Shown piece after piece: positions 1 through 46,271 of a stretch of 46,271 bases of DNA. The DNA lies in the NCBI GenBank assembly GCA_947471505.1, contig CANIWM010000053.1, forward strand, positions 1 through 46,271, given 5' to 3'. The position numbers and the translations under genes are program-made. The notes under the pieces were generated by a model. It had not been told where the DNA came from. It searched no databases and was given only the letters and a program-made list of their open reading frames with translations. Every line of letters starts with the position of its first letter. The stretch's first letter is position 1. The DNA comes from Chthoniobacteraceae bacterium (GTDB taxonomy: Bacteria; Verrucomicrobiota; Verrucomicrobiia; Chthoniobacterales; Chthoniobacteraceae).

Positions 1-372
<372 letters not shown>

Positions 373-1020
373 GTGTTTGCCGTAAGGAAGCTATTTCCAA
401 ACGGACTTCTGACCTTTACCTCTCACCCGACAAAAGCCGAGCGAGAAGGGTCAATTAAAATTATTACTTCAAATATCTGACGTATAACGCACAATTCAAT
501 CTTTGCTTCTTATTTTAGACCGTTTTGAGTTTTTCCATTTCCGATAGCCGTCGTGAGACTGCTATCTGGCCTAAACTCTAAAACCAAAGTATCAAGGAAC
601 TCGTTTGCAGGCGACACTTAGAGACGAAGATTTGCCCGCGGATTTGAATCCGTAGGCAATCGCACCTCTCAGTGCCTTTTGCAGAACTTCTTGGTTTCTA
701 CCAAGACCGCCGTTACTTGCGGGAGAGTCGTTTTAGCAGCTTCTTTTTCACCGTCAACTACTTTTTGCAAATTTCTTCACTTATTTCGTTTTCGGTAGTC
801 GCTGCTGGCGACTGCCCCCGTTTCTTAGCGGAGAGTCATTTTAGCAGCTTCATTGTTTCCGTCAACTACTTTTTGTGAATTATTTCACTCATTTCGTTTT
901 CGGTAGTCGCTGCTGGCGACTGCCCCGCTCGTAAGCGGATTTGGAGAAAACACGACTTGGCTCTTTTGGTCAATAGAGTTTTCGCACTTTGATTGCCGGC
1001 GGTCCGCCAAGCCTATTGTA
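373..1020 (-). promoter_or_regulatory. rRNA operon leader/promoter region
   Basis: This AT-richer stretch of about 650 bases lies upstream of the 16S gene and has no credible gene. It can fold into several hairpins: TTGCC/GGCAA plus CGGATT/AATCCG at 632-659, GATAGC/GCTATC near 542-567, and GTCGC-tgctg-GCGAC inside each copy of the 723-938 repeat. A TTGACC hexamer on the minus strand (968-973) could be a -35 box, but no good -10 follows at 17 bp. I infer a long transcribed leader involved in rRNA processing or antitermination. I saw no clear boxA. Confidence 0.6.
723..938 (-). repeat. 108-bp tandem duplication in rRNA leader
   Basis: Two adjacent copies (about 723-830 and 831-938) share GAGAGTCRTTTTAGCAGCTT, the stretch CGTCAACTACTTTTTG and the ending CGGTAGTCGCTGCTGGCGAC. 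They differ at scattered positions, so the duplication is not recent. Each copy ends in a GTCGC/GCGAC hairpin. The repeat lies about 350 bases upstream of the 16S start. Confidence 0.85.
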
Positions 1021-1728
1021 CATGCGGGTTGCGGGCCGAAACTATTTTCGCGGTTGCGTGGTGAGCCTGCGGTTTTTGGGGGTGTTTATCGAGTTGAAGC
1101 GGTTTTTGTGAAGGGGAATAGGCCGGGTTTTATCCCCGCCCGAGGTTTCTCCGCTCGTTTCAGCGTAAAGTCCGCAGCAGGAACGCGCCAACGACGGTAT
1201 AGCCGCGTGGGTGAGTGATTGCGGATTACGTGGCTGCCCTGAAGTCGGGAATGATGCCTGTTGATGATGTTTCGCACAGTGTCCATCCCCGGGCAACTGC
1301 TCCGCTATCTCCCGCAACGCCCCGAAAGCCCGCCCCACCGCACTTTGGCGTTGTTGCGTTTGTCCAGGTCCGCAAAGACGGCGAACTCGCTCCAATCAAA
1401 GTGCACCAGCGCTGCAATCTGCGCCGAGCACGACGAGCAGAGCGACTCAATGCAAAAGAAGGTGTGCATCCCACTTGCAAAACCGTTTTCCCGGAGTCGG
1501 TAAATGCCATCGAGTTGATGGCGTCACCGGGTCTTGAGGGGAGCCGGAACGAGTCTAAAAAATCGTCCCCTGTCCCTCGCAAACTCTGCGCGCAGGCCCG
1601 CTTCGGGCGAATCCCAACTACGGTTATTTCATTCGAAGTTCCCTCGGCTTCGAGGAACCTCGCTCTTGGATTCCCGAGTGTATGAACCGGAAGCGACTGT
1701 TGAGAGTCGGGCGTCTGCTGAGGGCTCT
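1021..1728. other. No supported gene (about 700 bases)
   Basis: Open frames here (for example minus 1042-1395, minus 1226-1582, plus 1215-1685) overlap one another, are rich in Arg/Pro/Ser/Thr and show no family signature. A hairpin lies at about 1638-1663 (GTTCCCTCG-gctt-CGAGGAAC, with one bulged base). It sits downstream of the DUF1501 gene on the minus strand and has no T-run. The stretch could be eroded sequence, but I cannot identify its source. Confidence 0.5.
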
Positions 1729-3147
1729 CTAGGCAATAATGCCGCGCACGGTTTTTCCAAAGACATCCGTGAGCCTGTAATCACGTCCCTGGAAACGGTA
1801 CGTGAGCTTTGCATGATCAACGCCCAACAGGTGCATCATCGTCGCGTGCATATCGTGGACGCTTACCGCGTCGGTCACTGCTTTGTAGCCAAATTCGTCG
1901 GTTCCTCCCCACTGGACGCCACCTTTGATTCCTCCACCGGCCAACCATACGGAATAGCCCTGCATGTGGTGATCTCGCCCGCTCCCTCCTTGGCTCATCG
2001 GTGTTCTGCCAAATTCCCCCGCCCATACGATAAGGGTCTCCTCAAACATCCCACGCTGTTTTAGATCGGTAATCAGGGCCATACACGCACGGTCGATTTC
2101 CTCGGCTTTCTGTTTTATGCCTTCTTTTACACCACCGTGATGGTCCCAGTCCTTGTGGTAGAGTTGGATGAAGCGCACTCCGCGTTCGGCCAGTCGGCGC
2201 GCCAGCAGGCAATTGCTGGCAAAGGAGCCGTCGCCCGCTTTGCATCCGTATAAAGCGAACGTCGCGGGCGATTCTGCGCTCATGTCCATCAGTTCAGGGA
2301 CGCTGGCCTGCATTTTGAAAGCCAGTTCGTATTGCGCGATGCGCGTCGCGATTTCCGGGTCATCAATCGCCGTGTCGAGCTCGGCATTTAGAGCGTTCAC
2401 AGCGCTTACGACATCGCTTTGCGACTCCCGCGACACACCGGGCGGATTATTTAGATACAGCACTGGATCGCCTTTTCCGCGCAAATGGACCCCTTGAAAT
2501 TTCGCTGGCAAAAACCCTGCGGACCACTGCCGGGCGGCGATAGGCTGGTTTTGCCCGCCTTTACCGAGCGAGGTGAGCACAACAAATCCAGGCAACTCCT
2601 CCGCCTCGCTGCCAAGCCCGTAGGTCGCCCACGCTCCCATGCTGGGGCGCCCCGGGATGCTGCTTCCCGTGTTTATGAAACAGTGCGCAGGGTCGTGATT
2701 GATCGCCTCGGTATGCATCGAACGCACGATGGCGATGTCATCCGCTACCGACCCTAGGTGAGGAAAGAGCTCGTTCATCCAAGCTCCGCACTGCCCGAAT
2801 TGCTTAAAGCCCCACTGTGGACCGAAACACTTCAGTTCAGCGCCCTGGAGTTGCGCAATTTGCTGACCCTTTGTGAGCGATGCGGGCATCGGCTTGCCGT
2901 CCATCTTCGCGAGTTCCGGCTTCCAGTCGAAAGTCTCCAGATGCGACGGCCCTCCCGCCATCGTGAGCCAGATCACGCGTTTAGCCTTCGCGGGAAAATG
3001 GCGCGGCGAAATGAGCCCCCTCCACTTTTCCTCTGCAAAAAGCACACCGCCGCCGAGGAGCGAGCCTAGCGCCAGCGAGCCGACGCCGCGTGCGGTTGCA
3101 CCGAGAAAGGTCCGACGGGTTACATTCTGAAGATCAACGGGATTCAT
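1729..3147 (-). CDS. DUF1501 family Tat-exported protein
   Basis: The 472-residue product belongs to the DUF1501 (sulfatase/alkaline-phosphatase-fold) family that is abundant in Planctomycetes and Verrucomicrobia. I chose the start at 3147 because it gives an N-terminus with a twin-arginine signal (TRRTFLGAT at about residues 10-18, then a hydrophobic Ala/Gly/Leu stretch). The upstream 31 codons would precede the signal peptide. Family hallmarks seen are WLTMAGGPSHLETFDWKP near the N-terminus, a central SMHTEAINHDPA stretch, and the C-terminal VWAGEFGRTPMSQGGSGRDHH and DMHATMMHLLGVDH motifs. The protein should act in the periplasm; substrate unknown. The usual DUF1549/DUF1553 cytochrome partner is not adjacent. 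It lies 46 bp behind the hybrid kinase on the same strand. Confidence 0.9.
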   Translation of the reverse strand: MNPVDLQNVTRRTFLGATARGVGSLALGSLLGGGVLFAEEKWRGLISPRHFPAKAKRVIWLTMAGGPSHLETFDWKPELAKMDGKPMPASLTKGQQIAQLQGAELKCFGPQWGFKQFGQCGAWMNELFPHLGSVADDIAIVRSMHTEAINHDPAHCFINTGSSIPGRPSMGAWATYGLGSEAEELPGFVVLTSLGKGGQNQPIAARQWSAGFLPAKFQGVHLRGKGDPVLYLNNPPGVSRESQSDVVSAVNALNAELDTAIDDPEIATRIAQYELAFKMQASVPELMDMSAESPATFALYGCKAGDGSFASNCLLARRLAERGVRFIQLYHKDWDHHGGVKEGIKQKAEEIDRACMALITDLKQRGMFEETLIVWAGEFGRTPMSQGGSGRDHHMQGYSVWLAGGGIKGGVQWGGTDEFGYKAVTDAVSVHDMHATMMHLLGVDHAKLTYRFQGRDYRLTDVFGKTVRGIIA

Positions 3148-3193
3148 TGTGGGCGGATCATTACCAGAACACTGCGTGGCTTTGAAGAAACAT

Positions 3194-5818
3194 CTACAAC
3201 GCCTCGTGATCACACCGTGCGGCAGCGCGTTCGAGTTCATCTAGGCATCTGTCCAACGCATCCCACTCGCCGCCCGCCAGCCGTTCCATCGCTCGACTGA
3301 CCTCTGCCAGATTCATCTGCGAAATTGCGGAGTGCAGGCGGTGTCGCGTCTTACGAACCGCTTCCGCATCCTGCATTCCTACGGCACGAGCGATTTCGCC
3401 TTTCGCCTTTCGCATCTCATCGGCAATGGATGCCAACACTCGCGCCAACCGCTCACCGCTAAACATTTCGTGCAGCGCGCTACTACGGTTCTCGCGCGCC
3501 GGAACGACGTGCGTCTGCAGGGTCGCAAAGAGAATCGCCGGCACGATAGGCTTGGCCACAGCCCCTAACATCCCGACGCGATTACACTCTTCTCGCGCCT
3601 CCTCGGAAAGCTGCGCCGTCACCGCCAAAATCGGCAGCTTTGGGCGGATAGCCAGCGCCGCCCGTGCAAGTTCCAGCCCTGTCATGTCAGGGAGCTGTAA
3701 ATCAAACAACGCCACATCATAATCCCGCTCCCGCAACAGCGCCAGCCCAGCACCGCCCGTCTCCGCCATCTCCAGCGTCGCCCCCGTTTCCTCGATCAAT
3801 GCGGACATTACCTCGCGATTCGACGCCGTATCCTCCACGTAAAGGATCCGTCGCCCATCCAGCCTCACGACAGGGTGTTCGACTTGGCCAGTCGGCCCCT
3901 TTGCAACTTCGCACGGAAGCTCGAAAACGAACCGCGAACCGCGAACGACCCCCAGCTCCACGCGGATTTTTCCTCCCTGCATTTCCAGCAACGAGCGCGT
4001 GATGCTGAGGCCGAGGCCGGTGCCGCCGAAGCGCTGCGATTTGGACGTTTGATCGAAAGGAGAGAAGATGCGCTCACGGTCGGCTTCGGGGATTCCGATA
4101 CCCGTGTCGCTCACCTCGCCGTGCAACCGGCCCGCCGACCATTCTACGCGCAAGCTCACCGAGCCTTCGCTGGTGAACTTCACCGCATTGTTTAGCAGAT
4201 TGTGCAAAATCTGCGACAGCCGTGTCGCGTCGCCCATGGCAAACTCGGGCACTTCCGGCGCGATGTCTTCGATGAATTCGAGCCCTTTCTGCGCGGCGAG
4301 CGGGCGGTGGACGAGCACGATGTCCTGGAGCAGTCGCCGCAGCCCGAACGGCTCGGAGCGAACCTCCATTTTCCCCGCGCGGAGTTTGGACCAATCGAGC
4401 ACGCCGTTGAAAAGCGCGGTCAATTGCTGGGCGGCCGCATTGATGGAGCGCAGGACGGGGATTTGATGCGGGCCGGGGTTATTTCGCTCTAGCAGCCGCA
4501 GCAATCCGGTCACGGCGTTCAGCGGGGTGCGAATTTCGTGGCTCATCACTGCGAAAAACTCCTCTTTGGCGCGTGACGCTTCGACAGTCTCGGCGTGTGC
4601 GGACTCGATCGCGGCAACTTGCGCGGCGATCTTTTTCGTCATTGAATTGAAGCCCGCGGCGAGCAGCCCGACTTCATCGTTCGAGGTCTCAGGAAGAAGC
4701 TCCGGCGTGCGCCCAGCGCCGAAATCGCCGATGGCCTCGGCCACTTTTCGCAGCCGCGCCGTCGTCCACCGTGCCAGCAGAACAAGCACGAGGATTCCCG
4801 CGAGTGCCGCCGATCCGGAGATTAGCAGCGCACGATTCCGCGCCGCGCGCAGGCCGTCCAGCTCTACCTCGCCGGACGATGCCGTACGGATAAAAACGTT
4901 TCTTTTTCCGTCCGGCAGCAGCGGATGTGTCGCCTCGGAAAATACCCAATCCGCAGCAAATTCCGCTCGGTCTTCGGGCGAAAGCTTTGTCGCGCTCCAC
5001 GCGTGTCCCAAGTCCGTGCCGAAGAGTGCTTCCGTCCGGGGATGCGCAAGCCATGAGCCCGTGCCACTCGCGACGTAGAACCGGGTGCGCTCGGCGCGCT
5101 CCTTTTTCAGGTCGGCAAAAAACGCGGTGAGATCGACATTGATCACCACCATCGCCGGCTCGCCGAGGACCATCGCCACGGCGCGAATCGTCGGCATGTA
5201 CGGCTGCGAGATTCCGCCGAAGTCGCGGTTCAAATCGATGTCCGAGAGGTACACTTCGCCGTCTCCCATCTTCGCGCCCTCCCGCACATAGTCGCGGTCG
5301 CCTTTGGCCTGGAGCCGCTCCTGAGGCATCGTCGTAACAATCGGGCCGTTGCGATCCAGCCGCACCATTTCCTTCCAGTCGCCGCCTGCGGTGATGATAC
5401 GCACTTGCATGTAACTTGGCTTCGCGGCCATCAGCGCGCGGAAGTCCGACTCCACCCTTCCCCGCGAAACGAGGCTTCGGCCGGCAAGGAAATCGACCAC
5501 CGGCTGCGAGCGCGCGAGCACCAGCGAGTCGCGCGCGACATCGCCAGCCAGCGCTTCGAACTTCAGCGCGGCCACCTGCCGTTCGTGGTCCAGCGTGCGC
5601 CGCCACGTTTCGGTGAGGTGCTTTTTGCTGCCCTGAAAATTAAACCACCCGAGCACCGCCATCGCCACGACGACCACGATCGATGCCGTCGCGCTAAAGC
5701 GAAACACCAGCGAGGTGCCTCCTCGAGCTTGGAGGGTGCGGGCGTCGGTTTGAATCATGGGGAGCGTGGCTACCGAGTCGCCGCGAATATTTCGAGCACG
5801 GAGTTTTTCCCGCGGCAC
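3194..5818 (-). CDS. Hybrid sensor histidine kinase (sensor-HAMP-HisKA-HATPase-REC-Hpt)
   Basis: This 874-residue membrane kinase has TM1 at about residues 42-60, a periplasmic double-Cache-like sensor (about 65-325), TM2 at about 328-350 and a HAMP-like linker. HisKA follows with MSHEIRTPLN and the phospho-acceptor His427. The HATPase domain shows LLNNAVKFT (541-549), DTGIGIP (571-577) and GGTGLGLS. A receiver domain has phospho-acceptor Asp706 in LFDLQLPDM and Lys756. A short C-terminal Hpt-like helix bundle has RHRLHS (His826). All elements of an intramolecular phosphorelay are therefore present. The GTG at 5818 gives the full frame; ATG at 5758 is an alternative that keeps TM1. The sensed ligand is unknown. 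The gene is divergent from the porin at 5972 across a perfect palindrome. Confidence 0.93.
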   Translation of the reverse strand: MPREKLRARNIRGDSVATLPMIQTDARTLQARGGTSLVFRFSATASIVVVVAMAVLGWFNFQGSKKHLTETWRRTLDHERQVAALKFEALAGDVARDSLVLARSQPVVDFLAGRSLVSRGRVESDFRALMAAKPSYMQVRIITAGGDWKEMVRLDRNGPIVTTMPQERLQAKGDRDYVREGAKMGDGEVYLSDIDLNRDFGGISQPYMPTIRAVAMVLGEPAMVVINVDLTAFFADLKKERAERTRFYVASGTGSWLAHPRTEALFGTDLGHAWSATKLSPEDRAEFAADWVFSEATHPLLPDGKRNVFIRTASSGEVELDGLRAARNRALLISGSAALAGILVLVLLARWTTARLRKVAEAIGDFGAGRTPELLPETSNDEVGLLAAGFNSMTKKIAAQVAAIESAHAETVEASRAKEEFFAVMSHEIRTPLNAVTGLLRLLERNNPGPHQIPVLRSINAAAQQLTALFNGVLDWSKLRAGKMEVRSEPFGLRRLLQDIVLVHRPLAAQKGLEFIEDIAPEVPEFAMGDATRLSQILHNLLNNAVKFTSEGSVSLRVEWSAGRLHGEVSDTGIGIPEADRERIFSPFDQTSKSQRFGGTGLGLSITRSLLEMQGGKIRVELGVVRGSRFVFELPCEVAKGPTGQVEHPVVRLDGRRILYVEDTASNREVMSALIEETGATLEMAETGGAGLALLRERDYDVALFDLQLPDMTGLELARAALAIRPKLPILAVTAQLSEEAREECNRVGMLGAVAKPIVPAILFATLQTHVVPARENRSSALHEMFSGERLARVLASIADEMRKAKGEIARAVGMQDAEAVRKTRHRLHSAISQMNLAEVSRAMERLAGGEWDALDRCLDELERAAARCDHEAL

Positions 5819-5881
5819 CTCAGTTTCTCGGCAAATTTGCCTTCAAATCTCCAAGATTTCACGCCAGCGTCGCAATTGAGT

Positions 5882-5904
5882 CGCACGATTGTAACAATCG
5901 TGCG
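5882..5904. promoter_or_regulatory. Perfect 11-bp inverted repeat, putative operator
   Basis: CGCACGATTGT (5882-5892), one central A, and ACAATCGTGCG (5894-5904) form a perfect dyad between the divergent hybrid-kinase gene (start 5818) and porin gene (start 5972). A related half-site, ATTGTCGCAC, follows at about 5931-5940. No T-run follows on either strand, so a repressor or activator operator is more likely than a terminator. The binding protein is not identified. Confidence 0.55.
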
Positions 5905-5971
5905 CAAATCTGCACATGAACGCGACACCATTGTCGCACTCACCACACACACAAACCCAAGACATATACAC

Positions 5972-7105
5972 ATGCTGAAAACATCACTCCTCCTTTCACT
6001 CGCAGCCGCAACCGCGATTGCCGGAAACAACACCGTCGCTCCTTCCAAGACGACCGTTCCAGTCACCGATGACTGGTGCAAGTCGCTCTGGGAAATCCCG
6101 ACGTTCTACAAGAACAAGGACACGTTCATTCAGGAACTGCGCCTCATCGGTCGCTTCCACCTCGACCAATACAACAACGACTCCGCCGCCGGCCATGATT
6201 CGGACTGGGTCACCCGCCGCACCCGCGTCGGTTTGACGGGTAAATTCGCGGATCATTTCGAGTTCAAGTACGAGATGTCCTTCGATCTACAGAACGACAA
6301 TCCCGCATACTCCATCATCAACCACGCGAACATCACGTGGAAGCCGAGCGACACTTTCAAGCTCCGCATTGGTAAAGGCAACATGCCGATGACGATGGAC
6401 GGCGCAGGCTCGACCAATGAGCTCCTCACGCTCGAACGCTCGAACACCTACTACAACCTCGGCCAGCCGACAGAATACTTCTCCAGCATCCTCGCCACCG
6501 GAAAATCCGGCCAATGGAGCTACAACCTCGGCGTCGCTTCTGCCGAGACCAACAAGGAATTCGGCAACTTCGCAGGCGGCTACTTTGGCCTCGCCAGCGC
6601 CGGCTACGACTTCGCTCCGAACCTCGGGGCAAAGAAGGCACTCCTCCGCGCTGACTACGTTTATAACCAGCCAGACGCGCAGAGCAACGGCGTCCGCCAG
6701 AACGAAAACATGGGAGCCCTCGTGTTCCTCTACGAGCAAGGCAACTGGGGCGTCCACAGCCAGATCGTCGGCACCACCGGATACCGCGGACAGAGCGACG
6801 CATGGGGCGCGGACATCATGCCGTTCTACAACATCACCGACAAACTTCAGGTTGTCGCCCGCTACACCCACATGGAGAGCCAGGACGCCAATGGCCTGCG
6901 CCTCAACAACCGCTACCAGGGCACACTGGTCGGCGGACGTGGCGACGAATATGACGAGGTCTATGCCGGCCTGAACTACTACATCTGCGGCCACAAGTTG
7001 AAGCTTCAGACAGGCTGGGCCTACACCACGATGCAGGACTCCGCGAACGATGGCGGACGCTACGACGGTTGGTCGTGGAACTCCGGCCTCCGGTTCAGCT
7101 TCTAA
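5972..7105 (+). CDS. Phosphate-selective porin O/P-like outer membrane porin
   Basis: The start at 5972 gives a 377-residue protein with a Sec signal (MLKTSLLLSLAAATAIAG). The open frame continues upstream to 5405, but that part crosses the kinase gene on the other strand and is not protein-like. The mature part has the OprO/OprP pattern: an early GRFHLDQY strand, TRRTRVGLTGKFADHFEFKY, and alternating aromatic beta strands such as FKLRIGKGNMPMTMDG. It ends in a C-terminal Phe (SGLRFSF), the outer-membrane insertion signal. The predicted role is anion or small-solute diffusion. OprO/P specificity for phosphate cannot be read from sequence alone. A strong terminator follows. Confidence 0.82.
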   Translation: MLKTSLLLSLAAATAIAGNNTVAPSKTTVPVTDDWCKSLWEIPTFYKNKDTFIQELRLIGRFHLDQYNNDSAAGHDSDWVTRRTRVGLTGKFADHFEFKYEMSFDLQNDNPAYSIINHANITWKPSDTFKLRIGKGNMPMTMDGAGSTNELLTLERSNTYYNLGQPTEYFSSILATGKSGQWSYNLGVASAETNKEFGNFAGGYFGLASAGYDFAPNLGAKKALLRADYVYNQPDAQSNGVRQNENMGALVFLYEQGNWGVHSQIVGTTGYRGQSDAWGADIMPFYNITDKLQVVARYTHMESQDANGLRLNNRYQGTLVGGRGDEYDEVYAGLNYYICGHKLKLQTGWAYTTMQDSANDGGRYDGWSWNSGLRFSF

Positions 7106-7119
7106 TAGCTAAAAAATCT

Positions 7120-7186
7120 CCACCGAATGGTGGTGTTTGGTGAGAACGGCCCGTTGCAGCGATGCAGCGGGCCGTTCTTTCTTTTC
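7120..7186 (+). terminator. Terminator after porin (bidirectional)
   Basis: A small hairpin (CCACC-gaat-GGTGG, 7120-7133) precedes a strong one (GAACGGCCCG 7144-7153 with CGGGCCGTTC 7168-7177) followed by TTTCTTTT. On the minus strand the small hairpin is followed by a run of six T (7111-7116 read in reverse), so the unit can also end transcription of the convergent gene at 7226-7768. Nearly the same sequence ends the second porin gene. Confidence 0.88.
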
Positions 7187-7225
7187 GGGCTAAACCACGA
7201 TCGTTCGACGACCGGGCTTTCGATA

Positions 7226-7768
7226 TTACTTCGCCCCGACTGCCTGCGGCAGTGCTTTAATGTGCGCGGCAAATTCGACGCCGTTCACCTTGCCTTCGAC
7301 TTTGTCGGCCCCGAGCTTAATGCCTTTCACGTCATAAAGATGCCCGTCGGGCGAGATGGCTTTGATGCCGTAGTTCGTGCCGTCGGCGGCGATGGCCTTG
7401 ATGTTGATGATACTGCCGGCGGACGGTACGCCCTTCACGTCGAGCTTCGTGCCGTCGGGCAAAACGGCTTTGATTCCGAGAATCTTGCCGTCTGCAGCCA
7501 CGGCTTTCACGGGTTGCAATTTTTCATCGCTCACAAGGATCTTCACCGGGAGTTTGGCGTCACCCACGAGCGCCTTGATGTCGAGCAGGTGCGCATTTCC
7601 GGGCGTCTGGATCGCTTTCACGGCGTGGAGTTTTCCCTCGGCGTCCACCGCTTTCACATCGATGAGGCGACCTTCGGGATGGACGGCTTTGACGTGCCAG
7701 ACGATGTCATCGGCGGCTTGGAGTGTCGTGGTGAGAAGGAGGGCGGCGAGTAAGTTTAGAAGCTTCAT
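7226..7768 (-). CDS. Exported protein built of about eleven 12-residue repeats
   Basis: The start at 7768 gives a 180-residue product with a clean Sec signal (MKLLNLLAALLLTTTLQAAD). An upstream in-frame ATG at 7810 would bury that signal. Almost the whole mature chain is a tandem repeat with consensus (V/I)KA(V/I)xxDGKLxD, for example VKAVDAEGKLHA, VKAVAADGKILG, IKAVLPDGTKLD, IKAIAADGTNYG and IKAISPDGHLYD. Two units depart from length 12 (one of 14, one of 11). A hydrophobic-Lys-Ala strand followed by an Asp-Gly turn every 12 residues suggests a beta-solenoid or similar stacked fold (inference). No enzyme motif or Cys is seen. It lies between the two porins, convergent with the first. Function unknown. 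Confidence 0.8.
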   Translation of the reverse strand: MKLLNLLAALLLTTTLQAADDIVWHVKAVHPEGRLIDVKAVDAEGKLHAVKAIQTPGNAHLLDIKALVGDAKLPVKILVSDEKLQPVKAVAADGKILGIKAVLPDGTKLDVKGVPSAGSIINIKAIAADGTNYGIKAISPDGHLYDVKGIKLGADKVEGKVNGVEFAAHIKALPQAVGAK

Positions 7769-8009
7769 GGCGCGACACCGAAAGGGCAAAATCCCCACGC
7801 CGTCAAACACGGATTTTTATTCGCACATTCATGGGCGACCGGCACCGCCCAACACCCACAATCCACCCTAAAACCATGCAAAACCCGCCTTCAAGCGGGC
7901 AAACCATCCGTTTCATCCCGCAGAAATGGCGCTTCGTACAAAACGAGTTGCCGCGTCGAAGGCGGCGACCTATCTCGGCGTCCTTGCTCACTCCAAATCA
8001 CCAACTCCT

Positions 8010-9518
8010 ATGAATTATAACCCACTCGCCGCCAGCATCGCACTGCTCATTGCCATCCAGCCGTCTGTTTTTGCACAAGACAAGCCGGAGGCTGACAAGC
8101 CGCTCCACAAATTCCTTTCCGTGGACGATAAATCGAAGCTCTCCCTCGCTTACACGCTCCTCGATATTTGCGAGGAAGCCGCCGCGAAGGACGTGGACCG
8201 CTACAATGCGCGGCCTACCGTGCTCGCCCGCCAGATGGCAATCTGGGCCACCGCCGTCTATGACGCCTGGGCCGCGTATGATGAAAAAGCGGTGGGCACT
8301 CGGCTGGGCGCCACGCTCCGCCGCCCGAAAAAAGAGCAGACGCTCGCCAACAAACAAAAGGCCATCGCCTACGCCAGCCATCACGCGCTGATGTTTGTTT
8401 ACCCCGAATCGAAAGAATACCTCGAAGGCGAGATGAAGAAGCTCGGCTTCGACCCATCGATTATCTCCAAGGACCCGAAGAAGCCCGAGGGCGTCGGCCA
8501 ACTCGCAGCGGCTGCGGTCATCGAATACCGCCGCCACGACGGATCGAACCAGTTTGGCGATGAAGCCGGAACCGTCGGCGCAAAACCCTATTCGGACTAC
8601 ACCTTCTACGCTCCGGTCAATACGCCGGATAAAATCAACGACCCCGACCACTGGCAGCCCATCACTTTCACAAAGCCCGACGGCACAAAGGTCACGCCCG
8701 GCTTCCTCACGCCGCACTGGTATCGCGTGAAGCCGTTCGCCCTCGAAAACAGCGCGCAGTTCCGCCCCGGCCCGCCGCCATTGCTCACGAAAGACGCCGA
8801 GACGCTGAAGAAAGAAGCGGACCAAGTGCTGGAGTACAACGCCAAGCTCACGAACGAGCAGAAAGCCGTCGTCGAGTTCATGCGGGATGGCCCTCGGAGC
8901 ACCGGCCAAAGCGGGCACTGGCTACGCTTTGCACAGGATGTCTCCCGCCGCGACAAGCAGAGCCTCGACAAAGATGTGCAGCTCTATTTCGGCGTCGCGA
9001 ATGCAGCGTTCGACGCCTTCATCTCCTGCTGGGAAACGAAGCGCGTGTATGATTCCTCGCGCCCATGGACGCTCATCCACCACTTCTACAAAGGGCAGAA
9101 AATCACAGGTTGGGCAGGCCCTGAAGGTGGAACGAAGGAGATGAACGGCGAGGAATGGCATCCGTATTCGCCGGAGGTCTTCATCACTCCGCCATTCCCC
9201 GGATACACCAGCGGCCATGCCACCGTGAGCGGTGCCTGCGCCAAGATCATCGAGCTTTTCACCGGCTCCGACAAATACGGATTCGCCGAGCGCCGCAAGC
9301 ACTGCGAGCTGACGGAAAAGAACGGCGGCGAGATGATGACGCTGGACCTCCCGACGTGGAGCGGCACCGCAGAAATGGCCGCGCAATCCCGGGCGATGGG
9401 CGGCTACCACATCCCGATCGACAACAATGTCGGATTGAAAGTCGGCCGCGAACTCGCCACGTGGAGCTGGCCGAAGTATCAAGAATACTTCGCCGGGACC
9501 GCGAAAGTGCGTAACTAA
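8010..9518 (+). CDS. Vanadium-dependent haloperoxidase / PAP2-like phosphatase, exported
   Basis: The ATG at 8010 opens a 502-residue protein with a signal peptide (SIALLIAIQPSVFAQ); the upstream ATG at 7926 lacks one. The C-terminal half carries the three vanadate/phosphate-binding motifs of the chloroperoxidase-PAP2 superfamily. These are K(x)nRP in TKRVYDSSRPW (near residue 350), SGH in GYTSGHATVSGA (near 400), and R(x)5H in SRAMGGYHIP (near 463), where the His would bind vanadate. The N-terminal all-alpha region (AIWATAVYDAWAAYD) matches bacterial vanadium chloroperoxidase-like proteins of about 450-600 residues. The likely role is periplasmic halide oxidation or phosphomonoester hydrolysis, and sequence alone does not decide between them. 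It is followed 60 bp later by the second porin. Confidence 0.85.
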   Translation: MNYNPLAASIALLIAIQPSVFAQDKPEADKPLHKFLSVDDKSKLSLAYTLLDICEEAAAKDVDRYNARPTVLARQMAIWATAVYDAWAAYDEKAVGTRLGATLRRPKKEQTLANKQKAIAYASHHALMFVYPESKEYLEGEMKKLGFDPSIISKDPKKPEGVGQLAAAAVIEYRRHDGSNQFGDEAGTVGAKPYSDYTFYAPVNTPDKINDPDHWQPITFTKPDGTKVTPGFLTPHWYRVKPFALENSAQFRPGPPPLLTKDAETLKKEADQVLEYNAKLTNEQKAVVEFMRDGPRSTGQSGHWLRFAQDVSRRDKQSLDKDVQLYFGVANAAFDAFISCWETKRVYDSSRPWTLIHHFYKGQKITGWAGPEGGTKEMNGEEWHPYSPEVFITPPFPGYTSGHATVSGACAKIIELFTGSDKYGFAERRKHCELTEKNGGEMMTLDLPTWSGTAEMAAQSRAMGGYHIPIDNNVGLKVGRELATWSWPKYQEYFAGTAKVRN

Positions 9519-9541
9519 ACACCTTCTCGATCTCCTCAAAT

Positions 9542-9578
9542 AACCAAACCAAACAACCAAACCAAACAACCAAACTAA
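9542..9578 (+). repeat. 13-bp A/C-only repeats in leader of second porin
   Basis: AACCAAACCAAAC occurs twice head to tail (9542-9554, 9555-9567) and a third, variant copy (AACCAAACTAAA) runs into the ATG at 9579. The leader holds almost no G and no Shine-Dalgarno, so it should be unstructured. It may act as a translation-enhancing leader or arise from replication slippage. Confidence 0.8.
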
Positions 9579-10973
9579 ATGAACAACAAACTAACATTGG
9601 CGGTTCTCGCCGTGCTCACTACATCGCTCCACGCAGGACCTGCTGCCGCAAAGGCACCTCAGCCTGCCGAGGGCAAACTCATCACCTGGGACGTGCAAGA
9701 CCGCGTCCGCTGGGAAATCAAAGACAACGCCTTTGACTTCAACAGCGGCGTCCGCACCATCAACGACGACAACTGGGTGCTCAACCGCTTCCGCCTCGGC
9801 CTCGGCGTCCAGCCGACCGACTGGCTCAAAGTCTATGCACAGACGCAGGACTCGCGCGAGTGGCTCAGCGACCGCGCTGACATCCCCGGCCGCTTCGGTG
9901 CGGATGGCGACGACTCGTTTGACCTCCGCCAGGCCTACATCGAACTCTCGATGAATGAATGGGGACTCAAAATCGGTCGTCAGATCCTCAGCTACGGCGA
10001 CGAGCGCCTCATCGGCCCTGCCGACTGGCTGAACCTCGGCAACGTGTTCGACGCCGTAAAGCTCACCTACAAAGGCGAGGGCTGGAGCGTTGACGCCTTC
10101 TCCGGCACCCGCGTCACCCACGACCGCGGACAATTCAACCAGAGCGATCTCTTCAACGGCAACGAGACACACCGCGAGCAAGTCTTCAGCGGCCTCTACT
10201 TCAACACCAGCGCACTGAACATCGCCAACACCGACCTCTACGCGCTGCACCTCCACCAGGCTGGAGACACGGACTTCTTCACACTCGGCACCCGCTTGAA
10301 ATCCAAGCCCGCCGCACCCGCACCGATGCAGCACGACGGCAAGAGCATGAAGCACGATGGCAAAGCCATGGTGTGCCCTGCACCAGCCGCAAGCCCGTGG
10401 GATTGGGACGCGGAGTTCGCATTCCAGTTCGGCGAAGTCGGCGGACGCGACCTCACCGCATTCGCAGGCCACGCCGGGATTGGCTACACGATCCCCGGTT
10501 GCCCGATCCACTCGCGCCTCGGCCTCGAATATAACTACGCCACCGGCGACGGAGATCCACTCGATGGCGACGTGGAGACGTTCCAAAACCTCTTCCCGTC
10601 GAACCACAAGTTCTACGGCTTCATGGACGCCTTCTCGTGGCAGAACGTCCACGACGTCGCAGTGAGCTGGAAAGCCAAGCCCTGCGCGGACGTGACCGCC
10701 CGCCTCGACTACCACGCCTTCTGGCTGGCCGACACCAACGACGTCTGGTACCGCGCCAACGGAACCACAGCCGTCCGTCCGCTGAGCCCAGCCGCCCGCA
10801 ACGCAGACAGCTACGCAGGCTCGGAAATCGACCTCGTCGTGACCTGGCAGGCGCGCAAGGAACTCGTCATCGAAGCCGGTGCCAGCCACTTCTTCGCAGG
10901 CAGCTACCTCGGCGACACCGGCGCGGAAAGCGATGCCAACTTCGGCTACGTGCAAGCGACCATCAGCTTCTAA
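9579..10973 (+). CDS. Alginate-export-type (AlgE-like) outer membrane porin
   Basis: This 464-residue protein has a signal peptide (MNNKLTLAVLAVLTTSLHA). It has the AlgE/alginate_exp pattern: an early RVRWEIKDN strand, LNRFRLGLGVQPTDWLKVYAQTQDSREW, then DLRQAYIELS and WGLKIGRQILSYGDERLIGPADW, which is strongly typical of that family. It ends in strand-like GYVQATISF with terminal Phe. At about residues 248-263 an insert carries two HDGK-type heptads (MQHDGKS, MKHDGKA) beside a Cys, probably on a loop and possibly metal-binding (inference). The predicted role is outer-membrane passage of anionic polymers or other solutes. The gene has its own A/C-rich leader and its own terminator. Confidence 0.85.
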   Translation: MNNKLTLAVLAVLTTSLHAGPAAAKAPQPAEGKLITWDVQDRVRWEIKDNAFDFNSGVRTINDDNWVLNRFRLGLGVQPTDWLKVYAQTQDSREWLSDRADIPGRFGADGDDSFDLRQAYIELSMNEWGLKIGRQILSYGDERLIGPADWLNLGNVFDAVKLTYKGEGWSVDAFSGTRVTHDRGQFNQSDLFNGNETHREQVFSGLYFNTSALNIANTDLYALHLHQAGDTDFFTLGTRLKSKPAAPAPMQHDGKSMKHDGKAMVCPAPAASPWDWDAEFAFQFGEVGGRDLTAFAGHAGIGYTIPGCPIHSRLGLEYNYATGDGDPLDGDVETFQNLFPSNHKFYGFMDAFSWQNVHDVAVSWKAKPCADVTARLDYHAFWLADTNDVWYRANGTTAVRPLSPAARNADSYAGSEIDLVVTWQARKELVIEAGASHFFAGSYLGDTGAESDANFGYVQATISF

Positions 10974-10980
10974 AACCTCT

Positions 10981-11045
10981 CCACCTTTGGGTGGTGTTTG
11001 GTGAGAACGGCCCGTTGTGTGATGCAGCGGGCCGTTCTTTTTTTT
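10981..11045 (+). terminator. Terminator after second porin, near-copy of that at 7120
   Basis: A small hairpin (CCACC-tttg-GGTGG, 10981-10994) is followed by GAACGGCCCG (11005-11014) pairing with CGGGCCGTTC (11028-11037) and eight T. The linker GTGTTTGGTGA is identical to that of the first porin terminator, so the two 3' units share ancestry. Confidence 0.92.
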
Positions 11046-11097
11046 GCGGTGGACGGCGGCACAGTCGGGTTGGGAGGGTGATTTGGGGAGAAATGGC

Positions 11098-11333
11098 AAT
11101 TACCACGTCCGGAGGACGAATTACCACCCCCGAAAGTCGAAGTACCACGTCAGGAGGGCGCGGTACCACGTCAGAAAGCTGAAGTACCACGTCAGGAAGG
11201 CGAAGTACCACGTCAGAAACCCGTGGTACCACCTCCGATGGCCAAAGTACCTGGTACTTTGCCCATCTCGCGTGGTACTTTGCCTTTCTGACGTGGTACT
11301 TCAGCTTTCGGACGTGGTACTTCACCCTTGTCT
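11098..11333. repeat. 21-bp phased iteron-like array with direct and inverted arms
   Basis: TACCAC-type cores start at exactly 21-bp steps at 11101, 11122, 11143, 11164, 11185, 11206 and 11227, with a TACCTG variant at 11248; the consensus unit is AAGTACCACGTCAGAAAGCG. The inverse core GTGGTA then occurs at 11272, 11293 and 11314, and at 11251 as a TGGTA variant, also at 21-bp steps. The arms meet in a palindrome, CAAAGTACC-t-GGTACTTTG (about 11243-11261). There are no spacers, so it is not CRISPR. Twenty-one bp is two helical turns, so all cores face the same side of the DNA. Because 21 is also seven codons, reading frames stay open across it (heptads such as YHVRKAK), but I do not call a gene. 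Confidence 0.93.
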
Positions 11334-11620
11334 GGTGAAATTTGCACATCCGTGCCTGAACAGGCTCAAATCGGTGGCTATATTTATACAGCCGTCTCTG
11401 GAAAGGCCGCTTTTCCAGCCGTCGGTTTCCATAGCTCGGAGAGGACTGACTCTACCTCCGGCAGGAGAACGTCCGTCAGGAGATGCGGACTTCTGCTCTC
11501 ACGAGCCCTTGCCGCCCATCCTCCTGCCGCCCAAGGAGACCGAGAGAGAAGATCTTCTGTCCAAATAGAACACGCCCGCTCTATAACAAGGCTCCGACGC
11601 GCCCCGCGCGGCTCTTTTTA
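11334..11620 (+). promoter_or_regulatory. Upstream region of the RND efflux operon
   Basis: This stretch of about 290 bases lies between the repeat array and the pump gene and has no convincing gene. It contains a 7-bp stem-loop (CTGGAAA 11398-11404 with TTTCCAG 11412-11418) and an AT-rich patch (TATATTTATAC near 11380) that could hold a promoter -10. I do not recognise a riboswitch. An in-frame extension of the pump ORF reaches back to 11483 but encodes a Pro/Arg-rich tail in front of the first transmembrane helix. Confidence 0.45.
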
Positions 11621-14600
11621 ATGAACCTCATCCGCAGTTCACTCCGCCGGCCTTTTACGGTCATCGTCGCCGTGGTGGCGCTGTGCCTTGGCGGGTGGAT
11701 GGCGATTTCGCGGATGGCGCGCGATGTTTTCCCCGCGCTGGGCATCCCGACGATCTATGTCGCGCAGCCTTATGGCGGCATGGACCCAGCGCAGATGGAG
11801 GGCTACCTCACTTACTATTACGAGTATCACTTTCTCTACATCACGGGCATCGAGCATGTGGAGAGCAAGAGCATCCAGGGCGCGAGCATCATGAAGCTGC
11901 AATTCCACCCCGGCACGGATATGTCGGCGGCGATGGCGGAGACGGTGGCGTATGTAAATCGCGCCCGCGCTTTCATGCCGCCGGGGACGCCGGGGCCGTT
12001 TATCACGCGGTTCGACGCGGGGTCGGTGCCGGTGGGGCAGCTTGTTTTTTCCACGGAGAATCCGGCGCGGACGGTGGGGCAAATGCAGGACGCTGCGCTG
12101 AATATGGTGCGCCCGCTTTTTGCCACGCTGCCCGGTGTCTCGGCGCCGCCGCCGTTTGGCGGGAGCGCGCGGACCATCGTGGTAAATGTAAAGCCGGACC
12201 GCTTGCGCGCGCTGGGATTTTCGCCCGATGACATCGTGCAGGCCATCGCCGCGGCGAACGTGCTGAGCCCGAGCGGCAATATGAATCTCGGCGACCAGTA
12301 TCCCATCGTGCCTGTGAATGCCGTGGTGAAAGTGCCGAAGGACCTCGAAGCCGTGCCGCTGCGCGTGACGCCGAACGGCGCGGTATATGTCCGCGACGTG
12401 GCCACCGTGGATGATCAAAGCGACATCGTGACGAGCTACGCGCTCGTGAACGGACGCCGCACGGTTTACATGCCGGTGACGAAGCGCGCCGATGCTTCGA
12501 CGCTGGCGGTGGTGGATTTGGTGAAAGCGAATCTGCCGAAGTTCCAGGCGGCTGTTCCCGACGACGTGAAGGTGTCGCTCGAAATGGACCAGACGCCCGT
12601 GGTGCTGCGGGCCATCGGCGACCTCGTCAAAGAAGGCGCAATCGGCGCGGCGCTGACGGGGCTGATGGTGCTGCTATTTTTGCGCAGCGTGCGAAGTGCG
12701 CTCATCGTGGTGATCAATATCCCGGTCGCGCTGCTATCGGCGGCGTTCGCGCTGTGGGTCACGGGGCAGAGCATACATCTCATGACGCTCGGAGGACTCG
12801 CGCTGGCGGTGGGCATCCTTGTGGACGAAGCGACCGTGGCCATCGAAAACATCCACGCGCATTTGCATCGCGGCGCGACCGCGGCCCGCGCGGCTTACGA
12901 TGCGACCGTGGAGACTGCCGTGCCGCGCTTGCTGGCGATGCTGTGCGTGCTCGCCGTTTTCACGCCCGCGCTTTTCATGACGGGCGCAGCGCGCGCGCTG
13001 TTTGCGCCGCTGGCGATGGCCGTGGGTTTTGCGATGGTGGCGTCGTATTTTTTGTCGAGCACGCTCGTGCCGGTGTTGTGCGTATGGCTGCTGCGCCGTA
13101 GCTGCGACGCCCCCGTCGCAGTAAGTGCCCGCGACGCCTCGTCGCGCAGTGTCATCGCCGCACTCGCCCGCCCGTTTGTCTTTGGTCGCTGGCTGCTAAT
13201 TCCCTGTTACCTCGTCGCCACGATATTCGCCGTGTGGGTTTTCGGTCGCGGCCTCGGCGTGGAGATTTTCCCGCAAGCGGACTCCGGCCAACTCGCAGTC
13301 CGACTGCGCGCGCCGGCCGGCACGCGGCTCGACCTCACCGAGCAGATGGGCCTCCGCGCGCTGGAGCTCATCAAGCGCGATGCGGGCGCGGACAACGTGG
13401 TCATCAGCATGGGCCTCGTCGGCGTCCATGCGTCGAACTACCCCGTAAACCTCATCCACCAATGGAACGCCGGACCGGAGGAAGCGTGGTTTTCCGTCGC
13501 GTTCAAGCCCGGCGTGCGCGTTCCCGAGCTGCGCGAAAAACTCCGCGCGACCTTCGCCGCCGAGCTTCCGAATGTGCGCGTTTCCTTCGAGCCGGCGGAC
13601 ATCGTTTCGCGCGTGATGAGCTTCGGCTCGAACACGCCCATCGAAGTCGCAGTCAGCGGCGCGAGCCTGCCCGACAGCCGCGCCCACGCCGAAAAGCTGC
13701 TCGCAAAACTCAAGACGCTCCCCACGCTCCGCGACGTGCAAATCGCGCAGGAACTCGATTTCCCCACGGTGAATGTGGACGTGAACCGAGAGCGCGCCGG
13801 ACTGCTCGGCGTTCGTGAAATGGACGTCGCCAAATCGCTCGTTCCTGCCACGACCTCATCGCGATTTACGCTGCCGATTTATTGGTCCGACCCGAAGACC
13901 GGCATCAGCATGAGCGTGCAAGTGCAAATCCCGCAGACGCAGACAAAGTCGCTCGAAGACCTACGCAACGTCCCCATCACCGCCGCCGCCGGAAAGACCG
14001 TGCCGCTGCGAAACATCGCGTCGATTTCGCAAGGCACGACGCCCGGAACTTACGAGCGCTACAACATGGCGCGCACCGTGAGCATCACCGCAAACATCCA
14101 CGGCGCCGCGCTCGGAACCGCAGCCGAACAAGTCCGCGCCGCCATCGCCGAAGTCGGCGCGCCGCCGCCAAAAACCGCAGTCGCCCTACGCGGACAAACG
14201 ATCCCGCTGGACGAATTGCTCGGCGGTTTCCGCAGCGGACTCATCGTCGCAATCATCGTCATCGTGCTGCTGCTGCTCGCGAATTTCCAAAGCATCCGCC
14301 TCACACTCGCCGTCGTCAGCACCATCCCCGCCGTCCTCGCCGGAGTCGTGCTCGCGCTGCGGTTCACCGGCACGACGCTCAATATCCAAAGCGCCATCGG
14401 AGCCATCATGGCCGTGGGCGTCGCCGTCGCGAACGCGATCCTGCTCGTCACATTTGCCGAGCGCGCCCGCCGCTCCGGACAGACCCGGCGCGAAGCCGCG
14501 CTCACCGGAGTATCGAGCCGCGCCCGCGCCATTTTGATGACCAGTTTCGCCATGTGCGCCGGCATGGTCCCGATGGCACTAGGCCTCGGCGAAGGCGGCG

Positions 14601-14764
14601 CACAAACCGCCCCGCTCGGACGCGCCGTCCTCGGCGGCCTCATCGCCGCGACCGCCGCAACGCTCTTCATCCTCCCCGCATTCTTCGCCCTGCTCACCAC
14701 ACGGAAAGTAAAACCAATCTCGCTCGACCCGGATGACCCGGAGAGCGGGCATTTCGCAAAATGA
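11621..14764 (+). CDS. RND-family efflux permease (AcrB/HAE-type)
   Basis: The start at 11621 gives a 1047-residue pump, the usual RND length, beginning with the typical MNLIRSSLRRPFTVIV first helix. Twelve helices and two large periplasmic loops are evident: N-half helices around LTGLMVLLFLRSVRSALIVVINIPVALL, and C-half helices around SGLIVAIIVIVLLLLANFQSIRLTL. In TM4 the proton-relay acidic pair is Asp402-Glu403 (GILVDEATVAIEN), not the Asp-Asp of AcrB. The YYYEYHFLYITGIEHVES segment matches a subfamily common in Acidobacteria and Verrucomicrobia. The substrate is not predictable. The TGA overlaps the ATG of the adaptor gene by 4 bp. A pair of palindromes sits in the cytoplasmic linker after TM6. 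Confidence 0.93.
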   Translation: MNLIRSSLRRPFTVIVAVVALCLGGWMAISRMARDVFPALGIPTIYVAQPYGGMDPAQMEGYLTYYYEYHFLYITGIEHVESKSIQGASIMKLQFHPGTDMSAAMAETVAYVNRARAFMPPGTPGPFITRFDAGSVPVGQLVFSTENPARTVGQMQDAALNMVRPLFATLPGVSAPPPFGGSARTIVVNVKPDRLRALGFSPDDIVQAIAAANVLSPSGNMNLGDQYPIVPVNAVVKVPKDLEAVPLRVTPNGAVYVRDVATVDDQSDIVTSYALVNGRRTVYMPVTKRADASTLAVVDLVKANLPKFQAAVPDDVKVSLEMDQTPVVLRAIGDLVKEGAIGAALTGLMVLLFLRSVRSALIVVINIPVALLSAAFALWVTGQSIHLMTLGGLALAVGILVDEATVAIENIHAHLHRGATAARAAYDATVETAVPRLLAMLCVLAVFTPALFMTGAARALFAPLAMAVGFAMVASYFLSSTLVPVLCVWLLRRSCDAPVAVSARDASSRSVIAALARPFVFGRWLLIPCYLVATIFAVWVFGRGLGVEIFPQADSGQLAVRLRAPAGTRLDLTEQMGLRALELIKRDAGADNVVISMGLVGVHASNYPVNLIHQWNAGPEEAWFSVAFKPGVRVPELREKLRATFAAELPNVRVSFEPADIVSRVMSFGSNTPIEVAVSGASLPDSRAHAEKLLAKLKTLPTLRDVQIAQELDFPTVNVDVNRERAGLLGVREMDVAKSLVPATTSSRFTLPIYWSDPKTGISMSVQVQIPQTQTKSLEDLRNVPITAAAGKTVPLRNIASISQGTTPGTYERYNMARTVSITANIHGAALGTAAEQVRAAIAEVGAPPPKTAVALRGQTIPLDELLGGFRSGLIVAIIVIVLLLLANFQSIRLTLAVVSTIPAVLAGVVLALRFTGTTLNIQSAIGAIMAVGVAVANAILLVTFAERARRSGQTRREAALTGVSSRARAILMTSFAMCAGMVPMALGLGEGGAQTAPLGRAVLGGLIAATAATLFILPAFFALLTTRKVKPISLDPDDPESGHFAK
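13102..13145. repeat. Two adjacent palindromes inside the RND permease gene
   Basis: CTGCGACG-cccc-CGTCGCAG (13102-13121) and GCGACG-cct-CGTCGC (13131-13145) lie side by side in frame. They encode the linker CDAPVAVSARDASSRS between the two halves of the pump. They resemble REP-type elements inserted in frame, where a flexible cytoplasmic loop tolerates extra residues. Confidence 0.7.
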
Positions 14765-15810
14765 AATCACGCAGCTTCATTCACCGATGCTCATTGGGCC
14801 TATACGCCCTATACGGCCTATCAGCCCTAGCCGCCGAGCCGACGCCCGTAAAACTCACTACGCCAAAGCGCGCCGACATTCACCGCTGGGTGACGCTGCC
14901 CGGCACGCTGAAGGCTAACCAGCAAGCCACGCTCTACGCGAAGGTCGCGGGCTATCTCACGAAGGTTGCCGTCGATAAAGGCGACACGGTGAAAGCCGAC
15001 CAGCCGCTCGGCGAACTCGAAGTGCCCGAGCTGCTCGCGGATTTGAAGAAGTTCGAAGCCGACGTGAAGGTCGCGGAAATCGAACTCGGTCGCCTCACCG
15101 ACGCGCAGAAAAAAGCGCCGGACCTCGTCCTCCCGCAGATGCTCGACAAAGCGCGCGGTTCCGCCGACGTGGCCCGCGCGACGATGGAGCGCACGAAGAC
15201 GCTGCTCGATTTCGCGAAAATCACCGCGCCATTTCCCGGCGTCATCACCGCGCGATTTGTGGACAACGGCGCATTTGTCCCGAGCGCCACGAGCGGCAGC
15301 GCAGCGCAAAATGCCGCGCTCTTTACGCTCATGGATTTCACCGTCGTCCGCGCTCAGGTCGCCGTGCCGGAACTGGAGACGCCGTTTATCAAAAGCGGCC
15401 TGCCCGTGAAGCTCGGCCTCGAAGCGCTGCCGGGCAAATCGTTCGACGGCACCATCTCGCGATTCTCCGGTGCGCTCGATGAAGCCACGCGCACGATGCT
15501 CGTCGAGGCAGACCTGCCAAACCCCGACGGCGCGTTCCGCCCCGGCATGTATGCCATCATCCGAATCGCCGTGGAAAAGCACACCGGCGCACTCGTCGTC
15601 CCGGTCGAAGCGCTCGCGATGGAAAAGACGAACGCCTTCCTTTTCAAACACGCCGACGGCAAAGCGAAGAAGGCAGCCGTGAAGCTCGGCTTCAACGACG
15701 GCACAAACGCCGAAGTCCTCGAGGGTCTCGCGGAAGGCGAGCAAGTCATCGTCGTAGGAAAAGCGACTTTCACCGACGGACAAGCCGTTAAGCCGGAGGC
15801 CGCGAAATGA
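14761..15810 (+). CDS. RND efflux periplasmic adaptor (membrane fusion protein)
   Basis: This 349-residue HlyD/MFP protein has a signal peptide (CSLGLYALYGLSALAAE). Next comes a lipoyl-like half (VAGYLTKVAVDKGDTVKADQPLGELEVPEL) and an alpha-hairpin (about residues 95-140). The second lipoyl half is FAKITAPFPGVITARFVDNGAFV. Beta-barrel and membrane-proximal parts follow, with PGMYAIIRI and VPVEALAM. It bridges the RND pump and the TolC-like channel in the periplasm. Its ATG overlaps the pump stop codon, which implies translational coupling. The signal region contains a 9-bp repeat (GCCTATACG-like, about 14796-14831). No lipobox Cys is seen, so it is probably not lipidated. Confidence 0.93.
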   Translation: MKSRSFIHRCSLGLYALYGLSALAAEPTPVKLTTPKRADIHRWVTLPGTLKANQQATLYAKVAGYLTKVAVDKGDTVKADQPLGELEVPELLADLKKFEADVKVAEIELGRLTDAQKKAPDLVLPQMLDKARGSADVARATMERTKTLLDFAKITAPFPGVITARFVDNGAFVPSATSGSAAQNAALFTLMDFTVVRAQVAVPELETPFIKSGLPVKLGLEALPGKSFDGTISRFSGALDEATRTMLVEADLPNPDGAFRPGMYAIIRIAVEKHTGALVVPVEALAMEKTNAFLFKHADGKAKKAAVKLGFNDGTNAEVLEGLAEGEQVIVVGKATFTDGQAVKPEAAK

Positions 15811-15855
15811 ACGTGCGGCTTTCTATTTAAGCGCATCCGAAGTAGCCTGCCGCAA

Positions 15856-16116
15856 ATGAGCACCATCACCGCAATTCTCGAAGCCGACGAAGACGGCACG
15901 CTACACCTTCCGCTTCCGCCTGAATACAAGGGCGGAAAAGTGGAGGTGACGGCGACCATCACGCCTATCACTGCTGCAAATCCCGAATCTACGCGGGAGG
16001 CGGCTGCGGCTGCGCTCCGGCTTCTCAGTGAAATGGGAACCTTCCGCGAAATCACGGACCCCGTTGCGTGGCAGCGGGAGATTCGCAAGGACCGGGTGCT
16101 CCCCGGACGTGAGTAA
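15856..16116 (+). CDS. Antitoxin-like protein paired with PIN toxin
   Basis: The 86-residue product begins MSTITAILEADEDGTLHLPLP, an N-terminal beta-strand pattern seen in small antitoxins of VapBC-like pairs. It ends with a charged tail (DPVAWQREIRKDRVLPGRE) of the type that wraps the toxin active site. The stop TAA shares one base with the ATG of the PIN gene, the usual antitoxin-first order. It follows the adaptor gene after 45 bp; TATTTA near 15823 could be part of its own promoter. Antitoxin identity rests on size, gene order and these patterns, since no classic DNA-binding fold is certain. Confidence 0.78.
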   Translation: MSTITAILEADEDGTLHLPLPPEYKGGKVEVTATITPITAANPESTREAAAAALRLLSEMGTFREITDPVAWQREIRKDRVLPGRE

Positions 16117-16481
16117 TGGTCCTCGACGCCAACATCGTCATCTACGCCGCAAACAAGCCCCCGCAGTGGCTGTCCGATTTAGTGCTCCAATCGGGCAACT
16201 CCGTAGCCAGCGTGGTCAAAATCGAAGTGTATGGTTTTCCCGGACTGCAAGACTCCGAACGCAAGGCACTGGATGATTTATTCGCGCATTGGAAAATCCA
16301 CCCGCTCGATGACGCCATCATTGCTCGCACCATCGAAATCCGCAAGTTGCGCCGAATGGGTCTCGGCGATGCCATCATCGCCGCCACCGCGCTGGTGCAT
16401 CAAAAGCGGCTCGCGACTCGCAACGTGGAGGACTTCAAACACATCGCCGGGCTGCAACTCGTGAATCCTTTCGTCGAATGA
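16116..16481 (+). CDS. VapC-type PIN-domain toxin (putative RNase)
   Basis: This 121-residue PIN protein has the expected acidic quartet: Asp4 in MVLDANIVIYA, Glu37 in VVKIEVYGF, Asp85 in GLGDAIIAATAL, and Asp106 after the LATRN strand (TRNVEDFK). VapC-family members with this layout are Mg-dependent endoribonucleases that cleave tRNA, rRNA or mRNA; the target here is unknown. It overlaps the antitoxin gene by 1 bp. Its stop codon overlaps the ATG of the TolC-like gene by 4 bp, so the toxin reading frame is locked between an antitoxin and an efflux channel gene. The catalytic residues are intact, so it looks active. Confidence 0.9.
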   Translation: MVLDANIVIYAANKPPQWLSDLVLQSGNSVASVVKIEVYGFPGLQDSERKALDDLFAHWKIHPLDDAIIARTIEIRKLRRMGLGDAIIAATALVHQKRLATRNVEDFKHIAGLQLVNPFVE

Positions 16482-17791
16482 AAACTGTCCTCTTCGCTCT
16501 CTTCGCCCCATTCCTCCTGAACGCCGCCGAGCAGCCCATCTCGCTGCCCGCCGTCCTCCGACTCGCAGGCGCGAACAACCTCGACATCAAGCTCGCCGCC
16601 GAGCGCGTCGCAGAAGCCCGCGCGCAGCACGAAGCCGCATGGATGCAGTGGTTCCCGTATGTCACGCCGGGGGTTTCGTTCCGGCGGCACGAGGGGAACA
16701 TTCAGACCGTGGATGGCGAGATCATCGACGCCGACAAACAGAGCCTCACGCTAGGCGCCGCGGTGAACATGCAACTCGAAGCGGGCGAGACGTATTACAA
16801 AAACCTCGTCACCAAAAAGCTCGTGCTCGCCGCCGAGCACGGCATCGAAGTCCAGCGGCAGGAAAGTATCTGGCAAGGCGTGAGCGCCTACCTCGAAGCC
16901 GTCCGCGCCCAAGCCGCAGTGGGCGTGGCTGGCGAAGCTGTGAAGGTCGCCTCCGACTACGCGGGGCAGGTGAAGCAGGCTGTGGACGCCGGGATCGCGT
17001 TTAAAGGCGACGCCTTCCGCGCGACCGCGCAAGTCGAGCGCAACCGCCTCGTGCAGCGTCAGGCCCGCGAGCAGCAGCGCATCGCCGCCGCACGTCTCGC
17101 GCAAGTCCTGCGCATCTCGCCCCTCGTCGAACTCATCCCCGACGACCGCACGCCTGCGCCGATGACATTTTCGGAAAGCAGCCGCGCACTTTCACAACTC
17201 GCGGCGACCGCAGTCGAGCGCCGACCCGAGATGGCGATGAACGCCGAGCAACTCGCCGCAGCAATCACGAGCGGCGAGGGCGCGAAATGGGCACCCGTCG
17301 TCCCGACGCTGCGCGCCGAAGTCTTCCACGGCGGACTCGGCGGCGGACAAAACGACGACGGGCCGCGCAAGTTTAACGACAGCGCCGACTACAGCATTGG
17401 CCTCAACTGGCGCATCGGTCCCGGCGGACTTTTCGACCGCTCGCGCGAACAACTCGCCAGCTCCAAACAGCGCGGCATCACGATCGAGCGCGACAAACTC
17501 CGCGATGAAATCACGCGTCAAGTCGTCGAAGCCCACACCCGCGTCCACAGCCTCGCCGACCAACTCGTCCATGCCCGTGCCGCGCTGTCTGCCGCCGAGC
17601 AAGCGCTAACGCTCGCCCGAGAGCGGAAGGCGTTCGCCGTCGGCGAAGTGCTGGAAAACATCCAGGCCGAGCAAGACCTCACCCGCGCCCGCCTCGACTA
17701 CTTGAACATCGTCACCGAGCACAACCGCGCCCAGTTCCTCCTCCGCCGCGCCGTGGGCGAGACGGCTCGTGCGCCGCAGCGGCAAAAGTAA
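16478..17791 (+). CDS. TolC-family outer membrane efflux channel
   Basis: This 437-residue protein has a signal peptide (MKTVLFALFAPFLLNAAE) and the two-fold TolC repeat of long coiled-coil helices: LAAERVAEARAQHEAAWMQWFPYVTPGV in repeat one, and LASSKQRGITIERDKLRDEITRQVVEAH then ALSAAEQALTLARERKAFAVGEV in repeat two. The beta-barrel strand segments (VTPGVSFRRHEG and DYSIGLNWRIGPGG) sit where expected. It should complete the tripartite pump with the genes at 11621 and 14761. Its ATG overlaps the PIN toxin stop, so translation is probably coupled to the toxin. It ends 7 bp from the convergent mqnC. Confidence 0.92.
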   Translation: MKTVLFALFAPFLLNAAEQPISLPAVLRLAGANNLDIKLAAERVAEARAQHEAAWMQWFPYVTPGVSFRRHEGNIQTVDGEIIDADKQSLTLGAAVNMQLEAGETYYKNLVTKKLVLAAEHGIEVQRQESIWQGVSAYLEAVRAQAAVGVAGEAVKVASDYAGQVKQAVDAGIAFKGDAFRATAQVERNRLVQRQAREQQRIAAARLAQVLRISPLVELIPDDRTPAPMTFSESSRALSQLAATAVERRPEMAMNAEQLAAAITSGEGAKWAPVVPTLRAEVFHGGLGGGQNDDGPRKFNDSADYSIGLNWRIGPGGLFDRSREQLASSKQRGITIERDKLRDEITRQVVEAHTRVHSLADQLVHARAALSAAEQALTLARERKAFAVGEVLENIQAEQDLTRARLDYLNIVTEHNRAQFLLRRAVGETARAPQRQK

Positions 17792-17798
17792 CGCCCCG

Positions 17799-18866
17799 CT
17801 ACGCCAGCAGCCGATACCAATTATCCCGCCGGTGCGGCTCGTAGCCCGCCTCGGTGATGAGGCGCTCGATGTTTTCTTTGCTGAGGCGGAAGGACGTGCC
17901 TGCGCTGGAAACGACGTTTTCTTCCATCATCACGCTGCCAAAGTCGTTTGCGCCATATTTCAGCGCGATCTGGCCGATGCGCGGGCCTTGCGTTACCCAG
18001 GAGCTTTGCAGGTTCTCGATATTATCGAGGAAAATGCGGCTGAGCGCCTGCATCCGCAGATACTCGCTGCTGCCCACGGGCTCAGCGCGGAGCTTGGTGT
18101 TCTCGGGCTGGAACGTCCAACAGATGAACGCGGTGAAGCCGCCGGTTTCGTCCTGCGTGTCGCGGAGGCGCTGGAGGTGCTCGATGCGGTCTTCCACCGT
18201 CTCGACGTGGCCAAACATCATCGTGCAACTGGAGTTCAGCCCCAGTTCGTGGGCGACGCGCATGACTTCAAGCCACTGGTCGCTCTTGCACTTTAGCGGG
18301 GCGATGCGGTCGCGCACGCTGTCCACGAGGATTTCGCCACCGCCGCCAGGGATGCTCCCGAGCCCTGCTTCGATGAACTTTTTCAAAACTTCGCGCAGCG
18401 GCATGGCGAAGACTTGGGCGAAATGCTGGAACTCCGGCGGGGAGAATCCGTGGATGTTGATGTGCGGATATTTCTCGCGGATGTGCCGCAGCATCGTGAG
18501 GTAGTGGTCAATGCCGAGCTTCGGGTGGTGCCCGCCTTGCAGCAAAATTTGCACGCCGCCGATGGCGGTGAGTTCGTCCAGTTTCACGTCGAGTTGCTCG
18601 TGGGTGAGGACGTAGTGGTCGTGGTCTTTTTCCGTGCGGTAAAACGCGCAGAACTTGCAGTACACGTTGCAGACGTTGGTGTAGTTGATGTTGCGGTCCA
18701 CGATGTAAGTGACGACTTCGGGGCGCTTGCCGCCGCGTCGGCGGTTCGCCAGCTCGCCGAGCTGCGGCAGCGGCAGGTCGTAAAGGGCGCGGGCGTCCTC
18801 GGCAGAGATGCGCTCTCCGCTGATAACTTTGTCCACAATGGATTCGTCGCATTCGGCTGTAATCAT
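17799..18866 (-). CDS. mqnC: Cyclic dehypoxanthinyl futalosine synthase (radical SAM)
   Basis: The start at 18866 gives 355 residues, normal for MqnC. A longer open frame reaching 20423 is only shadow sequence across murI and its neighbour. The radical-SAM cluster CNVYCKFC is at Cys66, Cys70 and Cys73, after TYIVDRNINYTN. Family motifs follow: GGVQILLQGGHHPKLGI, INIHGFSPPEF, GAGSIPGGGGEI-like GLGSIPGGGGEI, SCTMMFGHVET and FICWTFQPENTKL. MqnC cyclises dehypoxanthinyl futalosine in the futalosine route to menaquinone in the cytoplasm. No other mqn gene is in the window. It is divergent from murI with a 93-bp gap. Confidence 0.95.
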   Translation of the reverse strand: MITAECDESIVDKVISGERISAEDARALYDLPLPQLGELANRRRGGKRPEVVTYIVDRNINYTNVCNVYCKFCAFYRTEKDHDHYVLTHEQLDVKLDELTAIGGVQILLQGGHHPKLGIDHYLTMLRHIREKYPHINIHGFSPPEFQHFAQVFAMPLREVLKKFIEAGLGSIPGGGGEILVDSVRDRIAPLKCKSDQWLEVMRVAHELGLNSSCTMMFGHVETVEDRIEHLQRLRDTQDETGGFTAFICWTFQPENTKLRAEPVGSSEYLRMQALSRIFLDNIENLQSSWVTQGPRIGQIALKYGANDFGSVMMEENVVSSAGTSFRLSKENIERLITEAGYEPHRRDNWYRLLA

Positions 18867-18959
18867 GCACGCATTAAAGCGGAACGGCGGGCCGGGTAAA
18901 GTCCGCCACAGTTTTTCCTTTTTCCCAGCGCCGAACTGCGGCTCAGTGCCGGGCACTCG

Positions 18960-19799
18960 ATGCCAAGGAAACCTACTGCCGCTACGAAAGAAGAACCACC
19001 GCGCCCGATTGGCGTTTTCGATTCCGGCGTGGGCGGGCTCACCGTCGTGGCGGAACTGCGCAAACTGCTGCCCAACGAGAGCATCTTTTACATCGGCGAC
19101 ACCGCGCGCGTGCCCTACGGCGGGAAGAGCCAAGCGACCATCGAGCGTTACAGCCACGAGCTTTCCGGGCTCCTGCTGGCGGAGCGGGCGAAGATCATCG
19201 TCGTCGCCTGCAACACGGCCAGCGCGCTCGCTGTGCAGTCGCTCGAAGAAACGCTGCGGGTTCCCGTCATCGGCGTCATCCGGCCCGGCGCGGAGGCTGC
19301 GGTAAAGGCGACGCGGAATGGAAAAGTGGGCGTCATCGGCACGCGAGCAACGGTTTTTTCCAAAGCCTACGAACGCGCAATCGAGGCGCTGGACGACGAG
19401 ATCGAAGTCATCGCAGAACCGTGCCCAATGTTCGTCCCACTCATCGAGGAAGGCTGGCTGGATGACGAGGTGACGAACCGCGTCATCGCCCGTTATCTGG
19501 AAAAACTCCTGCGCGCTGGCGTGGATACGATTGTCCTCGGCTGCACGCATTACCCACTGCTGCGCGCCGCAATCCAGCGGTTCGTCGGGCCGGATGTGGC
19601 GCTCGTGGACTCCGCACAAAACACCGCTATCGCCGTGCAAAAGACGCTCAAGCAGCACAAGCTCGCCGCGCCGAAAACGAAGCATCCCTCCAAGCTCCAA
19701 GTCGCACTGACCGACCCGAGCACCGGATTCCTGAGAGTGGCGGAAGAAGCACTCGGACTCGGCGTTGGCGAAGTGTTGCCGCGCACCGTCCAGAAGTAG
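18960..19799 (+). CDS. murI: Glutamate racemase
   Basis: This 279-residue enzyme interconverts L- and D-glutamate for peptidoglycan. It has all family signatures: GVFDSGVGGLTVV (Asp21), YIGDTARVPYGGKS, VVACNTASAL with catalytic Cys84, and VLGCTHYPLL with catalytic Cys195 and the neighbouring His. It has a short N-terminal extension (MPRKPTAATKEEPPR) before the fold. The length fits the 260-285 range of the family. No Shine-Dalgarno precedes the ATG. It is a single gene, divergent from mqnC. Confidence 0.96.
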   Translation: MPRKPTAATKEEPPRPIGVFDSGVGGLTVVAELRKLLPNESIFYIGDTARVPYGGKSQATIERYSHELSGLLLAERAKIIVVACNTASALAVQSLEETLRVPVIGVIRPGAEAAVKATRNGKVGVIGTRATVFSKAYERAIEALDDEIEVIAEPCPMFVPLIEEGWLDDEVTNRVIARYLEKLLRAGVDTIVLGCTHYPLLRAAIQRFVGPDVALVDSAQNTAIAVQKTLKQHKLAAPKTKHPSKLQVALTDPSTGFLRVAEEALGLGVGEVLPRTVQK

Positions 19800-19835
19800 C
19801 GTGCCATTTTCCCGCGCCCGTGCCACGCTCGCCGC

Positions 19836-20525
19836 ATGATACCCGGACCCGACATCATCCTTGCCTGCCCGCACTGCGACGCGCTCGCTAAGCTGCAGAC
19901 CTTCGACGCCATTGACCCGACGGGCGCACTGTCGTGGACGGACGGCTTTCAAGAACTGCCCGACTGCCCACGCCAGCCCAACGTCGTGCGCTGCCATGCC
20001 TGCGCAAAGCTCTACTGGCTGGCCGTCGCGCCGCAGCTCGGCTTCCTCATGCCCGGCGAGGTGGGTGAAGGCGAACGCGCTGCGTGGAACGGCGTCCCTG
20101 CCGTGACTTCGACGGACGAAGCGGGCTTCCTCGAAGCCATCCGCGATGGGATGGCCGCGTTCCCCGAGCAAGAGCTGGAGCTGCGCGTCTTTGCGTGGTG
20201 GCGCGGGAACGACAAGCATCGGTATTCTAAAGAGCCCGGTCGTTTTCCCAGCTCGCCGGAAGCCGTGGCAAACGCCGAGCGGCTCATCGAACTCGCAGCC
20301 GACGGCGACCATGAACTCGTGCTCTTTCGCGCAGAGGCGCTGCGTCAGCTCGGTCGATTTAAGGAAGCGACCGAATCGCTCTACGGTCTGTGCAGCGACT
20401 ACACGCTGGCCCGCGAGCGCCAACGCGAACTCATCGCCGCAGGCTCGCGCGACCTCGAAGTGCTCTTCTCCGAGGAGACGCTCCAGCGACTCGCCACTGA
20501 GCAGGAAGCGGCGGAAAACGCGTAG
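19836..20525 (+). CDS. Unknown protein with N-terminal zinc-ribbon-like Cys pairs
   Basis: This 229-residue cytoplasmic protein has CPHC (Cys11, Cys14) and CHAC (Cys53, Cys56), the spacing of a zinc ribbon, although it lacks nucleic-acid-binding hallmarks. The C-terminal half (about 115-225) is helical with a TPR-like stretch (ANAERLIELAADGDHELVLFRAEALRQLGRFKEATE). It has no signal peptide or membrane segment. It follows murI by 36 bp and may be co-transcribed, and it ends 7 bp from a convergent lipoprotein gene. I do not recognise the family. Confidence 0.75.
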   Translation: MIPGPDIILACPHCDALAKLQTFDAIDPTGALSWTDGFQELPDCPRQPNVVRCHACAKLYWLAVAPQLGFLMPGEVGEGERAAWNGVPAVTSTDEAGFLEAIRDGMAAFPEQELELRVFAWWRGNDKHRYSKEPGRFPSSPEAVANAERLIELAADGDHELVLFRAEALRQLGRFKEATESLYGLCSDYTLARERQRELIAAGSRDLEVLFSEETLQRLATEQEAAENA

Positions 20526-20532
20526 ATTTCTC

Positions 20533-21048
20533 TTACAGCGCGCTCGTCAGCTCCAGCGCCAGCTTTTGCGACGCGATGCGAAGAGCTTCGTGATAAAGTG
20601 CTGGGTTTTTCACGAAAGTATCCAGCGGGTGTAGTTCGCCTGAAGTCGCTGAACCAGTGCGGCGGAGCAGTTGCTTGTTATCCGGGCCGACGACGCGGAT
20701 GTCGGCCTCGACGGTGGGCGCGTAGAGCCCTTCGCCCACGCGAGTCACGCCGTGGCGGATGGCGTCGAAAACCACCGTGGCATCTGCGCCGTTATCCGAG
20801 CCTCGCTGGAACCGTTGGAACTGCCCAATCGAGTCGAGCGTGCTCGTCCTCACCGCCTGTTCTACGAACGCCGTTTCGCGTTCAGCAGCAGCCGCAAACT
20901 CAGTCTCCTTGGCTGGAGCGAGGACGGTGGTCGGCTTCGTCGAACTCGCCGACACGTTGAGCGTGTGTATCTTATTGGAAAGGCCGGAGCCGGAGCAACC
21001 GACGAAGAGGAGTGAGGCGGAGATGGAAAGTAGCGCGCTGGGTTTCAT
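20533..21048 (-). CDS. Predicted lipoprotein of unknown function
   Basis: The 171-residue product has a lipoprotein signal with lipobox LFVGC and modified Cys18. The mature part contains a helical stretch (ETEFAAAAERETAFVEQAV). It then has a strand-rich region (ADATVVFDAIRHGVTRVGEGLYAPTVEADIRVVG) and ends with EALRIASQKLALELTSAL. The middle recalls small lipoproteins whose core is a conserved beta hairpin, but no named family is certain. It lies 54 bp after the start of the membrane-protein pair region on the same strand and could share their transcript. Confidence 0.75.
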   Translation of the reverse strand: MKPSALLSISASLLFVGCSGSGLSNKIHTLNVSASSTKPTTVLAPAKETEFAAAAERETAFVEQAVRTSTLDSIGQFQRFQRGSDNGADATVVFDAIRHGVTRVGEGLYAPTVEADIRVVGPDNKQLLRRTGSATSGELHPLDTFVKNPALYHEALRIASQKLALELTSAL

Positions 21049-21102
21049 TGCGTCTCCATTATTCCCCCGCCCGCGTCGTGGCGAGCGGGAAAAATGCCGA
21101 CA

Positions 21103-21858
21103 CTAATCGCGCTCAATCGATTTTTGTTCGCCTGAGGGACGCGCCGCCTTTTGCGCCGCTAGGATCGTCTCGCCCCAATACTGGAAAAAGAACTTCTTTT
21201 CCGTGGGCAACAGATTGTCTGCGCGGCCCACGATAGGCCGGATCGCCGTCATCATCTGGAGCGAGACGAAGACGAAAATCGCCGTCCAACATTGGAAAGT
21301 GCCGTCCGTCCGTGCGCCGAGGCGCGTCATCCCGGTGTGGACGAAACGGGTGCCGAAGTAGGTGGCGATGGCCCAAAAGATCATGTGCAGCCCAGCCATC
21401 CAAGCGACCGACTCTGTGGACTGCGAGAAGACCCACGCCACCGGCGCAAAACTGACGAGCAGCAGCGTGGTAAGCGCGAGCAGCCCAGCGACGATCCCCG
21501 CGACATCGCGGAGCTTCGCCTGCGTTCCCGCGAGACACGCGAAGACGTAGAGGCTCGGCAGGCAGATGCCGCCGCAAAAAAGCAGGCCCAGCGTGATTTT
21601 CAGCGGCGCAGCCCAGAGCTGCGCGCCGCCGGAAAACGTGCCGACGATCACGCCATATAATGCGGCAGCGACAATCGCGATGATGAGCTGCGGAGCGATG
21701 AGCCTCGCGCCGCCATCCATGTGGAGAAAGTGCAGCACGGCGCGCGGTCGGCGCAGCAGCGCGTCGAGCACGCCGCCGATTCCCTGGACGGGCGCGGCTT
21801 CGACAATATCGGGCTCTGGTGTGTGGTTGGCTGGCGGTGTGATCGGTAGATTTGGCAT
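21103..21858 (-). CDS. Multi-pass membrane protein, paralogue of next gene
   Basis: This 251-residue protein has about six hydrophobic helices after a soluble N-terminus (LIAPQLIIAIVAAALYGVIVG; ITLGLLFCGGICLPSLYVFAC; VAGIVAGLLALTTLLLVSFAPVAW; WMAGLHMIFWAIATYFG; WTAIFVFVSLQMMTAIRPIVG). The final RPIVG...KKFFFQYWGETI stretch lines up with RPFFG...VQFLRDGAFHGNFIEG in the upstream gene, so the two are homologous. The layout resembles Yip1-like inner-membrane proteins. It is 6 bp behind its paralogue, in one operon. No function is assigned. Confidence 0.78.
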   Translation of the reverse strand: MPNLPITPPANHTPEPDIVEAAPVQGIGGVLDALLRRPRAVLHFLHMDGGARLIAPQLIIAIVAAALYGVIVGTFSGGAQLWAAPLKITLGLLFCGGICLPSLYVFACLAGTQAKLRDVAGIVAGLLALTTLLLVSFAPVAWVFSQSTESVAWMAGLHMIFWAIATYFGTRFVHTGMTRLGARTDGTFQCWTAIFVFVSLQMMTAIRPIVGRADNLLPTEKKFFFQYWGETILAAQKAARPSGEQKSIERD

Positions 21859-21864
21859 AGATTT

Positions 21865-22572
21865 TTAGCGGTTAGAAAGTGAGCGAATGACCCCGAACAG
21901 ACCTTCGATGAAGTTCCCGTGGAAGGCCCCATCGCGGAGGAACTGCACGGGCAACTCCGGGTTGCCAAAGAACGGGCGGAGAATCCAAGTGAGCTGCATC
22001 CCGAGCAGCAGATTGCCAGCAAGCCATGCGATGAGGACTTTCAGCGCCAGCGCCTTTCCACCGCTCAGTTTTTGCAAGAGTTGCAGCAGTCGCACGTTCG
22101 CTGCGATCCCGGCAAACGCGATGATCGCGACCTGCGAAACGAGCAGCAGCCCATACGCAGTCCCATTGTGATAATCGGGCGAGAGCGGCGGCAGATTGAG
22201 CACCGCGAAATAGACAATCGGGCTGAACGCTCCGAGGATGGACGCCGTGATCGCGAAGCTCATGAGGATCGCCAGCGATACCTGCCGGAACGAGGCTCCC
22301 AGCCCGATGAGCTGCGCCAGCATCCCATTGAGCAGCGCATTCCCCAGCGCCGTGAGCAGCAAGATGAGCGGGAACTTTGTCGCCACAAAAAGCGCCATCA
22401 ACGGCGAGCGCCACGAGCCAATCGCCGCGCCATACAGCCCCGCGCCGACCACGATCACCACGGAGTAAAGCGCGACCCGCGCGGCCAGCGGCGGCGTCAG
22501 CCAGTCACGGAGTTTCTCCGCATCGCCTCGCAGCAATACGGGAACCTCCCGCAGTTGAGAAATGGTCGGCAC
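21865..22572 (-). CDS. Multi-pass membrane protein, first gene of paralogous pair
   Basis: This 235-residue protein has a short cytoplasmic N-terminus (VPVLLRGDAEKLRDWL) and six predicted helices (VALYSVVIVVGAGLYGAAIGS; FPLILLLTALGNALLNGMLAQLIG; SLAILMSFAITASILGAFSPIVYFAVL; YGLLLVSQVAIIAFAGIAA; ALKVLIAWLAGNLLLGMQLTWILRPFFG). It shares its helix order and C-terminal RPF(F)G motif with the following gene. It starts 88 bp from the divergent secreted protein at 22661. Function unknown; the pair may form a heteromeric membrane complex (inference). Confidence 0.78.
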   Translation of the reverse strand: MPTISQLREVPVLLRGDAEKLRDWLTPPLAARVALYSVVIVVGAGLYGAAIGSWRSPLMALFVATKFPLILLLTALGNALLNGMLAQLIGLGASFRQVSLAILMSFAITASILGAFSPIVYFAVLNLPPLSPDYHNGTAYGLLLVSQVAIIAFAGIAANVRLLQLLQKLSGGKALALKVLIAWLAGNLLLGMQLTWILRPFFGNPELPVQFLRDGAFHGNFIEGLFGVIRSLSNR

Positions 22573-22660
22573 GCATCGTCAGACAAAAGCTCGGGCTGAT
22601 CGTTCAAAAACGCCTCACGCTCCCTTGACGCTGCCCCTTCGCCCTTTACTCTCCGCACTC

Positions 22661-24184
22661 GTGACACAGCTGCTGCTCACCATTTTCCTACTCACCACTT
22701 CGGCGTTCGCGCAGAGCATTCGACTGCCCTGGAGTGGGCACGGGCACGACCCTCAGCACACCGGGATTTCGCAAGTAGCCGCGCGGCCCATGCAGCGGAT
22801 TCTTTGGCAGACACCGGTTGATTTGAACCGCCAATACAGCGGCACAAACCTGCTCGCGCACTACGGCTCGGCGCTCATCACGCGGGCAAACACCGTCATC
22901 GTGCCGGTGAAAACGGGAGTCTCCGACGGCTTCCGCGTTGAGGGGCATGATGGCGTGACGGGCGCGCTGAAGTGGACCGAGCCTACCGACTACAGCCTGC
23001 CGCCGCACAACTGGGTGCCGCAATACAGCCCCGTGCTCACTCCGAAAAACCGCCTCTATTTCGCAGGCGCAGGCGGCACCGTCTTCTACCGCGATCTGCC
23101 CGACAGCCCTGACAATCCGAGCGGCTCGCGCGGGCAACTCGCCTTTTACGACATCGCCAACTACGTGCCCGCGACATTCGACGCGAATGTGAAGATCAAC
23201 ACAGCAATCACGTCGGACCGTTACGGGAATATCTACTTCGGCTTTCGCGTCAGCGGCACTGTCACGCTACCGAGCGGAACGCCGCTCGTCAGCGGCATCG
23301 CACGCATCGCAGAAGATGGCACGGGCACTTGGGTCGCCGCAAATACTGCCGCAGACGATGCCGCCATCGCAGGCTTGCCGGCCAATTTAGCGCCCGCGCT
23401 CAGCAACGACCAAAAGACGCTCTACATCGCGGTGAGCGGCGGCGACACGTTCGGCTACCTGCTCGCGCTCAACAGCCGCACGCTCGCCACCACGGGAAAA
23501 GTGCGCCTCAAGGACGTGCTTACCCCCGCCGCCGATGCACGGATGCTGAACGATGGCACCGCTTCGCCGATGGTCGGGCCGGACGGCGACGTTTACTTCG
23601 GCGTCTTTGAAAATAGCTGGGGCGCAAACCACTACCGGGGCTGGCTGCTCCATTTTAATAGCACGCTCACGCAGACCAAAACGCCCGGCGCATTTGGCTG
23701 GGACCAGACTCCATCCGTCGTCCCCGCGTCGCTCGTTCCCGCCTACACCGGCACCTCGGAATACCTCATCCTTTCCAAGTACAACAACTACGCGCAAGTC
23801 GGCGGCGACGGCATCAACCGCATGGCCATCCTCGATCCGAACGACTCGCAGACCGACCCGATTTTCGGCACGACCGTGATGAAAGAAATTCTCACCATCG
23901 CCGGCATCACGCCCGACACGGAGTATCTCTTCAACCACCCCGACGCCGTCCGCGAATGGTGCCTCAACTCCGTCGCCATTGACATCGCGCACCACTCCGC
24001 CGTGCTCAACAGCGAGGACGGCAAAGTGTATCGCTGGGACTTCCACACCAACACCCTCAACGACGCCGTCACCATCACCACCGGCCTCGGCCAAGCCTAC
24101 ACGCCCACCGTCATCGGCGTGGACGGCACCATCTTTGCCATCGGCAACGGCATCCTGTTCGCCATCGGCGAAAACGCACCATGA
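22661..24184 (+). CDS. Exported beta-propeller-like protein
   Basis: I place the start at the GTG at 22661 because it gives a clean signal peptide (TQLLLTIFLLTTSAFAQS). The ATG at 22562 would overlap the start of the divergent gene and add a charged tail. The mature chain (about 490 residues) has repeated blade-like pieces: VEGHDGVTGALKWTEP, PVLTPKNRLYFAGAGG, SDRYGNIYFGFR, ALSNDQKTLYIAVSGG, MVGPDGDVYFGV, NSEDGKVYRWDF and IGVDGTIFAIGNG. These are the DGxxY(F/I) strands of PQQ/WD-like propellers. There are no catalytic residues. Its stop overlaps the start of the next exported protein, so they likely act together. Confidence 0.8.
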   Translation: MTQLLLTIFLLTTSAFAQSIRLPWSGHGHDPQHTGISQVAARPMQRILWQTPVDLNRQYSGTNLLAHYGSALITRANTVIVPVKTGVSDGFRVEGHDGVTGALKWTEPTDYSLPPHNWVPQYSPVLTPKNRLYFAGAGGTVFYRDLPDSPDNPSGSRGQLAFYDIANYVPATFDANVKINTAITSDRYGNIYFGFRVSGTVTLPSGTPLVSGIARIAEDGTGTWVAANTAADDAAIAGLPANLAPALSNDQKTLYIAVSGGDTFGYLLALNSRTLATTGKVRLKDVLTPAADARMLNDGTASPMVGPDGDVYFGVFENSWGANHYRGWLLHFNSTLTQTKTPGAFGWDQTPSVVPASLVPAYTGTSEYLILSKYNNYAQVGGDGINRMAILDPNDSQTDPIFGTTVMKEILTIAGITPDTEYLFNHPDAVREWCLNSVAIDIAHHSAVLNSEDGKVYRWDFHTNTLNDAVTITTGLGQAYTPTVIGVDGTIFAIGNGILFAIGENAP

Positions 24185-24942
24185 GCCGCCTCGCTTTCAT
24201 CGCATCGTTGCTCCTGCTTGCCGCATCCGCAAAGGCCGCGCTCACCGTCAGCGTCGCGCCCGCAAGCCGCGTCGCAGCGCCGAATGCGGAGATCGTTTTC
24301 GAGGGAACACTCACCAACACCAGCGCCACAGAACGCGTCTTCCTCAACGACATAACTGCTACCATCCCCGGCAGCATCGCGCTGAAAACAAACGCTTTCT
24401 TTTCCAACGTCCCCGGCATCCTCCTGCCCGGCGAAACTTACACCGGCCCGCTCTTCAGTGTGAAATTGAACGCCGCAGCGCCAGCAGCCGATTACAGCGG
24501 GACCATCACTCTCTCCGGCGGCGCCACTATCGATTCAGCGGCGACACTCGCCAGCACGAGCGTCACGATTTTGGCCGCGCCGATCAGCCAGTGGCGCTAC
24601 CAAACATTCGGCGTCGCTGCCGACGAACCCGCGGCCAGCGACCTCGCCGATTGGGACCGCGACGGCACTGCAAACTTCCTCGAATACGCCCTCGGCACCG
24701 ACGCGAAAACCGCCAGCGCCCAGCCCACTCCCATCCTCGCCAGCAACCACCTCACACTCAGCTTCGCCCCCATGGCACCCGATGTCACCTACCTCGTCCA
24801 AGCCTCCACCGACCTCATCCAGTGGAGCACAGCAAACGTCGAACTCGTCCTCCCCAGCCCTCCCGGAATCACCACCTACCGCTACACAGCTCCGCTCGGC
24901 ACGCCCGGCGCAGTCTTCATGCGGCTGAGCGTCACACGCTGA
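24181..24942 (+). CDS. Exported protein with calcium-type DxDxDG tail domain
   Basis: This 253-residue protein has a signal peptide (SRLAFIASLLLLAASAKAA). An Ig-like/beta-sandwich region (about 22-140, VSVAPASRVAAPNAEIVFEGTLTNTS) is followed by a linker QWRYQTFG. The typical verrucomicrobial module DWDRDGTANFLEYALGTD comes next, a calcium-loop of thrombospondin-3/dockerin type. The C-terminal domain reads LTLSFAPMAPDVTYLVQASTDLIQW and VFMRLSVTR, a common end of secreted proteins in this phylum. Its ATG overlaps the stop of the propeller gene by 4 bp. It is probably an extracellular or surface partner of that protein. Confidence 0.8.
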   Translation: MSRLAFIASLLLLAASAKAALTVSVAPASRVAAPNAEIVFEGTLTNTSATERVFLNDITATIPGSIALKTNAFFSNVPGILLPGETYTGPLFSVKLNAAAPAADYSGTITLSGGATIDSAATLASTSVTILAAPISQWRYQTFGVAADEPAASDLADWDRDGTANFLEYALGTDAKTASAQPTPILASNHLTLSFAPMAPDVTYLVQASTDLIQWSTANVELVLPSPPGITTYRYTAPLGTPGAVFMRLSVTR

Positions 24943-24951
24943 TTTTTTCGC

Positions 24952-25887
24952 ATGAAACCCATCCACATCATAGACTCTCACACCGGCGGCGAACCTACCC
25001 GCGTAGTGCTCGACGGAATACCCGACCTCGGCGGCGGCAGCGTGGCGGAAAGGGCGCGGCGATTTGCCGATGAGTTCGACCACTTTCGCACCGCCATCGT
25101 CTGCGAACCTCGTGGAAACGATGTCCTCGTGGGCGCGCTGCTCGTGCCGCCGCTCGATGCAGCGAGCGCGGCAGGCGTCATCTTTTTCAACAACGTCGGC
25201 CTGCTCGGCATGTGTGGCCACGGCACTATCGGGCTGGCGGCGACGCTGGCGCACCTCGGGCGCATCGGCGAAGGGACGCATCGCATCGAGACCGTCGTCG
25301 GCGAGGTGACGGCGACGATTCACGGCGACGGGACGATCAGCGTCGAAAATGTGCCGAGCTATCGCAAAGAGAAGGCGGTGACAGTGGATGTGCCGGGCAT
25401 CGGTAAAGTGACGGGCGACGTCGCGTGGGCGGGCAACTGGTTTTTCCTCGTAGCCGATCACGGCGAAGAGCTGGCGCTGGCGCGGACGGAGCGGTTGACC
25501 GATGTCGCGTGGCGCATCCGAGTGGCCGTGAACGCGCAAGGTTTCCCGGAAATTGATCACGTCGAACTCTTCGGTCCTGCAGCTTGCGACGGGGATTCGC
25601 GCAACTTTGTCCTCTGCCCCGGCAAAGCCTACGACCGCTCGCCATGCGGCACAGGCACAAGCGCCAAGCTCGCCTGCCTCGCCGCTGATGAGAAACTAAA
25701 AGCCGGAGAACGCTGGACGCAAGAGAGCATCCTCGGGAGCAAATTCAGCGGGCACTTTGAATGGCACGACGAAGCCAAGGGCATCATCCGCCCGACTATC
25801 TGCGGCACCGCTTACGTGTGTGCAGAGGCGACGCTGATTCTCGACGAGCGCGACCCGTTTTGCTGGGGCGTATCAGCCACGGCTTAA
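24952..25887 (+). CDS. 4-hydroxyproline epimerase / proline racemase family enzyme
   Basis: This 311-residue enzyme starts IHIIDSHTGGEPTRVV, the family start motif. Both catalytic cysteines are present: Cys88 in GMCGHGTIGL and Cys232 in DRSPCGTGTSAK. Two Cys mean racemase or epimerase activity, because dehydratase members replace the first with Thr or Ser. Substrate is most likely trans-4-hydroxy-L-proline, converted to the cis-D isomer for catabolism, but proline racemase is not excluded. It lies 9 bp after the secreted-protein gene. No other hydroxyproline catabolic gene is nearby. Confidence 0.88.
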   Translation: MKPIHIIDSHTGGEPTRVVLDGIPDLGGGSVAERARRFADEFDHFRTAIVCEPRGNDVLVGALLVPPLDAASAAGVIFFNNVGLLGMCGHGTIGLAATLAHLGRIGEGTHRIETVVGEVTATIHGDGTISVENVPSYRKEKAVTVDVPGIGKVTGDVAWAGNWFFLVADHGEELALARTERLTDVAWRIRVAVNAQGFPEIDHVELFGPAACDGDSRNFVLCPGKAYDRSPCGTGTSAKLACLAADEKLKAGERWTQESILGSKFSGHFEWHDEAKGIIRPTICGTAYVCAEATLILDERDPFCWGVSATA

Positions 25888-25961
25888 CGCTCAGTCCCTC
25901 ACGCCGCCGATCACTCCTCTAGCCATCGCCCGTTGATTCTGCCACGGTCCTGCGCATCGAC

Positions 25962-27722
25962 ATGATTCGTCTCCTGTTTTCCCTGCTTTTTTCGTTGGCC
26001 TTCGCGCTTTCTGCGCGGGGGGAGTTGATCGTCCGCAATCCTCTCGCCGGATTTGCAGGGTCGTTTGTGCCGGAGCGGTTTAATCTCGTTTCTGTGGAGG
26101 TGCAGAATGTGGGCGCGCAGCCGTTTGAGGGGGTGATGTCGCTGGATGATGGCGGGTATGGCGGGGGGCGCGTTCCTTTTGAGCAGCCGTTGTTTGTTTC
26201 GCCGGGGGCGACGCGGTGGGTGCAGTTTTATCCGTATGTGACGACGGGGTATCAGCGGTGGGAGCTGTCGTGGCGGGATAAGGCGGGGAAGGGTGATTCG
26301 ATGCCGCTGGGGGACAATATGAAGTCAGGCGGGCCGGTGACGGTGATTTTTGATTCGCCGGATTCGCCGCGCGGCCAGCAGTCGCGGTTGCGTCCGTTTT
26401 TGGAGAATCTTTTTCCCCCGTCGGTCGTCGGGACGGAGGGGCTGTATGGGGCGGTGTTGGACCATGTGCCGCGCTGGGATGCGCTGCGTCGGCAGGCGTT
26501 TCGGGATTGGGTGTATCGCGGCGGGGTGGTGCATTTGCTGCCGGGCATCGATGGGAAATACCCGGAGTTTGCGGATGAGCTGGCTCCTTTGAATACGACG
26601 ACGCCGAAGGCCGTCTTCGGGGCGGGGCGCATCGTGCAGCATAAGGAGACGCGCGGGGTGATTACCGAGGCGAACTTGGAGCGCGACCCGCAGTTGATGA
26701 GCGATGGGCAGGGATACATGCAGGATGCGTCGGGGATTATGGTGAGCAAGCTCTCGGACATCACGAGGCCGAACATCCCGTGGGGTCTGATCTATTTGCT
26801 GACGGTGGTGTATGTGGCGCTGATCGGGCCGGTGTTTTTCCTCCAGCGGAAGCGGGACTATCGGGTGATGCTGGGGGCTTTTCTGGGGATGGTGCTGCTG
26901 TTCGCGTGGCTGTTCACGGTGGTAGGGCGGCGCGGATACGGGGAGAAACAGATCGTGCATTCTGTAGGCTACGCGGAATCGCTGGGCGGGACTCGGTATG
27001 TGGCGATGCAGTGGATGCACGCCTTCGCGACGAGCAGCGATAGCTATCGCTTTGCGTTCCCCGGCCCCGGCCACGCTTACGCGGCGCTGGCGAGTTCCGG
27101 GACGGTGCGGGCGCGGGTGCGCTCCGGCGCTGATGCGGCGCTGGAGGCGGACATCCCGCTGTTCTCGGGGCGTCCGTTTATCCACAGCGGGACGTTGACG
27201 GGGGATGATACGAGCGTGGAGGTGATGGAGTGGACGACGCGCCCGGTTGGAGGTTTTGATGCCGGGCGGCTGGAGGCGTTCCGGCTGAAGCCGAACGCGG
27301 ACTTTCCGAAGGAGGTGGAGTGGATGCGGCTGCTTTATCGAGGGCGAGTGTATCAGATGATGCTGACCAAAGGGGAATGGGTGGCAGCAGACTCCCACTA
27401 CTCGGTGGAGCTAAATGCGTCGTTTGCCGACAAGAAGATCGAGTATAACAACTGGGGCCGATACTCCGACGAGCCGCAGGCCGGGACGACGGAGGATCGG
27501 CTGAAAGCGCGCCTCAACAATGCGGGCTGGCTGCTGATGGCGAAGCTCACGGGCGCAAATGCCTACACGCGCCAACGGGTGACGCAGCCCGAGGGCGATG
27601 CCGATACGGCGCAACTTTTCATCTACGCACGCACGCCGGCATCCTTCTCGGTGCCGGGGGAAAAGTTCCAGTTCGGCGGCGGCACCATTCTTTACAAACA
27701 GACCCTGCACAAATCTCTATGA
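25962..27722 (+). CDS. Membrane-anchored exported protein of ABC-2 operon
   Basis: This 586-residue protein has a signal peptide (LLFSLLFSLAFALSARGE). A first periplasmic domain (about 20-270) includes an Ig-like start (RFNLVSVEVQNVGAQPFEG) and a GATase/GldG-like fold around GGVVHLLPG. Two helices follow (WGLIYLLTVVYVALIGPVFFL and VMLGAFLGMVLLFAWLFTVVG), then a large second domain of about 270 residues. Its stop overlaps the start of the ABC ATPase, so it is the first gene of a four-gene operon. It may serve as the extracytoplasmic part of the transporter, as GldG does for GldF (inference). Third positions favour G more than in neighbouring genes. Confidence 0.78.
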   Translation: MIRLLFSLLFSLAFALSARGELIVRNPLAGFAGSFVPERFNLVSVEVQNVGAQPFEGVMSLDDGGYGGGRVPFEQPLFVSPGATRWVQFYPYVTTGYQRWELSWRDKAGKGDSMPLGDNMKSGGPVTVIFDSPDSPRGQQSRLRPFLENLFPPSVVGTEGLYGAVLDHVPRWDALRRQAFRDWVYRGGVVHLLPGIDGKYPEFADELAPLNTTTPKAVFGAGRIVQHKETRGVITEANLERDPQLMSDGQGYMQDASGIMVSKLSDITRPNIPWGLIYLLTVVYVALIGPVFFLQRKRDYRVMLGAFLGMVLLFAWLFTVVGRRGYGEKQIVHSVGYAESLGGTRYVAMQWMHAFATSSDSYRFAFPGPGHAYAALASSGTVRARVRSGADAALEADIPLFSGRPFIHSGTLTGDDTSVEVMEWTTRPVGGFDAGRLEAFRLKPNADFPKEVEWMRLLYRGRVYQMMLTKGEWVAADSHYSVELNASFADKKIEYNNWGRYSDEPQAGTTEDRLKARLNNAGWLLMAKLTGANAYTRQRVTQPEGDADTAQLFIYARTPASFSVPGEKFQFGGGTILYKQTLHKSL

Positions 27723-28675
27723 GCGATTCTCCTGCTATCGAAATCATCGGCCTCCGGCACGCCTACAAAACGCACGTCGCCGTCTCCGAAGTCACCTTCA
27801 CCGTCGCGCAAAAGAGCATCCACGGCTTCGTCGGTCCGAACGGTGCGGGCAAGACGACGACGCTCAAAGTGCTTGCCACTCTGCTCGCACCGCAAACGGG
27901 CTCGGTGCATGTTTTCGGCAGCGACATCGTCAGCCAGCGCAACTCGGTGCGGCGGCGTATCGGCTATATCCCGGACCATTTCTCGATGTATCGGCAGATG
28001 ACCGTGTTTGAGTATCTCGACTTTTTCGGCGCAGCCTACGGGCTCAGTCAGAAGCAGCGCGACCAGACCATCGGCGACGTGCTGGCGCTCACCGATATGG
28101 CGGGCCGGAAGAACGATTACATCCAAGGGCTCTCTCGCGGGATGCAGCAGCGCGTGAGTCTCGCCCGCGTGCTCGTCCACGACCCGGACCTGCTCCTGCT
28201 CGACGAACCCGCGAGCGGCCTCGACCCACGAGCGCGCATCGAGCTGATGGAGATTCTCCAAGAGCTGCGCTCGCTGGGGAAGACCATCTTCATCTCCAGC
28301 CACATCCTCAGCGAACTCGCGACGCTCTGCGACAGCGTGACGATCCTCGACCGTGGCCATGTGAAATACACCGGCGCGATGCGCGGCCTCATCACGGCGA
28401 CCGAGGGCGACATCACCGGCTACCTCATCACCCTCGCCGCCGAGCACGCCGCGCTCCTCCCCGCGCTCACCGCGCTGCCGGGCGTGACTTCCGTGAGGCA
28501 AGTGGAAGCCGGCCAGCCGCGATACGCCGTGCAGTTTGATAAAACGAAGCTCGCCCCGAATGCTGTGCTGCAAGCCGCGCTGACCAGCGAAGCGCCCATC
28601 GTCGCCTTCCAAGAAGACGTGAAGCATCTCAACGACGCCTTCATGGACCTCACCGATCCCGGCGTGCGGACATGA
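27719..28675 (+). CDS. ABC transporter ATP-binding protein (ABC-2 type)
   Basis: This 318-residue ATPase has Walker A GPNGAGKTTTLK, Q-loop region IGYIPDHF, signature LSRGMQQRVSLARV, Walker B LLLLDEPASGLDP and H-loop ISSHILSEL. The C-terminal ~95 residues form the extra domain usual in ABC-2 exporters. It powers the two permeases encoded next, probably for export of an unknown substrate or for membrane remodelling. It overlaps the genes on both sides by 4 bp (ATGA). Confidence 0.95.
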   Translation: MSDSPAIEIIGLRHAYKTHVAVSEVTFTVAQKSIHGFVGPNGAGKTTTLKVLATLLAPQTGSVHVFGSDIVSQRNSVRRRIGYIPDHFSMYRQMTVFEYLDFFGAAYGLSQKQRDQTIGDVLALTDMAGRKNDYIQGLSRGMQQRVSLARVLVHDPDLLLLDEPASGLDPRARIELMEILQELRSLGKTIFISSHILSELATLCDSVTILDRGHVKYTGAMRGLITATEGDITGYLITLAAEHAALLPALTALPGVTSVRQVEAGQPRYAVQFDKTKLAPNAVLQAALTSEAPIVAFQEDVKHLNDAFMDLTDPGVRT

Positions 28676-30222
28676 TCGGCCCGACGTTTGCACTCTTCAT
28701 CCGCTCCCTTCGCGAGGACACGCGCGCGAAGTTCACGCCTATCGGGCGGGCGTCGCTTGTGCTGGTTGTGCTGTTCTTTATCGCGATCCAGCAGCGCAGT
28801 TTCATCCGCAATCCGGCGCCGGGATTGCAGGTGTTTTTCACCGTGATGATGGTGAATCTCTTCGGGCTCGTGCTCGGCGGCATCACGGCGTTTTGCTCCT
28901 CCATCACCGAGGAGAAAGAGGACGACACGCTCGGCTTGCTGCGCATGACCAACCTCAGCCCGCTGGCGATTCTCTTCGGAAAGGGAGTCAGCCGACTTGT
29001 CAGCGGCGCGCTGCTCATCGTCTCGCAGCTCCCGTTCACCATGCTGTGCGTGACACTCGGCGGTGTGTCGGCGGCGACGATTTGGAAAGGATATGAGGTT
29101 CTGCTTTGCACGCTCTTTTTCCTCTGCTGCCTCGGACTGCTCACGTCCGTCATCGCAAAGCGCACGGGCATTGCGGTGGCGCTCACGGTCTTCGTGGGCG
29201 CGGTAATTTATGTCGGCGTGCCAGTGCTCTACATGACTAATTTTGCGCAAAACCGCTTTGGCGGCGGCACCTCGACGCAGAGCCTAGTGGAAGAGACTCT
29301 GGGCTGGGTGATGTCGAATCATCCACTCTACCAACTCACCATGTTAATCCAAGGCGGCGGGCGGGGATTTCTCCCACCTGTCGGCAGCCCGTGGCTCTTC
29401 CACGGCATCGGGGGAATCGTGTGCTTCCTGCTCGCGTGGGCGCTGTTTGGGCGCTTCTGCTCCGGCACTGCCGAGACTGCGCCGAGGAAGAAGTCCGCGA
29501 AGCCCGGCAGCAAGAGCCTGCGCATCCCGCGCCCCGGCTCGCGCCCGCTCGTGTGGAAAGATTTCTGGTTCCTCATCGGAGGTCGGCGTGGGCTCATCTC
29601 GCGCTTCATCGGCTACGGCGTGCTCACCTTCGGGATCATCGCGTGGGCTATCGCCGAGAACAGCTACATGGAGTCAAAAGTCGTCGGGGAAATGATGATC
29701 GTCTTCGCGGGATTCGGGCTCGGCGTGGAACTGGTGATCGGCTCCGCCAGCATCTTCGGGCTGGAGAGAAAAGGGCTCACGCTCTCCTCGCTGCTCACGC
29801 TGCCCGTGCCGCTCGGGCGCATCGTCCGCCACAAAATTCTCGGCGTGCTCGGCTCGTTCATCCCAGGGCTGTGCTTCGTCGGGCTGGGCATGGCGATGAC
29901 GCCGGGGAGTGTAGCGGAGTTCTTCAGGGATGTGACGCGCAGAGACAAAGATGTGATCTTATTTTCCTACATGCTCCTCCATCTGGTCGCCGTCCCGCTG
30001 CTCACCTGCTGGCTCTCGCTGAAAATGCGGCGCGGCGCTGTGGCGGCGGCGATTGCCATCGGGGTAATCTGGAATGTGCTCCTTGGCATCATGTCGGACA
30101 TTGTGGGCTACGAGGCCTTCGGCGGACTGCTCATATTTACCAGCGTGGTGCTCGTCGCCGTCAGCCTGATGTTCGCGGGCTTCATCGCCAAAGGCATCCC
30201 CCGCGCCGGAGCCGTCGAGTAG
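28672..30222 (+). CDS. ABC-2 type permease, first paralogue
   Basis: This 516-residue protein has about twelve hydrophobic helices in two halves. Between helices 2 and 3 lies the motif EEKEDDTLGLLRMTNLSPLAILFGKGVSRL. It recurs almost unchanged in the next gene as EEKEEQTLGLLRMTDLS, the coupling-helix area that contacts the ATPase. A basic linker (PRKKSAKPGSKSLRIPRPGSRPLVWKDFW) joins the halves. It overlaps the ATPase gene by 4 bp and precedes the second permease by 3 bp. The two permeases probably form a heterodimer with two ATPase copies. Confidence 0.9.
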   Translation: MIGPTFALFIRSLREDTRAKFTPIGRASLVLVVLFFIAIQQRSFIRNPAPGLQVFFTVMMVNLFGLVLGGITAFCSSITEEKEDDTLGLLRMTNLSPLAILFGKGVSRLVSGALLIVSQLPFTMLCVTLGGVSAATIWKGYEVLLCTLFFLCCLGLLTSVIAKRTGIAVALTVFVGAVIYVGVPVLYMTNFAQNRFGGGTSTQSLVEETLGWVMSNHPLYQLTMLIQGGGRGFLPPVGSPWLFHGIGGIVCFLLAWALFGRFCSGTAETAPRKKSAKPGSKSLRIPRPGSRPLVWKDFWFLIGGRRGLISRFIGYGVLTFGIIAWAIAENSYMESKVVGEMMIVFAGFGLGVELVIGSASIFGLERKGLTLSSLLTLPVPLGRIVRHKILGVLGSFIPGLCFVGLGMAMTPGSVAEFFRDVTRRDKDVILFSYMLLHLVAVPLLTCWLSLKMRRGAVAAAIAIGVIWNVLLGIMSDIVGYEAFGGLLIFTSVVLVAVSLMFAGFIAKGIPRAGAVE

Positions 30223-30225
30223 CTC

Positions 30226-31767
30226 ATGCAGGGAATCCTCGCACTCTTCATCCGCGCCCTCCGCGAGCAAGTGCGAGGAGCCTCGTTTGCGTGGATGCGC
30301 GGCGGCATGGCGACGGTAGTGCTCATCACGCTCTTCTTCTACATGCAGTGGAGTTCCTTTGGCGGCGGCGCAGTCGGGATGGAGTTCTTCCAGCCCTTCG
30401 CCATCTACAACGCGATCATGATCGGCATCGCCGCGCTCAGCTACTTCGCCTCCGCCATCACCGAGGAAAAAGAGGAGCAAACCCTCGGCCTCCTCCGCAT
30501 GACGGACCTCAGCGTGCTGGCGATCCTCTTTGGAAAAAGCACGAGCCGGATGCTGGGCGGGCTCGTCCTCCTCATCGTGCAATTCCCCTTCGCGCTGCTG
30601 GCTGTGACGCTCGGCGGCATGGCGTGGGAGCAAATCCTCATCGTCTATGCGCTGCTCTGCGCCTTCCTATTCTTCGCCGCCAACGTCGGCCTCTTCGCCT
30701 CCGTCCTGGCAAAGAGCGGCGGCTACGCGGGGCTGCTCACGGCGATTTTCGGGAGCGTGTATCTGGGGAGCGGCGAACTCTTGGATGAGCTGTACCACTG
30801 GCTGGAATACGACGTAGCATTTCCATGGGCGGCAAGTGTTTCGGAAGCGAGCATCGTGGTCAGTGCCCACTGTGGCCCGCAGGCTTTTTTTGAGGCCATC
30901 AGCATCGGCTGGGTCGGCGCACCGTGGAAGGAAACCGTCCTCACCTTCCTCGTCGCGGGCGTGGTGTTCTTCGCCCTCGCGTGGGCGAGCTTTGGGCGTT
31001 TCGCTCGCGATGAGGCTGTCGCCGGTCCCCGCCAGAAAAAAGGCGGACGTCTCGCATGGCTCAAAGGCCGCGCCGGGCGCGCGTGGCAGGACGGTATCGC
31101 GTGGAAAGACTTCTACTTCATCCACGGCGGCTGGCGACTCTTTTGGATCAAAGCCGCGCTCTACACGGGTTCTGCGGTCTGGCTGTGGATTGACGAGTTC
31201 TCGGATAGAACTTGGCCCTACCGGATGAACCAATTCATGGGACAGATACTCGGCCTCTCCATCCTATTCGGCCTCGGCGAACTCGCAGCCATGTCCTCGC
31301 GCGCCTACCGGCTGGAGCAGCGTTTGCAGACGCTCGGCAGCATATACCTCCTCCCGCAAGACCTCAAAAAACTCGCCCGCTCCAAGCGCCTCGCACTCCT
31401 CCTCGCGCTGGTGCCGGTCCTATGCTTTTTTACCGTCTCGTTCCTGTGGCTGCTGCCCGAGATGCTGGAAGGGATGGGCCACGGCGGAGAAGCGTTCCTC
31501 GGCGTGATGTACGTCATCTGGATCACCCCGCTCGAAGTCATCTTCCACTACCGACTCGTCGTCTGGTTCTCGCTCCGGCTGAGATGGGGCGGCCTCCCAG
31601 CCGCGTTCGTCGTCAGCTTTTTCGCCCACCTTGTCACCCTCGGAATCCTCATTGGCGGCGCGCAGAGCGCGGCAGGCATCCCCTTCATCCTGATCCTCTT
31701 CGTCGTGAACGTCGTCCTAAAGACTCGCATCACCCGGCGCATCGAAGCTGGCGCGGCGGAAGGGTGA
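30226..31767 (+). CDS. ABC-2 type permease, second paralogue
   Basis: This 513-residue paralogue of the preceding permease has the same twelve-helix, two-half layout, the EEKEEQTLGLLRMTDLSVLAILFGK coupling motif and a basic mid-protein linker (RQKKGGRLAWLKGRAGRAW) followed by WKDFYF. It ends the ABC operon; a 54-bp gap without a clear terminator separates it from the SIS-domain gene. Substrate unknown. The duplicated permeases point to an asymmetric transporter. Confidence 0.9.
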   Translation: MQGILALFIRALREQVRGASFAWMRGGMATVVLITLFFYMQWSSFGGGAVGMEFFQPFAIYNAIMIGIAALSYFASAITEEKEEQTLGLLRMTDLSVLAILFGKSTSRMLGGLVLLIVQFPFALLAVTLGGMAWEQILIVYALLCAFLFFAANVGLFASVLAKSGGYAGLLTAIFGSVYLGSGELLDELYHWLEYDVAFPWAASVSEASIVVSAHCGPQAFFEAISIGWVGAPWKETVLTFLVAGVVFFALAWASFGRFARDEAVAGPRQKKGGRLAWLKGRAGRAWQDGIAWKDFYFIHGGWRLFWIKAALYTGSAVWLWIDEFSDRTWPYRMNQFMGQILGLSILFGLGELAAMSSRAYRLEQRLQTLGSIYLLPQDLKKLARSKRLALLLALVPVLCFFTVSFLWLLPEMLEGMGHGGEAFLGVMYVIWITPLEVIFHYRLVVWFSLRLRWGGLPAAFVVSFFAHLVTLGILIGGAQSAAGIPFILILFVVNVVLKTRITRRIEAGAAEG

Positions 31768-31821
31768 GCAGGGTGTCGGTAAGCTCGACATCCCCCGCCC
31801 TTTCGTGATTCGTCTAGCCGC

Positions 31822-32598
31822 ATGACTCCTGCCGCCGAATACCTCGCCAAATCTCGTGAACTCCTCGAAGCCGTCGCCCGGCAAACGGCGCTCATCGAGC
31901 AAGCCGCCGCGCTTTTCGCCGAGACGATCTTGGCGGGCCGGATGGTCCACGTCTTTGGCAGCGGGCACTCGCGCATCCTCGTGGAGGAAATGTGGCCGCG
32001 CTACGGCTCCTTCCCCGGCTGGAATCCCATCGTCGAACTCTCCCTCACCTTCCACAACCTCGTCGTCGGCGCGAACGGCCAGCGCCAAGCCATGTTCCTC
32101 GAAAACGTCAGCGGCCTCGCCGAGCGCATCCTCCGCAACTTCGCACTCTCCCCGCAGGACAGCGCCCTCGTCGTCTCCTCCAGCGGCTGCAACGTCGTCC
32201 CCATCGAGATCGCCGAGCAGTTTCAAAGGCGCGGCGTCCGCGTCGTAGCGATCATCTCCCGAGCGCACAGCGAAGCCAGCGTCTCCCGGCATCGCGACGG
32301 CAAGCGGCTGCAAGACTTCGCCGACCTCGTGCTCGATACCGGAGCACCCGTCGGCGACGCCATGGTGCGCGTGCCCGGCCTCGATACACCCGTCGCGCCC
32401 GGCTCCACCGTCGGCGGCTGCCTGCTGGTGAACTGCATCAAAGCCGAAGTCGCCGCCCGCCTCACCGCCGCAGGCCAGCCCCCGCGCGTCCTCACCGCCG
32501 GAGTGCTCGTGGGGGCTGAGCGCGCCACCGAGCTTTTCGAGGCTGCCTACGACGAACATGCCCGCCGACTCGCCAAACTTTACGAGGGGCTAAAGTGA
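31822..32598 (+). CDS. SIS-domain protein (UPF0309/SIS_2-like sugar-phosphate binding)
   Basis: This 258-residue cytoplasmic protein has an N-terminal helical part. Its SIS fold begins VHVFGSGHSRILVEEMWPRYG and includes ALVVSSSGCNVVPIEIAEQFQRRGVRVVAIIS, whose Ser-rich loop binds phosphosugars. The pattern matches the UPF0309 group, related to MurNAc-6-phosphate etherase and sugar isomerases. The HDGKRLQDFADLVLDTGAPVGDAMV-like stretch (RDGKRLQDFADLVLD) is also typical. The reaction is unknown. Its stop overlaps the GTG start of the small membrane protein gene. Confidence 0.87.
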   Translation: MTPAAEYLAKSRELLEAVARQTALIEQAAALFAETILAGRMVHVFGSGHSRILVEEMWPRYGSFPGWNPIVELSLTFHNLVVGANGQRQAMFLENVSGLAERILRNFALSPQDSALVVSSSGCNVVPIEIAEQFQRRGVRVVAIISRAHSEASVSRHRDGKRLQDFADLVLDTGAPVGDAMVRVPGLDTPVAPGSTVGGCLLVNCIKAEVAARLTAAGQPPRVLTAGVLVGAERATELFEAAYDEHARRLAKLYEGLK

Positions 32599-32948
32599 AA
32601 GCCTTCTTCGTCCTCCTTCTCGCCGCCATGACTGCGTGGGTCGCCTTCACCGCCGACCAAATGGAGAGCGCCCACAAAGCCGTGCGCCTCTCTGCCGACG
32701 CCGGCCCCGCCGAGAAACAACTCCACGCCCTCGTCGCGCAATACGGCGGGCGGCAAGTGCTGCTCGCCATCGTCGGCCTCGTCGCCGGCCTCGTCCTCGC
32801 GTTCACCGTCGTGATGAAACTGCTCAAGCTCCTCGCCTTCCTTTGCGTCATCATCATGGCCATCGTCCTGTGGCAAGCATGGGAGCACGGCTACCTCGCC
32901 GACGCATCCCGATTTGACATCACACCAGTTCGCTGGGGCATCCGGTAG
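32595..32948 (+). CDS. Small two-to-three-helix membrane protein, unknown
   Basis: This 117-residue protein uses a GTG start overlapping the upstream stop (GTGA). Helices are at about residues 2-17 (KAFFVLLLAAMTAWVAFTA), 54-75 (VLLAIVGLVAGLVLAFTVVMKL) and 77-95 (LLAFLCVIIMAIVLWQAW). There is a short soluble tail. There are no family motifs. Tight coupling to the SIS gene suggests co-translation. Confidence 0.7.
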   Translation: MKAFFVLLLAAMTAWVAFTADQMESAHKAVRLSADAGPAEKQLHALVAQYGGRQVLLAIVGLVAGLVLAFTVVMKLLKLLAFLCVIIMAIVLWQAWEHGYLADASRFDITPVRWGIR

Positions 32949-32991
32949 TTCGCGCTTCTCTCCGCGCACAACTCGCGCTACGGATGCCGGT

Positions 32992-33651
32992 ATGGAAATT
33001 GTCCCAATCGAACTTTTTGGTATTCACGTAGATGTGCCGTTTGCGGTGCCGCAACCTTATGGAAAGGCCCAGCTCGACGAGTTTTCGGCGAACCTTTGTC
33101 ACGCACAGACGGGCCTCGGGCTCCGGCCTGACCAGATTCGGCTGCGACGGTTCGATGACTTGTTCGACTTCGAGCTCAAGGCGACGTTCTTCGGCGAAAA
33201 TGGAACGCTCACTCGCACGGCAGACCGCGTGAAGTTCGGCGTGCGCAATGCCCGGACCTCGGGCGACTGGAACATCATGCACCAGACGCTCACGAAGTTT
33301 TACAACCTCATGGACTTCGACCCGAAGACGCAGACGCACCTCTCGGCGCACGCTCACGCGCGCTTTGAAGACTTGGAGGCGCGGGATGAGTGGCTGGGCC
33401 AGTTTGCGCACAGTTCGCTTATCCATAAACCGGCGTCGCTCGGGCATGTGCGGATTCAGGATTGGGAGAAGGACATCCGCGTGCTCATCGAGCTTTCGCA
33501 GCCCGTGCCAAACTCGGTGTTCATCGCGTGGGACACGCAGTTTTCCAACGACCAAGAGTGGGACAGCTTCCTCGGGACGATGCCGAGCGTGATGGAGAAC
33601 TCTGCGAACTTTTTCGAGATCGGGTTTGAGCCTTTCAAGGACCGCGTTTGA
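32992..33651 (+). CDS. Conserved-looking protein of unknown function
   Basis: The start at 32992 (MEIVPIELFGIHVDVPF) gives 219 residues. An upstream ATG at 32914 would overlap the membrane-protein gene and add a Ser/Arg-rich tail. The protein is soluble, with alternating strands (DFELKATFFGENGTLTRTADRVKFGVRNAR) and amphipathic helices (WNIMHQTLTKFYNLMDF). It has no signal peptide, Cys pair or catalytic motif that I recognise. Its stop overlaps the TTG start of the pseudouridine synthase, so it may be linked to RNA modification or to nothing more than operon order. Confidence 0.75.
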   Translation: MEIVPIELFGIHVDVPFAVPQPYGKAQLDEFSANLCHAQTGLGLRPDQIRLRRFDDLFDFELKATFFGENGTLTRTADRVKFGVRNARTSGDWNIMHQTLTKFYNLMDFDPKTQTHLSAHAHARFEDLEARDEWLGQFAHSSLIHKPASLGHVRIQDWEKDIRVLIELSQPVPNSVFIAWDTQFSNDQEWDSFLGTMPSVMENSANFFEIGFEPFKDRV

Positions 33652-34337
33652 AGCCCGTGCGACTGGATGCGCTGCTGTCGCGCTACGGCTATTGCAGCCG
33701 CAGCGAGGCGCGGGCGTGGGTGAAAGATGGGCGCGTGACGGCGACTGGCCGGGCCTTTTCCTCGCCGTCGGACAAAGCATCGCCGGGCACAGTACAGGTG
33801 GATGGCGAGCCGGTGGAGTTCCCCGAAGGGTTGCTCGTCCTGCTGCATAAACCGGCGGACCATGTGTGCTCGCACGACCCCAGCGAAGGGCCGTCGGTTT
33901 ACGATCTCCTGCCGCCGCGCTGGCTCATGCGGAACCCGGTGGTGACGACCATCGGGCGGCTGGATAAGGACGCTACGGGCGTTCTTTTGATCACGGATGA
34001 CGGCGACCTCGTGCATCGCTGGACTTCGCCAAAGCACAAGGTGGCGAAGCTCTACGAGGTGACCGTGGACGCCGATTTGCCAGCGGAACTCGCAGAGCTT
34101 TTTGCAAGCGGCACGCTCATGCTCGAAGGCGAAGACAAGCCGTGCCTGCCCGCGCGACTCACCGTGCTCGGCCCACGCGAGGCGACGCTGGAGCTGACGG
34201 AGGGCCGCTACCACCAAGTGAAGCGAATGTTCGCCAGCCAGGGCTGCACGGTGACGCGGCTCCATCGCAGCCGGTTCGGGGACATCGCGCTCGACGGCCT
34301 CGCGCCGGGAGAATGGCGGGCGCTAGACCGTCGCTAG
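33648..34337 (+). CDS. RsuA-family 16S rRNA pseudouridine synthase
   Basis: This 229-residue enzyme has an N-terminal S4 RNA-binding domain (RLDALLSRYGYCSRSEARAWVKDGRV, about residues 5-30). The catalytic motif GRLDKDATGVLLITDDGDLVH has the nucleophile Asp106, and EGRYHQVKRMF is the second family motif. RsuA members isomerise a uridine in 16S rRNA, with RluB/E/F close relatives on 23S, so the exact target site is inferred. The start codon is TTG, overlapping the previous stop. The 3' end overlaps the convergent gene by 15 bp. Confidence 0.9.
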   Translation: MKPVRLDALLSRYGYCSRSEARAWVKDGRVTATGRAFSSPSDKASPGTVQVDGEPVEFPEGLLVLLHKPADHVCSHDPSEGPSVYDLLPPRWLMRNPVVTTIGRLDKDATGVLLITDDGDLVHRWTSPKHKVAKLYEVTVDADLPAELAELFASGTLMLEGEDKPCLPARLTVLGPREATLELTEGRYHQVKRMFASQGCTVTRLHRSRFGDIALDGLAPGEWRALDRR

Positions 34338-36095
34338 GACACGAGGCTCGGGCGCTCGGTCCATCACGGAGTCGCTGGCGGAGACGGAGAGGAGGTTTTT
34401 GGCCTCGAACTCTTTGCACCAGCCTTTGATTTCGGTGTCGTTGAAAATCTTCCCGATAACGCGGCGGAGCAGTCCTTTGAGGCTCGGCGATTCGAGGTCG
34501 CGGAGGCTTTGGATGGCTTCCTCTTTATACCGCTCTAGCAAGTCGGTGCAGCGTTCGTCGGCTTTGACTTCGCGGTAGAGCGCCTCGACTTCGGCGACGG
34601 TCGCGGTGCTTTGGCGGGACCAAAGTGCGGTGGTGCGGTCGCTCGGCTCGCGCTCGTGGGCGGTGGCGAGGAGAAGGCTCGGGCGGAGGCCGGTGATGTC
34701 GCTGGTGTCCTCCGTCTGGCCAAGGTCGGCGAGGTCGTCGCGGATTTGGTAGGCGATGCCCAGCGCTTCGCTGTAGGCGTGGAGGACTTCGCGGACTTCG
34801 TCGTGCGCTTCCACTCCTGCGAAAATCGCGCCGATGCGGAGTGCGACCTCGAAAGCCGGGGCGGTTTTCTTTTTGAAAATATCGAGCACTTGCAGGCTGG
34901 AGAGCGGCTCGGGCTTGCGCGCCCAGACTAGCTCTGCGCCTTGACCACGGCTGAGTTCGCGCTGCCCTTCGGCGGCGACGAGGAGCATGGCGGCGCGTTG
35001 TTCGGCGGTGATTTTTGCGGCGGCGAGCAAGCGGTAGCCTTCGCCGATGAGCAGGTCGCCGACATTCAGCGCGATGGCGATGCCGTGCTCGGCGTGGAGC
35101 GTGGGCTCGCCGTAGCGCGTGGCGTCTTCGTCTTCGATGTCGTCGTGAATGAGCGACGCTTTGTGGAAACACTCGACGGCGACGGCGACTTTCTTCAAAT
35201 CGTCGGGCTCGGCGGCGTCGGTGCCAGCCAGCGCACGCCACGCGGCGACTGCGAGGAAGGGGCGCCAGCGTTTGCCCGCACGGGAGAGCCACTCGCGCCC
35301 GATGCGTTCACTTTCGCCCTCGGCTGCGCCCATGATGGCGTCGAGCGCGGTAGGCGCAAACCAAGCATCCACGGTGCTTCGCAGCGATCCGAGGTCGAGG
35401 CGGCGCGTCTTGTCGTCGGCGGTGAGGTGGATGTAGTCCCACACCCAATCGAGGTCCACGGTGGTATCAATACAGTCGTCTTGCAGCAGCGGGACGGCGA
35501 CGCCGGGGATGGCGGCGGCCTCCATATACGGGAAGCTGCGCTCCAGCACGCTGAGGCAGGAAATGCCGACGATGGCCTCGATTTGGCCCGTCTGGATAAG
35601 CGACATGACGATAGCTGAACCCTCCGCGACAAGCACCGCGTAGCCGAGGCGCTCGGCTTCATTTTGCAAATCCTGGATGCTGCACTGGCCGCACTGTTTG
35701 CAGAGCAGGCCGAACTCATCGAACGGCGCAGGGCACTTGCTCTCCAGCCGCAGGCACTTCGGCATGAGCAGCAACCGGCGCTCAAACGGGACCGCCGCGA
35801 GTTGCTCGCGCCACAGTTCGTTATTGATGAGCACGCCGATGTAATCGCGGTAGATCGGTGCGCAGCCGATGCGCTGCACGAGGCGGTCGGCGTGCTCGGC
35901 GAGTTCCTTCACGGGCACAGGCGGCGTAGGGCAATACTCGGCGACGTAATTTCGCACGGAGTGTAAAATGGCGGTGCGCTCCTCAATGGTCTGCGGGATG
36001 TTTTTCTTCGGCTGACGAAAGCGCGGTGGCGCGACCGGCTTTGGCAGCGTGAGCGAGATTGGCGGAACAGGAATGCGCAAGGCAGCTTCGGACAT
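34323..36095 (-). CDS. DUF116-polyprenyl synthetase fusion protein
   Basis: This 590-residue two-domain protein has an N-terminal third (about 95-215) that is a DUF116 domain. Its Cys cluster is Cys114, Cys121, Cys132, Cys135 and Cys138 (LCKQCGQCSI), which could bind a metal or Fe-S cluster. The C-terminal part (about 250-545) is a trans-isoprenyl diphosphate synthase, with GKRWRP (274-279), the first Asp-rich motif DDIED (318-322) and the second DDLAD (453-457). It should therefore condense isopentenyl diphosphate with allylic substrates, possibly for quinone side chains. The fusion is unusual; I know DUF116 mainly as a stand-alone domain. It overlaps the convergent RsuA gene by 15 bp. Confidence 0.88.
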   Translation of the reverse strand: MSEAALRIPVPPISLTLPKPVAPPRFRQPKKNIPQTIEERTAILHSVRNYVAEYCPTPPVPVKELAEHADRLVQRIGCAPIYRDYIGVLINNELWREQLAAVPFERRLLLMPKCLRLESKCPAPFDEFGLLCKQCGQCSIQDLQNEAERLGYAVLVAEGSAIVMSLIQTGQIEAIVGISCLSVLERSFPYMEAAAIPGVAVPLLQDDCIDTTVDLDWVWDYIHLTADDKTRRLDLGSLRSTVDAWFAPTALDAIMGAAEGESERIGREWLSRAGKRWRPFLAVAAWRALAGTDAAEPDDLKKVAVAVECFHKASLIHDDIEDEDATRYGEPTLHAEHGIAIALNVGDLLIGEGYRLLAAAKITAEQRAAMLLVAAEGQRELSRGQGAELVWARKPEPLSSLQVLDIFKKKTAPAFEVALRIGAIFAGVEAHDEVREVLHAYSEALGIAYQIRDDLADLGQTEDTSDITGLRPSLLLATAHEREPSDRTTALWSRQSTATVAEVEALYREVKADERCTDLLERYKEEAIQSLRDLESPSLKGLLRRVIGKIFNDTEIKGWCKEFEAKNLLSVSASDSVMDRAPEPRVLATV

Positions 36096-36447
36096 GGTTT
36101 TGACGATACGTGGATCGTCGGGGCAATCGCAAGGGCGGACGTTTCTTTGTGATCGTCACGCATTAAACAAAATCTTCCAACCCCGCGCCACCAACTCCTC
36201 CGAACTGATCTCCCATACGGATATATCCTTGGGACGCTGAATTTGCCTGTTACGGCAGGCGATTTGCGCTGCAGAATCAAGGGATTTACAGCTTTCGCGG
36301 AGGAGGCGTGGGCGGAGATTATTTCTGCGAGCGGGCGTTGGTTGCGACAAGCCGTTCGGCAAGCTCTTTTTTGCCTAAAAATATACTGCCAACGGCTTGA
36401 CGAGACGCTTCCGAGACCGCTACAGCAAGCGTAGTTCGACGGCCATA
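36096..36447. other. Intergenic region between divergent prenyl-synthase and dcd genes
   Basis: About 350 bases of lower GC content with no credible gene. It contains a hairpin GCCTG-ttacgg-CAGGC at 36244-36259 without a T-run, and TTGACG at 36397-36402 as a possible -35 box for dcd. The divergent gene's promoter must also lie here, but I cannot place it. Confidence 0.5.
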
Positions 36448-36463
36448 CCACAATATAGTGTGG
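36448..36463 (+). promoter_or_regulatory. Putative NrdR box upstream of dcd-nrdA
   Basis: CCACAATATAGTGTGG is a 16-bp near-palindrome (7 of 8 base pairs match) and fits the known NrdR box form CACWATATWGTG. It also contains TATAGT, a plausible -10, so binding would block transcription. NrdR normally uses two boxes about 31 bp apart; the only candidate partner (CTACAGCAAGCGTAG, 36420-36434) is weak. The downstream dcd and nrdA genes are what NrdR is expected to control. Confidence 0.6.
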
Positions 36464-36532
36464 TTTAGTCGTCCCCAGAACTCACAACGCTTTTTCCAAT
36501 GACAACCGCCACTTTTTCAACTGATACACCGA

Positions 36533-36552
36533 GCTTTTCGACCACGAAAAGC
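36533..36552 (+). promoter_or_regulatory. Stem-loop in dcd leader
   Basis: GCTTTTCG (36533-36540) and CGAAAAGC (36545-36552) pair perfectly around ACCA, 16 bases before the dcd ATG. It may be an RNA hairpin limiting translation or a DNA operator; no T-run follows. Confidence 0.5.
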
Positions 36553-36568
36553 GCTTCGATTTAACCCA

Positions 36569-37135
36569 ATGGGAGTTCACGCAGACACATGGATTCGCCG
36601 CATGGCGAAGGAGCACGGGATGATCGAGCCTTTCGAGGAAAAACTCGTGCGCAAGGAGGGCGATGCGCCCGTCATCAGCTACGGGCTGTCGAGCTACGGC
36701 TACGACTTGCGTGTGGCGGATGAGTTCAAGGTTTTCACGAACGTCTATAATGCCGTCGTGGACCCAAAGGCGTTCGACGAACAGTCGTTCGTAAATATGA
36801 AGGGCACGTCCTGCCTCGTTCCGCCGAACTCGTTCGCGCTCGCTCGCAGCATCGAGTATTTCCGCATCCCGCGCGACGTCATCACGCTGTGCGTCGGAAA
36901 GAGCACTTACGCCCGCTGCGGCATCATCGTAAACGTCACGCCGTTTGAGCCCGAGTGGGAAGGCCACGTGACGCTCGAAATCTCCAACACCACGCCGCTG
37001 CCAGCCCGCATCTATGCAGGCGAAGGCCTCGCGCAGGTGCTCTTCCTCGCAGCCGCAGAAATCTGCGAGACGAGTTACAAAGACCGCGCTGGAAAATACC
37101 AGTCGCAGCGCGGCATCACCGTCCCGAGAATTTAA
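36569..37135 (+). CDS. dcd: dCTP deaminase
   Basis: This 188-residue enzyme converts dCTP to dUTP and feeds dTMP synthesis. Signatures seen are [14 protein letters not shown], the nucleotide-binding [10 protein letters not shown] (110-119) and [17 protein letters not shown]. The latter contains catalytic Glu137, equivalent to Glu138 of the E. coli enzyme. [12 protein letters not shown] follows. No sign of the bifunctional dUTP-forming archaeal variant. It is followed 42 bp later by nrdA, giving a compact deoxynucleotide operon. Confidence 0.94.
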
Positions 37136-37177
37136 TTTTTCAGCAGTCCACAAAAGTCCTAGCCCTAGCCACGCCAA

Positions 37178-40021
<2,844 letters not shown>

Positions 40022-40024
40022 AAT

Positions 40025-40711
40025 ATGAGCATACCGTTTGAGGCCTCACGCTCGTTTGTCTATCAGGCGACCCGATACGACCTGCTTCCCCGTATCGCCG
40101 AATTCGCACAGGAGTTTGGCGATAAGCCATTTTTGTTGCGCGATGTTACGAAGCGCGTTCTCGACGAAACATACACACAGGAACAGTTGGAAATCCGCGT
40201 TAAGAAAGCTCAGTCCGACAAGATGGAAAAGGTGAGAACTATTTTTGGTTTTTACGTTCCATTCCTCGCAGAGAATCTCCACTTTTTTGAGAACGTTGGA
40301 GGCGGATATTTTCGCAATATCTCCATCGCTGATGGACTCGCTGAAGTGGATGCAGTGGCCACGGATTCGGAGTCAAACGATGCAGGGTTTATATACGCCT
40401 ACACATTCCCTACGATCCGTAAAAGCGATGGACGATTCCCAATTAAAATCGGCCTTACGACGACGGGAGATTGCGAAGCAAGGGTGGCCCACCAATGCAA
40501 GCAGACGTGTTGTTTTGAATACCCGGTGCTTTTGAAAACGTGGGATGTCCAGCGCGTAGGTGCGCTCGAAAACGCAATACACTCGGCGCTAGAAGCTCGC
40601 GGATATCGTCGGGAATCTCCGGGGGCAGAGTGGTTCGACACCACTCCGGAGGAGATCGACGCCATTATCAAATTCATTCAACCTTTCACAAAATGCGCCT
40701 CGCCGAAGTGA
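40025..40711 (+). CDS. GIY-YIG/T5orf172-like nuclease-domain protein
   Basis: This 228-residue protein starts 3 bp after the nrdA stop. The C-terminal half fits the T5orf172/MUG113 branch of GIY-YIG nucleases: GFIYAYTFPTIR as the GIY-like strand, then FPIKIGLTTTGDCEARVAHQC in the YIG position. Further on are LEARGYRRESPGAEWFDTTPEEI, whose GxEWF is a family mark, and the helical AIIKFIQ end. The N-terminal ~105 residues are helical and may be a wHTH-like domain. Base composition is visibly less GC-rich than nrdA, which suggests acquisition by transfer. A role as a selfish or homing-type nuclease is possible but unproven. Confidence 0.7.
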   Translation: MSIPFEASRSFVYQATRYDLLPRIAEFAQEFGDKPFLLRDVTKRVLDETYTQEQLEIRVKKAQSDKMEKVRTIFGFYVPFLAENLHFFENVGGGYFRNISIADGLAEVDAVATDSESNDAGFIYAYTFPTIRKSDGRFPIKIGLTTTGDCEARVAHQCKQTCCFEYPVLLKTWDVQRVGALENAIHSALEARGYRRESPGAEWFDTTPEEIDAIIKFIQPFTKCASPK

Positions 40712-41006
40712 GGAGGTGCTAAAGTGCGCATAGACTTGGACTCGGGACGGACTGATTGTCTGAAACGCTGCGTAGTGCGCAAAGCGCCGTGGAGTGCGGT
40801 CCCGACTTGTCGGGACTGGCAGTAAGGAGGACGGACGTTCTTCAACAGTTCGACGCCAAAAGCTTCGTAATCACGACAGCATCTCTGCTTCGGGACACAC
40901 AAAGACTCAGCGCCAGCAGGCTGATGCGTTGCAGTAGCGGGATTTGCAGCGATCGGCGGTGAATGCTCCGGTTGACATCGGGCATCCACCGGAACACTTT
41001 TTAAAT
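40712..41006. repeat. Intergenic dispersed palindromic element
   Basis: About 295 bases hold no convincing gene. A core CGCCGTGGAGTGCGGTCCCGA begins near 40786, and its palindrome GTCCCGAC-tt-GTCGGGAC lies at 40799-40816. The GCCGTGGAGTGC box followed by a CCCGAC/GTCGGG hairpin recurs at 41889-41930, so I read this as a member of a dispersed repeat family. Short frames through it (AVECGPDLSG) are by-products. Confidence 0.6.
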
Positions 41007-41420
41007 ATGCGAAAAGTCATCGCGAAATTCACGCTCACGAATTATTCGGACATCGTCGCCAAGCAGCTCAAAGTCCTCAAGGGCAAGCCCCGCACCGTGG
41101 AGGTCGAGGCGCTGGTGGATACGGGAGCCACGCGCCTTTACCTCAAACCGAGCATCATCAAAAAACTCGGGCTGGCCAAGACGGGCACTGTGAATTCCCG
41201 AACGACAAACGGCAACCGCGAGCGGAACGTCTATGCGCCGGTGAAGATGGAAATGATGGGACGCGAGGGCGAGTTTGCCGTCGTGGATATTGATGAAGAT
41301 GTGCCGAATCTCCTTGGCCAAATCCCCCTCGAATACCTCGATCTCGTAGTGGACCCAAAGAACCAGTGCCTCCGCGGCAACCCCGAGCACGGCGATAAGC
41401 TGATGACCGAGGAATACTGA
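41007..41420 (+). CDS. Retropepsin-like aspartyl protease family protein
   Basis: The ATG at 41007 gives 137 residues; the open frame to 40944 comes from the repeat element. The retroviral-type aspartic protease pattern is clear: VEVEALVDTGATRLYLKPSIIKKLGL, with catalytic Asp38-Thr39-Gly40, then a flap-like strand NVYAPVKMEMMGREGEFAVV and NLLGQIPLEYLDLVVD as the hydrophobic-hydrophobic-Gly end. There is no signal peptide, so it is cytoplasmic and should act as a dimer. Similar single-domain proteins are widespread in soil bacteria and often of unknown function. Neighbours are mobile-like elements. Confidence 0.8.
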   Translation: MRKVIAKFTLTNYSDIVAKQLKVLKGKPRTVEVEALVDTGATRLYLKPSIIKKLGLAKTGTVNSRTTNGNRERNVYAPVKMEMMGREGEFAVVDIDEDVPNLLGQIPLEYLDLVVDPKNQCLRGNPEHGDKLMTEEY

Positions 41421-41442
41421 CGCCGAAATTATCGTCCCTACC

Positions 41443-41940
41443 GTGAAAGTAACCGCTCCATGCAGGAAAAAGGCCAGAGCCGAACAGCGCAGGATTCGCC
41501 AAAATCAGCCGCCCGTTTCGTCCGCCGAGGCGCGGCGTCAATTCGAGCGGGTGCTCAAGGGCTTCTCTCAGTATCGGGCAGAATATCAATCGCTGATTGC
41601 TTGGGCAGACCAGACTGGTCGGCGGGGGCCGTCCAGCTTCATCAAGCAATTTGATTTTGTCGGGGAAGGCGCGGAACACCGGGTTTATAAAAAGGCGGCG
41701 GCGGATTCGCTGGCGATCAAATCCACGCTGCCAAACAAATTCGGATACTCGATCCAGCGGGAGGGCGAATGGGCGTCCCCCGTGGAGTATTTGAAGCGCC
41801 TTGCTTGGCAAAACCTCATCTTTTGCGACGACATCCGCATCGTCGGCGTCGCGTATGAAGACGGCCAGATGGAGGTGATTACTTCGCAGCCGTGGAGTGC
41901 TGGAACTTGTTCTCCCGACGTGTCGGGATGGCCTGCGTGA
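41443..41940 (+). pseudogene. Truncated gene, N-terminal part only
   Basis: The 165-residue frame has a basic start (CRKKARAEQRRIRQ), a helical stretch and SFIKQFDFVGEGAEHRVYKKAAADSLAIKST, which resembles the start of a kinase-like ATP lobe (FVGEGAEHxVY). It then has EYLKRLAWQNLIFCDDIRIVGVAYEDGQMEVITSQP. Right after VITSQP the reading enters a dispersed repeat element (GCCGTGGAGTGC near 41889) and soon stops. I infer that a longer protein was cut by that element and that the 3' part is lost. The parent family is not certain. Confidence 0.6.
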
Positions 41941-41975
41941 CGTGTCACGCAAAGAGCCGTGGCATCAAGCCAAGG
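41889..41975. repeat. Second copy of dispersed palindromic element
   Basis: It opens with GCCGTGGAGTGC like the copy near 40787, followed by TCCCGACGTGTCGGGA (about 41913-41928) and the palindrome CGTGAC-gt-GTCACG (41936-41949). It breaks the gene at 41443. A GCCGTGG box recurs at 41956-41962. Confidence 0.6.
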
Positions 41976-42160
41976 CTGGCGACGAGGCAAGTCGCTTGGG
42001 TTAAATAAAGACGATGAACAGGACGCTTGCGGACATCGAGCGTCCTCGTGTATGAGTCTTTTCGTTGCGACGAGAGAGTGCGAAACATTGCAGGCTGCGG
42101 CAGTCTAGGACTGTTCAGTGGTCTGAGATTTTCGGTTCGTAACTCTCTGATAATCAACAC
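41976..42160. other. Intergenic region before tRNA-Leu
   Basis: No gene seen. A perfect 8-bp stem (AGGACGCT 42020-42027 with AGCGTCCT 42039-42046) has no T-run directly after it. The tRNA promoter should lie here but no consensus boxes stand out. Confidence 0.5.
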
Positions 42161-42242
42161 GCTGGGGTGGCGAAATTGGCAGACGCGCCAGACTTAGGAT
42201 CTGGTTCCGCAAGGAGTATGGGTTCAAGTCCCTTCCCCAGCA
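42161..42242 (+). tRNA. tRNA-Leu (anticodon UAG)
   Basis: The acceptor stem GCTGGGG (42161-42167) pairs with CCCCAGC (42235-42241), with discriminator A at 42242. The anticodon arm is CCAGA-CTTAGGA-TCTGG with anticodon TAG at 42195-42197. A variable arm and the T-arm GGGTTCAAGTCCC follow. The D-arm TGGCGAAATTGGCAGACGC is typical of Leu. CCA is not encoded. Confidence 0.95.
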
Positions 42243-42250
42243 CTGTTAAG

Positions 42251-42279
42251 CCCTCTCGGGGTGACCCCGAAGGGGCGTT
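42251..42279 (+). terminator. Hairpin between tRNA-Leu and obg
   Basis: CCCTCTCGGGG-tga-CCCCGAAGGGG forms a stem of about ten pairs with one mismatch, then CGTTT. It lies at the shared 3' ends of tRNA-Leu (plus) and obg (minus) and probably serves both, with only a weak T-run on the plus side. Confidence 0.6.
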
Positions 42280-43410
42280 TCAAAAGGGTTTTGGAGCGGG
42301 GAGGACGAGTTCGCCGAGGCGTTTGATGAGTTGGGGGAGGCCGTCGTCGGTGTTCGAGCCGATGGGGAATATCTCCAGCTTTTTGTAGCGAGTGCGGAAG
42401 TGGGCGAGTTTTTCCTCGGCTTCCGGAAGGTCCATTTTATTGGCAACGACGATCCATTGGCGCTCGCTCAGCATGGGGTCGTAGAGGTCGAGTTCTTTGC
42501 GCAGTTTTTGCAGGTCGTCGATGGGTTCGCGGCCTTCGCTGCCCGCCATATCGAGAACGAAGATGAGCAGCTTGCAGCGGACGATGTGGCGGAGGAAGTC
42601 GTGGCCGAGGCCGACGTTGGTGTGCGCGCCTTCGATGAGGCCGGGGATGTCGGCGACGGTGATGCGCTCGTAGGGCGGCATCTCCACGACGCCGATGTGC
42701 GGCGTGAGGGTGGTAAATGGATACGGCGCGATGCGGGGGTGCGCGTTCGAGATGCGGGAAAGGAGGGTGCTTTTCCCCGCGTTCGGGTAGCCGACGAGGC
42801 CGGCGTCGGCGATTTTGCGCAGCTCGACGTAGTATTCGCCTTCTTCGCCTTCCTCTCCGTCGGTAAATTGGGTGGGGACGCGGTTTTTGCTGCTCTTAAA
42901 GTGGACGTTTCCTTTTCCACCGCCGCCGCCTTTGCAGAGGATGAAGGTCTGGCCGGGCTCGGTAAGGTCGGCGATGAGTTCGAGTTCGCCGAGGTCCACC
43001 CGTGGGCGCGATTTCTTGCCTTGGAACGTCGCCACTTCTTCGTCGGTGAGCGTCTCAAGATTCACGTAGGCGCTGGTGTCGCGCGGCGCGGGCTCTTCGC
43101 TGACGCGCTCGAAGGGCATCCGATAGACGAGCGTGCCGATGGGCACTTTATAAATCTGATCCTCGGCGGCGCGTCCGTAGCAGTTTTTGCCGGAGCCGGG
43201 TTCGCCTGCTTTGGCGCGGAGATTCGGCTGGTAGTAGAAGTCCACGAGGTTGTCGATGTTCGCATCGGTGACGAGGACGATGTCCCCGCCGCGCCCACCG
43301 TCGCCGCCGCTCGGGCCTCCGCGTGGGACGAATTTTTCGCGCCGAAAGGCGACGCAGCCGCGTCCACCGTGGCCGGCAGTCGCGTGGATTTTAATGTGGT
43401 CAACAAACAT
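42280..43410 (-). CDS. obg: GTPase Obg (ribosome assembly / stress GTPase)
   Basis: This 376-residue protein has the Gly-rich Obg fold first: FVDHIKIHATAGHGGRGCVAFRREKFVPRGGPSGGDGGRGGD. The G domain follows from about residue 215: G1 GYPNAGKSTLL, G2 region PYPFTTLTPH, G3 DIPGLIEGA and G4 NKMD. The last part (PQLIKRLGELV) ends the G domain, and no long C-terminal extension is present. Obg binds the 50S subunit and links ribosome assembly to (p)ppGpp. It is alone on the minus strand; a perfect hairpin lies 24 bp upstream of the start. Confidence 0.96.
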   Translation of the reverse strand: MFVDHIKIHATAGHGGRGCVAFRREKFVPRGGPSGGDGGRGGDIVLVTDANIDNLVDFYYQPNLRAKAGEPGSGKNCYGRAAEDQIYKVPIGTLVYRMPFERVSEEPAPRDTSAYVNLETLTDEEVATFQGKKSRPRVDLGELELIADLTEPGQTFILCKGGGGGKGNVHFKSSKNRVPTQFTDGEEGEEGEYYVELRKIADAGLVGYPNAGKSTLLSRISNAHPRIAPYPFTTLTPHIGVVEMPPYERITVADIPGLIEGAHTNVGLGHDFLRHIVRCKLLIFVLDMAGSEGREPIDDLQKLRKELDLYDPMLSERQWIVVANKMDLPEAEEKLAHFRTRYKKLEIFPIGSNTDDGLPQLIKRLGELVLPAPKPF

Positions 43411-43433
43411 GATTACAAAGGTTTTCGTGTCAG

Positions 43434-43453
43434 CCGTTCGCTCCCACGAACGG
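43434..43453. terminator. Stem-loop between response regulator and obg
   Basis: CCGTTCG (43434-43440) and CGAACGG (43447-43453) pair perfectly around six bases. It lies after the response-regulator stop and before the obg start on the minus strand. With no T-run it may be a weak terminator or an obg operator. Confidence 0.45.
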
Positions 43454-43508
43454 GATGAATGCCTGAACTTTCCTCAGCCGACAATCACGAATGATGAATG
43501 ACGCCCCG

Positions 43509-43961
43509 CTACTCGCGATTTGGCGGCAGCTCTACGATTTCAAACCAATACTTTTCGAGCGTCTGAAGGATGTCCACGAGGGCTTCGAAGGTGACGGGTT
43601 TGACGATGTAGCTGTTCACGCCGAGGTCGTAGCTGCGGTAGATGTCCTCGTCGTCTTTCGAGGTCGTGAGGACGACGACGGGGATGGAGCGTAGGTCGGG
43701 GTCTTGTTTCAGCTCTTTGAGGACGGTGCGCCCGTCTTTGCGGGGCATGTTGAGATCGAGCAGGATGAGGCCGGGTTTGGGCGCATCAGCGGTGGCGTAT
43801 TTGCCTTGGCGGCGGAGGTAGTCGAGGAGTTCCTCGCCGTTCTCCACGAAGCGGATGTCGTTGATGAGGCGGGCTTCCTTGAGCGCGTCAGCAGTGAGGA
43901 GGCGATCATCCGGATCGTCGTCGGCCATGAGGATGGTGATGGGCTGTGTCGCTGGTTTCAT
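43509..43961 (-). CDS. Single-domain response regulator (Rcp1-like)
   Basis: The 150-residue product is a lone receiver domain with the acidic pocket MADDDPDD (Asp14-Asp16), phospho-acceptor Asp69 in LILLDLNMPRKDG, the Thr100 switch in VVLTTSKD, and Lys121 in YIVKPV. There is no output domain, so it signals by protein contacts, as Rcp1-type regulators do with phytochrome-like kinases. It overlaps the sensor-kinase stop by 4 bp (ATGA) and is its likely partner. Confidence 0.93.
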   Translation of the reverse strand: MKPATQPITILMADDDPDDRLLTADALKEARLINDIRFVENGEELLDYLRRQGKYATADAPKPGLILLDLNMPRKDGRTVLKELKQDPDLRSIPVVVLTTSKDDEDIYRSYDLGVNSYIVKPVTFEALVDILQTLEKYWFEIVELPPNRE

Positions 43962-45790
43962 GATGTCTGCGGTTGATGGATTGGCAGGGTGATCGAGAAC
44001 GTCGTTCCCTTGCCTACCTCACTCTCTGCCACGATCTTTCCGTGATGGCGATCCGTAATTTTCCGGCACACGCTGAGGCCGATGCCGGAGCCTTCAAATT
44101 CCTCCCGCGTGTGGAGGCGCTTAAACGCTCCGAAAATCTGCTCGGCGAACTTTTGCTCGAAGCCGATCCCGTTATCCGTCACGCAGATCTTCGTAAGCGG
44201 CGCAGCGTGCTGCGAGGTGGGAAGTTCGCCGTGGAGATTGAGCAGAATACTGCCGGTGATACTGACTTGAGGCTTCACGCCGGGGCTCTGGAACTTGAGC
44301 GCGTTGACGATCAGGTTTTGGAAAAGCTGCCGCATCTGCGTCATGTCGCCCTCGATTGCGGGCAGCTTGCTCACGGTCACAGTCGCGTTCAGCGAGGCGA
44401 TGCGGACCTCGAGATCGCTCAGCACTCCACGTACGACTTCCCCTAAATCGCAGCGCTCGAACGGCTGCGCACGCGTCACGATACGCGAGAGCTGGAGCAA
44501 GTCTTGGATGAGGCGCTGCATCCGCTCGGCGGCGTTCAGCATCCGCGCGAGGTAGTCGCGCCCGCTTTCATCCAGCACATCCGCGCAGCGCGAGCGCAAG
44601 CGGTCGCCAAACGCCTGAATCTTCCGCAGCGGCTCTTGCAAATCGTGCGACGCCACGCTGGCGAAGTTTTGCAGTTCCTCGTTCGACTTTTGCAGCGCGT
44701 CGGCGAAATGCACCAGCTTCTCCTCGTCCTCACGGCGCTTCGTGATGTCGGAGCTGATGCCCACCAGCCCGATCAGCCGCCCCGTCGCAGAAAAGAGCGG
44801 CACCTTGGAAGTCTCCAGCCACACCGGCTGCCCGCCGAAATCCCGGCTCGGCTCCTCCTTATCGAGTTGCGCCTTGCGCGATGAAAGAACCATCAAATCA
44901 TCCGCCCGATACTGCTCTGCCAAATCGGCAGGGTAAAAGTCCCCGTCGCGCGCCCCCACCACCTGCGCAGCCGTCTCCCGCCCCACGAACTGTGCGTGCG
45001 CCGTATTCGAGCGGACAAACTGTCCCTCCATATTCTTCACGAAAATCTGGTCCGGGATGGTATCCATCATCCGTCGCAAAAGGTTCCGCTCGTTCTCCAA
45101 TTGCTCATCCGTCGCCTGCCGCTCCTTGATGTCCCGCAGGATCAGCAAGCACGCCAAAAGCAGCGCGATATACGTGAGCGACGTACCCCCGCCGACGAAC
45201 GACGTATTCACCTGCCCGATCTCATCCAGGCTTTCGACCAAGTCGCTCACCCTCCGCCTTTCCACCTGGTCAAACTCCAACAAATCCTCCGACATCTGCG
45301 TGAAAATATCCGCCGCCCTCGCCGAAGATGCCGATGCACTATAGGCCGCCGCCGCTCCCTCGATCCCTTTCTCTCTCCGCAGCGTGATGAAATCGCCGAA
45401 AAACTCCATCGCATTACTCGCCTTCGCCTGCACCCGCCCGAGGCGCAATTGCTGGTCCGGGTTATCCATCGTCGCACGCTTCAAGTTCGTGATGTCGTCT
45501 ATGATGAACGACAACCCGTGCGTATGAGGGATCAACATCTCATCCTTCCCCGAGAGGATGAACCCCCGCACCCCGTTCTCCATTTCTAAAATGTGGCGCA
45601 ATAGCCTCTCGCTCGTCAGGAGAACCTCGTGCCGATCCGCCACCTTCCTAGACGTCTCCAACAAGCGCCGCGTCGTCATGAAACTCGTCACCGCGATCAG
45701 CCCCAGCATAAAAAGGGTGAACACAGCGCCGATGATCACTTTCCGTGAGATCGAGAGCTTTTCCGGCGCGTTTGGCGTTTGTTCGGGCAT
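43958..45790 (-). CDS. CHASE3-PAS sensor histidine kinase
   Basis: I start at 45790 (MPEQTPNAPEK), giving 610 residues. The open frame to 46189 runs through the tRNA-Ser gene and cannot be coding. TM1 is at about 18-38 and a CHASE3-type periplasmic four-helix domain runs from about 40 to 200 (HILEMENGVRGFILSGKDE). TM2 is at about 204-219 (SLTYIALLLACLLILRD). A PAS domain spans about 235-350, with DTIPDQIFVKNMEGQFVRSN. HisKA has SHDLQEPLRK with His382, and HATPase has QNLIVNALKFQ, DNGIGFE and GSGIGLSVCRKI. This is the architecture of phytochrome-like and CHASE3 kinases that pair with Rcp1-type regulators. Signal unknown. Confidence 0.93.
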   Translation of the reverse strand: MPEQTPNAPEKLSISRKVIIGAVFTLFMLGLIAVTSFMTTRRLLETSRKVADRHEVLLTSERLLRHILEMENGVRGFILSGKDEMLIPHTHGLSFIIDDITNLKRATMDNPDQQLRLGRVQAKASNAMEFFGDFITLRREKGIEGAAAAYSASASSARAADIFTQMSEDLLEFDQVERRRVSDLVESLDEIGQVNTSFVGGGTSLTYIALLLACLLILRDIKERQATDEQLENERNLLRRMMDTIPDQIFVKNMEGQFVRSNTAHAQFVGRETAAQVVGARDGDFYPADLAEQYRADDLMVLSSRKAQLDKEEPSRDFGGQPVWLETSKVPLFSATGRLIGLVGISSDITKRREDEEKLVHFADALQKSNEELQNFASVASHDLQEPLRKIQAFGDRLRSRCADVLDESGRDYLARMLNAAERMQRLIQDLLQLSRIVTRAQPFERCDLGEVVRGVLSDLEVRIASLNATVTVSKLPAIEGDMTQMRQLFQNLIVNALKFQSPGVKPQVSITGSILLNLHGELPTSQHAAPLTKICVTDNGIGFEQKFAEQIFGAFKRLHTREEFEGSGIGLSVCRKITDRHHGKIVAESEVGKGTTFSITLPIHQPQTS

Positions 45791-45800
45791 GAGCGAGAAG

Positions 45801-45888
45801 TGGCGGAGGGAGTAGGATTCGAACCCACGGGGCCTTTCGGCCCTCCGGTTTTCAAGACCGGCGCAATAGACCACTCTGCCATCCCTCC
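45801..45888 (-). tRNA. tRNA-Ser (anticodon UGA)
   Basis: On the minus strand the acceptor stem GGAGGGA pairs with TCCCTCC, followed by discriminator G and encoded CCA (45801-45803). The anticodon arm is CCGGT-CTTGAAA-ACCGG with anticodon TGA. The long variable arm GGGCCGAAAGGCCC is typical of Ser, and the T-arm is GTGGGTTCGAATCCTAC. It lies just 10 bp upstream of the kinase start. Confidence 0.96.
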
Positions 45889-46015
45889 AGCAAGCGCCAC
45901 ACATACCGGACTCCCCGAAGTCCGCAAGCGAACGTTCGGAAAATTGTCGCGATGCACCCCGCCCTACACGCTCAACCACCGCTCCGCCCGCCTTTGCAGC
46001 TCCGCCGCCGTCTGG

Positions 46016-46271
46016 ATGCACAGCTTGCACTTGATCGACTGCTTGTGCGCCTCCACCGGCTTCGGCGGCCAGCCCTTCCTCGCGGGCCAGATGGAGAAAG
46101 TGACCGCCGCCCGCGACCAGCGCACCATCCGCCAGCTCAACTATCGCATCCAAGTGGACGGCGGCATCAACCACACCACCGGCCAACAAAGCCGCACCGC
46201 CGGAGCCGACACCCTCGTCGCCGGCAGCAGCATCTTCGGAGCACCCGACATGGCCGCCGCCATCCGCACCC
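46016..46271 (+). pseudogene. rpe: 3' remnant of ribulose-phosphate 3-epimerase gene (runs off window)
   Basis: The frame encodes STGFGGQPFLAGQMEKV, then YRIQVDGGINHTTG and AGADTLVAGSSIFGAPDMAAAI, which are the C-terminal phosphate-binding motifs of Rpe. Upstream there is no room for the first ~140 residues, because tRNA-Ser ends at 45888 and the sequence before 46016 is not Rpe-like. The usual PGFGG loop reads TGFGG here, so Pro is missing. This looks like a truncated, decaying copy. Any 3' end is outside the window. Confidence 0.62.

Follow-up and report, generated by a model that had tools for sequence, protein, structure and literature searches.

A 21-bp phased array in a Chthoniobacteraceae genome belongs to a class of intergenic arrays found across an order of Verrucomicrobiota

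The array at positions 11,098–11,333 of a 46,271-nucleotide contig from a Chthoniobacteraceae bacterium (the window, read over its full length) is one member of a class of intergenic arrays with a 21-bp step that occurs across an order of Verrucomicrobiota. What the arrays of this class conserve best is the 21-bp step, above sequence. Many of its arrays lie upstream of the genes of one multicopy family, and the window array shares the period, the drifting units and the conserved short core of the class; the downstream gene for a helical-FN3 protein is absent.

The features of the array and its surroundings are collected in Table 1. TACC cores begin at 11101, 11122, 11143, 11164, 11185, 11206, 11227 and 11248, at exact 21-bp steps, the first seven reading TACCAC and the eighth TACCTG. 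GGTA cores follow at 11253, 11274, 11295 and 11316 in the same phase as the TACC series, the first reading CTGGTA and the remaining three GTGGTA. This confirms the description in an earlier note on this DNA of eight cores followed by four inverse cores, all at 21-bp steps and with the arms meeting in a palindrome; the extent given there is accurate within a few bases, and the array does lie between a porin terminator and the RND operon. No further run of at least three TACC at 21-bp spacing was found elsewhere in the window on either strand. In 11098–11335 the best 84-bp self-identity reaches 0.76 at the single step (lag 21) and 0.81 at the double step (lag 42), compared with a maximum of 0.50 over lags 6–70 in 2000 dinucleotide shuffles of the array, which was also recovered by TRF with periods of 21 and 42 and no 7-bp period. 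Twenty-one bp corresponds to two turns of B-DNA.

Table 1. Array, arms and neighbouring features in the window
Feature	Position	Strand	Basis
Outer-membrane porin gene (Alginate_exp), upstream neighbour	9579..10973	+	domain scan
Terminator-like hairpin of the porin gene, before the array	11003..11039	+	
Direct arm, eight 21-bp steps, core TACC(AC)	11098..11251	+	core positions
Palindromic centre AAGTACC-T-GGTACTT, junction of the arms	11245..11259	.	GTACC-N-GGTAC centre recurs in sister arrays
Inverted arm, four GGTA cores	11253..11328	-	core positions
Promoter-like site TGAACA-16-TATATT, just past the array	11357..11384	+	1 found vs 0.2 expected
RND transporter gene (ACR_tran), downstream neighbour	11621..14764	+	ATG at 11621

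The promoter-like site starts about 37 bp past the last core and, judged by its consensus match, is a candidate promoter for the RND operon, in which HlyD-type and OEP genes come after the RND gene. The porin terminator region (10976–11050) is itself a dispersed repeat, with an 88% identical copy at 7117–7185 and more in L085, and a 108-bp unit is present twice at 710–926 of the window (TRF score 341).

Two further GTACC arrays with the same kind of centre lie on C42 and C56 of the genome to which the window belongs (G000; 6.07 Mb in 153 contigs), where C140 also carries a period-21 array that contains GGTACC. When at most two mismatches were allowed, the two-sided GTACC pattern was found in three of 40 family genomes (G000, G025 and G032), all of one genus. 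The arrays of locus A adjoin clpB in all three, those of locus B stand directly after an APH-type phosphotransferase gene in G000 and G032, and those of locus C occupy different slots in the porin/RND neighbourhood of G000 and G025, the G025 array lying between a porin gene and a DUF7486 gene whose 3' ends face each other; a locus D array was seen in G025 only. Among the more distant members of the genus, no array was found in the 1.5 kb or so around clpB in G026–G031 and G033, or over the same distance around the phosphotransferase gene in G025, G027–G031 and G033. Relatives of the array are thus present at two further loci of its own genome and in two sister genomes. The refuting condition set out earlier, that relatives lack phased spacing at this site, could be applied to the only two relatives in which the RND orthologue was located. 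An array lies nearby in G025. G027, whose RND protein is 87% identical, has none upstream; a clean empty site was sought in this genome, and the upstream gene proved to be a different one.

Across all species genomes the exact two-sided GTACC pattern returned 26 stretches. L065 and L071, both from one Verrucomicrobiaceae MAG, and L080, from a MAG named Prosthecobacter debontii, are degenerate 21-bp arrays like that of the window. L056 (Streptomyces sp. R302) is a near-exact 21-bp tandem repeat built on GGGTACCCGGTACCC with no unit drift and was taken as unrelated, and the rest were 7-bp repeats, GGTACC-rich Halobacillus stretches or chance matches. At loci A and B the motif CTCTGTCGGA seemed to be a shared terminal feature, but over 32 arrays it proved not to be general. 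Two observations were made beside these loci. The clpB gene that adjoins array A in G000 (L081, G000:C42, 4634–7888) encodes 1084 residues, compared with 851 in G032, and holds an IS200-like Y1 transposase domain (PF01797, residues 625–715) in frame between the AAA modules. In G032 (L087, G032:C48, about 390–720) an element of about 330 bp with inverted ends GGCACTAAGATAAG and CTTATCTTAGTGCC lies between the phosphotransferase gene and array B, and since G000 is without it, an empty site for this element exists.

Orthologous arrays can be compared unit for unit. Between G000 and G032, array A aligns with 84% identity over 455 positions and array B with 86% over 364 positions, each pair with one gap of exactly 21 bp and otherwise gaps of 1–4 bp; the 150-bp stretches that flank array A are just 43% and 48% identical. 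Over the two orthologous pairs the GTACC core is identical at 188/203 positions and the linkers at 506/616 (Fisher p = 1.9e-4), that is, differences of 7.4% and 17.9%, so that at these two loci of a single genome pair the core changes about 2.4 times more slowly. Fourfold sites are 81% identical in clpB, 83% in dxs and 91% in the phosphotransferase gene, and linkers that are 82% identical thus drift at about the synonymous rate. Simple homogenisation fails to explain the core because the units keep their own linkers. Outer units have lost the core and kept the 21-bp register. Array A and array B are 73% identical to each other within G000 and 82% within G032, which indicates that copying or conversion can carry an array from one locus to another. 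Identity is lower with G025, at only 64% for array A and 69% for the window array and its G025 counterpart.

The same alignments bear on the suggestion that the 21 bp encode seven codons of a heptad-repeat protein. One frame on each strand is open throughout the window array, as a coding repeat would require, but the direct and inverted arms read differently in the frames shown, the G025 array has stops in all six frames, and differences fall on the three codon phases as 35/274, 43/272 and 47/273, with no marked excess in any. We regard this coding reading as largely refuted and give it a negligible probability. The slower core and the lack of a marked codon-phase signal support the view put forward earlier in so far as the signal lies in the spacing and core of the DNA rather than in a protein.

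Arrays with this step extend well beyond the GTACC type. The GTACC pattern reversed, which served as a control, matched 21-bp arrays in further genomes of the genus whose core is quite unlike GTACC, and in an 800-kb sample of G000 the period is a multiple of 21 in ten of the 18 tandem arrays of at least 60 bp; two of these ten, both on C8, lie inside a long open frame under a lax coding label. The units of arrays in this wider class are unrelated in sequence. One unit in G033 recurs on five contigs (C7, C15, C30, C38 and C89), two of the arrays lying at contig ends, with a match to the gene family described below on C7 only. Dyad symmetry of the units has a combined Z of 7.3 over 41 units, and about a quarter of the units reach p <= 0.05 individually; we build no argument on it. 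According to PMC6344855, the periods of DNA repeats are enriched for multiples of three, also once protein repeats have been set aside. Our searches of the open-access literature found no papers on arrays such as these.

Several repeats near this class were observed in passing. Two G000 arrays that precede orphan genes (L227, 18561–18750; L236, 17513–17591) have a period of 41, which is 1 bp less than 42. Tandem repeats of 7 bp occur in G026, G027 and G028 (L142, L158, L159 and L169), and a 7-bp array lies farther upstream of one family gene in G051. The arrays at L140 (4390–4700) and L240 (560–690) differ in their units, and after each comes one and the same promoter-like stretch (TTTACACACAATT...TTGATA), behind which both loci have a similar protein start, MAKLKWG; the L140 frame looks short or decayed.

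Several arrays were found just upstream of orphan genes, and a profile of three such proteins (A1) gave 52 matches in eight of the ten genus genomes. Incomplete matches, matches at contig ends and those lacking a clear start were set aside, which left 33; removal of one with 173 bp of upstream DNA reduced these to 32 members from seven genomes. An array was scored where, no more than 700 bp upstream of the start, 84-bp self-identity at lag 21 or 42 reached 0.60. By this definition an array is present in 31 of the 32 testable members, the exception being G028:C70, versus 3/331 other genes, all 331 of them from G000. Leaving out the four members found via their arrays (G000:C23, G025:C142, G028:C128 and G033:C7) gives 27/28. 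At lags 20/41 the number of passing controls is also 3/331, and at lags 22/43 none pass. The best lag overall is 21, 42 or 63 for 31/32 members, and with periods of 18–66 allowed and the member without an array left out, the best TRF period is 21, 42 or 63 in 31/31 of the arrays upstream of family members in the genus.

Of 194 genomes sampled throughout the phylum, four contained the family according to a profile of 30 members (A2), as did 24 of 147 genomes in the order. Outside the genus we considered the 27 members, from 13 genomes, whose match begins within the first eight model positions. An array is present in 18/27 of these versus 2/160 controls (Fisher p = 1.5e-16), and both passing controls are the genes that flank one G039 array; in both sets together 5/491 controls pass. 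The count rises to 21/27 at a threshold of 0.55, and the best lag is 21, 42 or 63 in 20/27. Members below 0.60 are G039:C121, G039:C1, G039:C152, G279:C42, G260:C1, G001:C35, G052:C21 and G051:C117, for three of which the best lag is a near-multiple (40, 43 or 65); G261:C29 prints as 0.60 and is not counted as passing.

The sequence of the units does not follow that of the proteins. Two G033 paralogues with 81% identical proteins have a unit similarity of 0.57, compared with a shuffled mean of 0.50 and a 95% point of 0.62, and the correlation between protein and unit similarity within genomes is 0.02 (53 pairs), from which we conclude that the spacing persists while the sequence is replaced. 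Over all 406 pairs the Spearman correlation is 0.18 (p = 4e-4) and is carried by orthologues, whose units are 0.90–0.95 alike. The idea that each array is recognised by its own protein was rejected on the within-genome correlation. No family member was found on contig C53 beside the window array, or beside loci A, B and D in the stretches examined, and when six other array-adjoining genes were compared with the family, one gave a weak match in the FN3 region and five gave none. Directly before some family genes, on the gene side of the array, stands a short ORF that is rich in W, D and G and basic in its tail (such as MPWDTGFWDGGSWDSDVHTPPVNHETKPKKRKP); a loose pattern finds it at 11/58 family genes, at least two of them unconvincing, and the loci listed for it are L271, L284, L267, L294, L302, L312, L353, L357 and L358.

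The family is uncharacterised, and the scanned members have no Pfam model at cut-off and no match in NCBIfam or PADLOC (10/10 proteins without a match in the latter). In PHROGs one neighbouring orphan, at L240, has clear FN3-type tail matches, which the four members scanned lack. The predicted structure features four helices at the N-terminus and a seven-stranded domain at the C-terminus (mean pLDDT 89.8, pTM 0.58). The C-terminal domain matches FN3 domains with a VIA-align Z of up to 11.1 over residues 140–232, and its best Foldseek E-values are 2.9e-3 against the PDB and 1.1e-4 against viral models, in a fold search that scarcely probed the N-terminal helices. The products of this multicopy family are thus predicted to combine helices with a fibronectin-III fold.

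The arrays resemble several known systems in part. Plasmid iterons and multi-site operators are direct repeats about two helical turns apart that present one face of the DNA, with variable flanks and sometimes inverted arms, and the window array has direct repeats in phase at 21-bp steps. It differs from iterons in that the genome has many arrays, with unrelated units, at intergenic sites of chromosomal type, and in that no initiator gene is present among the identified neighbours (Alginate_exp and ACR_tran; clpB, APH and DUF7486 at the sister loci). A centromere-like site (parS/parC) would be expected at one or a few loci near par genes; this is not the arrangement here, and no par genes were found among eight window and neighbour proteins scanned. 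The earlier proposal of an iteron or centromere-like site is unsupported because there are at least three GTACC arrays in the genome and ten arrays with periods in multiples of 21 bp in the 800-kb sample, two of these inside a gene. REP/BIME elements with their RAYT transposases are short intergenic units in both orientations that are linked to a multicopy gene family. The present arrays share the short units, both orientations, the many loci and the link to a multicopy family; unlike REP/BIME elements they are strict 21-bp tandem arrays rather than dispersed hairpins, and no Y1_Tnp domain was found in 20 partner or neighbour proteins, the one in the G000 clpB not being a separate RAYT gene. 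STRRs are short tandem heptamer repeats in low-complexity intergenic arrays, of the kind seen as 7-bp arrays in G026–G028 and G051, whereas the window array is without a 7-bp TRF period. CRISPR arrays are near-identical repeats with unrelated spacers between them and cas genes alongside; here each 21-bp unit consists of a core of 5 bp and degenerate linkers, and PADLOC had no match for the ten partner proteins. Bacterial minisatellites (VNTRs) and the tandem repeats of promoter regions are tandem intergenic arrays that gain or lose whole units and have copies at several loci. Whole-unit change is seen here in the single 21-bp gap at each of loci A and B; in contrast to minisatellites, the period is held at 21 (42, 63) across unrelated sequences and families, and the arrays are tied to one gene family.

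The reading that we favour, at a little short of an even chance, is that the array is a cis-acting DNA platform in which sites lie on one helical face and spacing is conserved above sequence. Recognition units every 21 bp would place the sites of one arm on the same face of the helix, with the second arm inverted; a DNA-binding or DNA-bridging protein might then line up on these sites in register, and the array may have a regulatory or an architectural role in cis. In favour are the exact period, the two-sided GTACC arrays of the genus, the unit-for-unit orthology with its one-unit length differences, the slower core, the link to the gene family and the persistence of spacing while units are replaced. 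Because paralogues within a genome have different units, it is hard to see a single sequence-specific protein as the reader of every array. Further points against the platform are that the partner family is absent beside the window array and, in the stretches examined, beside loci A, B and D; that the G025 array most similar to the window's occupies another slot; that more distant genus members showed no array near clpB or the phosphotransferase gene; that nine of the 27 members outside the genus fall short of 0.60; that the slower core was seen at two loci of one genome pair; and that three of the 331 controls pass at lag 20 or 41. A fuller form of this proposal, which we offer tentatively and consider rather doubtful as a whole, is a two-part system in the order, made up of the helical and FN3 family and, upstream of most of its copies, a cis element that is coded by spacing and agnostic to sequence. 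A protein able to polymerise along one face of the DNA, or to form bridges there, would read this element, of which the window array would be a free-standing member. Lacking a partner gene, the window array would be an orphaned or independently used member of the class. The chief rival to the platform is a neutral or selfish minisatellite, in which copying with a built-in 21-bp step, by slippage or template switching, produces functionless arrays and the family link reflects where the process acts. Units are replaced quickly, a whole array has passed between loci A and B by copying or conversion, the G033 unit on five contigs accompanies the family on one alone, and outer units decay with the register retained, all as this rival would have it. 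The core that evolves more slowly than its linkers in orthologous units speaks against it, as does the recurrence outside the genus of the link to the start regions of one gene family, and a slippage mechanism with a preference for exactly 21 bp whatever the sequence is not known to us. We consider the minisatellite unlikely, though a serious contender.

Two further readings concern the window array at its own site. If the array were transcribed, its RNA could form a long hairpin that serves as an insulator, a terminator or dsRNA, and the folding check set out in the earlier note gave −131 kcal/mol for the plus strand (z −13.5) and −137.5 kcal/mol for the minus strand (z −12.3). The stability follows from the layout, because any such inverted repeat folds in this way. 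The mirror-paired units of opposite arms are not consistently more similar than others over eight arrays, although those of L085 and L086 lean towards higher similarity. The two-armed layout is not evident by eye in the family-upstream arrays viewed, some of whose 42-bp units hold inverted halves, and Rfam gave no match at gathering score over 10950–11700. Thus the part of the hairpin claim that concerns folding holds and the part that would need a pairing signal across arrays does not, and we consider an RNA role improbable. The remaining possibility is a multi-site operator or activator site for the RND efflux operon only, for which the promoter-like site a short way past the last core is suggestive. 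Similar arrays stand at unrelated loci, however, including clpB and the phosphotransferase gene; the comparable G025 array lies between 3' ends, and the G027 RND gene, albeit behind another gene, does without an upstream array. The operator proposed earlier is accordingly not borne out, and we consider this reading very improbable.

Tandem arrays are usually recognised by their sequence. Those described here hold their period from genus to genus and from family to family even as their sequence turns over, and they flag the start regions of a gene family whose members, where scanned, escape the models of Pfam, NCBIfam and PADLOC. Self-similarity at 21 bp in upstream DNA is also a simple genomic marker for further members of this family. 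The arrays raise the question of whether two-turn spacing is itself a signal in bacterial chromosomes, and of what reads it.
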